Origin: Pseudohongiella sp.
GTDB taxonomy: Bacteria > Pseudomonadota > Gammaproteobacteria > Pseudomonadales > Pseudohongiellaceae
Direction of reading: 5' to 3'
DNA: 64,000 bases
Assembly (NCBI RefSeq): GCF_011050365.1
Contig: NZ_DRFV01000009.1
Span: 124,001-188,000, forward strand
Positions 1-64,000 of this stretch are shown in pieces (position 1 is the first letter of the stretch; the number at the start of each line of letters is the position of its first letter). The notes beneath the pieces were generated by a model. It did not search any database, was not told where the DNA came from, and saw only the letters and a program-made list of their open reading frames with translations. A program made the position numbers and the translations under genes.

Positions 1-51
1 GGCACGATCCAGCGGCAACACCACGCCGGTTTGTACATCAAATTTTTTCAT
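1..51 (-). CDS. leuD: 3-isopropylmalate dehydratase small subunit (partial)
   Basis: Only the first 17 codons are inside the window; the rest lies to the left. The reverse strand opens with ATG and reads MKKFDVQTGVVLPLDRA, which fits the start of LeuD proteins (a short lead, then a VVPLD-like segment). LeuD pairs with LeuC to isomerise 2- and 3-isopropylmalate in leucine synthesis. It follows leuC by 82 nt on the same strand, the usual leuCD order. The call rests on the N-terminal pattern plus position. Confidence 0.85.
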   Translation of the reverse strand, partial: MKKFDVQTGVVLPLDRA

Positions 52-133
52 AGTCTTGGTCTCAAAATTCTGGAGCTCAAATTCGCTTGCGATCTCTTGG
101 TCTTGCCGCAGCTGTTGCCGCAGCCCGGGGCGC

Positions 134-1576
134 TCAGTGAGCGCGATCGGATTCCAGCAGGATATCGCGCACATCAACAAAGTGGCCATGGATGGCCGCG
201 GCGGCTGCCATCGCCGGACTGACCAGATGGGTACGCCCGCCAAAGCCCTGACGACCTTCGAAGTTACGGTTGGACGTCGACGCACAATGCTTGCCTGCCG
301 GCAACTGGTCGGCGTTCATGGCCAGGCACATGGAGCAGCCCGGTTCGCGCCATTCCAGACCCGCCTCGACAAAGATCTTGTCCAGGCCTTCAGCTTCCGC
401 CTGCTTTTTAACCAGCCCGGAACCGGGCACCACCAGCGCCAGCTCAATCGTACTGGCGACCTTGCGGCCCTTGACGACGGCGGCTGCAGCACGCAGATCT
501 TCAATGCGTGAATTGGTGCAGGAGCCGATAAACACCACATCCAGCTTGATGTCCTTGATGGCGGTGCCGGGCTTCAGACCCATGTATTTCAGCGCCTGAC
601 GGATGCTCTCGGCGCGGCCACTGTCAGCCTCCTGATCCGGGTCGGGCACCACACCGGTGACCGGCGCAACCATTTCCGGTGACGTGCCCCAGGTGACCTG
701 GGGAATGATGTCGGCAGCATCCAGCACCACCACGCGGTCGAATTGCGCATCGTTGTCACTGGTCAGTTGCAGCCAGGCTTCAGCGGCTTTGTCGAACATC
801 TCGCCCTTGGGAGCAAACGGACGGCCCCGAATGTAATCCACCGTGGTCTGGTCCGCAGCAATCAGGCCCGCACGGGCACCGGCTTCAATCGCCATGTTGC
901 AGATGGTCATGCGCCCTTCCATGCTCAGTGAACGAATCGCTTCGCCGCCAAACTCGATGGTATAACCGGTACCACCGGCAGTGCCGATGTTACCGATGAT
1001 GGCCAGCACAATATCCTTGGCGGTGACGCCCGGATTCAACTGACCATCCACCCGTATCAGCATATTCTTCATCTTGCGCTGAATCAGGCACTGGGTCGCC
1101 ATCACATGCTCTACTTCCGAGGTACCAATACCGTGCGCGAGTGCGCCCAGCGCGCCGTGGGTGGAGGTGTGGGAATCGCCACAGACGATGGTCATGCCCG
1201 GCAGTGTGGCGCCCTGCTCTGGCCCCACAACGTGCACAATGCCCTGGCGCTCGTCGTTCATGTCCAGCTCAAGGATGCCAAATTCACGGCAGTTATCATC
1301 CAGGGTTCGCACCTGAATGCGTGACACCGGATCCATGATGCCTTCCAGGCCGCGGCTGCGCTCACTCTTGGTGGTCGGAATATTATGATCCGGCGTGGCC
1401 AGGTTGGCATCGGCGCGCCATGGCTTACGCCCGGTCAGACGCAGTCCTTCAAAGGCCTGAGGCGAAGTCACTTCGTGAATCAACTGGCGATCTATGTAGA
1501 TCAGTGCCGTGCCGTCATCACGCTGTTTGACCAGGTGAGAGTCCCAAAGTTTGTCGTACAAGGTTTTTCCAGCCAT
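134..1576 (-). CDS. leuC: 3-isopropylmalate dehydratase large subunit
   Basis: Aconitase-family subunit that, with LeuD, interconverts 2- and 3-isopropylmalate in the cytoplasmic leucine pathway. The protein begins [14 protein letters not shown], the normal LeuC start, so I use the ATG at 1576 and not an upstream in-frame codon at 1609; this gives 480 aa, close to the family length. Fe-S ligand regions are visible as [14 protein letters not shown] and [11 protein letters not shown]. The C-terminus ([16 protein letters not shown]) is a little longer than usual. Upstream is an AT-rich 85-nt gap to aroC that probably holds the leuCD promoter; no leader peptide or attenuator was recognised there. 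Confidence 0.97.
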
Positions 1577-1661
1577 GAATAGTTCCCGATTTAACCTGTC
1601 AAAAAACAACTGTTAATAATTAATCAAAATTCTAACTTAATTACTTAACCCAATGATAAAT

Positions 1662-2747
1662 CTAAATTACCGGCGTTGAGCAGCGTACATCAAAGTTCTG
1701 TGCCCGGTGCCGCAGCAGGTGATCCATCAGCACAATGGCCAGCATCGCTTCAGCGATCGGCACCGCGCGAATGCCGACACAGGGGTCGTGACGCCCGGTC
1801 GTCACCACTTCCACCGGATTACCTGCGACATCAATCGCACGTCCCGGCAGGCGCAGACTGGATGTCGGTTTCAGTGCAATATGCGCGACGATATCCTGTC
1901 CGCTGGAGATACCGCCCAGCACCCCACCGGCGCTGTTGGACAAGAAGCCTTCCGGCGTCATTTCATCACGATGCTCGGTGCCTTTCTGGCTGACCGAATC
2001 AAAACCGGCGCCGATCTCTACACCTTTGACGGCATTGATGCTCATCAGTGCGTGTGCGATATCCGCATCCAGCCGGTCAAACACCGGCTCGCCAAGCCCC
2101 ACAGGTACACTTGACGCCACCACGGATATCCGGGCGCCGATGGAATTACCTTCCTTGTTCAGCGCCGCCATGTAAGCTTCCATCTCCGCTACCTTGCCGG
2201 CATCGGGACAGAAAAACGCATTCTGCTCCACCTGATCCCAGTCAAACTGCTCAGCTTTGATCGGGCCCAGCTGGCTAAGATAGGCGCGTACCTGCACACC
2301 GAACTGCTGCGCCAGATACTTCTTGGCGATGGCGCCGGCGGCCACCCGCATCGCGGTTTCGCGCGCCGATGAGCGCCCGCCACCACGGTAGTCACGGAAT
2401 CCATACTTCTGCTGGTAGGTATAATCAGCATGAGCCGGCCTGAATATATCCTTGATATTACTATAATCTTTTGATTTCTGATCGGTGTTTTCGATCATCA
2501 GTCCAATCGGCGTACCGGTGGTTTTGCCCTCGAACACACCGGACAGAATTTTCACCGCATCGGCTTCTTTCCGTTGCGTGGTAAACCGCGACTGTCCCGG
2601 CTTGCGACGATTCAGATCGCGCTGCAGATCTTCCTCTGACAACGCCAATCCCGGCGGGCATCCGTCAACAATACAACCCAGCGCCAGACCATGACTTTCG
2701 CCAAAACTGGTGACCGTGAACAACTTACCTATGCTATTACCGGACAT
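1662..2747 (-). CDS. aroC: chorismate synthase
   Basis: Last step of the shikimate pathway: EPSP to chorismate, using reduced FMN. The 361-aa protein starts [20 protein letters not shown], the family's signature N-terminus, and contains [26 protein letters not shown], the conserved FMN/substrate-binding stretch, in residues ~105-130. Length matches E. coli AroC. It lies 69 nt downstream of prmB on the same strand; aroC and prmB are neighbours in several gammaproteobacteria, so cotranscription is likely. Confidence 0.98.
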
Positions 2748-2816
2748 GTGTCGGAGCCCCAGCGCGAGATTACAGAAAATTTCAGCGTGTCGAAAAGGCG
2801 CAAATTATACACGAAT

Positions 2817-3698
2817 TCAGCGTTCGGCACGAATCAGCGCATCACGGGCAATGGCCAGGACACCTTCGCCACCGCTGTCAAACTCCAGCCAGGTGACCGG
2901 CCACTGTGGATAACGCTGGTCCAGCAGGCTCCAGGTAAACCCCAGCTCCAGTACCAGCACGCCGGCAGGCGTCAGATGTTTGCTGGCCTGTCGCAGTATC
3001 TGTAAAGGAATGGCCAGACCATCCTCATCGGACAGCAAACCCAATGCCGGCTCTCGCTGGTATTCCGGTGGCAGCTCTGCCACCTCCTCTGCCGATACAT
3101 AGGGCGGATTGGAGACGATCAGGTCATAAGCGCCCGACACGTCAGCAAACAAATCCGAGCACACGATTCTGACCCGATCCTGCAGCCCGTGCCGGATGAT
3201 ATTCTGCTGCGCCACGGCCAGTGCATCGGCAGAGATGTCTGCCAGATCGACCCGGGCTTCGGGAAACACCAATGCGGTCGCGATACCAATACAACCACTG
3301 CCGGTGCACAGATCCAGCACCCGTGAGGGTGGCGCGCTGAGCAAAGGCTGATACTGCTGCAGAATCAACTCCGCAATTGGCGAGCGCGGCACCAACACAC
3401 GCTCATCGACGTAAAACGGCAGACCGGCGAACCAGGCCTCGCCCAACACATAGGCCATGGGCAGCCGCTCATCACAGCGTCGCCGGGCCAGCGTTTCGAT
3501 GCGCTGCCACTCAGCTGTCGTCACCTGCCGCTGCGCCACCGCCTGCTGGCTGCTGTCATCATCACCAAATGGCAAACCCAGCACGGTGAACACCAGATAC
3601 ACCGCTTCATCCCAGGGGTTGTCCGTACCATGGCCATAATACAGCCCGGCGTCTTCAAACATGCTGCAACTTTGCTCAACACAGGCTTGTACATTCAT
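2817..3698 (-). CDS. prmB: 50S ribosomal protein L3 N5-glutamine methyltransferase
   Basis: SAM-dependent enzyme that methylates a glutamine of ribosomal protein L3. The start at 3698 (MNVQACVEQS) is preceded by AGGAAA and gives 293 aa; the open frame extends further upstream but that part shows no PrmB similarity. YYGHGTDNPWDEAVYLV near residue 25 is typical of PrmB and separates it from PrmC. The SAM site is VLDLCTGSGCIGI and the catalytic amide-binding motif is SNPPYVS. Divergent from folE across 148 nt. Confidence 0.96.
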   Translation of the reverse strand: MNVQACVEQSCSMFEDAGLYYGHGTDNPWDEAVYLVFTVLGLPFGDDDSSQQAVAQRQVTTAEWQRIETLARRRCDERLPMAYVLGEAWFAGLPFYVDERVLVPRSPIAELILQQYQPLLSAPPSRVLDLCTGSGCIGIATALVFPEARVDLADISADALAVAQQNIIRHGLQDRVRIVCSDLFADVSGAYDLIVSNPPYVSAEEVAELPPEYQREPALGLLSDEDGLAIPLQILRQASKHLTPAGVLVLELGFTWSLLDQRYPQWPVTWLEFDSGGEGVLAIARDALIRAER

Positions 3699-3846
3699 TG
3701 TCGGTTTCCTGCTGCATCGCGCGTGCCTGACGGCGATGCTAAAAATCACTTTACGCTTGGGCAGCGATATCGTAGGGTATGTCTCCTTTTTTGACCAAGC
3801 CCTTTTAACCAGCCCCCTATAAACTACACAGGACTGAATCGCTGTC

Positions 3847-4398
3847 ATGACCATTGAAACAGCCTACAGTGAAATCATCAGCGCCATCGGCGAGGACCTC
3901 TCGCGTCCCGGCCTGCGCGACACCCCATTGCGCGCAGCCAAGGCCATTCAGTTTCTGACCCGCGGTTACCAGCAGGACATTGATGAAGTTATCAACAATG
4001 CGCTGTTCCCGTCTGAGTCCGAAGAGATGGTGATCGTCAAAAACATTGAATTATATTCCATGTGCGAGCATCACATGCTGCCTTTTATTGGCAAATGTCA
4101 TGTCGCCTATCTGCCCAAGGGCAAAGTCATCGGGCTGTCCAAGATTGCCCGCATCGTTGACGTATTTGCCCGTCGCCTGCAGATCCAGGAAAACCTGACC
4201 AAGGAAATCGCCGAGGTGATCGTGCAGAAGACCGGTGCCGGCGGCGCAGCCGTGATCATCGAAGCCCAGCACATGTGCATGATGATGCGGGGAGTGGAGA
4301 AACAGAACTCGGTGATGACGACCTCGTGCATGCTGGGCGCCTTCCGCAGCAGCCAGAACACACGCAACGAGTTCCTGTCGCTGGTGCAGCAGCGCTAG
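3847..4398 (+). CDS. folE: GTP cyclohydrolase I
   Basis: Opens GTP to 7,8-dihydroneopterin triphosphate, first step of tetrahydrofolate (and, through QueD at 49652, queuosine) synthesis. The 183-aa protein has the zinc-binding [13 protein letters not shown] segment and the second Cys region [17 protein letters not shown] of type I enzymes. The ATG lies 146 nt from the divergent prmB start. It ends against the converging DUF4892 gene with a 4-nt overlap. Single gene, probably transcribed alone. Confidence 0.97.
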
Positions 4399-5339
4399 GG
4401 CCGCAGCACCATCTCGATGCGCTGACCACAGGGGCCGGGGCGACAGACTGGGGCCAGCGGCCCCAGGCCCTGGGCCTGCAGGCGATCCGCATCAATACCG
4501 GAGGCAGCCACCCGGTCCACTACCGCTTGCGCGCGTTGCCTTGAGCGCGCCTGCAGCTCGCTTAGCGAACCGCTGTCCTGCAGATGCCCGACAATATAAA
4601 CCTCGAGCAGGGCGTCACGGCCAAGCACATCCACAATCAGATCGATACCGTCGACATTGACCAGCTCATCGCTGTCATTGAAGCTCAGGTCGGTGATAAC
4701 CACGGCCCGCTCGCGCGCCAGTCGTTGCTCCAGCGCTTGCGGGGTGGTATTCAGGCCTTCGCGTTGCTCAGCCGCCAGCTGCGCCGGCAGTTCCAGGAAG
4801 TCGATATGGGCATACATGCGACGGTTGGCCCGTGTCACCACATAGAGAGCCGCGTAACCATTGATCTGTTCCCGCTCCCGCATACTCTGATAGGTGCTGG
4901 CCGAATAGAACTGGTTGGCTTCCGGTCCGTACAGAATGCGGTTGTCAAACACATCATTGGCCCAGAAATTACTGCTGCCGCACCCCCTGCCCTGACAGCT
5001 GAACAACGCCTGCTGCCCCTGTCTCAACAATTGATCTCGATAGAACCGGAAAACTTCATCGGTGAGGAAACCACCGGGAATTTCATAGGTGATCCGGTAC
5101 AGGTGCCCCTGAAAACGCTCTGACCGGCTTGGCGCTACCGTACCGGCAGCCCGCTGCATGCGGCCCAGTGGCAGGTTATAGACGGTTGATGGTTGTTCCC
5201 GGTAGTCAACAATAGTGGACCCGGGGAAACGCTCAACGCCAGGGTAGTCCGATGACCCGGCGACGTCGGCATGCACCAGCGTCGAGCTCAGGGCCAGCAG
5301 CGCAGCCAATAACAACCCGCGCAAACAGTAATCAAACAT
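4395..5339 (-). CDS. DUF4892 family protein with OmpA-like C-terminus
   Basis: Exported envelope protein of unknown job. A signal peptide ([20 protein letters not shown]) is followed by a DUF4892-like domain (residues ~25-200, [17 protein letters not shown] and ITYEIPGG) and a C-terminal OmpA-type segment ([35 protein letters not shown]), the fold that binds peptidoglycan. Two Cys pairs ([16 protein letters not shown]) may form disulfides. I chose ATG 5339 (MFDYCLRG), which overlaps the upstream DUF4389 gene by 8 nt and puts positively charged residues just before the hydrophobic stretch. It converges on folE. Confidence 0.75.
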
Positions 5340-5940
5340 CTTTTGCCTGCTTGTCGACGACATCGGTGACACCCATCTCGGGACCGGTGTCGGTGTCGGC
5401 CTCAGCCCCGGGTTCGGCGGGCGTTGCGGTCTTGATGTCAGCAGTAGTCTGTGTTGTCGAGGCGTCCGACGCTACCGGCTTGCCGGTGAAAGCTTTGGGA
5501 GTTTTGCTGGTAGACCTGGTGGCGCGCCGTGCTGCCGATTCCGCCATGACTTTGGCTGCAGATTCGGCAGCGGTTTCGCTGCCTGCTGCCGGTGTCTGTT
5601 GTGCTGCCGGCTGCGAAGCAAAATCGGCGGTATCGGCGGTGGTCACATCATCGACTTCGTCTTCATTCGCCAGCGGAAACTGTGCAAACGGAAACGGTTT
5701 TTCTTCGCTGTTATAGGTCAGGAATCCGAGAATCTGGGACACATACAGCGTCAGGCTGCTGCCCAGACGGCGCAGATTGACATTGTCATCACCGGTAATC
5801 AGGCTGAACAGAATCTGCGCCAGCATCAGTACCAGCAGGATAACACCGGCCACATAGAGCGCCAGCACAAAGCCGGCCATGAACAGCACGCGCAACCACG
5901 CTGAAGGTTTCTTTAGATTTTCCACATAGTCGTCAGACAT
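5332..5940 (-). CDS. DUF4389 family membrane protein
   Basis: Inner-membrane protein of unknown function, 202 aa from the ATG at 5940 (MSDDYVENLKKPSAW). Residues ~5-90 match DUF4389: one strong hydrophobic segment (LFMAGFVLALYVAGVILLVL) then LFSLITGDDN and SQILGFLTYNSEEKPFPF. The rest is a long Ala/Thr/Asp-rich, low-complexity tail probably disordered in the cytoplasm; it is longer than I would expect for the family. It overlaps the following DUF4892 gene by 8 nt, suggesting they are made together. Confidence 0.8.
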   Translation of the reverse strand: MSDDYVENLKKPSAWLRVLFMAGFVLALYVAGVILLVLMLAQILFSLITGDDNVNLRRLGSSLTLYVSQILGFLTYNSEEKPFPFAQFPLANEDEVDDVTTADTADFASQPAAQQTPAAGSETAAESAAKVMAESAARRATRSTSKTPKAFTGKPVASDASTTQTTADIKTATPAEPGAEADTDTGPEMGVTDVVDKQAKDV

Positions 5941-6006
5941 GTCCCGGGCTCCTGTTGTGATCTTTGTCGCCAAACTGACACCAGGTGTTACTTCAAGCTG
6001 TCCCTG

Positions 6007-7038
6007 TCAATTCAGCGTTTTACTTTGGTGTGCCTCGTACTCTACATCCAGCGCGCCTTCACCCAGCATCAGGGCCGAGATAACCTGGCTGACCGGTTTG
6101 CCTTCATAAACAATCTGATATAAACCCGACGCCAGAGGCATGTAGATGCCCAACTCGTCGGCCTTTTCCTTGACCAGTTTCAGGGTGTTGACACCTTCTG
6201 CGACCTGCCCGATCTCGGCCACGGCCTCCTCCAGCGATTTGCCCTGCCCCAGGGCAAAGCCTACACGAAAATTGCGACTCAGCGAAGACGAACAGGTTAC
6301 GATCAGATCGCCGACGCCGGACAGGCCCAGGAATGTCATCGGGTCCGCTCCCAGCTCCCGGCCAAAGCGCGCCATTTCGGTCAGGCTGCGGGTAATCAGC
6401 ATACCGTTGGTGTTTTGTCCCATGCCCATGGCTGAAGCAAGACCCGCAATGATGGCATAGATGTTCTTTAATGAGCCGCCCAGTTCAACGCCGAACATGT
6501 CGTCATTGGTGTAGACCCTGAAATACTCACTCTTTAATACGTCACGCACGCGGTCACGGACCATGTCATCGTTACTGGCGATTACCGTGCCGGCGAGGTT
6601 GCGCCTGGCAATCTCACTGGCCAGATTGGGTCCGCTGAGCACACCGATACGGGCGCCCGGTGCTTCCTCGCGCATCACCTGGCTCATCAGCAGAAAACTG
6701 CCTGCTTCGATGCCTTTGGTCGTGCTCACCAGTATGGTATCGGCAGTCAAAGCGGGCAACATTTTTCGCACCACCGTGCGGAAATAGGCGCTGGGCACAG
6801 CGACAAAGACCAGGCGGCTGCCACTGACCGCCTGCTCGATATCAGCGGTGGCATGCACGTTCTCATCCAATTGGTAACCGGGCAGGTAATGCGGGTTTTC
6901 GTGGGTCCGGTTGACCTCGTCTACCAGGTCGGGGTTACGCATCCAGAAGTTTACTTTATAACCGTTGGCGGCGACGATATTGGCGATCACTGTGCCAAAA
7001 CTACCGCCTCCCAATACGCTGACTGTATGCGTGGGCAT
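6007..7038 (-). CDS. gpsA: glycerol-3-phosphate dehydrogenase [NAD(P)+]
   Basis: Reduces dihydroxyacetone phosphate to sn-glycerol 3-phosphate for phospholipid synthesis; cytoplasmic. The 343-aa protein has the N-terminal Rossmann loop SVLGGGSFGTVIAN, the SVTKG-like STTKGIEAG, the GPNLASEIA motif, and the catalytic/substrate region ELGGSLKNIYAIIAG followed by GLSGVGDLIVTCSS. Length is normal. It lies 33 nt downstream of sthA on the same strand and probably belongs to the apbE-nqrM-sthA-gpsA run. Confidence 0.97.
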   Translation of the reverse strand: MPTHTVSVLGGGSFGTVIANIVAANGYKVNFWMRNPDLVDEVNRTHENPHYLPGYQLDENVHATADIEQAVSGSRLVFVAVPSAYFRTVVRKMLPALTADTILVSTTKGIEAGSFLLMSQVMREEAPGARIGVLSGPNLASEIARRNLAGTVIASNDDMVRDRVRDVLKSEYFRVYTNDDMFGVELGGSLKNIYAIIAGLASAMGMGQNTNGMLITRSLTEMARFGRELGADPMTFLGLSGVGDLIVTCSSSLSRNFRVGFALGQGKSLEEAVAEIGQVAEGVNTLKLVKEKADELGIYMPLASGLYQIVYEGKPVSQVISALMLGEGALDVEYEAHQSKTLN

Positions 7039-7071
7039 TTCCTGTCTCCCGCTCGAAAGTCCGTTCAGTGT

Positions 7072-8457
7072 TCAGAATACCCGATTGAGGCCGTCCAGCG
7101 CCGCAATGCGATAGGCTTCTGCCATGGTCGGGTAGTTGAATGTGGTATTGAGGAAATACTTCATGGTGTTGGCGGCGCCTTGCTGCTCCATGATGGCCTG
7201 GCCAATGTGGACAATCTCCGAGGCCTGGTCACCGAAACAGTGGATGCCGAGAATTTCCAGGGTCTCGAAATGGAAAATCAGCTTCAGCATGCCCACCTGC
7301 TCGCCGGTTATCTGGCCACGCGCGGTGTTGTTGAAGAAGGCCTTGCCCACTTCATACGGAACCTGGGCAGCGGTCAGCTCCTGCTCGGTCTTGCCCAGCG
7401 TGCTGATCTCGGGGATGGTATAGATTCCCGAGGCGACACGGTCAATGGCGACAAACTCATCAGGATCCACGATGGCGTTGCAGGCGGCACGGCCCTGATC
7501 GTAGGATGCGCTGGCCAGCGAGGGCCAGCCGATAATATCGCCGGCAGCGTAGATGTTCTCCTGCGCCGTCTGATATCGCTCATTGACCTGCACCTGCCCG
7601 CGCGCATTGACCTTGATACCCAGCTTGTCCAGCCCCATGCCATCGGAGTTACCGGTTCGACCGTTGGCCCACAGGATGATGTCGCTTTTTATTTTCTTGC
7701 CTGAGGCCAGGTGAGTAACAACGTATTTGTCGTTGTACTCAATGGACTCATATTCTTCGTTGTGGCGGCTGCGCACGCCTATATCACGCAAGTGATAACT
7801 CAACGCGTCGGATATCTCCCAATCAAGGAAGGACAGCAGCGATTCCGCGGGATTGATCAGTTCCACCTTGCAGCCCAGGCCACCAAATATGGACGCGTAT
7901 TCACAACCGATGACGCCGGCGCCAATGACAGTGACTTTCTTGGGTGAGTGATCCAGCGTGAGTATCTTGTCGCTGTCAAACAGGCGCGGGTGCGTGAAAT
8001 CGACACTCTCCGGCCGGTACGGGCGCGAGCCGGTGGCAACAATGAAATGCTCGGCTTTCAGCGTCGGCCCTTTGTTGCCCAGCTTGATGGTATTGGCATC
8101 GAGGAAGGTCGCATGTCCGCGTATCACTTCAACATCATTCTTCTCGTAGTAATTGCTGCGCAGATACACCTGCTCGTCAATCACCCGGTCAGCGTGACAC
8201 ATGATTTCCTGAAAACTGGGTTTGTGCAGTGTTGCGAACTCGCGCAGCAAAGGGTTGGAGCGAAACTGCATGATCTGTTTGACGTAGTGGCGCAGTGCTT
8301 TCGACGGGATCGTGCCCAGGTGCGTGCAGTTACCTCCTACCTTATCGCGGTCGGAAATCAACGCCACGCGCCTGCCGTGCTTTGCTGCGTTGATCGCCGC
8401 GGATTCGCCAGCCGGACCGCTGCCGACCACAATAATATCGTAGGAATTCTTTGCCAT
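7072..8457 (-). CDS. sthA: soluble pyridine nucleotide transhydrogenase
   Basis: FAD enzyme moving hydride between NADPH and NAD+. Start ATG 8457 ([14 protein letters not shown]) gives 461 aa, the family length. FAD-binding [13 protein letters not shown] is at the N-terminus and the second dinucleotide fold is [16 protein letters not shown]. The segment [17 protein letters not shown] keeps only one of the two redox cysteines found in lipoamide/glutathione reductases, which is the hallmark of SthA. It follows nqrM by 23 nt; placed beside Nqr genes, it suits coordinated control of NADH supply. Confidence 0.96.
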
Positions 8458-8480
8458 TGTCCAGACTGCTCCTGTTGTTA

Positions 8481-8669
8481 CTACTTCGACACTTCCTCGC
8501 ACTTGGCCGGGCTTCCGCCACACAGCTCACAAGTGCCTTCAACACCGGCATTGTTCAGGCCGCCGCAGGAACCCTTGATGGGCTCGCGACCGAGCAGCAC
8601 ACCCACTGCCATACCTCCGACGACCATCAGCATAATTACAAAACTTGCGATCAAGGTTGTCATGTCCAT
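8481..8669 (-). CDS. nqrM: Na+-NQR maturation factor NqrM (DUF539)
   Basis: Small membrane-anchored protein, 62 aa, needed in Vibrio-type systems for a functional Na+-NQR, probably by delivering iron for the Fe-S centre buried between NqrD and NqrE. One transmembrane helix ([20 protein letters not shown]) is followed by the Cys motif [10 protein letters not shown]...[11 protein letters not shown]. This TM plus Cys pattern and the location directly after apbE identify it. It is 20 nt downstream of apbE and 23 nt upstream of sthA. Confidence 0.93.
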
Positions 8670-8689
8670 CCCTCCAGATTGTTGTCAGG

Positions 8690-9772
8690 TCACACGTCGT
8701 CGTCCGACAGATAGTTTGCAAAGCGTGCTGTATAACGACTGTCGAATCCCTCGTCATCACGGCGTTTGGTAATAAAATAGGCCGCCAGGTCCAGGCGCTG
8801 TGCCAGCTCGTGAGCACGCTCAGCCCCCATCACCATGAAGGCGGTGGCCAGCGCATCCGCCATGATGGCGGTATCCGTAATCACGTATACCGCCGCCAGG
8901 TCGTGGCTGACCGGGCGACCGGTGAACGGATCAATCTCATGCGAGAATCTTACACCATCCTGTTCAAAAAAATTGCGATAATCTCCTGATCCGGCGATGG
9001 CAACCGATTGTCCGTCAATCACAATGATGTCATGCACCTCCGGTGCACCCTGCCCCGGCTTCTCAATCGCCGGCACCCAACTGCTACCGTCCGGCTTGAT
9101 GCCGCGGATGCGCAATTCGCCACCGATCTCGATAAAATAACTTTCCTGGCCCACGGAATCCAGATAATCAGCGATGACATCTGCACCATAACCTTTGGCG
9201 ATCCCGCTGAGATCAACGCGCACATCGCGCAGCTTGCGCAATTGCGGCGGCTGCTGACTCACCTCCAGATAACGATAACCGGTCTGTTCGCGCAATTGCG
9301 CGATTTCGACATCGGTTGGAATGCGCGGCGAGCCCGCCATCTCCTGCACCGGACCGAAGCCCCAACGATCAACCAACGGGCCCACGGTGACATCAAAATA
9401 GCCTCCGGTCAGCTCGCTGACCACCTGCGCCTGCGCCATGACATCGGCAAGCTCAGGGGAAACATCCATCCATTGACCGACCCCGAAACGATTGAAACGG
9501 GACAGCTCCGAATCCGGAGCATACGTCGACATCAATTCACGATCAATGCGATACAGACGCTGTTCAATGCCCTCGGCCAGCTCACTGTCCGAGACAGCCT
9601 CCGGAAACCCGGCAACCAGGACACTGTAACGGGTGCCCATGGTGTTGCCGTCAAGTTGATAAACCTCAGCCGGGCTTTCCGGACCCAGCCACAGCCAGGC
9701 CAGGAACAGACCCATAAATGCCAGGGTAAAACTGAAACGACGAAGGTACTTCAGATGGTACTTCAAGCACAC
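8690..9772 (-). CDS. apbE: FAD:protein FMN transferase
   Basis: Attaches FMN through a phosphoester to Thr of NqrB and NqrC, whose SGAT sites are present here. ApbE features are the N-terminal YQLDGNTMGTRYSVLVAG, DLSGIAKGYGADVIADYL, and GGELRIRG, with a C-terminal HEIDPFTGRPVSHDLAAV segment. A membrane anchor (LAFMGLFLAWLWLG) precedes the domain and has no lipobox Cys. The start is uncertain: GTG at 9772 has GGAGA almost touching it, while TTG two codons later sits at better spacing. It starts 22 nt past the nqr terminator. Confidence 0.93.
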   Translation of the reverse strand: MCLKYHLKYLRRFSFTLAFMGLFLAWLWLGPESPAEVYQLDGNTMGTRYSVLVAGFPEAVSDSELAEGIEQRLYRIDRELMSTYAPDSELSRFNRFGVGQWMDVSPELADVMAQAQVVSELTGGYFDVTVGPLVDRWGFGPVQEMAGSPRIPTDVEIAQLREQTGYRYLEVSQQPPQLRKLRDVRVDLSGIAKGYGADVIADYLDSVGQESYFIEIGGELRIRGIKPDGSSWVPAIEKPGQGAPEVHDIIVIDGQSVAIAGSGDYRNFFEQDGVRFSHEIDPFTGRPVSHDLAAVYVITDTAIMADALATAFMVMGAERAHELAQRLDLAAYFITKRRDDEGFDSRYTARFANYLSDDDV

Positions 9773-9794
9773 TCTCCGACCACAGCCTGTTAAC

Positions 9795-9841
9795 CAAAAA
9801 AGAGGGGAGCAGGACTGTCAGCACAGCACCCTTGCTCCCCC
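9795..9841 (-). terminator. intrinsic terminator after nqrF
   Basis: Arms 9833-9840 and 9804-9811 pair perfectly (GGGGAGCA / TGCTCCCC) round a loop of about 21 nt, and the minus transcript then runs into TCTTTTTT (9795-9803). This ends the nqrA-F message. The apbE start is only 22 nt further on, so apbE needs readthrough or a promoter inside this region. Confidence 0.75.
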
Positions 9842-9864
9842 GGTTTACGTCCTGGATCCAATAA

Positions 9865-9882
9865 GTGCCACCCGGGTGGCAC
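9865..9882. repeat. 18-bp perfect palindrome between nqrF and apbE
   Basis: GTGCCACCCGGGTGGCAC is its own reverse complement, with no central spacer. It lies 8 nt beyond the nqrF stop and upstream (in transcript order) of the terminator. It could be a hairpin protecting the nqr mRNA 3' end or a dimeric protein site; nothing in the sequence decides. Confidence 0.6.
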
Positions 9883-9890
9883 AGCATGAA

Positions 9891-11117
9891 TCAGGAGAAC
9901 TCATCCAGTGCGATATTTTCGTCTTCCACGCCCAGATCTTTCAGCATCTTGATACAGGATGCGTTCATGATGGGCGGTCCACACATGTAGTACTCACAGT
10001 CTTCCGGCGCCTCATGATCCTTCAGATAGTGATCTTTCACCACGTTGTGAATAAACCCGGTGTAACCGGTCCAGTTATCTTCCGGCTGCGGCTCTGACAA
10101 CGCGACATGCCAGACAAAATTATCGTGTTCTTCGGCAAGCTTGTCGAAATCCTCCACGTAGAACATTTCTTTCTTGCTGCGTGCACCGTACCAGAACGAT
10201 ATCTTGCGCTTGCTGTTGAGACGGCAAAGCTGATCAAAGATATGTGAACGCATTGGTGCCATACCCGCACCACCACCGATAAAGACCATTTCGTTATCGG
10301 TCTCTTTAGCGAAGAACTCACCGTAGGGACCAAACACCTTGATCTTGTCACCCGGCTTCATGTTGAAAATATAGGACGACATGATGCCCGGCGGGTAGTT
10401 GGTGCGCGGTGGCGGTGTTGCCACGCGGATGTTGAACTTGATGATGCCGAACTCTTCCGGATAGTTGGCCATGGAATATGCACGGATGGTGGTTTCATCG
10501 CACTTTGAGGTCAGGTTAAACAGACCAAATTTTTCCCAGTCATCGCGGAAGCGCTCTTCAATTTCAAAATCCTTGAATTGCACTTCATGCGGTGGGATCT
10601 CCAACTGCACATAACCACCGGCGCGAAAGTCGACGACCTCGCCTTCCGGGATCTTCAGCACCAGCTCTTTGATAAAGGTCGCCACGTTGTGGTTGGAGAT
10701 AACCTCGCATTCCCACTGCTTGACGCCAAAGAACTCAGGATCTACCTCAATCTTCATGTCCTGCTTGACGGCTACCTGGCAAGACAGGCGCCAGTTTTCC
10801 TTGGCTTCACCCATGGTAAAATGACCGGCTTCCGTTGGCAGCATGGAGCCGCCTCCGTCAAGCACCTGGCATTTGCACTGCGCACAGGTACCACCGCCGC
10901 CGCATGCTGAAGACAGATAAATACCGGCATCGGCCAGCGTGTTGAGCAACTTGCCACCGGCAGGCACGGTGATGGACTTGTCCGGATCACCGTTAATTTC
11001 GATTTTTACATCACCGGAGCTGACCAGCTTGGCCCGGGCAGCAAGAATCAACATCACCAGCAACATTACCACGACGGTAAACATCAATGCGCCAGCTACA
11101 ATCGTTGTGATATCCAT
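9891..11117 (-). CDS. nqrF: Na+-translocating NADH:quinone reductase subunit F
   Basis: NADH-oxidising entry subunit of Na+-NQR. 408 aa: an N-terminal membrane helix ([21 protein letters not shown]), a 2Fe-2S ferredoxin domain with [15 protein letters not shown] and the later Cys in RLSCQV, then a ferredoxin-NADP-reductase-type part with FAD motif RAYSMANYP and NADH motif [14 protein letters not shown]; the C-terminus ([11 protein letters not shown]...LDEFS) is conserved. Last of six nqr genes; followed by a palindrome and a terminator. Confidence 0.98.
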
Positions 11118-11160
11118 TATTTCTGAAACCTTTTCACTTCAACGTGGGTTACAAAATTAT

Positions 11161-11769
11161 TTAAAGCGACAGACCACTGAAGGACATAAAGCCCAGTGAC
11201 ATCAAGCCAGTGCTGACAAACGTGATACCCAGACCACGAAGACCTGCCGGCACATCACTATATTTCATTTTTTCGCGAATACCGGCCAACAGCACAATCG
11301 CCAGCGCCCAGCCGAACCCGGCGCCAATACCGTACACAACACTTTCCGGGAAAGTGTAACTACGCTCAACCATGAACAGAGAGGCACCCAGAATGGCACA
11401 GTTCACAGTGATCAATGGCAGGAACACGCCCAGCGCGTTGTAAAGCGCCGGCACAAACTTGTCCAGGAACATTTCCAGAATCTGCACCATGGCTGCAATT
11501 ACGCCGATGTAACACAGAAAGCCAAGGAAACTCAGATCCACATCAGGCAGACCGGCCCAGGCCAGCGCGCCATCTTTGAGCAGGTAATGGAAAATCAGGT
11601 TATTGACCGGCACAGTAATGGTCTGCACAACCACAACAGCAATACCCAGGCCAATCGCAGTCTCCACTTTCTTGGACACCGCCAGGAACGTACACATGCC
11701 CAGGAACAGCATGAGCGCCATGTTTTCCACAAACACGGCGGTGACAAAAAGACTCAGATAATGTTCCAT
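11161..11769 (-). CDS. nqrE: Na+-translocating NADH:quinone reductase subunit E
   Basis: Polytopic membrane subunit of 202 aa, homologous to NqrD; the two form an inverted pair in the membrane holding an Fe-S centre. Cysteines sit in [13 protein letters not shown] and [13 protein letters not shown], the positions known to ligate that centre. Start ATG 11769 overlaps the nqrD stop by one base (TGATG), implying translational coupling. Followed by nqrF after 43 nt. Confidence 0.98.
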
Positions 11770-12431
11770 CAGTGCGCCCCCTTCTGTGCCGTATGCGGCG
11801 CCATGACAAACTCATCTTTCTCGACTTGCTCAGCGTATTTGTTACGCAGAATCCAGATAAAGAAACCGATGATGAAAAACGCACTGGGCGCCAGCAGCAT
11901 CAGGCCATTGGGCTGATACCAGCCACCATTGGCCACCGTTGGCAACACCGTGAAGCCGAGCAGCGAACCCGAACCAAACAGTTCACGCAGCGTACCCACC
12001 ACAATCAACACCACGCTGTAACCCAGACCGTTGCCGACGCCGTCTATAAAGCTGGGTATCGGAGGATTTTTCATGGCAAAGGCTTCGGCCCGACCCATGA
12101 CAATACAGTTGGTGATGATCAGACCCACAAACACACTGAGCTGCTTGCTGATTTCGTAGGCAAATGCCTTCAGGAACTGGTCCACCAGGATCACCAGCGA
12201 GGCAATAATGGTCATCTGGATGATGATACGGATGCTGCTGGGCATCTGATTACGAATCATCGAGATAAACAGGTTGGAGAACGCGGTCACTGTGGTCAAT
12301 GCAATACACATCACCAGGGTGACGGACAGGCTGGTCGTCACCGCCAGCGCCGAACACACGCCCAGAATCTGTAATGCGATCGGGTTATCCGCGAATATCG
12401 GCTTGATCAGAATTGTTTTGTTCATAGACAT
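11769..12431 (-). CDS. nqrD: Na+-translocating NADH:quinone reductase subunit D
   Basis: Polytopic membrane subunit, 220 aa, partner of NqrE. Conserved Cys are visible in [14 protein letters not shown] and [15 protein letters not shown], matching the ligand positions for the membrane Fe-S site. ATG at 12431 ([13 protein letters not shown]) is used; a second ATG two codons later is possible. It sits 13 nt after nqrC. Confidence 0.98.
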
Positions 12432-12444
12432 TGTTTAACCCTCT

Positions 12445-13236
12445 TCAGCTCCGCACTTCATTTCGCAGGAAAGGCGCAAAACCGCGCTCCCCGAGCCAGA
12501 ATTCGATCATGTTCTCAACGCCGCGGCTGGTCAGCGTTGCACCTGACAAAGCGTCAACCTGGTGCTCACCCTGACCACCACCTTTTACGACACGGAATGC
12601 CACTTCATTGTCTTCGTTGTAGATCTCTTTGTCCGGCCATTGTGCCTGCCAGCGCGGATTGCTGATCTCGCCGCCCAGTCCCGGTGTTTCCTGATGATCA
12701 TAGAAACCGATACCGCGCACGGTGTTGCCATCACTTTCCAGTGCCAGATAGCCGTACATGATTCCCCACAACCCATAACCACTGACCGGAATGACCACAC
12801 TCTGGTACTCGCCCTGGTCATTCTGAATCACGTAAACCGTGGCGTAATCGGCTCGGCGGCGGATGGATGCAACATCTTCACTGCCACTGAGCGCTTCGGA
12901 TATGGCCGGGTCGTTCTTTGCTGTCTGCTGATCGTAGGTCTGGGGATTCAGCCCCAGCTCCTGCATCTCTTCCTCGGTCAGATAGCGCCCTTCATCCAGA
13001 TCCACCATACGCGGCGTGAACTCTTCGAACATGCCAGCCACATCGGCATTGGTATGCACGTTGGGATCAAACACACCCGCAGCGATCAGGATGTTCTTGT
13101 TGCGATCCAGTATCTCGTTGGCGGTCTGCATGGGCTTGAGGATAACGGCCGCGCTTGATATGACAATCGAGCACACCACACACAGGCCAAGTGCCACCTT
13201 CAGGGTATTCTTTACGGAGTTCACATTAGACGACAT
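12445..13236 (-). CDS. nqrC: Na+-translocating NADH:quinone reductase subunit C
   Basis: Periplasmic flavin-carrying subunit. One N-terminal helix ([20 protein letters not shown]) anchors a domain ending in [17 protein letters not shown]; the Thr of this SGAT motif is the known ApbE target for covalent FMN. From the ATG at 13236 the protein is 263 aa; a TTG three codons earlier is less likely. The start overlaps the nqrB stop by 11 nt. Confidence 0.98.
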
Positions 13237-14443
13237 TGCGGGCAATCCTCCGTTTGATATTGGCCTTCACGACAAAATAGTCGATCAGCGGGGCTGACAG
13301 GTTGGCGAACAGAATGGCGAGCATCATACCTTCTGGATACGCTGGGTTCAGCACTCGGATCATCACCACCATGAAACCGATCAGCAGACCGTACACCCAT
13401 TTGCCGGTATTGGTCATGGAAGCGGACACCGGGTCGGTTGCCATAAACACCATGCCAAAGGCAAACCCGCCCAGCACCAGATGCCAGTACCAGGGCGTGG
13501 CAAACGCCGGATTGCTATCAGAACCAATCAGGTTGAGCAGGGTCGAGAAAATCACCATACCCAGGAAGGTGCCGAGTATGATGCGCCAGGATGCAATCCG
13601 GGTGATCAGCAGCACCGCGGCGCCGATCAGAATCGCCAGCGTTGACACCTCGCCGATGGAGCCTTGCATACGTCCGATGAATGCGTCCATCCAGGTCAGC
13701 TGTTCACCGGTTGCCGCCATCAGTGCCGGCAGGCCGTCGGTCGCGATCTGGCTCAGCGCCGTGGCACCTGAGAAACCGTCTACTGCGGTCCACACCGAAT
13801 CACCCGAGATCTGCGGCGCATAGGCAAAGAACAGGAAGGCACGGCCGGTCAGTGCCGGGTTGAGGAAGTTCTTGCCGGTACCGCCGAACACTTCCTTGCC
13901 CACAATAACACCGAAGGAGATACCCAGGGCCGCCTGCCACAATGGCAGTGACGCCGGCACAATCAGTGAGAACAGGATGGAGGTGACAAAAAAACCTTCG
14001 TTTATTTCGTGGCCACGCTTGACGGCGAACAGCACTTCCCAGAAACCACCAACGATAAAGACCGTGGCGTAGATAGGAATGTAATGCACGGCGCCGTACC
14101 AGAAGTTATCCCAGATACTGTTCGGGTCATTGCCCGCCAGCAGGCCCAGAATCGCCCCGCGCCAGCCATCAAGCCCTTCCAGGCCCATGTTGATTATGGC
14201 CATATTGGCCTGATAACCGACATTGTACATACCGTAGAACATGGCCGGAAAAGCACACAGCCAGACCGTGATCATGATACGTTTCAGGTCGATACCATCA
14301 CGCACGTGAGAACCGGCCACTGTGACCTTGCTCGGACTGTAAAAAATGGTATCCACCGCTTCATACAGTGCATACATTTTTTCGTACTTGCCGCCCTTTT
14401 CGAACTGCGGCGCTAAATCATCGAGTATTTTGCGCAGACCCAT
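13226..14443 (-). CDS. nqrB: Na+-translocating NADH:quinone reductase subunit B
   Basis: Main membrane subunit and Na+ channel component, 405 aa with about ten hydrophobic segments. It begins [19 protein letters not shown] as other NqrB proteins do. The FMN attachment motif [11 protein letters not shown] is intact, with the Thr that receives flavin; NqrB also binds riboflavin. Follows nqrA by 14 nt and overlaps nqrC by 11 nt. Confidence 0.98.
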
Positions 14444-14457
14444 GTGTCAGATTTCCA

Positions 14458-15816
14458 TTAAGTCTCTTTTTCGATTCGCGTGAGATTGCCACGCAGAATC
14501 GGACCGTATTCGTATTTACCCGGGCACACATAGGTGCACAGACCCAGATCATCTTCGTCCAGTTCGAGAGCACCCAGACTCATGGCGGTTTCAATATCGC
14601 CAACAATCAGGGAGCGCAGCAACTGGGTAGGCAGGATATCCAGCGGCATGACTGTCTCGTAAGTGCCAACTGGCACCATGGCGCGCTCGCTGCCATTGGT
14701 GGTAGTGGTCATGTCAAGCTTCTTGCCCCTGAACAGGCTGCTCAGGTAAATACCCATATTCGAATGCCGGTTGGCACCCGGCGACAGGTAGCCGAACATT
14801 GGCCGCTGCCGACCTTCAAGCAGCACGACCACCTGCTGGTGGTGTCGCCCTAAAAAATCTTCCGGTGCCGCTGCCTTGCGGCCCGCCAGCACAGAGCCAC
14901 TGACAACTCGGTTCTCGCCGTCTTTCAGCTCACCTTCTGTCAGTTCGGTGAGACTGGCACCCAGTCGCGTGCGCAGCAGGCGCGGCTGTTTGACCTGAGG
15001 ACCGGCCAGCGCAAAAAAGCGCTCTGTCCACAGTTTGCCGGTGGCGAACAGTTTCCCGCTCGCGATCACGTCCTGGAATCCCATGGTCCAGACCCACTTG
15101 TTAAGACTGACCGGATCCAGAAAGTGGATGTGAGTACCACTCAAACCTGAAGGATGGGGTCCGGAAAAGGCTTCAATGACAACGTTATCGGCAAAGGCTT
15201 CGTTTGCCAGACCCTCAAAGCTGCCATCCCGGTGACACAGGTACACCTTGCCTTCGGTCAAACGGGCCAGCACATTCACCCCACGGACAAAATCCTGCGA
15301 ATATTCGCGGGCGACCACTTCAGGGTCCAGCGCCAGCGGGCTGCTGTCCATCAGGTTGATGAAAATGGAGTCGGGCTTGGTCTGCGGATCGGGCACCTTG
15401 CTGAACGGGCGGGTACGCAGCGCCGTCCACAGCCCGGATGCCACCAGATTTTCCACCACCTTGTCGCGCGCCAGCGACGCGATCTCGGCGTCCGGGTAGC
15501 TGGCGAAGGTGACGGCATCGTCATCGGCGTCGTCCAGCTCAATGACCAGCGACAGGAATACCCGTCGCTCACCCCGGTTGATCGCTTTCACAACACCGGT
15601 ACCGGGCGCGGTATAAACCACGCCTGGTGTCTTCTTGTCAGTGAAAATGGTTTGTCCCAGTTTGACCCTGTCGCCTTCCTTGACGTCCATCGTAGGCTTC
15701 ATGCCTATGTAGTCTTGTCCCAGGACCGCCACCGTACGAACCGGTCCGGCGTCATGAATCGCCTGCTCCGGAGCGCCATTGATAGGTAAGTCCAACCCGC
15801 GCTTAATTCTGATCAT
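14458..15816 (-). CDS. nqrA: Na+-translocating NADH:quinone reductase subunit A
   Basis: First gene of the six-gene operon; soluble subunit docked on NqrB and involved in quinone handling. 452 aa beginning [18 protein letters not shown], the family N-terminus. Internal conserved stretches include [31 protein letters not shown] and a C-terminal [22 protein letters not shown]. The promoter must lie in 15817-16030; an AGAGATATCTCT palindrome is there but no convincing -35/-10 pair. Confidence 0.98.
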
Positions 15817-15900
15817 TCATCAGGCCTAGTAATAATTTTCAGGATTAACAGTTGTTTGTCATGCATGTGCATCGCAACGCTTGCTGCGCCGCTGTTTTTG

Positions 15901-15912
15901 AGAGATATCTCT
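15901..15912. promoter_or_regulatory. 12-bp palindrome in the nqr leader region
   Basis: AGAGATATCTCT is a perfect palindrome 85 nt upstream of the nqrA start and about 130 nt downstream of the GAPDH gap terminator. It is placed where an operator for nqr could sit. Twelve bases can arise by chance, so this is only a candidate. Confidence 0.25.
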
Positions 15913-16030
15913 ACCGATAAAGAGTGATTGGCGATGGCCGCCAACGATCGGCACAGGTATCGGCAGGTGCCGTCAAAACGCGCCCAAATTATAGACGCAA
16001 GCACGCTGATTTGCCAGCATTTTTTATTGC

Positions 16031-16068
16031 TGGAAAATCAACCGGCACCCGATTATCCGAGCGCCGGT
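16031..16068 (-). terminator. probable terminator after the long GAPDH gene
   Basis: Arms 16058-16068 and 16041-16051 pair over 11 bp with two G-U wobbles and a 6-nt loop, then the minus transcript reads TTGATTTTCC. The U tract is short, so the terminator is probably moderate. It lies 10 nt past the GAPDH stop. Confidence 0.5.
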
Positions 16069-16077
16069 TGCTCCGGA

Positions 16078-17538
16078 TCACGCCTCGCGCGGATAGATCC
16101 GGTAGCTGACGCCGGCCATTTTGTAGACCATGCGCACTACCTGGTTGCAGTAGCCGAATTCATTGTCATACCACAAGTACAACACACAGCGGTTGCCATC
16201 AACAATGGTGGCAGTCGAATCCACAATAGCCGCCTCGCGCGAGCCGACAAAGTCGCTGGACACAGCGTCAGGGTCCTGGGTATAGCTGATCTGATCCTGC
16301 AGCGGCGAGTGCAGCGCCAATACACGCAGGAACTCGTTGATTTCCACTTTACTGGTCTCAGTGCCCAGGTTGAGCATCAGGATGGCCATCGACACATTGG
16401 GGATGGGGACCCGGACCGCGTTTCCGGTGAGCTTGCCGGCCAGCTCGGGCACAGCCTTGACCACAGCCTTGGCAGCACCGGTTTCGGTCAACACCATATT
16501 CAGCGCAGCACTGCGGCCGCGGCGGTTACCGGTGTGGTAGTTGTCGATCAGGTTCTGGTCATTGGTGTAAGCGTGTACGGTTTCCACGTGGCCACTGACC
16601 ACGCCAAACTTGTCATTGAGCACCTTCAGGACCGGCGCGATCGCATTGGTCGTGCACGAGGCTGCCGTGATGATGGTGTCGTCCGGGCTGATCTGGTCAT
16701 GGTTGATGCCGTAGACGATATTCTTCAGGTTGCCCTTGCCCGGCGCGGTCAGCATCACCTTGCTGACACCTTTGGACTTCAGGTGCAAAGACAGACCTGC
16801 CTCATCACGCCACTTGCCGGTATTGTCAATAACCAGTGCATCACTGATACCGTACTGCGTGTAGTCAATGTCATCAGGGCCGTTGGCGTAAATAATGTGA
16901 ATGACATTACCGTTGGCAATCAGGCAGTTATTGTCCTCGTCAATACGAACGGTACCCTGGAAGGCCCCGTGTACCGAGTCGGTTGTAAACAGGCTGGCAC
17001 GCTTGATCAGATCGCCTTCCTGGCCCGGGCGCACGACCACGGCGCGCAGACGCATGACCTCGCCGGTGCTGGTGCGCTCGATCAGCAGGCGGGCAATCAG
17101 ACGCCCTATGCGGCCAAAACCGTACAGCACAATATCCTGCGACTTTTCACTGGGCGGTGTTTTCACGCCGACCAGATACTTCAGCTCGTCAGCGACGTAT
17201 GCATCCACATCAGGCGCCTTGCCACTTTGCTGCAGCTCCATGTATTTGACGGTGAGCTTGCCCAGGTCGAGCTGGCAATGCCACAGATCGAGCTTGGCCA
17301 GCGCCATCAGCACGGGGTGACTTTCAAACTCGGACATCTCGTTGCGGCCAACCTGCCGCACGAACCGATGAGACTTCATGATACTGGTCACAGATTTGTT
17401 ATGCAGCGCGCGGCCGTATATGAATACGCCGACGTTGCGCTCGCTGTACAATCGCCCCACCACAGGAATCATTTCCTGGGCGAGCGCCTCTCTCTGCTTC
17501 CAATCACTGAAATAATCGTCCGGGCTGGGTCGTGTCAC
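16078..17538 (-). CDS. glyceraldehyde-3-phosphate dehydrogenase, long form
   Basis: Oxidises (or in reverse reduces) glyceraldehyde 3-phosphate using NAD(P). At 486 aa it is ~150 aa longer than ordinary GAPDH: residues 1-130 are an extra N-terminal domain, the NAD fold starts at VLYGFGRIGRLIARLL (137-152), and the catalytic Cys295 sits in AASCTTNAI. HVETVHAYTNDQN and NGN... segments follow. The start codon is GTG. The same long form lies next to mfd and nqr in Pseudomonas, where it is usually described as a second, probably gluconeogenic GAPDH; that role here is inference. Confidence 0.92.
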   Translation of the reverse strand: MTRPSPDDYFSDWKQREALAQEMIPVVGRLYSERNVGVFIYGRALHNKSVTSIMKSHRFVRQVGRNEMSEFESHPVLMALAKLDLWHCQLDLGKLTVKYMELQQSGKAPDVDAYVADELKYLVGVKTPPSEKSQDIVLYGFGRIGRLIARLLIERTSTGEVMRLRAVVVRPGQEGDLIKRASLFTTDSVHGAFQGTVRIDEDNNCLIANGNVIHIIYANGPDDIDYTQYGISDALVIDNTGKWRDEAGLSLHLKSKGVSKVMLTAPGKGNLKNIVYGINHDQISPDDTIITAASCTTNAIAPVLKVLNDKFGVVSGHVETVHAYTNDQNLIDNYHTGNRRGRSAALNMVLTETGAAKAVVKAVPELAGKLTGNAVRVPIPNVSMAILMLNLGTETSKVEINEFLRVLALHSPLQDQISYTQDPDAVSSDFVGSREAAIVDSTATIVDGNRCVLYLWYDNEFGYCNQVVRMVYKMAGVSYRIYPREA

Positions 17539-17798
17539 GTGGGGTACCTGTCTGCTCGTCGAGTGAATTAAAGAACGCGTGTCACGCCGCTGAATTTACT
17601 CAGTGACGACACCGGCTCTGAAGACGGCGCATATTATCTTGTTATTGACGCGTCGGTGCAACTTTATCGGCCGCTTTGGCGGCGCTATTTATACGTTTGT
17701 CATCAGGCTATTCGTTGCCTGCGGGCAACACGGCCGGTTGGGATTAAACGGCGATTGTGCCAGAATACGCGCCCACTGCCATCATCAAGCCCGACACC

Positions 17799-20700
17799 AT
17801 GCCTGCATTCGATATTCTACACCCCAAACTGCCTGCCGCCAGGCACACCGTGCAGTGGCAACCGCTGCCCGACAGTCAACTCAGCCTGGCGCTGGTGCAG
17901 GCTGCCCGACAGGCCCCCGGTCCCGTCCTGGTGATCACCAACAGCAGCGAGGAGGCTGAGCAGTTGCGCCGCGAGCTGCAGTTTTTCAGCGCTGGCGACG
18001 ACACGCAAGAGCTTCCGGTCTACACCTTCCCCGACTGGGAAACCCTGCCTTACGATACGTTTTCGCCACACCAGGACATTGTGTCCGAGCGCCTCAACGC
18101 CCTGTATCACCTGCCGGACATGCGCCGCGGCATTCTCATCGTTCCGGTCAACAGCGCCATGCACCGTCTGCCACCACAAGCCTATGTGCAGGGCAACAGC
18201 CTGCAACTGACCACTGGCGAGACCCTCAACACCGATGTGCTGCGCCAGCGCCTGGTCGATGCCGGTTATCAGTATGTTGATTCAGTGTATGAGCACGGTG
18301 AATTCACTGTGCGCGGCGCCATCATGGACATCTTCCCGATGGGCAGCAAACTGCCGTATCGCATCGACCTGTTTGATGACGAGATTGAATCACTGCGCAT
18401 TTTTGATCCGGAAACCCAGTTGTCGCTGGAAAAAGTGCCCGCTATCCGCCTGCTGCCGGGCAAGGAGTACCCGCTGGACGAAAGCGGCAGACGCGGTTTT
18501 CGCACCCGGTTCCGGGAACTGTTCGATGTCGACACCCGCGACTGCAGCTTGTACCAGGATATCAGCGAAGGCATTCAGAGCGCGGGCGTGGAATATTACC
18601 TGCCGCTGTTCTTTGACCATCTGAGCCATCTGTTTGAGTATCTGCCCGCCGATACCCTGATTGTGCGCAGTCGTCAGCTGGAACCGCCGGCGCTGCGCTT
18701 CTGGCAAGACATCGAATCGCGCTACGAAGATCGCCGCTATGATCGGCAGCGCCCTATTCTGGCGCCCGCGACCCTGTTCCTGTCGCCTGAAGATGTGTTC
18801 CGCCACATCAAGAATTTCAGCAGTATCACCTTGCAGGACAGCGACAGCCAGAGCACGGCCAGCAACAGTGACTTTCCCAATCTGAGCGCTGACAACAGCC
18901 GTGCCGAGCCCATGCAGGCTCTGCAGACCTGGCTACTGGAACACCCGGGATATCGTGTACTGGTCTGCGCCGAAAGCGCCGGTCGACGTGAAGTAATGAC
19001 CGAGCTGCTCCGCACTGCGGGGCTCAGCCCGGTACCGGTGGACTCCTGGCGTGATTTTGTTGACGGCAGGCAGCCTTTCGCGATCTGCATTGCCTCGCTG
19101 GACAAGGGCCTGCTGTTGCCATCAGAAAAACTGATGATGATTACCGAAACGCAGCTACTGGGGCGCAAGATCGCCCAGCGCCGTCGTCGACGCCGGGCCC
19201 AGGATAACACTGACTTCATCATCAAGAGCCTGACCGAGCTGCACCTGGGTGCGGCGGTGGTGCATATCGATCACGGTGTTGGTCGTTACTGCGGACTGCA
19301 GACACTGACCATCGAAGACGAAACCGCCGAGTTCCTGACTCTGGAATACTCCAATCAGGCCAAACTGTATGTGCCGGTGGCATCATTGCACCTGATCAGC
19401 CGGTATGGCGGCGCCGATCCCGAGCTGGCACCATTGGACAACCTGGGCAGCGACCAATGGCAGAAAAACAAACGCAAAGCCGCCGAAAAAATTCGCGACG
19501 CCGCTGTTGAGCTACTGGATATTTATGCCAAGCGCGAATCGCGTGGCGGTTTCCCCTTTCGCTGCGACGACATCGACTACGACAAGTTTGCCGCCAGCTT
19601 CCCGTTTGAAGAAACGCCTGATCAGCTTGATGCCATCAATGGTGTCATCGCCGACATGCAGTCGGCGCGCAGCATGGACCGACTGGTGTGTGGTGATGTC
19701 GGCTTTGGCAAGACCGAGGTCGCCATGCGGGCCGCTTTTATCGCTGTGCAGAATCACAAGCAGGTGGTCATGCTGGTACCCACCACTCTGCTCGCCCAGC
19801 AGCACCACGACAGTTTCCGTGACCGCTTTGCTGACTGGCCAGTCAATATTGACCTGATCTCACGCTTTCGCTCGGGCAAGGAGCAGGATGCAACGCTGGC
19901 CAAAATTCGCGACGGCAAGGTCGACATCATCATCGGCACCCACAAGCTGCTACAGAACTCGATCAAGTATAAGGATCTGGGCCTGCTGATCATTGATGAG
20001 GAACACCGTTTTGGTGTGCAGCAGAAAGAGCGCATCAAGGCACTGCGCGCGGAAGTCGATATTCTGACGCTGACAGCAACACCGATACCGCGCACGCTCA
20101 ACATGGCGATGTCCGGTGTGCGCGATCTGTCGCTGATTGTCACGCCACCGGCCAAACGCCTCTCGGTGAAAACCTTTGTCCGCGAACAGCAGGACAGCCT
20201 GGTCAAGGAGGCCATCCTGCGCGAGCTGCTGCGTGGCGGCCAGTTGTTTTATCTGCACAATGAAGTCAAAAGCATTGAACGCACTGCTGAGCATATCCGC
20301 ACGCTGGTGCCCGAAGCCCGGGTTTGTGTGGCGCATGGCCAGCTTCCCGAGCGCGAGCTGGAAGTGATCATGGCGGACTTCTATCACAAGCGTTACAACA
20401 TCCTGGTGTGCTCAACCATTATTGAAACCGGCATCGATGTACCCAGCGCCAACACCATCATTATCGACCGCGCCGACAAGCTGGGCCTGGCGCAGCTGCA
20501 TCAATTACGTGGCCGGGTCGGACGCTCGCATCACCAGGCCTACGCCTACCTGCTGACGCCGCCGCAAAAGGCCATGTCCGGCGATGCGCTAAAGCGTCTG
20601 GATGCGATCACCGCCGCCAACACATTGGGGGCCGGTTTCACACTGGCCAGTCATGACCTGGAGATTCGCGGTGCTGGCGAGATTCTGGGTGAAGAACAGA

Positions 20701-21251
20701 CCGGCCACATGCAGAAGATCGGCTTTACGCTGTATACCGAAATGCTGGAAGAAGCGGTCAAAGCCATTCGTGAGGGGCGCACACCCAATATTGATCTGGT
20801 ATTGCAAAGTGGCAGTGAAATCAATCTGCGCGTCCCGGCACTGATCCCGGAAGATTACCTGCCCGACATCCACACCCGCCTGATCATGTACAAACGCATC
20901 GCCGGTGCCCGTGACGATGAGGAGCTGCGTGACCTGCAAATAGAAATGATAGATCGCTTTGGTTTATTACCCGATGCCGCCCGCATCCTGTTCTCGGTAA
21001 CCGAACTCAAACTGCGCGCCGAAGCCATGGGCATCAGCAAGATTGACGCCAGCGCACAAACCGGACGTATCGTGTTCCGGCAACACACCACTGTGGACCC
21101 GTTGTCGATCGTGCAACTGGTACAAAAGCATTCGCGCATTTACAAGCTGTCAGGACCCACACAGCTGGGCTTTACCCACGGACAGGAGAAAGCGGTCGCC
21201 CGTATCGAGTTTATCAACAAGACGCTGGACCAGCTGAGGCTGACTAAGTAA
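17799..21251 (+). CDS. mfd: transcription-repair coupling factor
   Basis: ATP-driven translocase that removes RNA polymerase stalled at lesions and recruits UvrA. Starting at ATG 17799 (MPAFDILHPK) the protein is 1150 aa, the E. coli length; a GTG 14 codons earlier is possible. In order: UvrB-like N-terminal modules, RNA-polymerase-binding domain (AAVVHIDHGVGRYCGLQTL, ~500), Walker A VCGDVGFGKTEVAM, DEEH box LLIIDEEHRFGVQQ, ATPIPRTLNMAMSG, and a C-terminal inhibitory domain. It is divergent from GAPDH, and its last 8 nt overlap the converging symporter gene. Confidence 0.98.
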   Translation: MPAFDILHPKLPAARHTVQWQPLPDSQLSLALVQAARQAPGPVLVITNSSEEAEQLRRELQFFSAGDDTQELPVYTFPDWETLPYDTFSPHQDIVSERLNALYHLPDMRRGILIVPVNSAMHRLPPQAYVQGNSLQLTTGETLNTDVLRQRLVDAGYQYVDSVYEHGEFTVRGAIMDIFPMGSKLPYRIDLFDDEIESLRIFDPETQLSLEKVPAIRLLPGKEYPLDESGRRGFRTRFRELFDVDTRDCSLYQDISEGIQSAGVEYYLPLFFDHLSHLFEYLPADTLIVRSRQLEPPALRFWQDIESRYEDRRYDRQRPILAPATLFLSPEDVFRHIKNFSSITLQDSDSQSTASNSDFPNLSADNSRAEPMQALQTWLLEHPGYRVLVCAESAGRREVMTELLRTAGLSPVPVDSWRDFVDGRQPFAICIASLDKGLLLPSEKLMMITETQLLGRKIAQRRRRRRAQDNTDFIIKSLTELHLGAAVVHIDHGVGRYCGLQTLTIEDETAEFLTLEYSNQAKLYVPVASLHLISRYGGADPELAPLDNLGSDQWQKNKRKAAEKIRDAAVELLDIYAKRESRGGFPFRCDDIDYDKFAASFPFEETPDQLDAINGVIADMQSARSMDRLVCGDVGFGKTEVAMRAAFIAVQNHKQVVMLVPTTLLAQQHHDSFRDRFADWPVNIDLISRFRSGKEQDATLAKIRDGKVDIIIGTHKLLQNSIKYKDLGLLIIDEEHRFGVQQKERIKALRAEVDILTLTATPIPRTLNMAMSGVRDLSLIVTPPAKRLSVKTFVREQQDSLVKEAILRELLRGGQLFYLHNEVKSIERTAEHIRTLVPEARVCVAHGQLPERELEVIMADFYHKRYNILVCSTIIETGIDVPSANTIIIDRADKLGLAQLHQLRGRVGRSHHQAYAYLLTPPQKAMSGDALKRLDAITAANTLGAGFTLASHDLEIRGAGEILGEEQTGHMQKIGFTLYTEMLEEAVKAIREGRTPNIDLVLQSGSEINLRVPALIPEDYLPDIHTRLIMYKRIAGARDDEELRDLQIEMIDRFGLLPDAARILFSVTELKLRAEAMGISKIDASAQTGRIVFRQHTTVDPLSIVQLVQKHSRIYKLSGPTQLGFTHGQEKAVARIEFINKTLDQLRLTK

Positions 21252-22665
21252 CGTCGGACCCCGTCGCTGTTTTCGGAGATCGCTGCGTCGGCTCGTCCGG
21301 TCCACGCCGCAGGCGGTCGAAATACACCCGGGCGGCGGCGGTCACCTTGCCGGAGAGCAGGAAGGTGACTGTCATGGTGGGCACGGCCATCAGGGCGTAC
21401 GCCGAATCAATAATGGCAAACACTGCCTCCAGCGGAATAATGGCGCCCACCAGCACCAGCAGGGTGTAATAATATTTATAACTGTCCTGCAGATGGGCAC
21501 CTATCAGGTAACCAAGACACTTGGCACCATAATACCAAAAGGTGAACATGGTACTGGACGCAAAAATCAACACCACAAAAGCGATCAGGTAGGCGCCGAT
21601 ATTGCCGGGCAGAACCTGCGAGAATGCCATTGCGGTCATGGTGACACCGTCGGTCAGACCGTCCTGCCACACGCCGGTCACCAGGATCACCAGCGCGGTG
21701 CAGGTACACACGATCAGGGTATCAATCACCGGCCCCATCATCGCCACCAGGCCTTCACGCACCGGCTCTTCGGTTTTGGCAGCGCCATGCGCCATGACTT
21801 CGGTGCCAATACCCGCTTCATTGGAGAACGCGCCGCGCATGACACCGATAGTCATGACACCGACGAGACCGCCTCCCACCGCCTGCGGCGAGAACGCCTC
21901 GCGCACAATCAGCCAGAGATAACCGGGCAACTCACTGACGTGCACGGCCAGCACCAGCAAGGTCATCACCATGTACAGCACCACCATCGACGGTACCAGA
22001 CGGACGGCGACATAACCGACGCGCCTGACACCACCAAAAATGACCGACGCGACCAGGGCTGCCGCGAACAAACCAAATATCAGGTTGAAAACAAAGGAAT
22101 CGTTGCTCTCAACCAGGCCGGCAGGCACAAACACCACTTCACGCATCACCTGTGTGAGCTGATTGATCTGCACAATTGGCAAGGTACCGATCAGCGCCGC
22201 CGCCGCAAACATGGTTGCCAGCCAGTGCCAGCGCTTACCCAGTCCCTCGCGGATGATATACATGGGGCCGCCCTGCACCTGGCCCAGGTTATCCTTGCCG
22301 CGGTACATGACGGCCAGGGTGCAGGTGAAGAACTTGGTCGCCACCCCGACCACGGCGGTCACCCACATCCAGAACACGGCACCGGGGCCGCCCAGACCAA
22401 TGGCCAGCGCCACACCTGCGATATTGCCCATGCCCAGCGTGCCTGACAGCGCGGCCGACAGTGCCTGCAGGTGACTCAGGTCACCCGGATCATCCTTGTT
22501 GTCGTAACGGCCGGTCAGAATGGCAATGGCGTGCGGGAAGTAGCGATAGGGCTGAAACCGGCTGATCAGTGCAAAATACACACCGCCACCGACCAGCAGA
22601 ATGATCAAGGGCATGCCCCACAAGAAACCCGCCAGCGCCTGCAGGCTCTGTGTCATAAAATCCAT
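21244..22665 (-). CDS. AGCS-family sodium:alanine/glycine symporter
   Basis: Inner-membrane amino-acid carrier, 473 aa with about eleven hydrophobic helices, driven by Na+, which suits a cell with a primary Na+ pump. Family marks: SGTLGMGNIAGVALAI, GGPGAVFWMWVTA, QGGPMYIIREGLGKRW and RGAFSNEAGIGTEVMAHGAAKT. The substrate cannot be read from sequence. The gene converges on mfd with an 8-nt overlap of the two stops. I looked for a glycine riboswitch upstream and saw none. Confidence 0.93.
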   Translation of the reverse strand: MDFMTQSLQALAGFLWGMPLIILLVGGGVYFALISRFQPYRYFPHAIAILTGRYDNKDDPGDLSHLQALSAALSGTLGMGNIAGVALAIGLGGPGAVFWMWVTAVVGVATKFFTCTLAVMYRGKDNLGQVQGGPMYIIREGLGKRWHWLATMFAAAALIGTLPIVQINQLTQVMREVVFVPAGLVESNDSFVFNLIFGLFAAALVASVIFGGVRRVGYVAVRLVPSMVVLYMVMTLLVLAVHVSELPGYLWLIVREAFSPQAVGGGLVGVMTIGVMRGAFSNEAGIGTEVMAHGAAKTEEPVREGLVAMMGPVIDTLIVCTCTALVILVTGVWQDGLTDGVTMTAMAFSQVLPGNIGAYLIAFVVLIFASSTMFTFWYYGAKCLGYLIGAHLQDSYKYYYTLLVLVGAIIPLEAVFAIIDSAYALMAVPTMTVTFLLSGKVTAAARVYFDRLRRGPDEPTQRSPKTATGSDVT

Positions 22666-22799
22666 GTCCGATTCCGCCCTTGTTGTTTGAGTTTTTACAA
22701 TGGGTTGTACTTGATTCTTTTAGAGTACCAGACTCTCTCCGTCCTGAAAAACCAACGCGCCATTTTACATCGCCAGACAATCTGCCGACATGCCCGACA

Positions 22800-22828
22800 T
22801 TGACTAGCCATAGCGGCTGAGCAAGAAT
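22800..22828 (+). promoter_or_regulatory. promoter-like sequence of the REC-EAL gene
   Basis: TTGACT, a 17-nt spacer, then AAGAAT, ending 69 nt before the ATG at 22898. The same architecture, with TTGACTARCC and AGCAAGAATRGT shared, occurs before csiV at 25887-25915. The -35 is strong, the -10 is weak, so an activator or an alternative reading as a protein-binding site is possible. Confidence 0.5.
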
Positions 22829-22897
22829 AGTCATCCCGGAAGGAACCCTGAAGTACAGGCTCACTACACCAAGCGACCGACGCATTCCAGGCCCACG

Positions 22898-24148
22898 ATG
22901 GAAAATAACCGAATATTGATCATTGATGATGACCCCGACGTCAGCCAGACCCTGCATGACATGGCCGAAGCCCTTGGCTTCGAGGTTATCACCACCGACA
23001 GCAAACTGTCCTTTTTTGCACAATTGGCACTGTTCGAACCCGGTATCATAATTTTTGATCTGGCCCCACTGGATCAGGATAACCTGGCACTGGTGGAGCA
23101 ACTGGCAGACATAAACGACAAGGCGCAACTGGTGATTGTCAGTGGCGTGAGCAATGAGTCGCTGAATGTGATTGCAAAAAACGCGAATGATCGCGGACTG
23201 AGGTTGCTGGGTATTTTGCAGAAACCGGTGCCGGTCGCTCGCATGCGTCAATTGCTGACCCTGTACCTGAGCGCTGATCAGCGCAAGACACCGGCGGGCA
23301 ACAATTGGCAGCAACAACTCGACAACAGCGACTGGATGCCTACCCAGGAAGATCTGATCGATGTTATCGAAAACGATCTGCTCACCCTGAATTATCAACC
23401 CAAACTGGACTGCAGCACCGGCAACCTGCTTGGCTTCGAGGCCCTGGCGCGATGGGACGTGCCGGGCAAGGGCAGTGTGACACCTGATGTGTTTGTGCCG
23501 CTGGCCGAGAGCAGCCACCTGATGAGCGTGCTGACCTGCAATATTGCAAAACACGGGCTGTTATGGCTCAGCAAAATTCAGCGGTCGCCGATTCTGTCCA
23601 ATTGCAGCCTGCAGCCTGAATATTCACCGGACAAACTGACGTTGGCGCTCAATCTCAGCGCCCGATGTCTGGAGGATACCGACATGCCTGACAAGCTGGC
23701 GGAAATCTGTCATCAGTTCCAGGTGGACCCGGCCAGCGTCATCCTGGAAATCAGTGAATCCACTGTCATGCATAACCCCGACAAACTGCTGGAGATTCTG
23801 ACGCTATTTCGTGACAAGCACTTTCAATTGTCGATTGATGACTTTGGCACCGGCTTCTCATCCATGCTCCACCTGGTGCGACTGCCCTTTACCGAACTCA
23901 AGATCGACAAGTGCTTTGTTGGCAAGGCGGACGTGTCAGAAGAAGCGCGCGCAATCATCAAATCCAGCGTCGACCTGTCAAAAAGCCTGGGTATCAGATC
24001 GGTGGCGGAAGGCGTGGAAAGCCAGTCAATCAGGCAGTTTCTCACTGAACTGGGTTGCAATGCCTTTCAGGGCTACCTGATTTCCAAACCGGTCAGCGAA
24101 GACAGTCTGCTAGTGTGGAGCAAGCAGTATTGCGAGTCCCTGCATTAG
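22898..24148 (+). CDS. response regulator with EAL cyclic-di-GMP phosphodiesterase domain
   Basis: 416-aa cytoplasmic REC-EAL protein predicted to hydrolyse c-di-GMP under phosphorelay control. REC (1-120): acidic D10/D11, phospho-acceptor D54 in IIIFDLAP, S83 and K109. EAL (~150-410): catalytic residues all present, E181 in GFEALARW, N252, E284 in LEISEST, D314-D315 in IDDFGTGF, K335, E371 in AEGVES. So it should be active. No histidine kinase gene is adjacent. It converges with the degenerate GGDEF-EAL gene, 25 nt apart. Confidence 0.92.
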   Translation: MENNRILIIDDDPDVSQTLHDMAEALGFEVITTDSKLSFFAQLALFEPGIIIFDLAPLDQDNLALVEQLADINDKAQLVIVSGVSNESLNVIAKNANDRGLRLLGILQKPVPVARMRQLLTLYLSADQRKTPAGNNWQQQLDNSDWMPTQEDLIDVIENDLLTLNYQPKLDCSTGNLLGFEALARWDVPGKGSVTPDVFVPLAESSHLMSVLTCNIAKHGLLWLSKIQRSPILSNCSLQPEYSPDKLTLALNLSARCLEDTDMPDKLAEICHQFQVDPASVILEISESTVMHNPDKLLEILTLFRDKHFQLSIDDFGTGFSSMLHLVRLPFTELKIDKCFVGKADVSEEARAIIKSSVDLSKSLGIRSVAEGVESQSIRQFLTELGCNAFQGYLISKPVSEDSLLVWSKQYCESLH

Positions 24149-24173
24149 CAGCCGGTTGTTCCGGTGCAGACTG

Positions 24174-25844
24174 TCATACGCGAAGGCGGGCCCAGGGTAT
24201 GGACTCTTTCGGCAGCGCTTTGCTCAGCAAGGGGCCCTGCAGCTCTTCACAGGCCAGCGTTCGCAGCATGCGCAAACCGGCACTGTTCCTGACGCCGTCG
24301 GCGACTGACACCAGGCCACGAGAGTGAATCAGTTTGACCATGGCCGCCAATTGGCGCCGCTGGTCACTGTGCACCAGTGCGGCTTCAATGAGCTTCGCGG
24401 AAAACTTGATGCCATCCACCGGCATCATGAACATGTCCTGCACGGTTGAGCCGCCATCTCCGAAGTTCGACACCACTACCGATACATGATGGCTCTGCAA
24501 TCGTTGCAGATACTGCACCGTTTTTGCGTCCGCGTTACGCAGTGATTTTTCGCTGACTTCAATGGCAAGCCAGCCCGGTTTGTACTTGCGCTTGATGGAC
24601 TCCGCCAGTGCATACGCCAGCACCGGTGCGCTCAATACATCATTGATGGTGACGTCTACCGTCACGCGGAACTTGAGGTCCTTTTTTGCCCACTCCTCGG
24701 CATCGGTAAACGCCAGTTTTAACATCCAGGCACAGAAACCCTGAATGGCGGGGACTTCCTCCAGCATGGCCTTGAAGTCCTCCAGCTGTAGCTCTCCGCG
24801 TCTCGGGTGCTTCCAGCGCACCACTCCCTGCAATGCCGAGAAATACCCCGTGCGGGTATTCAAGCGTGGCTCGTAATGCAAGGTGATCTCATGGTTTTCC
24901 ATGGCCGCCTGTATTTGCAGACTGCTGTAGCGCTCACCCAGATTGTGAATGGCATCGACAGTCGGGCTGGCCTGGAATTCCTCATTACTCCGGTGCGCTG
25001 CTATCGCCATCTTCGCGGCGTTGTCGAGCAGGGATTGGGGCTCGACTTCACGGCCCTGTACACGTTTGCGATGCAGTCCGGTAGTCGCCGTCAGACTGTA
25101 CTCCTCGCCATCAAGTTTGATGGGAGTCGCCAGCACTTCCTTGACCAGCTTCTGCACATCAGATATTTCCCGGCCCTGCCCGGCCTGAATGCCCAGCAGC
25201 TCGTTGCCCGACAACTGGCTGACATAAGCACCCGCACCCAGCCTGGTCTGCAACTGCTCAGCCAGCGAGCGCACCAGCTGATTGACGGTATCCTGACCTG
25301 CGCTTTGACGAATTTGGTCGAGATTGTTGAGCCGGACGTTAAGCACATCCAGGTCCTTATCCGTCAGACTGCCGGACTTGAGCACTTTTTCCAGGTGTTT
25401 GATGGTTGCTTTGATATTAGGCAGGTCAGTGCCGGCAACCTGATGCTGAGCTGCGTAGAGTTCCGCCTGTAGCCATTTAATCAGCCGTTGCAGCAGCCCC
25501 CCTGACAGTCCTGCGACGAACAGGCCCGTGGTTCTGACCCAGAACGCAACACCAACATTGTCAATGCCGGCAAACACACCACCCGGACTCATCAAGACGG
25601 CACATACCAGTGCCGTGACCGTCGCCACAATCGGCCCGCTAACCAGTCCGACCAGAAAAATCACCAGCGCTATCCAGCTGCCGAAATCAGACGGCAAACC
25701 GCCGCCGAGAAAAGCCAGTCGCATCAGTATCGCGATGTAGACCCACAACACGATGCACACCAATATCTGCAGCTCCGCCGAGAGCCGGTAGAACTCGCCA
25801 AAGGCGGTATTGACCATGCTGATGTAACGCCGGGTGCGGGCCAT
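24174..25844 (-). CDS. membrane protein with degenerate GGDEF and EAL domains
   Basis: 556 aa. Residues ~25-118 hold four hydrophobic helices. A GGDEF-like region (~145-290) has LSGNELLG (211-218) where GGDEF should be. The C-terminal EAL-like region (~305-550) has LQGVVRW (338-344) for EALVRW, SNFGDGG (459-465) for DDFGTG, and VADGVRN for AEGVET, though E429, K480 and Q536 remain. Metal and catalytic acids are therefore missing in both domains. Most likely a c-di-GMP receptor or a scaffold, not an enzyme. It shares a 98-nt divergent region with csiV. Confidence 0.88.
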   Translation of the reverse strand: MARTRRYISMVNTAFGEFYRLSAELQILVCIVLWVYIAILMRLAFLGGGLPSDFGSWIALVIFLVGLVSGPIVATVTALVCAVLMSPGGVFAGIDNVGVAFWVRTTGLFVAGLSGGLLQRLIKWLQAELYAAQHQVAGTDLPNIKATIKHLEKVLKSGSLTDKDLDVLNVRLNNLDQIRQSAGQDTVNQLVRSLAEQLQTRLGAGAYVSQLSGNELLGIQAGQGREISDVQKLVKEVLATPIKLDGEEYSLTATTGLHRKRVQGREVEPQSLLDNAAKMAIAAHRSNEEFQASPTVDAIHNLGERYSSLQIQAAMENHEITLHYEPRLNTRTGYFSALQGVVRWKHPRRGELQLEDFKAMLEEVPAIQGFCAWMLKLAFTDAEEWAKKDLKFRVTVDVTINDVLSAPVLAYALAESIKRKYKPGWLAIEVSEKSLRNADAKTVQYLQRLQSHHVSVVVSNFGDGGSTVQDMFMMPVDGIKFSAKLIEAALVHSDQRRQLAAMVKLIHSRGLVSVADGVRNSAGLRMLRTLACEELQGPLLSKALPKESIPWARLRV

Positions 25845-25886
25845 AAAGAATCAGTTGCTCCCTGCTTTCGTGTTCACCGTGCCGGA

Positions 25887-25915
25887 TTGACTAACCCGGG
25901 CCACTAAGCAAGAAT
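25887..25915 (+). promoter_or_regulatory. promoter-like sequence of csiV
   Basis: TTGACT, a 17-nt spacer, AAGAAT, ending 27 nt before the csiV ATG at 25943. It matches the sequence upstream of the REC-EAL gene in both hexamers, spacing and flanks. Confidence 0.5.
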
Positions 25916-25942
25916 GGTAGCTCACCTGCACGCAAGGCTCCA

Positions 25943-26839
25943 ATGAAGAATTCCGTCGTTCACGCATATCCAATGCCCTCTTTTCTTCGTCTGATGCTGA
26001 TCGCCCTGGCACTGGCGGCCGCCGTGCCTCCGGCAATGGCACAGGACGGCAACCGGTGGTATCAGATTGAAGTCACCGTGTTTGCCCATGAGAACAGCAA
26101 TATTCTTCAGGAACAATGGCCTGCTGACGCTCCGGCGCTGAATGACGCGGCGCGAACACGCGAGCTGGACAGTTTGCTGCAACACCTGACGCCGGATGAC
26201 TGGGCGACGCCGCAACCATCCACACCGGACAATACCGCAGCCGATGCAGCCCGGCCCGCAGCCGGGACACCACCGCTGTCAGCGGGCCCGGAAGCATCGC
26301 GCAGCAGTGACTATCGGCTGCCGGATACAGAACGTGACGCTTTTGTTGCCCTGCCGGCATCCGACCATGATTTTACCCAGACCAATCGCGCCCTGAACCA
26401 GTCGCCGGACTACCGGGTTCTGACTCACCTGGCCTGGCGCCAGCCCGTGATGCGCGCCGACGCCGCGATACCCATTGCTATCGTTGGCGGGCGCCGGTTC
26501 GACGATCAACACGAGCTGGAAGGAACGCTGACAATCCGCTTCAATCAGTCACGGGACCGGGTCATGCTCGATACCGATCTGACACTGACACAGTTCAGCA
26601 CCCAGCCGCCCGATACCGGGGCTTTTGACGCGCAAGCCTTTGGGTCTCAAACCGCCGACAGCAACACACCGCGTCAGTTCTTCGCGTCCCGGGTGTTCCC
26701 CATGCAAGACTCCCGCGCCATGCGCAGTAATGAATTCCACTACCTGGATCACCCGGCCATCGGCGTACTGGTGCAAGTGTTCCCCTATGAGCCGCCGGCG
26801 CCGGTCAGCTCATTTCGGGAAACCGGCTTGCCGCAGTAA
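25943..26839 (+). CDS. csiV: CsiV-family peptidoglycan-binding protein
   Basis: Periplasmic protein, 298 aa. CsiV of Vibrio binds peptidoglycan and is needed for lipoprotein/envelope function and D-amino-acid tolerance. Evidence: signal peptide (LRLMLIALALAAAVPPAMAQ), then the family opening NRWYQIEVTVFAHEN, and near the end FHYLDHPAIGVLVQVFPYE. A Pro/Ala-rich linker occupies ~88-120. The ATG at 25943 is used; a second ATG ten codons later would give a neater signal peptide. In Pseudomonas csiV follows mfd directly; here three genes intervene. Its 3' end overlaps the converging MTIP gene by 35 nt. Confidence 0.82.
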   Translation: MKNSVVHAYPMPSFLRLMLIALALAAAVPPAMAQDGNRWYQIEVTVFAHENSNILQEQWPADAPALNDAARTRELDSLLQHLTPDDWATPQPSTPDNTAADAARPAAGTPPLSAGPEASRSSDYRLPDTERDAFVALPASDHDFTQTNRALNQSPDYRVLTHLAWRQPVMRADAAIPIAIVGGRRFDDQHELEGTLTIRFNQSRDRVMLDTDLTLTQFSTQPPDTGAFDAQAFGSQTADSNTPRQFFASRVFPMQDSRAMRSNEFHYLDHPAIGVLVQVFPYEPPAPVSSFRETGLPQ

Positions 26840-27587
26840 GCAGCAAACGATGAATCTGATCCATGCCCTGAGCCAGAACTGCGCGAATAGCGGGCATGGT
26901 AATGACATCGTCCGACAGACCGGCGGCCCAGTTCACCGACAGACACACACTGGCGTAGGCCAGTCCCAGCTCACGCGCCAGCGCTGCCTCCGGCATGCCG
27001 GTCATACCGACCATGTCGCAGCCATCATTCTGCAGACGCCTGACTTCGGCGATGGTCTCCAGTCGCGGGCCCTGCGTGGCGCCATAAACGCCGTGCGGCC
27101 ATACCGGCAGTTGCAGCTGACCGGCGCTCGCCAACAACAGCTCACGCAGCTCATGCGAATACGGTCGGGTAAAGTCGATGTGGGTAACACTGGCCGTGAA
27201 CCGGTCAGCAGACTCGATATCAACTGCGTCGCCATCAAAAAACGTGTGGGCGCGGCCACTGGTGTAATCAATGATCTGCTCGGGCACTGCAATCACACCC
27301 GGCCCCATCTGCCGGTGGATGCCGCCCACCGCATTGACCGCCAGTACCGAGGTCACACCCAGCTCGCGCAGGGCGAACATATTGGCGCGATAGTTGATAC
27401 GATGGGGAGGCACCGTATGGCCTTCGCCATGGCGAGGCAAAAAATGCACGGTGCCGGCAACTCCGGGCAAATGACCACAGGCAATATCAACGGCGGTGTC
27501 CTGGTAAGGCGTTTGCACTCCGGCAATGCGCTTAACCTCAAAACCGGGCAACTGATTGAGGCCCGTACCGCCAATAAACGCTAACAT
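26805..27587 (-). CDS. S-methyl-5'-thioinosine phosphorylase (MTAP/PNP family)
   Basis: Phosphorolysis of a methylthio-nucleoside to hypoxanthine (or adenine) plus methylthioribose 1-phosphate in polyamine/methionine salvage. 260 aa: phosphate-binding FIGGTGL and LPRHGEGHTVPPHRINYRANM, VNAVGGI, and GATQGPRLETIAEVRRL, GMTGMPEAALAREL. Orthologous position to the Pseudomonas gene beside csiV, whose product prefers methylthioinosine; substrate preference here is inferred from that, so MTAP remains possible. Confidence 0.88.
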   Translation of the reverse strand: MLAFIGGTGLNQLPGFEVKRIAGVQTPYQDTAVDIACGHLPGVAGTVHFLPRHGEGHTVPPHRINYRANMFALRELGVTSVLAVNAVGGIHRQMGPGVIAVPEQIIDYTSGRAHTFFDGDAVDIESADRFTASVTHIDFTRPYSHELRELLLASAGQLQLPVWPHGVYGATQGPRLETIAEVRRLQNDGCDMVGMTGMPEAALARELGLAYASVCLSVNWAAGLSDDVITMPAIRAVLAQGMDQIHRLLLTAASRFPEMS

Positions 27588-27705
27588 AAACCGTCTCCTT
27601 TTCTCAGGCGGCAGTATACCAACGAAAACCCGACAGTGGTGTTGACAGCATGCGCAAAACTATTCCTAAAATGGCTACTTCGACGTATCGGTCACGGAAT
27701 ACCCG

Positions 27706-28635
27706 ATGAAACGACTTTTGAAGCTGCTTTGGCACCAGCAACAGCGACTGCCCGACGGACTGTCCCGCGCGCTCTACAAGCAGATGCGGAAACGCGGTTA
27801 CGCGCCCGCGTATGAGTTCAGGACCGATTTTTATGGTCTCCAGTATGACGGCAATCTGAGTAACAACATCGATTTTGCCATCTATTTTTATGGCGCGTTT
27901 GAAAAGCCGCTGCTGTATTTCATGCGCGATGCCTTGCACGCCATTGCCGGCTACGAAGGTGTCTTTGTTGATGTCGGCGCCAACGTAGGGCAACACTCGC
28001 TGTTCATGTCGCAACGGGCCAGGTCTGTCATCGCCTTTGAACCCTATGCGCCGGTGCGGGAGCGCCTGGCACGCCAGATTCGACTGAATACGATTCGCAA
28101 TATTACCGTGGAACCTTTGGGGCTGAGTGACGAGACGGCCCACCAGGCGTTCTACGCACCCACCGGCGACAACGCCGGTATCGGCTCATTTGATGTCAGC
28201 ACCACCGATAAGGGCAACACCTTGCTTGGCGATCTCCACGTGATCCGGGGTGACGATTATTTTACCCGTAACCCGCCCGACTACCTGCATCTGATCAAGC
28301 TGGACGTGGAAGGTTATGAAAAGCCGGCTTTGCAGGGCCTGCAGAAAACCCTGCAGCGTTACCGGCCGCTGATTATCTGTGAATTGACCTACGGCAACGC
28401 ACTGTCGTTCAAGAGCCGTGACGAAATCGTGCAGTGCCTGCCGGAAAATTATGTGTTGCTGCAGTTCAACAAGCGCAAGTCAGATGGCAGCAAGGACAGG
28501 CGCAAAGACGGTCGCTCGAGAATCAGCGGCGCTTATGACCTGATTCCGTACGAGGGACCGCTGGACAAGGGCCAGGATGACCTGATCGCCTGTCCGCTGG
28601 AGTACCGGCAGACGATTCCCCGCGTTGGACAGTAG
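27706..28635 (+). CDS. FkbM-family SAM-dependent methyltransferase
   Basis: 309-aa soluble protein. The SAM site is VFVDVGANVGQHSLFMSQ (~83-100) with acidic FEPY at the end of strand 2; the FkbM hallmark LIKLDVEGYEKPALQGL lies near 195-211. Members methylate hydroxyls on sugars or secondary metabolites, but no glycan gene cluster is nearby, so the acceptor is unknown. Divergent from MTIP (118-nt gap). Downstream is the palindromic element at 28743. Confidence 0.88.
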   Translation: MKRLLKLLWHQQQRLPDGLSRALYKQMRKRGYAPAYEFRTDFYGLQYDGNLSNNIDFAIYFYGAFEKPLLYFMRDALHAIAGYEGVFVDVGANVGQHSLFMSQRARSVIAFEPYAPVRERLARQIRLNTIRNITVEPLGLSDETAHQAFYAPTGDNAGIGSFDVSTTDKGNTLLGDLHVIRGDDYFTRNPPDYLHLIKLDVEGYEKPALQGLQKTLQRYRPLIICELTYGNALSFKSRDEIVQCLPENYVLLQFNKRKSDGSKDRRKDGRSRISGAYDLIPYEGPLDKGQDDLIACPLEYRQTIPRVGQ

Positions 28636-28690
28636 GTGCTCCTCTAAGCGCCTCTCCGTTCGGACGACGGCCCGGCCAGCGGGTAGCAGG

Positions 28691-28739
28691 GCCTTGTGCA
28701 ACCGTCGAGGGGAGTTGGCATCTCGCCGACTTGCACGAG
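28691..28739. repeat. side hairpin of palindromic element copy A
   Basis: CCTTGTGCAA and TTGCACGAGG form a near-perfect inverted repeat with about 30 nt between them. A similar pair (GCCTTGTG / CTTGCACGAGG) precedes copy C at about 37660-37707, so this looks like a left-hand module of the element. Confidence 0.5.
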
Positions 28740-28742
28740 GGA

Positions 28743-28920
28743 CGGGGATCGGAGGGAACGCTGGGAACCAATCAGGCCATGTTTTCTTCTTTGCCCCTGC
28801 ACCCGATCAGCGGGAGGACTGTCTGAGTCCCGAGCCCGCGGAGCGAGCGAGGTCGAGTTCCGCCCCGCCGGGTGCAGGGGCAAAGAAGATGGTCGGTTCA
28901 CAGTGTCCCTCCGATTCCCG
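28743..28920 (+). repeat. palindromic element, copy A
   Basis: Non-coding nested palindrome filling most of the gap after the FkbM gene. Outer arms: 28743-28757 and 28906-28920 (14 of 15 pair). Then CCAATCAGGCC (28768-28778). Inner arms 28785-28805 and 28869-28889 pair perfectly over 21 bp. The core 28816-28830 is GGACTGTCTGAGTCC, itself a 5-bp hairpin, followed by GAGCGAGCGAGGTCGAGTTC. Copies B and C (37437-37635, 37734-37868) share the core and flanks but have different arm sequences. Small open frames across it are not convincing genes. Confidence 0.8.
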
Positions 28921-28996
28921 GCCCGCCCTCGATTAAGATCCATGAACTTTCAGCTGGCCGGGCCGCACTCAAACGAAGCCGGCAGTTTCAATTCTG

Positions 28997-29064
28997 CTGC
29001 CGGGCGTACCAAACAAAAAAAGGCCACCTGAAAGGTGGCCTTTTGTGTTTGGTACGCCCGGCAG
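28997..29064. repeat. 18-bp inverted repeat of the tRNA-Arg 3' end around the terminator
   Basis: 28997-29014 is the exact reverse complement of 29047-29064, which covers the acceptor/T-stem 3' part and CCA of tRNA-Arg. The terminator hairpin (29022-29040) lies between, so the whole forms one long stem. The extra copy is past the U tract on the minus transcript. Confidence 0.85.
29014..29044 (-). terminator. terminator of the tRNA-Pro-His-Arg operon
   Basis: GGCCACC (29022-29028) and GGTGGCC (29034-29040) form a 7-bp GC stem with a 5-nt loop. On the minus strand it is followed by seven T (29015-29021); on the plus strand by TTTTGTGTTT, so it could stop transcription from either side. It starts 9 nt after the tRNA-Arg CCA end. 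Confidence 0.88.
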
Positions 29065-29126
29065 GAATCGAACCTGCAACCCCCGGCTTAGAAGGCCGGT
29101 GCTCTATCCGATTGAGCTACGGGCGC
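29050..29126 (-). tRNA. tRNA-Arg(TCT)
   Basis: Cloverleaf reads from 29126: acceptor GCGCCCG pairs with CGGGCGT, anticodon stem CCGGC/GCCGG with loop CTTCTAA giving anticodon TCT (AGA codons), T-arm GGTTCGATTCC, and an encoded CCA. Third and last gene of the tRNA operon. Confidence 0.95.
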
Positions 29127-29207
29127 AAAGCAGGCTCTGCTCCGCTGCTGACAACCCGGCCTGTCTCCCTGCCGGAGAGCAGACCTTTGCGGGATGCGCT
29201 GGGAATA

Positions 29208-29284
29208 TGGGGTGGCTGATGGGGCTCGAACCCACGACAACCGGAGTCACAGTCCGGGGCTCTACCAACTGAGCTACAACCACC
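29208..29284 (-). tRNA. tRNA-His(GTG)
   Basis: Starts GGTGGTTGTAGCTCAGTTGG, anticodon stem CCGGA/TCCGG with loop CTGTGAC, anticodon GTG, T-arm GGGTTCGAGCCCC and encoded CCA. The extra 5' G pairing with the discriminator C is the tRNA-His feature. Very like E. coli tRNA-His. Confidence 0.97.
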
Positions 29285-29353
29285 ATAAATCAACTGTCGA
29301 TCGCTTTGACTATCTGTTGGTAAGGTCTTGTCGACCCAGTACGTTTGCGAAAT

Positions 29354-29430
29354 TGGTCGGGGTAGAGAGATTCGAACTCCCGACATCCTGCACCCAAAGC
29401 AGGCGCGCTACCAGACTGCGCTATACCCCG
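29354..29430 (-). tRNA. tRNA-Pro(TGG)
   Basis: Starts CGGGGTATAGCGCAGTCTGG; anticodon stem CCTGC/GCAGG with loop TTTGGGT, anticodon TGG; T-arm GAGTTCGAATCTC; encoded CCA. First gene of the operon, 35 nt after the predicted transcription start. Confidence 0.97.
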
Positions 29431-29464
29431 ATCTCGCCCCGAAAACATACCATCGTCATCGCGA

Positions 29465-29500
29465 GGTCGGCATAATACTCATGGCGGGCATCTCCGTCAA
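29465..29500 (-). promoter_or_regulatory. sigma-70 promoter of the tRNA-Pro-His-Arg operon
   Basis: On the minus strand: TTGACG (29495-29500), a 17-nt spacer, TATTAT (29472-29477), then a GC-rich discriminator GCCGACC. A GC-rich discriminator is typical of stable-RNA promoters under stringent (ppGpp) control. It lies between cysS and the tRNAs. Confidence 0.8.
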
Positions 29501-29516
29501 CGATTGATTGGAATTT

Positions 29517-30917
29517 CTACTCCCTTTCAATACGCCAGCTGCTACCATCAGCGCCGTCTTCCACCACCACTTTCATGGCATTGAGTTTGTCGCGAATCTC
29601 GTCCGCCAACGCCCAGTTTTTGTCCTGCCGGGCCTGCCGTCGCTGAGCAATCAGGGCGTCAATTGCGTCAGCATCCACGTCATCTGCGCTGCTACGCAAA
29701 AACGCATCAGCCGAGCCCTGCAACAACCCGAGCACTCCACCCAGTTTCACCAGCAATCGCGCGAGTTCACCGGCATGGACAGGGTCCAGCTCACGTACCT
29801 TGTTCAGATCACGCGCCAGATCAAACAGCACGGCAACCGCCTCCGCAGTGTTAAAATCATCATTCATGGCCTCACGGAAAGCTTTTTCGTACTGACTGTT
29901 GGTCAGGGCCCGGGCTGATTCGGCGTCGGCAGCACGCACGGCCAGGTACAAGCGTTCCAGTGACGCCGCGGCCTTTTCCAGCCCCTGATCGGAATAATTG
30001 ATCGGGCTGCGATACTGGCTCGCTACCAACAGGTAACGCACCACTTCGGCCGGATATCTGGCCAGCACGTCGCGCACGGTAAAAAAGTTACCCAGCGATT
30101 TGGACATTTTTTCATTGTCGACACGCACCGGACCATTGTGCATCCAGTAATTGGCAAAATGTTTACCGGTAGCCGCTTCCGACTGGGCAATCTCGTTTTC
30201 GTGGTGTGGAAACATCAGATCAGAGCCACCACCATGAATGTCAAACGACTCACCCAGGCAGCAGGTCGACATCGCCGAACACTCAATGTGCCAGCCCGGC
30301 CGGCCGTAACCCCAAGGCGAGTCCCAGCCCACCTCTTCATCTCTGGCGGCCTTCCACAGGGCAAAATCACGCGGATCACGTTTCAGTTCGCCGACCTCGA
30401 TACGGGCGCCGGCGAGTAATTCTTCCGGGTCCTTGTTGGACAACTTGCCATAACCCTCGAACTGACGGACCGCGTAATACACGTCGCCGTTGCTGACACG
30501 ATAGGCATAATCCTGTCTGATCAGCTTCTCGATCATGGCTATGATCTCGGTAATATGTGCCGTGGCCCGCGGCTCTTCATCAGGCTTCAGCACAAACAGC
30601 GCGGCTTCGTCTTCGCGTGTGGCGGCAATAAAGCGTTCAGTCAGATCGGCAAAATATTCGCCATTCTCTTTCGCACGACGCAGGATCTTGTCATCGATAT
30701 CGGTGATATTGCGCACATAGTTGACGTCATATCCCAGGTAGCGCAGGTAACGCACCACCACATCAAATGCAACGAACATGCGGGCATGACCAATGTGACT
30801 GTAGTCGTACGTGGTCAGGCCACAGACGTACATGCTCACCTTGCCCGGCTGCAGGGGCTGAAAGCGCTCCTTCTTGCGGGTCAAGGTATTGTAGATCTTT
30901 AAATCGTTGCTAATCAT
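29517..30917 (-). CDS. cysS: cysteinyl-tRNA synthetase
   Basis: Class I synthetase charging tRNA-Cys. From ATG 30917 ([16 protein letters not shown]) it is 466 aa. Zinc/active-site start [20 protein letters not shown] holds the HIGH motif, [11 protein letters not shown] holds further zinc ligands, and [11 protein letters not shown] is the KMSKS loop. Its ATG overlaps the glnS stop as ATGA, so the two are translationally coupled, as in other gammaproteobacteria where glnS and cysS adjoin. Confidence 0.98.
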
Positions 30918-32704
30918 CCTGAAATCTTCGCCCATGAGTCGCGCAGGCTGACCGTGCGGTTGACCACCAGTTTGCCTGGCGCGCTGTCCACACGATCAAC
31001 ACAAAAATAACCTTCCCGCTCAAACTGAAAACTTTCCTCCGCTGCCGCGGAGGCCAGTGAAGGCTCTGCCAGGCAACCAGTCAACACTTGCAGAGAGTCC
31101 GGGTTCAGACAATTCTTGAAATCTCCCGACGCTTTGTCGTCGGGGTTTTCATTCAGGAACAGTCTGTCATAAATACGTACTTCCGCCGGCACCGCTGCGG
31201 CAGCCGGCACCCAGTGAACCACGCCTTTGACCTTGCGGCCGACCGGGTTCTGTCCCAGCGTCTGATCATCGTAGCTGCAGCGCAGTTCAACGACCTCACC
31301 GGCATCATCCTTGACCACCTCGTCACAACGGATCACATAAGCGCCCCGCAAACGCACTTCAGACCCTGTGGTCAGACGTTTGAAACCCGGTGGCGGGACT
31401 TCTTCAAAATCACTGCGATCAATAAAAAGCTCATTACCAAACGGCAGTTCACGGTGCCCGATATCTTTTTTAGGATGCCTGGGCAGTTGCAGTATCTCGT
31501 TTTTGTCCGCCGGATAATTCGTCAGGGTAACTTTTAACGGACGCAGTACACACATGGCACGCGGGGCATGGGTATCCAGATCTTCCCGGATGCTGTGCTC
31601 CAGCATGCCGACATCAACGATGCTCTCACTGCGGCTCATGCCGATCATGTCGCAGAAGTTGCGAATGCTGTGCGGGGTAAAGCCGCGACGACGCAGTCCG
31701 GACAAAGTGGGCATGCGCGGATCATCCCAGCCCGAGACCAGGCCAAGCTCTACCAACTCTTTTAGCTTGCGCTTGCTCATCACCGTGTAGTTGATGTTCA
31801 GCCGCGCAAATTCGGTCTGCTGTGGCAACACATAGTCAGTGTCCGGCGTTTTATTGCCCAGTGCGATACAGGCCGAATTCAATGACTCATCCGGCAGGGC
31901 CTGCAGAATCCAGTCATACAGTGGCCGGTGATCCTCAAACTCCAGGGTGCACAACGAGTGTGTGACATGCTCCAGGGCATCGGAAATGCAATGTGCATAG
32001 TCGTACATCGGGTAAACTTTCCAGGCTTCACCGGTTTGGTGATGGTCGATGCGGCGGATGCGGTAGATGACCGGGTCACGCATATTGATATTGGGTGAGG
32101 CCATGTCTATTTTTGCCCGCAGGCTGTAGCTGCCGTCAGCAAACTCGCCGGCTCGCATCCGCGCAAACAGATCCAGACTGTCGTCGATGCTGCGATCGCG
32201 CGACGGACTGTCACGACCAGGTTCGGTGAGGGTGCCGCGATATTCACGGGCCTGTTCCGGCGTCAGACTGCACACGTAGGCCTTGCCCAGGCGAATCAGC
32301 TCAACGGCAAAATCACACAGATACTGGAAATACGCTGACGTGTAACGCACATCGCCCTGCCAGCTGAAACCCAGCCAGCGTATGTCCTCGCGAATAGCGT
32401 CGATATACTCCTGACTTTCTTTCTCGGGATTGGTGTCATCAAAACGCAGATTGCAGGCGCCCTGATAGCCCGCATCCAGGTATGACTGCGCCAGACCAAA
32501 ATTCAGGCAAATCGACTTGGCATGACCGATGTGCAGAAAGCCATTGGGCTCCGGCGGAAAACGAGTCTGCACACGACCACCGTGTTTGCCCGCCGCCAGG
32601 TCCTGATCCACCATATGCCGGATAAAATGTGACGGACCCCTGCTGTCAATCTTGTCAGCGTTCGCGGGCATTTCAGCGTGATCGGTTTTACTGGCGTCTG
32701 TCAT
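30914..32704 (-). CDS. glnS: glutaminyl-tRNA synthetase
   Basis: Class I synthetase, 596 aa. [18 protein letters not shown] contains the HIGH motif, and VMSKRKL is the KMSKS equivalent; two C-terminal anticodon-binding beta-barrels follow (e.g. [18 protein letters not shown]). There is a ~20-residue polar lead before the usual start. It is divergent from ppiB across 114 nt and overlaps cysS by 4 nt. Confidence 0.98.
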
Positions 32705-32782
32705 AGTGGCAATTCTGCTTTCTCAGGAGGCTTAAAGCCATTAGTATACGTTTAGTGGCCTTTATCATCTACAACTAACCCG

Positions 32783-32805
32783 AATACAAAATACAAAATA
32801 CAAAG
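32783..32805 (+). repeat. 7-nt tandem repeat in the ppiB leader
   Basis: AATACAA is repeated about three times (AATACAAAATACAAAATACAA) just upstream of ppiB, ending 13 nt before its ATG. Such a run could slip and change leader length, but three units is short. Confidence 0.4.
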
Positions 32806-32818
32806 AGTACAGAGCATC

Positions 32819-33325
32819 ATGATTGTTTTTAAAACCAACTACGGCGACATCCAGATTGAACTGGATTTTGCCAACGCCCCCCTGTCAGCAGCCAATTTCC
32901 TGGCCTATGCCCGTAGCGGCTTCTACGATGGCACCATCTTCCACCGTGTTATCGACAACTTCATGGTTCAGGGCGGCGGCTTCAGCTCGGGCATGGAGCA
33001 AAAGGACAATGGCGAACCGATTCAGAACGAAGCCGACAACGGCCTGAAGAACGAGATTGGCACACTGGCGATGGCCCGCACCTCGGACCCGCATTCAGCG
33101 ACCTCACAATTCTTCATCAATGTCGGTGACAACGGCTTTCTGAACCACAAGAATAAAACCTCGCAGGGCTGGGGTTATGCCGTTTTCGGTAAAGTCACTG
33201 ACGGCATGGATGTGGTGAATCGCATCAAACAGTGTAAAACCGGTTATGTTGGCGGTCATCAGGATGTACCATTGGATGAAGTCGTTATCACCGCAACGGA
33301 AGTGACTTACCCGGACAATCTCTGA
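32819..33325 (+). CDS. ppiB: peptidyl-prolyl cis-trans isomerase B (cyclophilin)
   Basis: Cytoplasmic cyclophilin, 168 aa, no signal peptide. Typical [15 protein letters not shown] (~40-55), [17 protein letters not shown] and [13 protein letters not shown] segments. Followed by lpxH after 15 nt, an order shared with Pseudomonas, where glnS-cysS lie on the other side too. Confidence 0.97.
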
Positions 33326-33340
33326 GTATGAGCGACGAGT

Positions 33341-34138
33341 ATGAGTAAAAGCCCGAACAAAACCCTGTTCATCTCCGATCTGCACCTGGACACGGACACC
33401 CCGACCATACTGCAAAGTCTGCTTGTGCTGCTGCGCACGCGGGCCACCGGGGCCGATGCGATCTACATTCTCGGGGATTTGTTCGAGGCCTGGGTGGGTG
33501 ATGATGATCAGAGTGACGTGGCCGACGCCGTTGCCGATGCCCTGATGACACTTAGCCAGGCCGGTGCCGGCATCTACCTGATGCATGGCAATCGCGATTT
33601 CCTGATTGGGCAGGATTACGCGGCCCGCTGCGGCGCCACTCTGCTGGCAGAACCCACGGTGATCGAGTGTTATGGTCGGCGGGTCGCGCTGGTGCATGGC
33701 GACAGCCTGTGTACCCGCGACAGCGCCTACATGGCGTTCCGCAAGCAGATGCGTGATCCGGCCTGGCAGCAGGCGTTTCTCGAACGGCCATTGCTGGAGC
33801 GACACATGGTAGCGCAGCAGATCCGTCAGAAAAGTCAGGATGCCAACAGCCACAAAGCTTCCGACATCATGGATGTCACTCATCAGGAAGTCGTCAAGTT
33901 GCTGGAAACCCTGCAGGTCAACATCCTGATTCACGGCCATACCCACCGACCCGGCATTCACACCATCCGCCTGCACGAAGCCATCAATGGCAGCGATGAG
34001 GCCGTGCGTATTGTGCTCGGAAGCTGGGACCAAAAGGCATGGGTGCTCGAATTCAGCCCTGAGGGCTACGATCTCAAGCCGCTGGCACACCCTGAACCGG
34101 CAGCAGAGGCCGACCCGGCAAGATCTGCAAAAGCGTGA
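33341..34138 (+). CDS. lpxH: UDP-2,3-diacylglucosamine diphosphatase
   Basis: Makes lipid X from UDP-2,3-diacylglucosamine in lipid A synthesis; peripheral membrane enzyme with two Mn2+. Metallophosphoesterase motifs in order: SDLHLD, GDLFEAWVGDD, HGNRDF, HGD and HGHTHRPG. 265 aa, about 25 longer than E. coli LpxH because of an Ala/Pro/Glu-rich C-terminal tail. Start ATG 33341; a 6-codon open frame (MSDEYE) begins just before it and overlaps. Confidence 0.96.
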   Translation: MSKSPNKTLFISDLHLDTDTPTILQSLLVLLRTRATGADAIYILGDLFEAWVGDDDQSDVADAVADALMTLSQAGAGIYLMHGNRDFLIGQDYAARCGATLLAEPTVIECYGRRVALVHGDSLCTRDSAYMAFRKQMRDPAWQQAFLERPLLERHMVAQQIRQKSQDANSHKASDIMDVTHQEVVKLLETLQVNILIHGHTHRPGIHTIRLHEAINGSDEAVRIVLGSWDQKAWVLEFSPEGYDLKPLAHPEPAAEADPARSAKA

Positions 34139-34179
34139 CCTGACATGGATGCCATCAGAGCATCTTCAGGGCCAGGCGT

Positions 34180-34635
34180 TCAGGAAGACAGTTCGGGAAA
34201 GTACCGGGTTTGATGTGCCTCACACAGGCGCAGTAGCTGTACATCCATATCCTCTGCCAGATCGGCCAGTGTCAGATGACGCCATTCATCACGAATTTCG
34301 ACACCATAACCCGACAGATCCTGAATCTGGCGGTGCCGCTTTTTCAGCAGACTGTGCAGCCAGCTGGCCGGTGACATAGCCGGGTTGCAGGGCACTGCCT
34401 GACGTTTAAGGCCTGCGGCCAGGGTCTGCGGGGAGCGGATGATAAAGCGGTCCTCCACAATAGGTTGCACCAGCGCCTCCAGACGCTGCAGTACCGCCCA
34501 CTTCTCCTCTTCCGAGTAGGCATTCCAGTCGATCACTTCAAACGCAAAACGCTTGCAGCCCCGACAGATGGGGTCGCCCACCGAGGTGGTAGAGCAAATT
34601 CCGATGCACGGCGTTTTCACCGCTGCTTTAGTCAT
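34180..34635 (-). CDS. DUF1289 family protein, putative Fe-S protein
   Basis: 151 aa from ATG 34635 ([18 protein letters not shown]). The four-Cys pattern [21 protein letters not shown] at the N-terminus defines DUF1289, thought to bind a metal or Fe-S cluster; function unknown. A ~90-aa C-terminal region is unusual, since many family members end soon after the motif. Divergent from acnB with 163 nt between starts; converges with lpxH. Confidence 0.82.
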
Positions 34636-34798
34636 AACGTGTCTCGGCCTGTTGGGTCGGCAAAGCTGCCTGTTTGGTCTGATAGTACGGCATGGGTGGA
34701 CGTACAACTGGAAATTTTCACCATTTTACACTAAAATCAGCACCCATTTTTCACCGCTTACCGAATCTATCATCATTACCGAACCAGAGGGGATAACT

Positions 34799-37393
34799 GT
34801 GTTAGAAGCATACCGCAAACACGTGGCCGAACGCGCTGAAATGGGTATTGTGCCCAAACCACTGGACGCAGCGCAGGTTGCCGAACTGGTCGATCTGCTC
34901 AAGAGCCCGCCGGCTGGCGAGGAAGACTTCATCCTGGATCTGATCACTAACCGGGTGCCGGCAGGTGTTGATGAGGCCGCGTATGTCAAAGCCGGTTTCC
35001 TGTCCGCTCTGGCCAAAGGCGAAGTAAACTCCCCTTTGATCGATAAAAAACATGCCGTCAAGCTGCTGGGCACCATGCTCGGTGGTTATAACATCACCAC
35101 TCTGGTAGACCTGCTCGACGACAAGGAGCTGGGCGAAGCCGCTGCCGAAGAGCTCAAGCACACGCTGCTGATGTTTGATGCCTTCCATGACGTGGAAGAG
35201 AAAGTCAAAACCGGCAACGCCAATGCCAAGGCGCTGATGCAATCCTGGGCCGATGCCGAGTGGTTCCTCAACCGCCCGGAAGTGCCGAAGAAGCTGACCG
35301 CCACAGTTTACAAGGTGCCTGGCGAAACCAATACCGATGACCTGTCTCCCGCGCCTGATGCCTGGTCGCGCCCTGACATTCCATTGCATGCGCTGGCCAT
35401 GTACAAGATGCCACGCGAAGGTGTCACCAACGCCGCCGAACAAATTGCCGAATTGAAGAAAAAAGGCCATCCGGTAGCCCTGGTAGGCGACGTCATGGGA
35501 ACCGGTTCGTCACGCAAATCTGCCACCAACTCGGTGCTGTGGAACATCGGCGATGATATCCCGCACATTCCCAACAAGCGCGACGGTGGCATCTGCATCG
35601 GCAGCAAAATCGCCCCGATCTTCTTCAACACCATGGAAGATGCCGGCGCCCTGCCTATCGAGTGTGATGTGGAAAACATGAACACCGGTGATGTTATCGA
35701 CATTTATCCCTACGAGGGCAAGGTGCTGGCACACGGGACCGATGAGCCGGTCTGTGACTTCGAATTAAAAACCGATGTACTGCTTGATGAAGTGCGCGCC
35801 GGTGGCCGCATCCCGCTGATCATTGGCCGCGGCCTGACCGACAAGGCACGTGCCTCAATGGGCCTGCCGCACTCAACCGTGTTCCGTATCCCCTTCCAGG
35901 TTGCCGACAGTGACAATGGTTTCACGCTGGCACAGAAGATGGTCGGCAAGGCCTGCGGCGTCAAAGGTGTGCGTCCGGGCAGCTACTGCGAACCCAAGAT
36001 GACCACCGTCGGCTCCCAGGACACCACCGGCCCGATGACCCGTGACGAGCTGAAAGATCTGGCCTGTCTGGGCTTCTCGGCGGACCTGGTGATGCAGTCG
36101 TTCTGTCACACCGCCGCGTACCCCAAGCCGGTCGACATCGACACCCAGCACACCCTGCCCGACTTCATTCAGACCCGCGGCGGTGTCGCCTTGCGTCCGG
36201 GCGACGGCATCATCCACAGCTGGCTGAACCGCATGCTGCTGCCTGATACCGTTGGCACCGGCGGTGATTCACATACCCGTTTCCCGCTGGGTATCTCCTT
36301 CCCGGCCGGCTCCGGCCTGGTCGCCTTCGCGGCAGCCACCGGCGTGATGCCGCTGGACATGCCGGAATCGGTGCTGGTCCGTTTCAAGGGCGAGATGCAG
36401 CCGGGGATTACCCTGCGCGATCTGGTTAATGCCATCCCTTATGCTGCGATTCAGTCAGGCGACCTGACGGTGGCCAAAAAAGGCAAAAAGAACATCTTCT
36501 CCGGTCGCATCCTGGAAATTGAAGGCTTGCCGGATCTGAAAGTTGAACAGGCGTTTGAGCTGTCTGATGCCTCTGCCGAGCGTTCCGCCGCCGGCTGTAC
36601 CATCCGTCTGGGCGAAGAGCCGATCAAGGAGTACTTCCGCTCCAATGTCGCTCTGCTGCGCTGGATGATCAGCGAAGGTTACGGCGATGCCCGTACCCTG
36701 GAGCGTCGTGCCCGTGCCATGGAAGCCTGGCTGGAAGATCCGAAGCTGATGGAACCGGATGCCGGTGCCGAGTATCACAAAATCATCGAAATCGACCTGA
36801 ACGAGATCAAGGAGCCGTTGCTGGCCTGCCCCAACGATCCGGACGATGTAAAAACACTGTCCGCTGTGCAGGGCACCAAGATCGATGAAGTGTTTATCGG
36901 TTCGTGCATGACCAACATCGGCCATTTCCGCGCGGCCAGTGAAGTCCTGAAACAGGTGGAGGGCACATTGCCGACACGTCTGTGGATTTCCCCGCCGACC
37001 AAGATGGATCAGCACCAGCTGACTGAAGAAGGCATTTACAGCGTCTTTGGTGTTGCCGGTGCGCGTACCGAGATGCCGGGCTGTTCGCTGTGTATGGGTA
37101 ACCAGGCTCGGGTCGCACCCAGATCCACGGTGATTTCAACGTCGACGCGTAACTTCCCCAACCGTCTGGGCGATGGCGCCAATGTTTACCTGGCCTCCTC
37201 GGAACTGGCAGCGGTGGCGTCGGCGCTGGGCAAGATCCCGACCATGGACGAGTACATGTCATACATGGGCAACGTGAAAACCATGTCGGATAACATCTAC
37301 CGTTACCTGAACTTCAACGAGATCAAGTCCTACATGGAGGCCGCCGAGCGCCAGAAAGCGATTCCGGTAACCAACATCGCTGACGTCGCCTGA
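34799..37393 (+). CDS. acnB: aconitate hydratase B
   Basis: TCA cycle aconitase (citrate/isocitrate), also an mRNA-binding regulator in its apo form in E. coli. The best start is GTG 34799 (reads [16 protein letters not shown]), preceded by AGAGGGG at good spacing; this gives 864 aa versus 865 in E. coli, whereas the open frame continues upstream without homology. AcnB domain order is visible (HEAT-like N-terminus, then [18 protein letters not shown], and Fe-S ligands in GSCMTN and [10 protein letters not shown]). Followed by 619 nt of non-coding repeats. Confidence 0.97.
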
Positions 37394-37436
37394 CCTGTTC
37401 CCTCCGGTTCCGGTTGCTTCTTTTTAGAGAGCGGGC

Positions 37437-37635
37437 CGGGAATCGGAGGGACACTATCAATGCTTTCGTTATAGAGCGGCCCGGGCAGTGGGTATGAGAC
37501 TCCTGCCCGACCGCCTCCTTTTGTCATTCACCGGGCGGTGCGGAACTCGACGTCGCGGCTGTGCCGCTCCGGACTCAGACAGTCCTACCGCTTTTTCCGG
37601 TGAATGCCAAAAGGAGAAACGCGGCCTGATTGGGC
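37437..37635 (-). repeat. palindromic element, copy B (inverted)
   Basis: Same family as copy A, on the opposite strand. Outer arm 37437-37451 matches copy A's right arm; inner arms 37515-37534 and 37597-37616 pair 19 of 20; core 37571-37585 is the reverse complement of GGACTGTCTGAGTCC; 37623-37633 is CCAATCAGGCC in reverse. The inner arms differ from copy A at many positions while remaining paired. Starts about 40 nt after the acnB stop. Confidence 0.8.
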
Positions 37636-37759
37636 ATGAGCCTCATACCCACCACCCGAGCCTTGTGAATGAATTCCGAGTTCTGTCGCCGCAGGCTTGC
37701 ACGAGGGCCGGGTAGCGGGTAGCTGAATTCAGCCCAATCAGGCCGCGTTTTTCCTTTTG
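37608..37759. repeat. 28-bp inverted repeat joining copies B and C
   Basis: 37608-37635 and 37732-37759 are reverse complements at 27 of 28 positions. They contain the left flanks of copies B and C, which therefore face each other across 96 nt. Confidence 0.85.
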
Positions 37760-37868
37760 CGGATCACCCGATCAGCGGGAGGACTGTTTGAGTCCCGAGC
37801 CCGCGAAGCGAGCGAGGTCGCCCGTTTTTTAAATCATAGGCGCCCCGCCGGGTGATCCGTGAAAGGAA
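37734..37868 (+). repeat. palindromic element, copy C
   Basis: CCAATCAGGCC (37734-37744), inner arms 37751-37770 and 37849-37868 pairing at 18 of 20 with the two exceptions being G-U type, and core GGACTGTTTGAGTCC (37781-37795). Instead of GAGTTC after the GCGAGCGAGGTCG stretch there is a ~20-nt T-rich insert (37821-37840). The right side continues with GGTCGGGCTG as in copy B. Confidence 0.8.
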
Positions 37869-37955
37869 GCGGTCGGGCTGAATCTGCTACCCGCTGGCCG
37901 GCCCGATCTCAAAAAGGGCACACCCGCTGGCCGTCCGGCACTCAATCCAAACCAG

Positions 37956-37995
37956 AATAAAAAGGGCGTCGGGGACCGTGCAGCAACTCCCCGAC
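37956..37995 (-). terminator. terminator after the BamE-like lipoprotein gene
   Basis: GTCGGGGA (37968-37975) and TCCCCGAC (37988-37995) form an 8-bp stem with a 12-nt loop, and the minus transcript then reads GCCCTTTTTATT. It lies 18 nt past the stop of the lipoprotein gene at 38013. Confidence 0.75.
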
Positions 37996-38012
37996 ACCAA
38001 AGGTGAGTTCTG

Positions 38013-38366
38013 TCAGCGCTTCTCAACCCAATAATCTGTCACCACCCCATCGCGAATCTCCAACGCCAGGGTCTCCGCCGTTTCCTTCTCGATGTTGATA
38101 TTGAACAAAAGGAACAGACCGATTTCCGACTCCGACTCCGACGTGTTGCGATAACGCCACACCTCCATGCCATTGTCATAAGTGCTTACCCGGTCCGGGG
38201 CACCAAAATTGTTTCGAATCCAGCCGGCATCAGTTCTCCCGACTTCAACCCGATCCAGCTCCCCCTCACTCCACTGCTGATCACCGATGCTCTCCCGCGA
38301 ATCGACGACGAACAGACAGCCCGTCATGCTTGCTGCCACCAGTACCAATGCTATCAATCTGATCAT
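38013..38366 (-). CDS. small BamE/SmpA-like lipoprotein
   Basis: 117 aa with a lipoprotein signal (LIALVLVAASMTGC, Cys17). The mature part resembles the BamE/OmlA fold: VEVGRTDAGWIRNNFGAPDRVSTYDNG then EVWRYRN, and a final strand LEIRDGVVTDYWVEKR. It is too divergent to call BamE itself, so its partner is unknown. A good terminator follows; 369 nt of AT-rich non-coding DNA lie upstream before the sugar dehydrogenase. Confidence 0.72.
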   Translation of the reverse strand: MIRLIALVLVAASMTGCLFVVDSRESIGDQQWSEGELDRVEVGRTDAGWIRNNFGAPDRVSTYDNGMEVWRYRNTSESESEIGLFLLFNINIEKETAETLALEIRDGVVTDYWVEKR

Positions 38367-38735
38367 GCTGTTTTTTCTCCATATTTATTTGCGGCTTCAG
38401 CCAATGTTGTGTCAGCTTCCGATATTTTTTCAGCCTTGATTAGTGAATAGCAGCTTCCGTGCCAACATTCGAACTCACCTCAGGCTATTGATTTATAATG
38501 TTTTTAAAAATATTGGAAAAAACCACAACAATGCCAACCACCTATTTTTCTCATTGGCGACTATCTGTTGGTGAATTTCACCAACTCTCCGCATGACACT
38601 GAAACACGTCACGACTGAATGGAAACTGAATCGACAACACGGTGCATGGCAGCAACGGCGCGGCAGAGTGACGTGACGCGCAACAAAGCGCACCCTATAC
38701 TGAAACGCTACAATTTCACGTATCTGGATATCACT
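38367..38735. other. divergent intergenic region, AT-rich
   Basis: 369 nt between the lipoprotein and sugar dehydrogenase genes. It contains runs such as TTTTTAAAAATATT near 38500 and one 9-bp inverted repeat (38567-38585). Open frames into it from the dehydrogenase side lack similarity to the family. No RNA gene was recognised. Confidence 0.6.
38567..38585. promoter_or_regulatory. operator-like palindrome
   Basis: GTTGGTGAATTTCACCAAC is a perfect 9-bp inverted repeat around one central T, located 150 nt before the sugar dehydrogenase ATG and 200 nt before the lipoprotein ATG. The form (two half sites, one turn) suits a dimeric repressor; no regulator gene is adjacent. Confidence 0.45.
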
Positions 38736-39977
38736 ATGAAAAACTGGAACTTCAACCTGAAAAAACCCATGGTCACCGCTTTGTGCAGCGCCCTGCTGTC
38801 CTGCGTGTCGATGCCGCTGCTGGCACAGGATGAGATCATCCGTGGCGAGCTGCCGCCGATGCCGCAGATGGAATGGGTTCCGTCGCCGGCAGATTATCAG
38901 GTAGAAGAGTTTGCCACCGACCTGCAGGTGGTCTGGGCAATCAAGTTTGCTCCCGATGGCAGAATGTTTGTCACTGAAAGACCCGGACGTGTCCGCATCA
39001 TTTCTGCCGACGGCGTGATGGACCCGGAGCCCTGGTTGTCCATTGAAGAACGTATTTTCTTTCAGGGCGAAAGCGGCCTCACCGGCCTGGCATTTCACCC
39101 GGACTATCCGGCAGACCCCCGCGTATATGTCATGTACACCTATATGACCGACGAAGGCCCATACAACCGCATCAGCTATTACACCGAAAGTCAGGGCCGG
39201 GCGGGTGCGGAAACCATCCTGTATGACGAACTCGCTGCCCAGGCGCGGGGTGGCAGCCACAGTGGCGGCACGCTGCAGTTTGGTGACGACGGCATGTTGT
39301 ATGTGGCCACGGGCGATGCCTTCGAGCGCCAGCGCTCCAATGACCTGGAAGACCTGTCAGGCGCCGTGCTACGCATCACACCCGAAGGCGAAGTGCCGGC
39401 AGACAACCCCTGGCCGGGCAACCCGATCTGGGCGCATGGCATGCGCAACCCCCACGGTCTGAGCTGGCAGCCCGGTACCGGCAATCTGTTTGCCGGCGAC
39501 CACGGCCCCACCGGCGAAGACCAGTTAATGGCCCATGACCGCATCATCGTCCTGGAAGGCGGACGTCATCATGGCTGGCCGATCTTTGTCGGTGCCATCG
39601 ACTCACCGGACTACGTCGATCCGATCCTGACTTTTGTGCCCTCATCACCGCCCGGGGACGTGATGTTTTATACCGGTGACCTGATGCCTGAATTAAAGAA
39701 CGATCTTTTTGTATCCGTGCTCGGCTTCCAGCCACAGGACCGACAGAACCTGATGCGCATTCGTTTTCAGGACCCGGCTGACCCCACCCGGCCTACCCAC
39801 ATGGAGCGCTGGTTCAATGATGGTGATGGTAACAGTGTCTATGGCCGCCTGCGGGCGCTGGCGACAGGTCCAGACGGATCGATCTACGTGGGCACCAGTA
39901 ACCATGACGGGCGTCAGATGACACCCGATCATCGCGAACAACCCGACCGTATACTTCGTATCACACCTGCCAACTGA
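38736..39977 (+). CDS. PQQ-dependent aldose sugar dehydrogenase (YliI-like)
   Basis: Periplasmic beta-propeller enzyme of the soluble glucose/sorbosone dehydrogenase family, 413 aa. Signal peptide: MKNWNFNLKKPM..., hydrophobic ALCSALLSCVSMPLLA, cut before QDE. Family residues: GESGLTGLAFHPDY, GGSHSGGTLQFGDDG, WAHGMRNPHGLSW, AGDHGPTGEDQL, GRHHGWP. PQQ synthesis genes are not in the window, so the cofactor would come from elsewhere or be scavenged. It converges on pepN; a strong hairpin lies between. Confidence 0.9.
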   Translation: MKNWNFNLKKPMVTALCSALLSCVSMPLLAQDEIIRGELPPMPQMEWVPSPADYQVEEFATDLQVVWAIKFAPDGRMFVTERPGRVRIISADGVMDPEPWLSIEERIFFQGESGLTGLAFHPDYPADPRVYVMYTYMTDEGPYNRISYYTESQGRAGAETILYDELAAQARGGSHSGGTLQFGDDGMLYVATGDAFERQRSNDLEDLSGAVLRITPEGEVPADNPWPGNPIWAHGMRNPHGLSWQPGTGNLFAGDHGPTGEDQLMAHDRIIVLEGGRHHGWPIFVGAIDSPDYVDPILTFVPSSPPGDVMFYTGDLMPELKNDLFVSVLGFQPQDRQNLMRIRFQDPADPTRPTHMERWFNDGDGNSVYGRLRALATGPDGSIYVGTSNHDGRQMTPDHREQPDRILRITPAN

Positions 39978-39979
39978 AA

Positions 39980-40062
39980 TGTAAAGGTAAAAGAAAGGGG
40001 ACGGAGGAGTTTATCTCCTCCGTCCCCTTTCTTTCCTTTCTTTTACCCGCCCCCTTTACTTC
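39980..40062. terminator. long palindrome between the sugar dehydrogenase and pepN, likely bidirectional terminator
   Basis: A 17-bp perfect stem, 39993-40009 with 40015-40031, loop TTTAT. Further outward GTAAAAGAAAGG and CCTTTCTTTTAC also pair if a CTTTC duplication is looped out. Purine-rich left arm (AAAGGGGACGGAGGAG) and pyrimidine-rich right arm. The type resembles dispersed palindromic repeats found in many gammaproteobacteria. Confidence 0.75.
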
Positions 40063-40068
40063 TTTAGC

Positions 40069-42792
40069 TTAGCTGGACTTCAGGCTCTTGCTGACCACTT
40101 CGTAAACATCCTTGGACAACTCGGGGTCTGCCTGCACACGCTCGAGCTGTGCTTTCATCAGATGCTGACGTGCCGGGTTGTATCTTTTCCAGCGCGTCAG
40201 CGGTGTCAGCAGCCGCGCCGCTATCTGCGGGTTCAGACGGTTCAGGATAATGACCTGATCGGCAAGGAAGGTGTAGCCTTCACCGCTGAGATCGTGGAAG
40301 TTGACTGCGTTCATATTGCAGAAAGCACTGATCAGGGCGCGCACCTTGTTGGGGTTGCGGATATCAAACGCCTCGTGTGTCATCAGCGCTTTCACCTGCT
40401 GCAGGGTACCCGGACGTGATGCGATGGCCTGTACACTGAACCACTGATTGACCACCAGTGACTCGTGCTGCCAGCGTTGATAGAAATCAGCCAGCGCCTG
40501 CGCACGCAACGGCTCTGCCTCCGGTGCACGGCTATTGATCAGCAGGCGCAGCGCCGCATCCACGTCGGTCATGTTGCCGGCGTCAGTAAACTGCCCGGCG
40601 CATACTTCCAGCCAGCCTGGCTCCTGTGTGCGCACCAGGTAGGCCAAGCAACAATTTTTCAGCGCACGCCGGGCAATGCTTAGCGCATCAGGGCTGTACG
40701 GCGCATCAGACTGGCACAACGCGTACAGCTCGGCAAACGTTTCCGTGTGCGTCGCCGCCAGTGTATCGGCCAGCATTTCACGCACGACGTGAATACCGTC
40801 AACGTCAATTTCATCAGACAACTCGCCCAGATAGGCCTCCGATGGCAGACTCAGTAACTGCGCCAGCATGGCCTGATCCAGTTCGCCCGCGCCGCGCGCA
40901 TCATCGACCGCGCTGCGCAGCACATCACCCACGGCATTGATCAGACGCACATCAATCTGCGGCTGCTCACCGGCCTGCTGTTGCGTCAGCATCTCCTGGA
41001 TCACGGCGACGGCGAGATCCTGGGCTGCACTCCAGCGATTAAAACCGTCGCTGTCACGGGTCATGATAAATAGCAGGTCATCACGCGAGCAATCAAAATA
41101 CAGTTTCACCGGCGCCGAGAATCCGCGCAACAGTGACGGCACAGGCTTGCTGCGAATGCCCTTGAACACAAAACTCTGCACCTCGCGCGTCACCTCCAGC
41201 ACGCGTTCGGTCGGGGCAGTCGCAAGCGCCCCCTGATCGCCATCCAGCACCAGCGGCAACTCATTGCCATCAGCATCCAGCAGACCCATGCGCAAGGGAA
41301 TATGCAAGGGCTCTTTGTGTGATTGATCAGGCGTGGGCGGGCAAGACTGTCTGACCAGCAACTCATAGGTCTGCGCTGACGCATCGTAATTGTCGCTGAT
41401 TTTAAGCTGTGGGGTACCCGCCTGCGTGTACCAACGCCGGAACTGGGTCAGGTTCATGCCGCTGGCATCTTCCATCGCGCACACAAAATCTTCAGTAGTC
41501 ACCGCCTGTCCGTCATGACGTTCAAAGTACAGGTCAGAACCGGCGCGGAAATTTTCCGGGCCCAGCAGCTCACGAATCATGCGCACAACTTCAGCGCCTT
41601 TTTCATAAATGGTGAGGGTGTAGAAATTCGAGATTTCCATATAGGAATCAGGTCGCACCGGATGCGCCATGGGCCCGGCATCTTCGGCAAACTGCGCGGT
41701 GCGCAGGAAGCTGACGTTTTCAACACGTTTCACGCTACGCGATCCCATGTCAGCGGAGAATTCGGCATCACGAAACACCGTGAAGCCTTCCTTCAGGCTG
41801 AGCTGGAACCAGTCACGACAGGTGACCCGGTTACCTGACCAATTGTGGAAATACTCATGCGCCACCACCGATTCCACGCGCTGGAATGCCAGATCAGTGG
41901 TAGTGGCCGGGTTAGCCAATACGCAGGACGTGTTGAATATATTCAGGCCCTTGTTTTCCATGGCGCCCATATTGAAATCATCAACCGCCACGATCATGAA
42001 GATGTCGAGATCGTATTCGCGACCGTAAACTTCTTCATCCCAGCGCATGGCATGTTTCAGTGAGGCCATGGCGTGATCGCATTTGTCGAGGTCTTTCTCT
42101 TCCACAAAGATGCGCAGGGAAATGTCACGCTGCGTGCACGTGGTAAAGGTGTCCTCGATGTGCCGCAGATCACCGGCAACCAGAGCGAACAGATAACAGG
42201 GTTTGCGGAACGGGTCTTCCCAGCTCACCCAGTGTCTGTCATTGTCCAGATCGCCGCGCGCAATATCGTTGCCATTGGACAACAGTACCGGGTATCGTTG
42301 TTTATCCGCGACAATGGTGGTGGTGAACACCGACATCACATCAGGTCGGTCCAGATAGTAAGTGATTTTGCGAAAGCCCTCTGCCTCGCACTGCGTACAA
42401 AACATCGTGCGTGATTTATACAGACCCTCCAGACTGGTATTTTCCTGAGGTTTTATCAGCGTGACGCATTCCAGCACAAAACCCTCGTCCAGTGACTGGC
42501 TGGCAAACGACGACAGCGCCCTGATGGTCAGAGATTCGTCGGCAATCTCGTAATCGTCCGACGTCAACTCTGTGCCATCAATGCGCAGTGATTCCAGCAC
42601 CATGTCCTGGCCATCAAGCTGCAGTGTGTCCTGGTCATTGCCTGCCAGCTCGGGATTGCGACCAATCAGCAACCGTGAGGAAACGCGGGCCTGCGTTTCC
42701 TCCAGATCGAAATGCAATTCTGTTTTCTCAATCAGAAATGCCGGAGCCGTGTAGTCTTTAAGAAAGATTGTTCTGGCCTGTGCGTCTCGCAT
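40069..42792 (-). CDS. pepN: aminopeptidase N
   Basis: M1 zinc metallopeptidase removing N-terminal residues in the cytoplasm. 907 aa against 870 in E. coli. Substrate-binding GAMENKGLNIF and zinc motif VVAHEYFHNWSGNRVTCRDW plus the downstream Glu (LKEGFTVFRDAEFS) are intact. C-terminal alpha-helical domain complete. Last gene of a minus-strand set nadK, rhomboid, DUF1315, DUF2797, pepN, whose order I recall from Pseudomonas; 27 nt separate it from the DUF2797 gene. Confidence 0.97.
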   Translation of the reverse strand: MRDAQARTIFLKDYTAPAFLIEKTELHFDLEETQARVSSRLLIGRNPELAGNDQDTLQLDGQDMVLESLRIDGTELTSDDYEIADESLTIRALSSFASQSLDEGFVLECVTLIKPQENTSLEGLYKSRTMFCTQCEAEGFRKITYYLDRPDVMSVFTTTIVADKQRYPVLLSNGNDIARGDLDNDRHWVSWEDPFRKPCYLFALVAGDLRHIEDTFTTCTQRDISLRIFVEEKDLDKCDHAMASLKHAMRWDEEVYGREYDLDIFMIVAVDDFNMGAMENKGLNIFNTSCVLANPATTTDLAFQRVESVVAHEYFHNWSGNRVTCRDWFQLSLKEGFTVFRDAEFSADMGSRSVKRVENVSFLRTAQFAEDAGPMAHPVRPDSYMEISNFYTLTIYEKGAEVVRMIRELLGPENFRAGSDLYFERHDGQAVTTEDFVCAMEDASGMNLTQFRRWYTQAGTPQLKISDNYDASAQTYELLVRQSCPPTPDQSHKEPLHIPLRMGLLDADGNELPLVLDGDQGALATAPTERVLEVTREVQSFVFKGIRSKPVPSLLRGFSAPVKLYFDCSRDDLLFIMTRDSDGFNRWSAAQDLAVAVIQEMLTQQQAGEQPQIDVRLINAVGDVLRSAVDDARGAGELDQAMLAQLLSLPSEAYLGELSDEIDVDGIHVVREMLADTLAATHTETFAELYALCQSDAPYSPDALSIARRALKNCCLAYLVRTQEPGWLEVCAGQFTDAGNMTDVDAALRLLINSRAPEAEPLRAQALADFYQRWQHESLVVNQWFSVQAIASRPGTLQQVKALMTHEAFDIRNPNKVRALISAFCNMNAVNFHDLSGEGYTFLADQVIILNRLNPQIAARLLTPLTRWKRYNPARQHLMKAQLERVQADPELSKDVYEVVSKSLKSS

Positions 42793-42819
42793 ACTCTTTT
42801 TACCTCTTGGAGCCGTACT

Positions 42820-43650
42820 CTATGAACAGCTCAATTCTATGTGGTAGCCGGCGTAACGACGGATATTGATAACGCCGCCGTCGAACATCAGATACTGACC
42901 CCGGATGCCAAGCAGTGTGCCTTCCACTAGGGGGTCTTTGTCAAAATTATAGGATGTGATCTTGTCAGGAAAACCCTGAACCGGATAACTGATTTCGATT
43001 GGGTCGATACCGTTCAGCACACTGATGGCGTGAAAACCAAAGCGCTGTGTCAATTCCTGCAGATCGTCATGGCAAAGGTCGAGCAAGCGTGCTTTTTCAG
43101 CATGCAGATCAACCACCTGGTCACCTTCGCGCAGCATATCACGCCAATTGGTCTTATCGGCGACGTGCTGTTTGAACATCACTTCCAGCGCGCCGCTTTG
43201 TAATCGGGTTCTGACCCTGACTATCGGCAAGGCCTGCACTGCTCCCTGATCAACCCAGCGCGTGGGAACCTGGGTGGCCCGGGTAATGCCCACCTTGATG
43301 CCGGAAGAATTGGCCAGGTAGATGATATGATCCTGCATGCAGAATTCTTCGCCCCAAGCCGGCTCGCGGCAAGTGCCGCGATCATAGTGGCATTTTTCCG
43401 GATGAATAATGCAACTGTCGCATTGTGCCAATGACTGGAAACAGGGGTAACAATAACCTGAATTAAAACTCTTGTTGGTATTGCGGCCGCAATGCACGCA
43501 CTGAATCGTGCCGGTGTAACGCAGCCTGACAGTTTTGCCCAGCAGCGCGTTCATCGGTGTGACTGTGTCTGCCAACGGCAGGCCATAGTCTACCGGCGCC
43601 TGCAGTCGACTGTGCATTTTGCGCATCAGGCCATGGGCCAGTACATCCAT
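42820..43650 (-). CDS. DUF2797 protein with Cys clusters and GIY-YIG-like segment
   Basis: 276 aa of unknown function. A zinc-ribbon-like region (CVHCGRNTNKSFNSGYCYPCF, then CDSC, HPEKCHYDRGTC) at ~50-95 is followed by HIIYLANSSGIKVGITR, similar to the GIY-YIG endonuclease core (Y, YVG..). Catalytic ability is doubtful. RBS GGGAGAG lies upstream of ATG 43650. The conserved neighbourhood next to pepN and nadK argues for a housekeeping role. Confidence 0.82.
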   Translation of the reverse strand: MDVLAHGLMRKMHSRLQAPVDYGLPLADTVTPMNALLGKTVRLRYTGTIQCVHCGRNTNKSFNSGYCYPCFQSLAQCDSCIIHPEKCHYDRGTCREPAWGEEFCMQDHIIYLANSSGIKVGITRATQVPTRWVDQGAVQALPIVRVRTRLQSGALEVMFKQHVADKTNWRDMLREGDQVVDLHAEKARLLDLCHDDLQELTQRFGFHAISVLNGIDPIEISYPVQGFPDKITSYNFDKDPLVEGTLLGIRGQYLMFDGGVINIRRYAGYHIELSCS

Positions 43651-43695
43651 CCCTTGTTCTCTCCCCTGTTCGTTCGGCAGCTGACTGCAGCCGGC

Positions 43696-43998
43696 TCAGT
43701 GTTTGGTCACATTGATAGGCATAACCTTGTTGTGGTCCTGCTCCGTTTCCGCAACCGGGTCATCACATTCAGTTGTTTTCAGGCCGGTACGGTCGATGTA
43801 CCCAACGCGCTGTTCTTCGGGCAGGCATTCCTGTTCATAGGCGATAATGGCCTGCATACAGTATTCCAGTTGCTCCGGACTCAGTTTGCGCCCGTCCGGC
43901 CAGCGTCCGAGCTCCACCGCGGTTTTCAGATTCATATGCACTTCAGGATTCATCATTGCCATAATGTCCTGCAGCGATTCGATATTTTTGTCAGACAT
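43696..43998 (-). CDS. DUF1315 family protein (YeaC-like)
   Basis: 100 aa, soluble, function unknown. MMNPEVHMNLKTAVELGRWPDGRKLSPEQLEYCMQAIIAYE fits the YeaC family core. Start ATG 43998 (MSDKNIESL). It lies 8 nt downstream of the rhomboid gene end and 45 nt before the DUF2797 gene. Confidence 0.85.
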   Translation of the reverse strand: MSDKNIESLQDIMAMMNPEVHMNLKTAVELGRWPDGRKLSPEQLEYCMQAIIAYEQECLPEEQRVGYIDRTGLKTTECDDPVAETEQDHNKVMPINVTKH

Positions 43999-44006
43999 AA
44001 GATTCC

Positions 44007-44843
44007 TCATCTGCTACTCAACAACTTGCCCAGCACCGCGCCGGCCGCCATACCACCGAGCAAACCACCGGCATGCGCGGCGGTGGCGATCATGCCCGGA
44101 GCCAGCACACCCATTAATACCAGCGCCACCAGAAACACCATGATCATGGCAGTGGGCAAACGCAATGCTGACTGTGGCTGCGTGGTCTGCCACATCCATA
44201 TAAAACCAATCAGGCCATAGACCACGCCCGACATGCCACCAAACATGCCGTTGCCCGACCACAGGTATTGCGCCATGTTGCCGACGAACGCGGTCAGCAA
44301 TATCAGTCCCAGAGTACGCCACCAGCCCAGTACCGGTTCTATCATGCGACCAAAGTACCACAGCCATAACAGATTAAAGATCAGGTGCACGGCGCCGAAA
44401 TGCAGCAGCGCCGGCGTCATTGTGCGCACAAACACCAGCGGCGATTCCAGCACACCGGTCTGGCGCAGGTCCGGAAAAAACAGACCGCGCACGGCCATCG
44501 GATCAGCCCCCAGATTACTGACCAGCGCGACCAGCAGACAAACCCCTATCAGGACCATGCTGACCGGTGCCAGCCAGATCGCCCGCAACAGGTTCTGTAA
44601 AAAACTCTTGCCGGAAAACAGCGGCACGGCAGACGCTGCATCAGACTCCGCGGGAACATCCAGCGCATTGGCCTGCCACTGCGCAAACATATGGGCTATC
44701 TGCCCTGCTTCATACTCGGAGCGCGCCCACACCACCAGGTTACCGGATTCTTCAGTGATGTGATGCGGTATTGAGCGGGACTGCAAATAGCGGACAAAAG
44801 GACGCAGATCCAGCGCGGCGTCAACGGCAACGGCTCTATGCAT
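44007..44843 (-). CDS. rhomboid intramembrane serine protease (GlpG-like)
   Basis: 278 aa. A soluble N-terminal domain (1-75) precedes about six transmembrane helices. The catalytic Ser is in GNGMFGGMSGVVYG (GxSG) and the His in ATAAHAGGLLGG; HFGAVHLIFNLLWLWYFG is the conserved second helix with His and Asn. Both catalytic residues present, so it should cleave membrane substrates. Its ATG overlaps the nadK 3' end by 8 nt. Confidence 0.93.
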   Translation of the reverse strand: MHRAVAVDAALDLRPFVRYLQSRSIPHHITEESGNLVVWARSEYEAGQIAHMFAQWQANALDVPAESDAASAVPLFSGKSFLQNLLRAIWLAPVSMVLIGVCLLVALVSNLGADPMAVRGLFFPDLRQTGVLESPLVFVRTMTPALLHFGAVHLIFNLLWLWYFGRMIEPVLGWWRTLGLILLTAFVGNMAQYLWSGNGMFGGMSGVVYGLIGFIWMWQTTQPQSALRLPTAMIMVFLVALVLMGVLAPGMIATAAHAGGLLGGMAAGAVLGKLLSSR

Positions 44844-45726
44844 CGTCTCTGACCAAACGATTGCCCCAGCCCAGTTTGCTGCGGCACACTTCGTAGTAAT
44901 TGTAGTCCAGCGGATGAATCAGCCGCAGCGGCGTTGTCTTTTTGCGGATAATGATTTCATCACCCGGTTCAGTATGAAAACGCACCACGCCATCGCAGCT
45001 GATCACCGGCGAAATCGCCCGCTGCTTGACAACCCTGACCCGGATTTCATTGCCGGCATCAACCACCAACGGACGACTGCTGAGGGTATGGGGGTACATC
45101 GGCACCAGTACCAGGGCATTCAGGCTGGGGTGCATAATGGGACCGCCGGCTGACAGCGAATACGCCGTGGAACCGGTTGGCGTTGCCACAATCAGGCCAT
45201 CGGACTGCTGGGAATTGACAAACTGGCCAGCGATAAACAGCTCAAACTCTATCATTTGCGCGGCAGTACCCGGATGTAACACGACATCATTCAGAGCGGT
45301 ACCGCCGGGCAACAGATTGCCATCACGGGACACTTCAAACTCCAGCATGAAACGGGATTCTTCGTGATAGCGGCCGTCCAGCACAGCACCCAGCGTCTCC
45401 TCGATTTCATCGGGACGGATATCGGTGAGAAAACCCAAACGGCCCCGGTTGATCCCCAGCACCGGAACATCATGATTGACCAGGCCACGGGCGGCATTGA
45501 GCATACTGCCATCACCACCGACAACCACTACCAGATCGCTTTCAGCACCCAGCTCGTGACGCTGACAGACCGGCAACGAGGTGGACGGCAACAGTTCGGC
45601 AGTGCTGTGTTCCAGCACGATATCCAGTTGGCGCGAGTGCAGAAACGCGATCAGCCGCCCCAGGGTATCCACCACACCGGAATGCCCGGGTCGCCCGACC
45701 AGGCCAATCTGTTTAAATGTCGCCAT
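44836..45726 (-). CDS. nadK: NAD kinase
   Basis: Phosphorylates NAD+ to NADP+. 296 aa from ATG 45726 (MATFKQIGLVGRPGHSG). ATP/NAD site VVVGGDGSMLNAARG, then GINRGRLGFLTDI and LIVATPTGSTAYSLSAGGPIM, all family hallmarks. First gene of the run down to pepN. Confidence 0.98.
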   Translation of the reverse strand: MATFKQIGLVGRPGHSGVVDTLGRLIAFLHSRQLDIVLEHSTAELLPSTSLPVCQRHELGAESDLVVVVGGDGSMLNAARGLVNHDVPVLGINRGRLGFLTDIRPDEIEETLGAVLDGRYHEESRFMLEFEVSRDGNLLPGGTALNDVVLHPGTAAQMIEFELFIAGQFVNSQQSDGLIVATPTGSTAYSLSAGGPIMHPSLNALVLVPMYPHTLSSRPLVVDAGNEIRVRVVKQRAISPVISCDGVVRFHTEPGDEIIIRKKTTPLRLIHPLDYNYYEVCRSKLGWGNRLVRDDA

Positions 45727-45833
45727 AACAATGCGTCCCACCGGCTGCCTGAATGTGATTGTTGATTCGCGAAATCAAACGCTGGCAAGTATAACACGGG
45801 GACTGCGGCGGGCGATTGCTGAATGGCAGGCGG

Positions 45834-48140
45834 TCAGGGCGTGGTTTTGATGTCAATCACCATGGGCTCCGGGGTGTATATCAGCTCCCCCGAGTCCAGC
45901 AGACGATAGGCCACAAAGAGCACGATCGGCGTACCGGCAAGCTCTGGCAAAGGTTTGAAATCATTCAATATATGCAGATACTCAACCGAGCTTAAAGTGT
46001 CGGCAGCGGCAAATGCGACCAGCTTGTCAACATCACCCTGCCAGTCAAACACCTCGCCCCGGGCAGTCAGTTGAACAAAGCCGAGGCCGGCACTGCTGAG
46101 ATCTGCCAGCACATGAAAGTGGCCACGACGCCCGATATGGGAGGGGGTGATATAAAACTCGGCGGTGATGTCCATGGTTTGCGACAGGCCCACCGATGCA
46201 GCGTTACTGAGGCCCTTATCGGTGCTGGCCGCCATGCCGATATAGGTCGCAGTGGGACTGCCATCAGTCGAACCGGCGAGCCGGCCCCGCCGATCAGCCA
46301 CTCGTGTCGGCATGAACCCGGCAACCTGGAAGCGCACCAGATTGAGTGCCCTGACCGCATCGGCGCCAAAGCGCTCATCGCGATGATCAACACCACACGG
46401 CAGTCCCGCACAGTCAAGTTCCGGACTGGAGAACAGGGGTAGTCGCTGGCTGGCACTGAAAGCATTGGGATTGGCCATCACGGTAGCAAAACTGTGATCA
46501 ACACCATGACCGGTGGCAAAACGGAAGGTGCCGCCGCCGCCGTCCTCGCGATGCGAATGGGTCAGCCCCATGTTGTGACCAAATTCGTGCGCCAACACCC
46601 CGCTGACCGGACAATCAATGGCAGCCAGGGAATAGGCAAAGTCACGGTCATCAAAGGCAGTCAGATCGCCGTTGGTGCGATAACCACCCAGGTTGGCCAG
46701 GCCACACATGGCACTTTGCGCTGCCAACGGCCGGAAGACCACCGTCAGATCCGCGCCGTAGCGTTCACGCAAGGCGGCGACATGAGCAAACGCCGGATGC
46801 TCGCCATAGGTCAGCTGTTCCAGCATGGTATGCATACCGGCCTGTGCCGCAGGGTAGTCGACGCCACCATGGTAAACCGGACGCAGCGTGATACCGATGC
46901 CACTGTCGTGATAAATCTGGTTCGCCACACTGATCAACTGATTGATCCGGGTAATCGTGTGAACGCCATATACCGCCTGCGCGTCCGGGGTATACAGCGC
47001 CATGACATCAATAACCACATTGCCCAGTCTGTCGATGTGACTTTGACTGGCCAATTGCTGGTTAAACGGGCTCATACTGCCTTGTCCACCCGCGCCGACA
47101 ACATCGTTGACGACATTGAGATGGGCATCGCTGCGGATATCGCCCATGATCACAGTACTGACCACACGGCCGGGTTCGGTGCGGGGCCCGACACTGACGA
47201 TAAAACTCAGCGAGCGACTGGCCCCCGGGGCCAGCGAACCACTGAGCTCACAACTCAGCACCGGCTGTGGTGGTGATGACTGCGTCGTGCGAGGACGACA
47301 GGCTGGCGCGCTGACCAGCGTGGCATCTTCCAGAATAAAATAAATATCGGCACGCAGGCCCGAGACGGTGCGGCTGCTCTGATTAGCAAATTCGACAACA
47401 ACCTCGATTTCCGCCGGCTCACCGAGGGTTACCACATCCCGGCTAAAACGCTGACTAATCTGCAGGCCAGCCTGTGAGCCGGCAATAGCCGGACTTGCCG
47501 CAACCGGTCCTTGCAATGTCAGTGGTTCAGTCTGACGCTGGCGCGCCGGATCCTGACGCGGAATGACAAAGTCTGACTCGGCACCTGCGCCCAGCGTGCC
47601 ATTTGGCTGATAGAACCAGCCATTCAGGGTGTGATTGCCCTCGGCCGCTATCACCCAGCGCTGGTTTTCGATACCAAGATCGGCAAACAGCGAATTGTCT
47701 CCCAGGGTCAGGACAAAACCCAGGTCCTGCGCCACACCCACGCCGCGCAGCACCCGGTCACCATTGATGTAGGAGGCCTCGTGAGTAATCCGGCCGTGCA
47801 GAACGTTCAGCGTCTGACCTGAGGCGGTCAGCACCAGGCCGTTGCCAGGCAGTGTGAAATGAAATTCGTTGCCTTCCTGCAAGGCTGCCAGGTCGCTGCG
47901 GGTAAAGCTGACCGGCGCGGCCACAGTCGCGGTCGCCGGACGTGCCGGCCAAGCTGTCTGATCGGCGTGCGCCAGCCCTGTTCCCAACGTCATCAAAACC
48001 AGTGCCATCGCCACCAGACCGCGCCGGATCAGGATCGACAGCCGGTGTGGCCGGGGTAGCAACCAGAGGCGATGGCGGGCGTGAATTGTTGGCAAGATTG
48101 GCATAAATTGACACATAAAATCAGCAATGGTGGATAGCAT
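45834..48140 (-). CDS. secreted reprolysin-like zinc metalloprotease
   Basis: 768 aa. N-terminal charged lead then a signal peptide (LVAMALVLMTLGTGLAHA, ~42-59), so an internal start is possible. ~60-200: beta-rich prodomain-like region; ~225-345: Ig-like/DUF11-type domain with a Cys pair; ~370-620: metzincin domain with VLAHEFGHNMGLTHSH (H518, E519, H522, H528) and a later Met-containing turn; ~630-768: extra C-terminal domain of no family I know. No sorting signal seen. It stands alone between nadK and the PLP enzyme. Probably degrades extracellular protein. Confidence 0.82.
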   Translation of the reverse strand: MLSTIADFMCQFMPILPTIHARHRLWLLPRPHRLSILIRRGLVAMALVLMTLGTGLAHADQTAWPARPATATVAAPVSFTRSDLAALQEGNEFHFTLPGNGLVLTASGQTLNVLHGRITHEASYINGDRVLRGVGVAQDLGFVLTLGDNSLFADLGIENQRWVIAAEGNHTLNGWFYQPNGTLGAGAESDFVIPRQDPARQRQTEPLTLQGPVAASPAIAGSQAGLQISQRFSRDVVTLGEPAEIEVVVEFANQSSRTVSGLRADIYFILEDATLVSAPACRPRTTQSSPPQPVLSCELSGSLAPGASRSLSFIVSVGPRTEPGRVVSTVIMGDIRSDAHLNVVNDVVGAGGQGSMSPFNQQLASQSHIDRLGNVVIDVMALYTPDAQAVYGVHTITRINQLISVANQIYHDSGIGITLRPVYHGGVDYPAAQAGMHTMLEQLTYGEHPAFAHVAALRERYGADLTVVFRPLAAQSAMCGLANLGGYRTNGDLTAFDDRDFAYSLAAIDCPVSGVLAHEFGHNMGLTHSHREDGGGGTFRFATGHGVDHSFATVMANPNAFSASQRLPLFSSPELDCAGLPCGVDHRDERFGADAVRALNLVRFQVAGFMPTRVADRRGRLAGSTDGSPTATYIGMAASTDKGLSNAASVGLSQTMDITAEFYITPSHIGRRGHFHVLADLSSAGLGFVQLTARGEVFDWQGDVDKLVAFAAADTLSSVEYLHILNDFKPLPELAGTPIVLFVAYRLLDSGELIYTPEPMVIDIKTTP

Positions 48141-48158
48141 ACCTCGCCGTGGGAAATT

Positions 48159-49133
48159 TTACCACACTGCGTCGGCAGCAGGACGCAAACCCCCGGTGTG
48201 TAAGGCCAGAAGGCGGCTGCCGGGTGCATACAGGCCGGCAGCGATACGTTTGTAAAGTGCCTGCAACAACTTACCGGTATAGACCGGCTCCAGTGGAATA
48301 TCGTGCATGCGCTGAAAATTCGCGACAAAGTCCAGCAGGTCCTGCCCGGCGCGCGCATAGCCACCGCCGTGATAGGCCGTTTCCAGGCACCAGTCCTGGT
48401 CAGTGGTGGATGAATCCAGTCGCGCCAGCCAGCTATTAATGTCAGCACGTAAAAAGTCAGCCCCCTTGAGCACGGCGATGCCACGGACAAACGGTCGCGG
48501 CACGGCCGTTTGAGGGGTAAGCACAGAAGGCGGCAGAGACGACAACCGGGAGCGCCGCAGCAATCGCAGACCGCTGAGCAGACCCGCCAGCGTGGTGCCG
48601 GTGCCGCAGGCCAGCGCAATTTCGCAGTTATCCAGATCAGGCACCCGCGCCGCCAGTTGTGTCGCCATGGCCTGACAACCACGCACGCCCGCCTCATTGG
48701 CGCCGCCTTCGGGAATCAGATAAAACGGACCATAAAGCTGTCGCAGTTCGTCTACGAAGTCCTGGTCGCTGCGACGCCGGTAATCGGTGCGACTGACCGG
48801 AATCAATTGCATACCCCTGGCGCGGGCAAATGCCAGCGTGGCATTCAATGGCGTCACCAGTTCGCCCCGGATGACGCCACAGGTGTCGAATCCGGACTCT
48901 GCGCCGGCTGCGGCCAGGGCGTAAATATGATTGGAATAGGCGCCGCCAAAACTGAGCAGTCGCGTCGCACCCTGTTCGCGGGCCAGCATCAGGTTTTGCT
49001 GCAGCTTGTACCATTTGTTACCACCCACCATTGGGTGTGCCAGATCAAATCTGACCAGCCGCAGGCTGACATCATGTTGCAACAGTAAGTCATCGTGCAC
49101 AGGCTGAACGCAGATGTGGTCGCTGGTTATCAT
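48159..49133 (-). CDS. PLP-dependent ACC deaminase / D-cysteine desulfhydrase family protein
   Basis: 324 aa, fold-type II PLP enzyme. The PLP lysine is in HPMVGGNKWYKLQQN, followed by LLSFGGAYSNHIYALAAAG and the phosphate-binding ALACGTGTTLAG; LLALHTGGLRP near the end is typical. Members act on ACC or D-cysteine, but many gammaproteobacterial ones are of unknown substrate; sequence alone does not separate them. The gene is 18 nt upstream of the metalloprotease start, and the two could be cotranscribed. Confidence 0.85.
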   Translation of the reverse strand: MITSDHICVQPVHDDLLLQHDVSLRLVRFDLAHPMVGGNKWYKLQQNLMLAREQGATRLLSFGGAYSNHIYALAAAGAESGFDTCGVIRGELVTPLNATLAFARARGMQLIPVSRTDYRRRSDQDFVDELRQLYGPFYLIPEGGANEAGVRGCQAMATQLAARVPDLDNCEIALACGTGTTLAGLLSGLRLLRRSRLSSLPPSVLTPQTAVPRPFVRGIAVLKGADFLRADINSWLARLDSSTTDQDWCLETAYHGGGYARAGQDLLDFVANFQRMHDIPLEPVYTGKLLQALYKRIAAGLYAPGSRLLALHTGGLRPAADAVW

Positions 49134-49269
49134 GACAGACAGTCCGTAAGGCGTAACGGCATGTGTGGGTACAAAAGCAGAATTGACTTTGGTTTTTTCG
49201 GGTGCTTTTTCGCGTACGTTGTTTGCTTAAGTTGCTTCTTGGGGAGGGGGTAGTGCCGGGAGTGTGAAA

Positions 49270-49296
49270 CCTGTTGCCAGCCAGGCTGACAACAGG
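49270..49296 (-). terminator. probable terminator of the tRNA-Val-Asp operon
   Basis: Inverted repeat CCTGTTGCCAG / CTGACAACAGG with one wobble and a ~5-nt loop, 13 nt past the tRNA-Asp end. The tract after it (TTTCACACTCC) is weak in U, so confidence is moderate. Confidence 0.5.
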
Positions 49297-49308
49297 AACA
49301 CATAATAA

Positions 49309-49385
49309 TGGCGGACCGGACGAGACTCGAACTCGCGACCTCCGGCGTGACAGGCCGGCATTCTAACCAACTGAACTACCGGTCC
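49309..49385 (-). tRNA. tRNA-Asp(GTC)
   Basis: Starts GGACCGGTAGTTCAGTTGG; anticodon stem CCGGC/GCCGG, loop CTGTCAC, anticodon GTC; T-arm GAGTTCGAGTCTC; encoded CCA. Second gene behind tRNA-Val. Confidence 0.97.
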
Positions 49386-49436
49386 ACGGTAGCGCAACAC
49401 TTTAACATCAAATGACGTTAACAACGAGCCATTTGT

Positions 49437-49512
49437 TGGTGGGTTGTGAGGGATTTGAACCCCCGACATTCGCCTTGTAAGGGCGACGCTCTACCAACTG
49501 AGCTAACAACCC
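49437..49512 (-). tRNA. tRNA-Val(TAC)
   Basis: Starts GGGTTGTTAGCTCAGTTGG; anticodon loop CTTACAA, anticodon TAC; T-arm GGGTTCAAATCCC; A discriminator and encoded CCA. Confidence 0.97.
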
Positions 49513-49524
49513 GCTGTGTTGAGT

Positions 49525-49559
49525 GACGCGCATTTTACCGACTTGAGCTGGCATGTCAA
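49525..49559 (-). promoter_or_regulatory. sigma-70 promoter of the tRNA-Val-Asp operon
   Basis: On the minus strand TTGACA (49554-49559), a 16-nt spacer, TAAAAT (49532-49537), then GC-rich GCGCGTC, again the stringent-type discriminator of stable RNA genes. tRNA-Val begins about 12 nt after the expected start point. Confidence 0.8.
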
Positions 49560-49651
49560 ACAAAATGTTAAGATTTAATAACAACCATCATGATGCCGGG
49601 CATGCGCCGCCTCTGTACAAGTTGCAAGGCTGGCGTTAGACTTGCCGCCCT

Positions 49652-50008
49652 ATGGAAATCTACAAAGAATTCACCTTCGAAGCAGCACACCGCCTGCCCA
49701 ATGTACCGGCCGGCCACAAGTGCGCACGACTGCACGGTCACTCCTTTCAGGTGACGATAGTGGTCAGTGGTCCGGTGGGCGAACACAGCGGCTGGGTCAT
49801 GGATTTTGGTGATATTAAAAAAGCGTTCAAACCAGTCTGGGAACAGCTCGATCACCACTATCTGAACGACATCGAAGGACTGGCCAATCCGACCAGCGAG
49901 AACATTGCGCGCTGGATCTGGCAACAACTAGAGCCCCTGCTGCCCGAACTGTGTCGCATCGAAATTCGCGAAACCTGCACCAGCGGCTGCATTTACACCG
50001 GCGTCTGA
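49652..50008 (+). CDS. queD: 6-carboxy-5,6,7,8-tetrahydropterin synthase
   Basis: Converts dihydroneopterin triphosphate, the FolE product, to carboxytetrahydropterin for queuosine. 118 aa. Zinc His residues in EAAHRL and RLHGHSF; catalytic Cys in [16 protein letters not shown] (catalytic His/Asp) and a final [13 protein letters not shown]. No preQ1 riboswitch was seen upstream. Ends 2 nt from the converging flavoprotein gene. Confidence 0.95.
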
Positions 50009-50010
50009 CG

Positions 50011-51198
50011 TTATAGCTTTGCCTTCAGCGCCATGAAGTCTTTCGGGCGCCTGACACAGTCAGCTGCAATCAACCTGCCAGCGCGCAGATACTGAATCAC
50101 AAAGCCCCCGGCATCAGCCGGATCAAGACTGCCGTCAAGTACCGCCTCATCAAAACCATCTGACAAACCCACTGACTGCAATTTGATATCAAACTGATCA
50201 GACCAGAACCATGGCGTGACCTGGTAGACAGCGTTACCACCGCAAATATTGATGGCGGCAATGCGCGCCTGATCATTGGCATTCTGCACGGATTCCAGCC
50301 GCACCCGGCGCTGATAGCGCGCATCCGGATACGAGGCACAATCGCCGGCAGCGTAAATATCCGCGTCGCTGGTACGGCAGTATTCATCGACATAAACACC
50401 GTTCTCGATTCTCAGACCGGCGTCCTGTGCCAGCCTGGTTTCCGGTGTCACGCCAATGCCCACAATGACGATATCGGCCGGATAGCTGCTGCCATCGGCG
50501 CAATGAACTGAATCGACGACATGTTGCCCGTTGATACCGGTGACCTCGGCGCCACAGACGATTTCAACGCCATGGGAGCGATGCAGATCGGTGAAGTACT
50601 GTGACACTTGCTCACCGGTAACCCGCTGCAGTACCCGGTCCGCACGTTCCAGCACGGTAACCTGCAGACCGAGCTGCGTCATCACCGCTGCCGCCTCCAG
50701 GCCGATATAACCGGCACCAATGACCACAGCGCGCTGTTTGCCCTCAAGCTGTTGCCTGATGGTTTCGACATCAGCGTAGCTGCGCAGATAACACACCCCG
50801 TCCAGACCATCACCGAGCGGTAATTTGATGGGCCGGGCACCTGTACACAGTGCCAGTTTGTCGTATGTCAGGGTTTCACCGCCGGCAAGCACAACCTGTT
50901 TCTGCTCCGGCATGATACTGGCCACATCGCTCGCCAGACGCAGCGTAATATCATTGCTGGCATACATGGCTTCCGGGCGCAGCAGAATATTGTCCAGCGT
51001 TTTACTGCCCGCCATCACGGTTTTTGACAAAGGTGGCCGGTGATACGGCAGCTGCGCCTCGGAACCGAGCAGAACAATTTCTCCGGTCCAACCATTTTTG
51101 CGCAGGTTCACTGCCAGCTGAGACCCGGCATGGCTGGCGCCGATAATCAGGCATCGTGCATCGCTGTTACTGTCTTTGAGTGCCAGGGCGTCGCTCAT
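50011..51198 (-). CDS. NAD(P)/FAD-dependent oxidoreductase, ferredoxin/rubredoxin reductase type
   Basis: 395 aa. FAD loop LIIGASHAGSQLAVNLR, the LPYHRPPLSK motif of BphA4/rubredoxin reductases, NAD loop AVVIGAGYIGLEAAAVM, and IYAAGDCASYPD. C-terminal reductase dimer domain FWSDQFDIKLQSVGL. It would pass electrons from NAD(P)H to a small Fe-S protein, but no ferredoxin or oxygenase gene is nearby. It starts 4 nt after the ung stop (minus strand), so ung-to-oxidoreductase cotranscription is likely. Confidence 0.9.
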   Translation of the reverse strand: MSDALALKDSNSDARCLIIGASHAGSQLAVNLRKNGWTGEIVLLGSEAQLPYHRPPLSKTVMAGSKTLDNILLRPEAMYASNDITLRLASDVASIMPEQKQVVLAGGETLTYDKLALCTGARPIKLPLGDGLDGVCYLRSYADVETIRQQLEGKQRAVVIGAGYIGLEAAAVMTQLGLQVTVLERADRVLQRVTGEQVSQYFTDLHRSHGVEIVCGAEVTGINGQHVVDSVHCADGSSYPADIVIVGIGVTPETRLAQDAGLRIENGVYVDEYCRTSDADIYAAGDCASYPDARYQRRVRLESVQNANDQARIAAINICGGNAVYQVTPWFWSDQFDIKLQSVGLSDGFDEAVLDGSLDPADAGGFVIQYLRAGRLIAADCVRRPKDFMALKAKL

Positions 51199-51201
51199 CA
51201 G

Positions 51202-51882
51202 TTACTCCACTCGCCAGTCAATAGGCGTTTTATTGTGTTCACACAACCAGGCATTGGCGCGGGAAAAATGCTGGTTGCCAAAAAAGCCGCGGTGGGCAGA
51301 CAACGGCGAGGGGTGCGGCGACTGCAATACCAGGTGCCGCTCGCGATCAATCATGGCACCTTTGCGCTGCGCGTAGCTGCCCCACAACAGGAACACCAGA
51401 TTCTGCCCATGTTCGTTCAGCACACTGATCACTCTATCGGTGAAGACTTCCCAGCCCTTGCCCTGGTGCGACGCCGCCTGGCCGGCAGTAACAGTCAGCA
51501 CTGAATTCAATAACAACACACCCTGTCGCGCCCAGGCGTCCAGACAGCCGCTGCGGGCGATGGGCAGACCCAGGTCGGCGTGTATTTCTTTGTAGATGTT
51601 CTTTAGTGACGGCGGCAACGCTACGCCCGGTCGCACCGAGAAACACAGGCCGTGGGCCTGGTCCGGACCGTGATACGGATCCTGCCCCAGAATGACAACT
51701 TTCACCTGCGCAAACGGCGTGCTGTTCAGGGCATTAAAAATGTCCGCACCGGCCGGATAAATCTGTTTGCCCTGCCGTTTCTCAGCCTGCAAAAAACGTC
51801 GCAGCGCCTGCATATAATCCTGATCAAACTGATCTGCCAGCAGATCTTTCCAGGATGCCTCCAGTTGAATATCGCGTGGCAT
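51202..51882 (-). CDS. ung: uracil-DNA glycosylase
   Basis: Removes uracil from DNA. 226 aa. Catalytic/water-activating [19 protein letters not shown], uracil-binding LLLNSVLTV, and the leucine-intercalation motif [16 protein letters not shown] are intact. Its ATG overlaps the lysS stop by one base (TAATG). Confidence 0.98.
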
Positions 51883-53411
51883 TACGATTCTTTGAGCGGG
51901 CGCATATGCGGAAACAGCAGCACATCCTTGATCGACGGTGCATCGGTAAACAGCATGACCAGACGATCAATACCAATGCCCTCGCCCGCTGTCGGCGGCA
52001 TGCCATATTCCAGCGCGGTAATGTAATCGGCATCGTAATGCATGGCCTCATCATCACCGGCGTCTTTTTGATCGACCTGTTCACGGAACCGCAGGGCCTG
52101 ATCTTCGGCATCATTCAGCTCGGAGAAACCGTTGGCCAGTTCGCGGCCGCCAATGATCAGTTCAAAGCGGTCAGTGACCTCAGGGTTGTGGTCATTGCGC
52201 CGTGCCAGTGGTGACACCTCGGTGGGGTATTCGGTGATGAAGGTTGGCTGCAACAGATGATGCTCGACTTTCTCGTCAAATATTTCCATCACGATGCGGC
52301 CCACGCCCCAACCTGCTTCGGGCTTGATGCCATAGGACTGCGCCAGTGCGGCCGCTGCCTCGCGGGTTTCAAGCTGCTCCGGCTTCACCTCGGGGCAGTA
52401 TTGCAAAATGGAATCCTTCACGGGCAAACGCGTAAAGGGCTCGGCAAAGTCGATCTCCAGCCCCTGATAGGTCAGCCTGGTGGTACCGAGCACCTCCATG
52501 GCGATGGTACGGAACATATCTTCGGTAAAGTCCATCAGGTCATGATAGTCGGCGTAGGCCTGATAGAACTCCACCATGGTGAATTCCGGATTGTGTCGTG
52601 TCGACAGACCTTCGTTACGGAAGTTGCGATTGATTTCAAACACGCGCTCAAATCCGCCTACGACCAGACGCTTCAGATAGAGCTCCGGCGCAATGCGCAA
52701 ATACATGGCCTGATCCAGCGCATTGTGATGCGTCACAAAAGGCTTGGCGGTGGCACCACCGGGAATAACCTGCATCATCGGCGTTTCCACTTCCATGAAA
52801 CGGTGCCGATGAAAGTAATCGCGCATACTGTTGACCAGTTGCGAGCGCAGCATGAAAGTGCGACGTGATTCCTCATTGGCGATCAGGTCAACATAACGCT
52901 GGCGATAACGCACTTCGGTGTCAGACAGGCCTTTCCATTTGTCGGGCAGCGGACGCAGCGCCTTGGTCAGCAGCTGCAGCGATTTGACATTGACTGTCAG
53001 CTCACCTTTTCCCGTGCGAAAGACTTCGCCCTCAATGCCAACGATATCCCCCAGATCAAGTCCCTTGATTTCTTCCATCTGTTCCGGCGACAGGGCCTTG
53101 TGATTAACGTAAAGCTGCAGTGCATCACTGACATCCTGTATCACCGAGAACGGACCCCGTTGACGCACCAGACGTCCGGCCACTTTGACCTGGCGTGCCA
53201 GCTTTTCCAGGTCTTCACGACTGGTGTCGGCAAATTCGGCGTGAATCTCGCTGGCCAGGGTGTCGCGCCGGAAGTCATTCGGGAACGCATTGCGTTTGGC
53301 CTGGATGGCGTGCAGCTTGTCCCGGCGCTGGGCAATCAGCTTGTTTTCTTCCTGCGCGTTCAGAGCCTGATCGGCACCGGTTGTTGCGGTCTGGTCGTTG
53401 CTGGAGGTCAT
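51882..53411 (-). CDS. lysS: lysyl-tRNA synthetase, class II
   Basis: 509 aa. N-terminal OB anticodon domain (~65-175), class II motif 2 [22 protein letters not shown], and motif 3 [22 protein letters not shown]. Follows prfB by 4 nt, the widespread prfB-lysS operon, and is coupled to ung. Confidence 0.98.
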
Positions 53412-53415
53412 CTGA

Positions 53416-54511
53416 TCACAATCCCATTTTTAAACTGGCTTCAATAAAACGGTCCAGGTCGCCGTTAAGTACGGCGCCGGTATTGGTATTTTCCACATTG
53501 GTGCGCAGATCCTTGATACGGGACTGGTCCAGCACATAGGAGCGAATCTGACTGCCCCAGCCGATGTCGGACTTTTCTGCTTCCACGGCCTGCGCTTCTT
53601 CCTTGCGTTTGAGTTCTTCCAGCTCGTAGAGTTTGGCCTTCAGTTGTTTGATGGCCTGATCCTTGTTCTTGTGTTGTGAACGCTGGTTCTGACACTGCAC
53701 GACAATGCCGGTGGGTTCGTGCGTCAGACGAATGGCCGAGTCAGTGGTATTGACGTGCTGGCCGCCGGCGCCGCTGGAGCGAAAGGTGTCCACACGGACC
53801 TGCGACATATCCAGATCAATCTCGATATCGTCGTCAATTTCCGGTGATACAAACACCGAGCTGAACGAGGTATGGCGACGATTACCGGAGTCGTAGGGCG
53901 ATTTTCTGACCAGACGGTGAACACCGGTTTCGGTACGTAACCAGCCAAACGCATACTCACCACCAAAATGCAGGGTTGCGCCCTTGATGCCGGCGACTTC
54001 GCCCGAAGACACGTCCATCACCTCAACCGCAAAGCCCTTGTCTTCACCCCAACGCATATACATACGCATCAGCATCTCGGCCCAGTCCTGCGCTTCGGTG
54101 CCGCCGGAGCCGGCCTGAATTTCCAGATAGGCACCGTTGGCATCCATTTTACCGGAGAACATGCGACGGAATTCCAGACCATTAAGCTCAACTTCCAGAG
54201 CATTGAGTTCAGACTCCACTTCCGCCTGCAGGTCGGCGTCGCTCTCCTCTTTGGCCAGCTGCAACAACTCGCTGTTGTCAGCCAGCCCGGTGTACAACCG
54301 ATCGATGGTGCCCACCACGTTTTCCAGGTTCGAGCGCTCACGGCCCAGCGCCTGCGCCAGTTCGGGATTGTCCCAAACCGTCGACTCACCCAACTCCAGC
54401 TCGACTTCGGTCAGCCGTTCCTTTTTGGTGTCGTAGTCAAAGATACCCCCTGAGCGTATCGGTACGCTCGGTAAAGTCTTTGATTTTATGGAGTAAAGGG
54501 CTAATTTCCAT
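53416..54511 (-). CDS. prfB: peptide chain release factor 2, with programmed +1 frameshift
   Basis: Recognises UGA/UAA. Zero-frame ATG 54511 reads [20 protein letters not shown] then RGYL and stops at TGA (54437-54439) inside AGGGGG-TAT-CTT-TGA-C, the classic slippage site with Shine-Dalgarno-like AGGGGG and CTT-TGA-C. After +1 shift at 54439 translation continues DYDTKKERL... to 53416, total 364 aa. GGQ catalytic loop: [12 protein letters not shown]. The stop-recognition tripeptide is SPY ([11 protein letters not shown]), not the usual SPF. Frameshifting autoregulates RF2 level. Confidence 0.97.
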
Positions 54512-54636
54512 GAAATATCCTGTCTGTCGTCGGGCGAAAATCACAAGAGCGGCATTTTACACCACTCAGCCGCGCATTTCACACGGCGATTGTTTCGCAC
54601 AGCGGTGCCTCACCCAAATACGGTACAATCGCCGGC

Positions 54637-56688
54637 ATGACCCAACCCAGTGACATCCAGAACGCTCACATCACCTGGCAGGATGACGGCGCGCCCTTCT
54701 CTCCGGACTACGATGACGTGTATTTTTCCCGTCAGGGTGGTTTGGCCGAAACCGAACACGTTTTTCTGCGCGCCAATGACCTGCAGGCAAGATGGCTGGC
54801 AGCAGAACAGCAGGTCAATCCGGGCGTCTTTACTGTCGCGGAACTGGGGTTTGGCACTGGCCTCAATTTCCTGAGCTGCTGGCGCCTGTGGCAACAGACC
54901 GGTTGTCAGCGTTTACGACTGCATTTCATCAGCTGTGAAAAACACCCGCTGAGCCATGCAGCATTGCAGCAGGCGCTGTTGCAGTGGCCGGAGCTTGCCG
55001 ACCTGAGCAGCGAACTGCTGGCACACTATCCCGACCACAGCGGCGGTTATCACCGTCTGATACTGCGCGCGAACGATGATCGGGCGCCTGCCATCTTACT
55101 GGACCTGTACTACGGAGATGCACTGGCCCTGCTGCAACAGCAGTGCAGCCCGGGTGCCGGTGTCGATGCCTGGTTTCTTGACGGTTTCACGCCGGCGCAC
55201 AACCCCGAGCTATGGAGTCAGGATATCCTGGACTGTATCGCCGGACTCAGCAGGACCGGCACCACCCTGAGTAGCTACAGTGTGACCGGACGTGTGGTCA
55301 GAGCGCTGCGCGAGTTGAATTTTGCTGTGGAGAAGCGTCAGGGCTTCGGCAACAAACGCCAGATGCTGTTCGCCCGCAAAGCCGGAGATGATGACACCCT
55401 TGATGGCACTCCTGATGGCACCCCTGACGCGCAGCGCAGGCAAAGCGCAGTCGTTATCGGCGCCGGTTTGGCAGGGGCGACTGCGGCCAGGGCATTGGCC
55501 GGCCGCGGTGTAACGGTGACGGTACTGGAACAATTGGCTGATATCGCACAAGGTGCATCGGGCAATTCGCAGGCCGTTGTGCAAATGCGGCTGAACAAGC
55601 AGGCCGATACCCACTGGCAATTTCATCTGCACAGCTACCTGTATGCGCTGCGCTACTACGAAGACCTGGCGCGGATCAGCAACAATGCCATTGACTGGCA
55701 CAGTTGTGGCGTACTGACGCTGGACAGCGCCTATACCAACACCCGGCATCAAAGCGGCAAAGCGGCAGCGACAGTTGACGGCGCTGTCTATTCGCACTAT
55801 CCGACGCAACTGCTGCACAAGGTGAGCGCCGCTCAGACGCAGGCAATCAGCGGCATTCGTTTGCCGGAGGACGGTTACCTGCAACCTCGTGGAGGCTGGC
55901 TGAACCCGGCCGCCACCTGCCGCGTTTGCCTTGACCACCCGCTAATCACGGTGCGCCGTGGCATTCGTGTTGTCGCTATTGAAAACCACAACGGACGCTG
56001 GCAAACACTGGATGATCAGCACCGGCAGCTGACTGACAGCGATATCCTGATTGTTGCCAACAGCTATGCAGCACGTGACTTCCGGCAAACCGCGTCATAC
56101 CCGGTATCCCCGCTACGCGGACAGATCACCGAGGTGCCGGCCAGCAGCCAGAGTTCTGACCTGAAGATGGTGGTTTGCAGCGAAAGATACCTGGCTCCAC
56201 TAAGCAGTAACGGACAACATTGCATCGGCGCCAGTTATGTCAAGGGCAGTGTCGGAACGGAACTGACAGCAGAGGAGCAGGTCGGAAATCTGGAAAAATC
56301 GGCGCTGGTTCGTGATCAACTGGCGCTGGATGCCCCCGCTGAGCTGCGCGGCCGGGCGAGTATCCGGGGTAGCTCGGGCGACTATATGCCCATTGCCGGC
56401 AGCGTTCCGGATCCGGATTTACCGGAAACCCGGTACGGCGGCACTCAACACCTGCCCCCCCACGATCCGGCTAAGACACTGACAGACCCGGCGCCGCTGC
56501 CCGGCCTGTATATTACCACCGGTCATGGGTCACACGGCACGGCAAGCTGCCCGGTATTGGCCGAGCATATTGCCTGCCTGGCCGTGGGTGAAGCCAGTCC
56601 CCTGCCGCTGGCTCTGGCTGAATGTGTATCCCCGATACGCTTTATCCGGCGCCAGCGACGACGGCAGCACAATCAGGCAAAGCGCTGA
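54637..56688 (+). CDS. mnmC: bifunctional tRNA 5-methylaminomethyl-2-thiouridine enzyme
   Basis: Final steps of mnm5s2U34 in tRNA. 683 aa. N-terminal methyltransferase (1-250): AELGFGTGLNFLSC SAM site and WFLDGFTPAHNPELW. A linker with the tandem DGTPDGTPD leads to the C-terminal FAD oxidoreductase: VVIGAGLAGATAARAL at ~274, GNSQAVVQMRL, and LYITTGHGSHGTASCPVLAE. Divergent from prfB across 125 nt; stop is 1 nt from the converging M18 gene. Confidence 0.96.
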   Translation: MTQPSDIQNAHITWQDDGAPFSPDYDDVYFSRQGGLAETEHVFLRANDLQARWLAAEQQVNPGVFTVAELGFGTGLNFLSCWRLWQQTGCQRLRLHFISCEKHPLSHAALQQALLQWPELADLSSELLAHYPDHSGGYHRLILRANDDRAPAILLDLYYGDALALLQQQCSPGAGVDAWFLDGFTPAHNPELWSQDILDCIAGLSRTGTTLSSYSVTGRVVRALRELNFAVEKRQGFGNKRQMLFARKAGDDDTLDGTPDGTPDAQRRQSAVVIGAGLAGATAARALAGRGVTVTVLEQLADIAQGASGNSQAVVQMRLNKQADTHWQFHLHSYLYALRYYEDLARISNNAIDWHSCGVLTLDSAYTNTRHQSGKAAATVDGAVYSHYPTQLLHKVSAAQTQAISGIRLPEDGYLQPRGGWLNPAATCRVCLDHPLITVRRGIRVVAIENHNGRWQTLDDQHRQLTDSDILIVANSYAARDFRQTASYPVSPLRGQITEVPASSQSSDLKMVVCSERYLAPLSSNGQHCIGASYVKGSVGTELTAEEQVGNLEKSALVRDQLALDAPAELRGRASIRGSSGDYMPIAGSVPDPDLPETRYGGTQHLPPHDPAKTLTDPAPLPGLYITTGHGSHGTASCPVLAEHIACLAVGEASPLPLALAECVSPIRFIRRQRRRQHNQAKR

Positions 56689-56689
56689 C

Positions 56690-58015
56690 TCAGGATTGAA
56701 AGAAGCGTTTGACGACGCGCGCCAGATACCAGGCATCATCACTGCCCGCCAGCTCCCGAATCGAATGCATGCCATAGGTAGGCACACCGATGTCAATGGT
56801 CTCGACACCGAGTCCGGCAGCGGTGACGGGCCCGATAGTACTGCCACAACCCATGTCGCTGCGAACAACAAACGCTTGCACCGGCACCCCGGTCTGCTCG
56901 CACAGGGCTTTGAACAGCGCGGTAGTGCGGCTGTTGGTGGCATAGCGCTGGTTGGCATTGACCTTGATAACCGGTCCCTGATTCAGCAACGGGCCGTGAT
57001 TGTTATCGTGTTTGTCAGCAAAATTGGGGTGCAGCCCATGGGCGTTGTCTATGGACAGGAACAGCGAGCGCCGTGTCATGCGCTCCACAGACTCGGCCGC
57101 GTCACCGCTGCCCAGCTGCGCACTGATGCGCGCCAGCACCGAACGCAGGAACGGACCCTGCGCACCGCAGGCAGAATTGCTGCCTACTTCTTCATGGTCA
57201 TTGCATACCAGTAAGGCAAAGCTCTCTGCCGGTGCCGTATTATCTGTCAGCAGAGCCTGCTGTCCCACATAACAGCTCAACAGATTATCCAGCCGCGCGG
57301 AGGCGATAAAGTCTTCATGCAGCCCTATCATGGCCGGAGCCTGTGTATCATAGAAGTACAACTCGTGCGCCAGCACGCTGTCGACATTGTCGACGCCCTG
57401 TTGCTCGCGCAAGGCGTTAATGATCCAGTCCTGGAAATCAAAATCGGCGGCCGAGGTTTGCAGCGCCAGCACCGGTGGCAGATCCTTTTGCGCGTTGATG
57501 GTACGGTTGCTGTTGGCTTCACGATCCAGGTGAATGGCCAGGCTGGGCACGGTCGCCAGCGGCCGCTGCCAGTCCAGCAACGCGGATCCCAGTGATCCGT
57601 CGCCCAGGCGATACTCGACCCTGCCCGCCAATGACAGATCCCGGTCAAACCAGGGCGCCATCAACATCCCGCCGTAGACCTCAACGGCAAACTGCAGGGC
57701 GCCGCCGGTTTGCGGATTGGGTGGCATCACTGCATTGGGTTTTAGTTTGAGACAGGGACTGTCGGTGTGCGCCCCGCTCATCCGGAACCCGGATTCGGCG
57801 GGATCACCCTGACCCAGGGTAAAGGCAATAATGGATGAGCCATTGCGCTGAACAACATAGCGGCCACCTGGCTTTAGGTGCCAGGTGTCCTCCTCATTAA
57901 GCAATTCGAACCCGGCCTTGTGCAGGGTGGATTGCATGGTTTGCACAGCATGAAACGGCGTCGGTGACTGCTGCAGAAACTGCAGCAGTCCTTCATTAAA
58001 CGAAAGTTTTTCCAC
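56690..58015 (-). CDS. apeB: M18 family aminopeptidase
   Basis: Dinuclear-metal aminopeptidase, 441 aa. Metal ligands and motifs: MSGAHTDSPCLKLKP, ARLDNLLSCY, CNDHEEVGSNSACGAQGPFL, and C-terminal TIDIGVPTYGMHSIRE. Start codon is GTG (58015) with AGGAC a few bases upstream. It lies 39 nt downstream of the FKBP gene on the same strand. Confidence 0.94.
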   Translation of the reverse strand: MEKLSFNEGLLQFLQQSPTPFHAVQTMQSTLHKAGFELLNEEDTWHLKPGGRYVVQRNGSSIIAFTLGQGDPAESGFRMSGAHTDSPCLKLKPNAVMPPNPQTGGALQFAVEVYGGMLMAPWFDRDLSLAGRVEYRLGDGSLGSALLDWQRPLATVPSLAIHLDREANSNRTINAQKDLPPVLALQTSAADFDFQDWIINALREQQGVDNVDSVLAHELYFYDTQAPAMIGLHEDFIASARLDNLLSCYVGQQALLTDNTAPAESFALLVCNDHEEVGSNSACGAQGPFLRSVLARISAQLGSGDAAESVERMTRRSLFLSIDNAHGLHPNFADKHDNNHGPLLNQGPVIKVNANQRYATNSRTTALFKALCEQTGVPVQAFVVRSDMGCGSTIGPVTAAGLGVETIDIGVPTYGMHSIRELAGSDDAWYLARVVKRFFQS

Positions 58016-58054
58016 GATTGTCCTGTCCCCGGGGGGAAATAGGTGTGCTTGCGA

Positions 58055-58750
58055 TCAGGGATTGACTTCAAGCAACTCGACATCAAAAATCAGTGTTGCG
58101 TGCGGCGGGATCGGGCCCGAGCCATTCGGACCGTAAGCCAGATCCGATGGGATAAACAGGCGCCACTTGTCGCCCGGTTGCATTAACTGCAGACCTTCTG
58201 TCCAGCCGGGAATGACCTGATTCAGCACGAACTGTGCCGGTTCGCCGCGCTCGATCGAGCTGTCGAAAACATCACCATTGACGAAGCGACCTTCGTAATG
58301 CGCCAGCACAGAATCGGTCGGCTGCGGTGACACGCCGCCTTCATCGCCGGACTCGAGCACCATATACTGCAAACCGGACGCCGTTGTTGCCACGCCTTCA
58401 GCCTGCGCATTGCTGGCCAGGTAGGCCTCGCTTTCCGCACGAGCTGCGTCCTGTTCGGCCTGCTGTCGGTCCATCAGTTCCTGCTGGTAATTGGTCAGCG
58501 CCTGCATCATCTGGTCTTCGCTCAGCTGTGGTTCGCCGGCAACGATATCGCCCAGACCCGCCATAAAGGCATCCATGTCGATATCTGCGGTCAACCCCTG
58601 CATAACCAGGTTTTGTCCGATATTGACGCCTATGCTGTAGCTGATCTGAGTGCGTTCGTCGGTCAGATCAAGATCCTGTGCCTGCACAGAACCACCCAGT
58701 ACAGCCAGTGACACCGCCAGGCTCAGGCCCGTGACACGAATACTTTTCAT
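58055..58750 (-). CDS. periplasmic FKBP-type peptidyl-prolyl isomerase (FkpA/Mip-like)
   Basis: 231 aa from ATG 58750. Signal peptide (VTGLSLAVSLAVLGGSVQAQ), then an alpha-helical dimerisation domain (~25-125, ISYSIGVNIGQNLV...), then a C-terminal FKBP domain: VLAHYEGRFVNGDVFDSSIERGEPAQF, VIPGWTEGLQLM, and LAYGPNGSGPIPPHATLIFDVELL. Folding helper for outer-membrane/periplasmic proteins. Confidence 0.94.
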   Translation of the reverse strand: MKSIRVTGLSLAVSLAVLGGSVQAQDLDLTDERTQISYSIGVNIGQNLVMQGLTADIDMDAFMAGLGDIVAGEPQLSEDQMMQALTNYQQELMDRQQAEQDAARAESEAYLASNAQAEGVATTASGLQYMVLESGDEGGVSPQPTDSVLAHYEGRFVNGDVFDSSIERGEPAQFVLNQVIPGWTEGLQLMQPGDKWRLFIPSDLAYGPNGSGPIPPHATLIFDVELLEVNP

Positions 58751-58894
58751 AGTTTCATCCCGTCTTGGTAAGAAATTCATTTAACGGCGAGCATACTAAA
58801 CCGACTGCGGGCTGATTTCCAGTGTACAGATCGCCTGACAGGCCGTATGCTTTCTGTCTCAAGCCTATTGCCGTCACACGGACCTGTCACTGCC

Positions 58895-59464
58895 ATGCAT
58901 TTCTGTCAGCCGCCACACTCAACCAGAATATCCGCCTTTGCGGGCCACGCCTCGCGCTTGCGCCTGTTGGCAATAATCACGCTGGCAGTGGGCTGTGTGC
59001 TGCTCGCCGGCTGTTCCCGCAAGTTCTCGGTCAGCGTCAACGAACAGGTGCTGTATGACCCGCGCCCCGGCCATGTCGTCACGGTGGCTGATGCAGGTCT
59101 GCAAAGCTGCATCAATGTGGCCCTGCGTGACGGCGAACTGGCCGGTGCCAATGATGTACAGATCCTTGCCTGTCCGGCGCTGGAAATTGAGACCCTGGGC
59201 GGTATCGGGCAACTGGAGAATCTGCGTTATCTGGACCTGGCCGGCAACCAGCTTGAGCACCTGGACGAGTTGCGCCGCCTGCGCCGGCTGAGTTCAGTCA
59301 ATGCACCCAACAATGCACTGAATGACATATCCGGCCTGTTGGCGGTGTCATCTCTGACCAGCGCCGTGCTGACCGGCAATCACAACATCCCCTGCCAACA
59401 GCTCGATACCCTGGCACAACGCCTGGGGCAGAACCTGATCAGGCCGGCTCAGTGTGCTGACTAG
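58895..59464 (+). CDS. small leucine-rich-repeat lipoprotein
   Basis: 189 aa from ATG 58895 (an ATG at 58847 is also open). Lipobox VLLAGCSR after a hydrophobic stretch (LRLLAIITLAVGCVLLAGC). The mature protein has a few LRR units: QLENLRYLDLAGNQLEHL, LRRLRRLSSVNAPNNALNDISGL, SLTSAVLTGNHNI. Function unknown. The 3' end overlaps the converging miaE gene by 26 nt. Confidence 0.75.
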   Translation: MHFCQPPHSTRISAFAGHASRLRLLAIITLAVGCVLLAGCSRKFSVSVNEQVLYDPRPGHVVTVADAGLQSCINVALRDGELAGANDVQILACPALEIETLGGIGQLENLRYLDLAGNQLEHLDELRRLRRLSSVNAPNNALNDISGLLAVSSLTSAVLTGNHNIPCQQLDTLAQRLGQNLIRPAQCAD

Positions 59465-60113
59465 AGCCTGCCCTGACGGGCACACCACTGTGAAAGCGAA
59501 ACTCGTCATCCTCTGACTCTATCAGCTGTTTCTCCACGGCAAGAAAATGTTGCACGCGTGACGTGATATCTTCCGCCGTGTACTTCGCCGCCAGCGTCAG
59601 ATAGTCCTTGTAATGCCGCGCCTCGGAACGCAACAGACTAAGGTAGAATTTGCCCAGCTCCTTGTCCAGCAATGGCGCCAGTTTGGCAAAGCGTTCACAC
59701 GAACGTGCTTCGACGATGGCGCCGACGATAAGGCTGTCAGTCAGGATTTCTTCGCGTTTGTCGGTGCGCATATGCTCGCGCAGGCCGGCCGCATAACGCG
59801 ATGGCCCGATGCGTTGATAAACAATGCCGCGCCCGGCCATCAGGCCGACCACCTGTTCAAAATGCAGTAGCTCCTCGCGCGCAAGCTGTGACATCTTGAT
59901 CAGCAAATCCGTGTACGCCACGTGCCGATACATCAGTCCCATGGCATTGGAGGCCGCTTTTTTTTCACAATTGGCATGGTCGATCAGCAACAGGGTCTGG
60001 TTCTGCAGAGCCCATTTCAGCCAGGCAGCCGGGGTCGGACAAAGCAAGAATGCCTCCAGCTCCCGACTCAGCTCTTCACTGCTGTTATTGCGCGTGCTCA
60101 TCGTTTTCATCAT
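59439..60113 (-). CDS. miaE: tRNA-(ms2io6A)-hydroxylase
   Basis: Diiron, O2-dependent hydroxylase of the ms2i6A37 isopentenyl group in tRNA. 224 aa. Metal ligands in IDHANCEKKAASNA, LAREELLHFEQV, EARSCERF and LRSEARHYKDY are all present. Three closely spaced ATGs (60113, 60110, 60101) could serve. Overlaps rmuC at its 5' end by up to 29 nt. Confidence 0.94.
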   Translation of the reverse strand: MMKTMSTRNNSSEELSRELEAFLLCPTPAAWLKWALQNQTLLLIDHANCEKKAASNAMGLMYRHVAYTDLLIKMSQLAREELLHFEQVVGLMAGRGIVYQRIGPSRYAAGLREHMRTDKREEILTDSLIVGAIVEARSCERFAKLAPLLDKELGKFYLSLLRSEARHYKDYLTLAAKYTAEDITSRVQHFLAVEKQLIESEDDEFRFHSGVPVRAGSSQHTEPA

Positions 60114-61347
60114 CCCCGGTATCGTTTTCCAGCGCCCGCTCCAGGCGTTCGGCGTTCTGTTGTTTGGTGGCGCGGGCGCCCAGTGTTTTCAGACGCTCGG
60201 TACGACTGATCAGGTTGCCTTTGCCGCTTTGCAATTTGTTCATGGCCGCGTCATAACTGCGCTGACCGGCATCCAGTTTCCGGCCCAGATCATCCATGTC
60301 GGCGACAAAACTGACAAACTTGTCGTACAACGCGCCGGCACGGCGGGCAATATCCTGGGCATTGCGGCTTTGCTGTTCGTAACGCCAGATGTTGTGAATG
60401 GTTCTCAGGGTCGCCAGCAATGTTGACGGCCCAACCAGTACGATATTGCGCTCAAAAGCAATATTGAACAGCTGCGGTTCGTGCTGCAGCGCTTGCGAAA
60501 ACGCCGGCTCAATGGGCACAAATAACAGCACAAAATCCAGTGAATTCACCTGCGGCAGATGCTGATACTGTTTGTCACTGAGCTGGCGGATATGGGTTTT
60601 CAGAGACAACACATGCTGACGCAGATACTCCGCCTGATCATCAGCATTCTCTGCCGAACAGTAACGCTCGTAGGCGGTCAGTGACACTTTGGCATCCACT
60701 ATCACCTGGCGATTGTCAGGCAGATACACCAACACATCAGGCTGGCTGCGCCGCACGTTGCCGTTCGCCGAGTGATCGTCACCGGCCGCATCGAGACTAC
60801 GCTGGGTTTCGTACTGCTGGCCCTCGACCAACCCGGAAGCTTCCAGTATCGAGCTCAGAATGAACTCGCCCCAGGCACCCTGGGTTTTGCTTTCGCCTTT
60901 TAATGCCCGCGTCAGATTGATGGCGTCTTCACTGATACGTGCATTGAGTACCTGCAGGTTTTTGATTTCCTTTTCCAGCGAAAACCGTTCCCGGGCCTCG
61001 CGGTTGTAGGTCTCGTCCACCTTTTTCTCGAATCGGCTGATTTTTTCCTGCAGTGGCGACAGAATATCGCCCAGGCCCTGGCGACTGGTTTCAGTAAAAC
61101 GGCGGGTTTTCTCATCCAGCACATCACTGGCCAGCACGCGAAACTGGGCACGCATCTCCTCACGCGCCTGCGTCAGCACCACCAGCTTTTCCTGGGCCCG
61201 GGATTGTTCCTGCTGCAGCAGAGTCTGCAACTCCACGATACGATCGCGGTAGCGCATACGCAGACTCAACCCGGCTACCAACGCCCCCAGCAGCAAGGCT
61301 GCCCCTGCCAGACCGAGGGCGAGAAGCAGCGGCACTGAGTCTGGCAT
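60085..61347 (-). CDS. rmuC: DNA recombination protein RmuC
   Basis: Membrane-anchored protein limiting inversions between short inverted repeats. ATG 61347 (MPDSVPLLLALG) gives 420 aa; a GTG two codons before is possible. One N-terminal helix (LLLALGLAGAALLLGALVAGL), a coiled coil (~35-130), and the nuclease-like RmuC domain: WGEFILSSILEASGL, QPDVLVYLPDNRQVIVDAKVSLTAYE, FVPIEPAFSQAL. 9 nt downstream of bamC. Confidence 0.94.
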   Translation of the reverse strand: MPDSVPLLLALGLAGAALLLGALVAGLSLRMRYRDRIVELQTLLQQEQSRAQEKLVVLTQAREEMRAQFRVLASDVLDEKTRRFTETSRQGLGDILSPLQEKISRFEKKVDETYNREARERFSLEKEIKNLQVLNARISEDAINLTRALKGESKTQGAWGEFILSSILEASGLVEGQQYETQRSLDAAGDDHSANGNVRRSQPDVLVYLPDNRQVIVDAKVSLTAYERYCSAENADDQAEYLRQHVLSLKTHIRQLSDKQYQHLPQVNSLDFVLLFVPIEPAFSQALQHEPQLFNIAFERNIVLVGPSTLLATLRTIHNIWRYEQQSRNAQDIARRAGALYDKFVSFVADMDDLGRKLDAGQRSYDAAMNKLQSGKGNLISRTERLKTLGARATKQQNAERLERALENDTGDDENDEHAQ

Positions 61348-61355
61348 TAACACCG

Positions 61356-62399
61356 TCAGATGAGATTATCGTTGATCGTGCGAATCAACAGATCCTGTTC
61401 GTAGGGCGCAGACTGTCCCGACGACGGCACCGCCCGCACACTGATGCCCTGTTCGGTTTCCGCCACAGTGATATCAAAATTGATCACTTCAGCGTCATCA
61501 CCGCCGCCAAAAAGACGGCCGAAGAAGCCGGGCTCCTCCTCTTCTTCGGCGCCGGAGAATGCCACCTGGAAGCGCTGCGCATCACGATCAGCGTTGAGCA
61601 CCTCAATGTTGGCATTGTTGATGGCCTGATTGAGCTGACTCCAGGCACGCTCCAGATCCAGCCTCAGTTCCAGTCGTGTATCGCCGGCACCGGCAGTGAC
61701 CACCCGGGCCTTACCCAGGGCTTCAATGCTGCCTGCCAGCATGGACACTGATGAGGCACGGTAAATATCAGTGCGATCGGCCAGATAAAGCGAAATGGAC
61801 GCCAGAATGGTGTTCTCCCGCTCCTGACTGTCCGACTCTTCCGGGAATTGCGCCGGCTCATTGGCCGCGCTGCCGCCATTGTCGCTGACATGGCGCACAT
61901 AAATTTCAGAGTTGCCGGCATGCAGACCGGGCTCTACCCGAACCTGGTATTTGTGGCGCAGATTGGTATCCGATTGCGGCAACCAGACCGTTTCCAGCAG
62001 TCCGGCCTCAGCGTTTTCACTGCTCAGGGCAACCTCTTCGGTCGACCAGTAATCGCGCAACCGCGGCCAGACCTGGCCACTGGTGGCACCAATCACGATC
62101 CAGGCGCGCTCACCGAAACGCTGGACTACCACGCCTTCACGAACCCGGGAATCGATGGGCTTGGGCGCCGGCGGCACGATATACAGGGCACGATCGCCCG
62201 GCGCTTCTTCAGGAATGTAATACAGCTCGTCGATGGTGTAACTGTCAAGCTCTGACGGAATCTGCATGGGCGGCGTGATTTCGGCACGCAAATATTCGTC
62301 CTGGCGATCGCGCAACCAGCCTTCTTCGCCGCCAATACCCAGCCAGGAACAGGCACTGACACTGGTCGCCACCACCAGCACGGTCAGGGTGCGTAACAT
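61356..62399 (-). CDS. bamC: outer membrane protein assembly factor BamC
   Basis: Lipoprotein of the BAM complex. 347 aa from ATG 62399: signal LTVLVVATSVSAC with Cys at 17, then the unstructured BamC lead (LRAEITPPMQIPSELDSYTIDELYYIPE), followed by two helix-grip domains; an Asn/Ser-rich stretch (NGGSAANEPAQFPEESDSQE) sits in the first. Directly follows dapA (56 nt), the dapA-bamC pair known from E. coli. Confidence 0.94.
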   Translation of the reverse strand: MLRTLTVLVVATSVSACSWLGIGGEEGWLRDRQDEYLRAEITPPMQIPSELDSYTIDELYYIPEEAPGDRALYIVPPAPKPIDSRVREGVVVQRFGERAWIVIGATSGQVWPRLRDYWSTEEVALSSENAEAGLLETVWLPQSDTNLRHKYQVRVEPGLHAGNSEIYVRHVSDNGGSAANEPAQFPEESDSQERENTILASISLYLADRTDIYRASSVSMLAGSIEALGKARVVTAGAGDTRLELRLDLERAWSQLNQAINNANIEVLNADRDAQRFQVAFSGAEEEEEPGFFGRLFGGGDDAEVINFDITVAETEQGISVRAVPSSGQSAPYEQDLLIRTINDNLI

Positions 62400-62454
62400 T
62401 TTGAATTTATCTACTTGTGTACTTACTGACAACATGGTTTCAACCTGTGACGAA

Positions 62455-63330
62455 TTAATCTAGTCCGGCGTGCCGGATCGCTTCACGGACCGGAATTCGA
62501 TACGCGTCATTCAAAGGCATCAGCGGCAGACGGATGCCGTTCTGGATATATCCCAGCTCCAGCAATGCCCATTTGACCGGCACCGGGTTGGACTCCAGAA
62601 ACAGCGCGTTGTGCAGGCCCGCCAGTCTGGCGTTTAGCAGGCTGGCTTTCTCGCTGTCACCGGCCAGTGCCAAACGACACATTTCATGCATTTGCGCCGG
62701 CGCAACATTGGCAGTGACTGACACATTGCCTTTGGCACCCATCAGAATCAGATCCATGGCGGTGGCATCATCGCCGCTGTATATGGCGATACGCTCAGCG
62801 CACAAACTGATGACATGCCGGCCACGATCAAGATCACCCGTGGCTTCCTTGATACCCACGATGTTGGGCAGATCGGCCAACCGGTCTACCGTCTCCGGCA
62901 ACAGGTCGCAGCCAGTGCGCGATGGCACGTTGTACAGAATCTGTGGGATGTCGACGCTTTCCGCGATGGTTTTGAAGTGCTGATACAGGCCTTCCTGGCT
63001 GGGCTTGTTATAATAGGGCGTGACCAGCAGGCAGGCGTCAGCACCATGCTCCTTGGCCGCCTGGGTATAATAGATTGCTTCACTGGTGGAATTGGAACCG
63101 GTGCCCGCGATAACCGGGATACGGCCATTGATGGTTTTGACACAGCGGGCGATGACGGCCGTGTGTTCATCCATATCCAGCGTCGGCGATTCGCCGGTGG
63201 TACCCACCACCACGACGGCATCGGTACCGCTTTCAACATGCCACTCCAGCAATCGGTCGAATGCCGGGTAATCTATATCGCCATTGGGCAACATGGGTGT
63301 AACGATGGCAACAATACTGCCCTGAATCAT
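62455..63330 (-). CDS. dapA: 4-hydroxy-tetrahydrodipicolinate synthase
   Basis: First committed step of lysine/diaminopimelate synthesis. 291 aa, beginning MIQGSIVAIVTPMLPNGDID. Substrate loop VGTTGESPTLDMDEH, catalytic Tyr in LYNVPSRTGCDL and Schiff-base Lys in IVGIKEATGDL are present. Regulation by lysine would be at the protein; no lysine riboswitch was seen upstream. Confidence 0.98.
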   Translation of the reverse strand: MIQGSIVAIVTPMLPNGDIDYPAFDRLLEWHVESGTDAVVVVGTTGESPTLDMDEHTAVIARCVKTINGRIPVIAGTGSNSTSEAIYYTQAAKEHGADACLLVTPYYNKPSQEGLYQHFKTIAESVDIPQILYNVPSRTGCDLLPETVDRLADLPNIVGIKEATGDLDRGRHVISLCAERIAIYSGDDATAMDLILMGAKGNVSVTANVAPAQMHEMCRLALAGDSEKASLLNARLAGLHNALFLESNPVPVKWALLELGYIQNGIRLPLMPLNDAYRIPVREAIRHAGLD

Positions 63331-63472
63331 GCAAACCTCAACTTGAATCGACTAAACTCGACCAGAAACCGTTAAAAGAACCTTCGCGCCATCAGTGTGT
63401 GCCGGCTCCGGCAGCAGACTCTACCACAGCGCGCCGCCAGGGAAAAACGCCGGTGCCCGCCAACACCAGCGG

Positions 63473-64000
63473 TCAGGAGCCGCCCATATCCTGATGGGTC
63501 GGCCAGGCATTGATGATCGCCTTGATCAACGTCGCCAGCGGAATGGCAAAAAACACCCCGGCCAGCCCCCACAACCCCCCGAATACCAGCACTGCCGCGA
63601 TGATCGCCACCGGATGCAGGTTAACCGTTTCCGAGAATATGATTGGCACCAGAACATTGGCATCCAGCAGCTGAATCACGGTATACAGCGCCATGATGGT
63701 GACGAATTCACTGCCCATGCCCCACTGCGCATAAGACACAGCGGCCACCGGTACGGCCACCACGGCGACCCCGATAAACGGAATGATCACTGACAGGCCT
63801 ACCAGAATAGACAACAGCAATGAGTAATTCATTCCCATCAGCATAAAAGCAATGTAGCTGACAAAACCCAGAATCACGATTTCCAGTGCTTTGCCGCGGA
63901 CATAGTTGGCGACCTGCAGGTCCATTTCCTGCCATATCTTGCGCATCAGAGGCCGGTGCCGGGGTAACAGACCGGCCACCCATGACACCAGCACCACTTT
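63473..64000 (-). CDS. AI-2E/PerM family permease (partial)
   Basis: The last 175 codons of a gene that continues past the window end. Several hydrophobic helices (ALEIVILGFVSYIAFMLMGM; LLSILVGLSVIIPFIGVAVVA; AIIAAVLVFGGLWGLAGVFFAIP) and the family pattern IPFIGVAVV...QLLDANVLVPIIFSETVNLHPVAII support an AI-2E/PerM transporter. Substrate unknown. It sits upstream of dapA as perM lies near dapA in E. coli. Confidence 0.88.
   Translation of the reverse strand, partial: KVVLVSWVAGLLPRHRPLMRKIWQEMDLQVANYVRGKALEIVILGFVSYIAFMLMGMNYSLLLSILVGLSVIIPFIGVAVVAVPVAAVSYAQWGMGSEFVTIMALYTVIQLLDANVLVPIIFSETVNLHPVAIIAAVLVFGGLWGLAGVFFAIPLATLIKAIINAWPTHQDMGGS

Follow-up and report, generated by a model that had tools for sequence, protein, structure and literature searches.

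Long bulged hairpins with covarying arms in Pseudohongiella: possible mobile repeats working as folded single-stranded DNA

The window analysed here is a stretch of 64,000 nucleotides corresponding to positions 124001-188000 of contig C9 of the Pseudohongiella sp. genome G000 (3.63 Mb, 17 contigs). It contains three imperfect hairpins of 185-200 nt at two loci located about 9 kb apart, one beside a tRNA-Arg gene (copy A) and one downstream of the aconitase gene (copies B and C, which form one inverted pair). The features are the following:

28730-28740, plus strand: 5' flank motif CTTGCACGAGG of copy A
28739-28924, plus strand: hairpin A, with outer arms 28739-28757 and 28906-28924 and inner arms 28785-28805 and 28869-28889
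28770-28774, plus strand: AATCA bulge of hairpin A
28816-28830, plus strand: GGACTGTCTGAGTCC within the tip of hairpin A
37432-37455, minus strand: remnant adjoining hairpin B, 24 nt that match the 3' outer arm of hairpin A without a mismatch
37478-37662, minus strand: hairpin B, left partner of the inverted pair, with outer arms 37478-37508 and 37632-37662 and inner arms 37515-37534 and 37597-37616
37696-37706, plus strand: 5' flank motif CTTGCACGAGG of copy C
37705-37904, plus strand: hairpin C, right partner of the inverted pair, with outer arms 37705-37726 and 37883-37904

The original prediction had described three palindromic copies with a fixed core in this window, and all three were recovered. 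The core GGACTGTYTGAGTCC occurs three times, each time with 0 mismatches although up to 2 were allowed, compared to 0.12 occurrences expected, and none of 100 shuffled sequences reached three. The inner-arm counts were likewise reproduced, with 21/21 positions paired in A, 19/20 in B and two non-matches of the G-U type (T-G and G-T) in C. The hairpins themselves are longer than first described, because the outer arms pair and covary too, and the segment 37432-37455, initially taken as the start of copy B, does not belong to hairpin B but is what remains of another copy. Upon folding, none of 200 dinucleotide shuffles was as stable as the native sequence for any of the three hairpins (z of -10.5, -7.9 and -8.0 for A, B and C, respectively). 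Two further copies, D on contig C8 and E on contig C17, bring the host genome to five copies, all divergent from one another.

The hairpins share a common anatomy. An outer arm of about 25-30 bp, free in sequence, encloses CC-AATCA-GGCC, in which AATCA is bulged opposite GGTCGG or GGCCGG; a short asymmetric loop follows, then an inner arm of about 20 bp whose sequence is mostly free, and finally a branched tip that is conserved and contains GGACTGTYTGAGTCC as well as the stretch GCGAG..GGTCGAGTTCCGC. The tip is reduced to GCGAGGACTGTYTGAGC..GCGAGTTCCGCAGCGC in distant relatives, and the weakest matches outside the family have little beyond this reduced tip in common. A flank motif GCACRAGG, related to CTTGCACGAGG, was found in 41/158 upstream and 0/158 downstream flanks of the genus copies. 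The tip of hairpin C carries a short extra segment that is also present in the A-type hairpins of genome G024. Extra segments of about 75 nt or more were seen in the tips at L153:5268-5449, L119:1788-1970, L154:393-580 and L147:1765-2021; several end in CTGGAGGAA, L147 seems to have two in tandem, and they are possibly another small element inserting into tips.

A covariance model detected hairpins in 28 of 137 genomes of the family, including 15/15 of the genus Pseudohongiella. In a sample of the order searched with stricter filters, 23/390 genomes carried hairpins, 14 of them outside the family. Among named contigs, 69 stretches were retrieved, labelled as gammaproteobacterial groups or, for one MAG, as Proteobacteria. 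A phage or plasmid origin was rejected: copy A had no blastn match in phages or plasmids and the pattern had none in viral contigs. In the literature, we found no work joining Pseudohongiella with palindromic elements, and when strings of the element were searched, only the 10-mer CAATCAGGCC matched among the matches listed.

Covariation was assessed against the fold of copy A on a sequence-only MAFFT alignment of 160 genus copies (about 31 effective sequences), drawn from the best 150 rows of the covariance-model search. Paired cells amounted to 86.5%, compared to 72.3% in 100 shuffles (maximum 73.1%) and 34-42% when the partners were slid, and double-change cells numbered 1052 versus 329 in the shuffles. 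When all column pairs were ranked by corrected mutual information, helical pairs accounted for the whole of the top 10, 16 of the top 20 and 20 of the top 60. Between the five host copies, 36/73 predicted pairs showed a double change. The compensatory change and constrained fold put forward by the original prediction are supported, and the outcome it had named as refuting, a lack of covariation among genome-wide copies, was looked for and did not occur. At ten variable stem pairs, selected for a major-base frequency <0.7 and a Watson-Crick share >0.6, identity between copies averaged 36% (median 30%); within copies 89% were Watson-Crick, a figure partly selected since the pairs were chosen on this share. 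The variable arm positions are near saturation with change, while bulge, tip and pairing are kept.

G000, G020, G024 and G030 carry copy D at an orthologous site, with flanks 82-86% identical. Even at this fixed site the differences in arm sequence come in pairs, and the outer arm of G020 shows a paired block of several bases. Given the covariation and these paired differences, the arms are neither a single decaying ancestral sequence nor a plain copy of one.

The mismatches tolerated in the arms are strongly asymmetric. In the inner arm, 106 were G-U and 15 A-C among 141 copies (20/161 copies lacking a recognisable bulge motif were excluded), a count inflated by shared descent, as two alignment pairs alone contain 35 and 34 of the G-U. 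When 28 representatives of <80% identity were considered, the ten variable pairs gave 15 G-U versus 1 A-C. Over all aligned positions the ratio was 339/129; the outer arm gave 148/94, positions beyond the true arm included, and about 123/37 (hand sum) within 30 positions of the bulge. A further count over all pairs (135/61) was set aside, since some constant positions fall out of register when the fold of copy A is applied. Were the arms maintained by nothing but cruciform DNA or template switching, one-sided transitions should yield G-U and A-C equally. The inner-arm excess thus indicates that the strand reading CCAATCAGG is the one kept foldable. It leaves the molecule undecided, since RNA and single-stranded DNA both tolerate G-U or G-T pairs.

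The genomic context bears on this point. Neighbouring genes were called for 85 single copies; 48 of these are flanked by convergent and 5 by divergent genes, and in tandem contexts the foldable strand is sense in 13 cases and antisense in 19. These counts come from a crude ORF picker, and as L197 and L390 overlap in one genome, they include up to four copies twice. The surroundings of copy A gave no promoter-like site, and its hairpin gave no terminator-like match. As transcription does not select the strand and no such promoter-like site is seen, the balance tilts to single-stranded DNA, which we infer to be the working molecule rather than RNA. On sequence grounds, the data are consistent with strand-specific recognition of a bulged single-stranded hairpin.

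The same observations weigh on the view that the hairpins are a multi-copy structured RNA or mRNA 3'-end element serving the host, for example a terminator or 3'-end protector at convergent genes. Compensatory change at the fixed site of copy D, the one-strand G-U excess and the location at gene 3' ends, with more than half of the singles between convergent genes, all speak for it. A sense-oriented 3'-end element is nevertheless not favoured, the foldable strand being antisense as often as sense in tandem contexts, and promoter-like and terminator-like sequences are missing at copy A. Neither does a known RNA family account for the hairpins: nothing but tRNAs reached a gathering score in Rfam, two microRNA hairpin models attaining E values of 1e-4 to 1e-5, far below their gathering scores. 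The structured RNA option of the original prediction thus keeps covariation and strand preference on its side and finds no Rfam counterpart. Since near-identical units also occur at many sites in other genomes (see below), we consider a host-serving RNA unlikely.

To describe how the hairpins are arranged, 117 loci with hits were compared. Neighbours within 1.3 kb numbered 38, of which 36 are in -/+ arrangement, with the 5' ends inward, and 2, both in one genome, are -/-; the gaps between neighbouring hairpins measure 83-1159 bp. At 79/117 loci, the stretch retrieved contained one hit. In a related genome (JADFIJ contigs), near-identical units made of a left and a right hairpin separated by a 131-132-bp spacer were found on five contigs; their flanks are unrelated wherever enough sequence beyond the unit is available. 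A Porticoccaceae genome gave 30 matches, and one arm set is common to the 23 matches listed; in part of the upstream and downstream flanks, inverted ends surround GGTTGGTGCCA..TGGCACCAACC. These two genomes thus contain near-identical copies at unrelated sites, whereas the copies of the host genus are divergent. The earlier statement that the family is unlike a plain spread of one sequence consequently holds within Pseudohongiella and fails for the two other genomes, which show just such a spread.

Within the host clade, three arm types (named after A, B and C) recur at the aconitase and tRNA-Arg loci, their order changing between species. The pairs are B/A in G024 (at both loci), B/C in G000, C/A in G020 and C/B in G030, and the tRNA locus bears a single hairpin of type A in G000 and of type C in G020. 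The C/B pair of G030 could be the G000 unit turned round. None of the three types is a good match for the copies of G033 or for the copy that G030 has at the tRNA locus. Presence also varies between species. At the aconitase locus, a pair is found in 5/15 genomes (G000, G020, G024, G030 and G033), and in the other 10/15 the best match to model R1 was only 15.5 bits (E 0.066); in G028, the match to this locus ends after 96 bp, apparently at the contig end. At the tRNA locus, the same five genomes carry copies, of 12 genomes from which the locus was retrieved. Comparison of G022 with G026 as a possible empty site left a 113-bp residue, and comparison of G032 with G027, at the DUF3626 site described below, looks like partial hairpin loss of unsettled direction; neither comparison yielded a clean empty site with target duplication.

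Some of the inverted pairs enclose genes. Those with long spacers contain a DUF3626 gene, located at one and the same site in G027 and G028, or else an SfLAP gene or a 117-aa ORF that is uncharacterised, and pairs with gaps of 314-793 bp contain ORFs without recognised family or of doubtful reality, most of which were not scanned. Among the ten -/+ pairs with gaps of at least 314 bp, no transposase was found in the six ORFs put through Pfam, the small ORFs of four pairs being left out. A 415-aa Transposase_mut ORF in L385 is located between two pairs and inside neither.

The DUF3626 site is the gap between the ABC transporter and PPDK genes, and its content changes between genomes. Small ORFs between two minimal hairpins take the place of the gene in G025 and G029; in G000 and G031 hairpin sequence is present but no gene, and G023 has further content with an assembly gap within. 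In G032 the DUF3626 gene is found without intact hairpins, showing that the gene can remain without them. The minimal hairpin reads AACAATCAGGCG..CGCCGTT, the AATCA bulge being also present by direct reading, and its pattern gave 32 matches in 9/15 genomes with 1 mismatch allowed, compared to 0 for the reversed control. Small ORFs with an EEIEQVSGG motif resembling double-glycine leader peptides are enclosed by two minimal hairpins at L316:2370-2594 and L343:1699-1944, and had no match in Pfam or NCBIfam. The 32 pattern matches represent a second family of hairpins, smaller, free in the sequence of their arms and with a ACAATCAGGCG..CGCCGTT-like tip, which was seen in intergenic regions of L171, L174 and L315/L316. 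In P. nitratireducens, HigB/HigA toxin-antitoxin genes are located between two same-strand hairpin copies (L197:634-1209).

The alternative content at the ABC transporter-PPDK site fits gene-carrying pairs, without proving them, and the enclosed genes may be mobile. One may imagine a cassette system unlike integrons, in which inverted pairs of folded-strand hairpins, moved by a putative enzyme, would take up single genes and swap them at hot spots, this gap among them, each hairpin keeping its shape and renewing its arms. We hold this to be rather unlikely; the cargo would comprise DUF3626, SfLAP and the small GG-motif ORFs, possibly with HigBA as well.

We then considered Y1 transposases, as the original prediction had listed REPIN/RAYT repeats as an option and suggested a search for such a gene. 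The host genome has one Y1_Tnp match, on another contig. In the genus, a Y1 gene is present in 15/15 genomes, as are the hairpins, and two types were distinguished. The long type (322-345 aa) is an open frame of 326-345 aa in 14/15 genomes; it reads DQYH in place of the HUH motif in 13/13 copies read, and the one copy scanned ends in a Bac_DnaA_C domain (Pfam). Because the first histidine of the motif is replaced by Q in all of these copies, this protein looks domesticated and is perhaps non-catalytic. In G000, a Y1 transposase-like protein with a Bac_DnaA_C tail is encoded at L017:1468-2436 (contig C2). The short type (235-261 aa) is found in 8 genomes; its motif is NHAH in L074, the only copy read. 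It scored 73.1 bits against the REP-associated transposase model, for a cut-off of 80; it was not found in G000. In 8/8 loci it is flanked by another palindrome, GGGG[AT]CGGAG, and model R1 detected 0 hairpin copies in the 24 Y1 loci of the genus. Since the cognate gene with matching flanks that defines REPIN/RAYT systems was sought and these flanks carry other palindromes, membership is not supported, and the idea of a REPIN of the local RAYT was rejected. No GTAG or CGTC tag common to the five aligned copies was seen on reading that alignment. A perfect 20-bp palindrome, AAAGAAAGGGGACGGAGGAG / CTCCTCCGTCCCCTTTCTTT, lies at 39990-40034 of the window, and its core GGGGACGGAG also flanks short RAYT-like genes of related genomes.

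That a Y1 protein of the genus, be it the DnaA-tailed long type or the short REP-type, binds the hairpins or moves them in trans appears quite improbable. The hairpins are bulged, strand-specific, REP-like and arranged in inverted pairs, and recognition of REPs, which is strand-specific, involves a bulge according to the available text of PMC8266576; Y1 gene and hairpins co-occur in all 15 genomes, which within one genus is weak evidence. The available part of PMC6006769 reports DnaA-tailed subclass 2.1 proteins with no REPs found nearby, a subclass that the long type matches; as a binding partner in trans, the long type remains a lead. Against this stand the hairpin-free Y1 loci, the palindromes that the short type has of its own, its absence from the host genome and the altered motif of the long type. 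No moving enzyme was found for the hairpin family in the analyses made.

Comparison with known systems helps to place the family. Integron attC sites act as folded single strands with variable stems and conserved extrahelical bases and are tied to single genes, all of which is attC-like in the present hairpins. However, attC sites stand in head-to-tail arrays and carry other conserved boxes, whereas 36/38 of the close neighbours here are inverted and only 2 are head-to-tail. Mobile insertion cassettes and cargo-bearing MITEs have inverted ends around genes without a transposase, these ends deriving from a known insertion sequence; inverted ends around genes are found here too, but they are long hairpins of unknown parentage. 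As far as the available text of PMC3733652 and PMC8266576 goes, REP/BIME/REPIN elements with RAYT (TnpA-REP) and TIRtrons are alike in the conserved bulge, the single-strand and strand-specific logic, the inverted dimers, the location at gene 3' ends and a short conserved 5' flank motif, here in part of the copies. REP/REPIN palindromes measure 20-40 bp, compared to 185-200 nt for these hairpins, whose arms are not conserved in sequence and which none of the 24 Y1 loci contains. By the tests made here, the hairpins therefore resemble REPs and attC sites as strand-specific, bulged, folded sites and are members of neither.

Taken together, these results lead us to favour, with a probability of roughly 0.55, mobile, shape-conserved, non-autonomous hairpin repeats acting as folded single-stranded DNA. 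The working form would be one folded strand, a long imperfect hairpin interrupted by the AATCA bulge and by another asymmetric loop and ending in a branched, REP-like tip, in which the arm sequences would be free to vary provided they pair. Such hairpins would often stand in inverted pairs with their 5' ends facing, mostly at gene 3' ends and occasionally flanking a gene. A putative HUH-type or tyrosine-recombinase-type enzyme, with folded single-stranded DNA as its substrate, would recognise bulge and tip and act in trans to move hairpins or pairs. In the periods separating bursts of spread, selection on the fold would keep sedentary copies paired, probably assisted by template switches in which one arm serves as the model for the other. 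Some observations count against this reading. Orthologous, sedentary copies remain paired across four species, which a purely parasitic repeat would not need, and the location at convergent gene ends would also fit a role for the host. Moreover, neither an enzyme nor a clean empty site with target duplication was found, and the host genome holds just its five divergent copies.

For the pairing of sedentary copies across species, selection is probably the main cause, in view of the G-U asymmetry and the persistent bulge, with template switching probably helping; copying as a hairpin, raised by the original prediction, is thus a possible contributor. Template-switch-maintained hairpins, in the available text of PMC8794818, likewise show paired multi-base changes in long stems, in contrast to the strong G-U over A-C asymmetry and the preserved asymmetric bulge found here. 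That the covariation is mainly mutational, replication template switching copying one arm onto the other and keeping long inverted repeats perfect under little selection, appears very unlikely. In its favour, the mechanism is published (PMC8794818, in the text available), the outer arm of copy D in G020 differs from its orthologues by a multi-base paired block, and a tip segment is common to hairpins with different arms. Such copying should, however, be strand-symmetric, against 106 to 15 in the inner arm, and should erase the AATCA bulge, which persists.

Mobile repeats kept as folded single strands would be a naturally occurring mobile DNA site in which shape, and not sequence, is conserved. 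The family also bears on the respective shares of template switching and selection in covariation, which is usually taken as proof of functional RNA. If the enclosed genes move, the hairpin pairs would constitute a route of single-gene exchange in marine gammaproteobacteria that is invisible to standard annotation. More generally, our reading opens to test whether, beyond IS200/IS605, REPs and attC, selection on a chromosomal repeat acts on folded single-stranded DNA.
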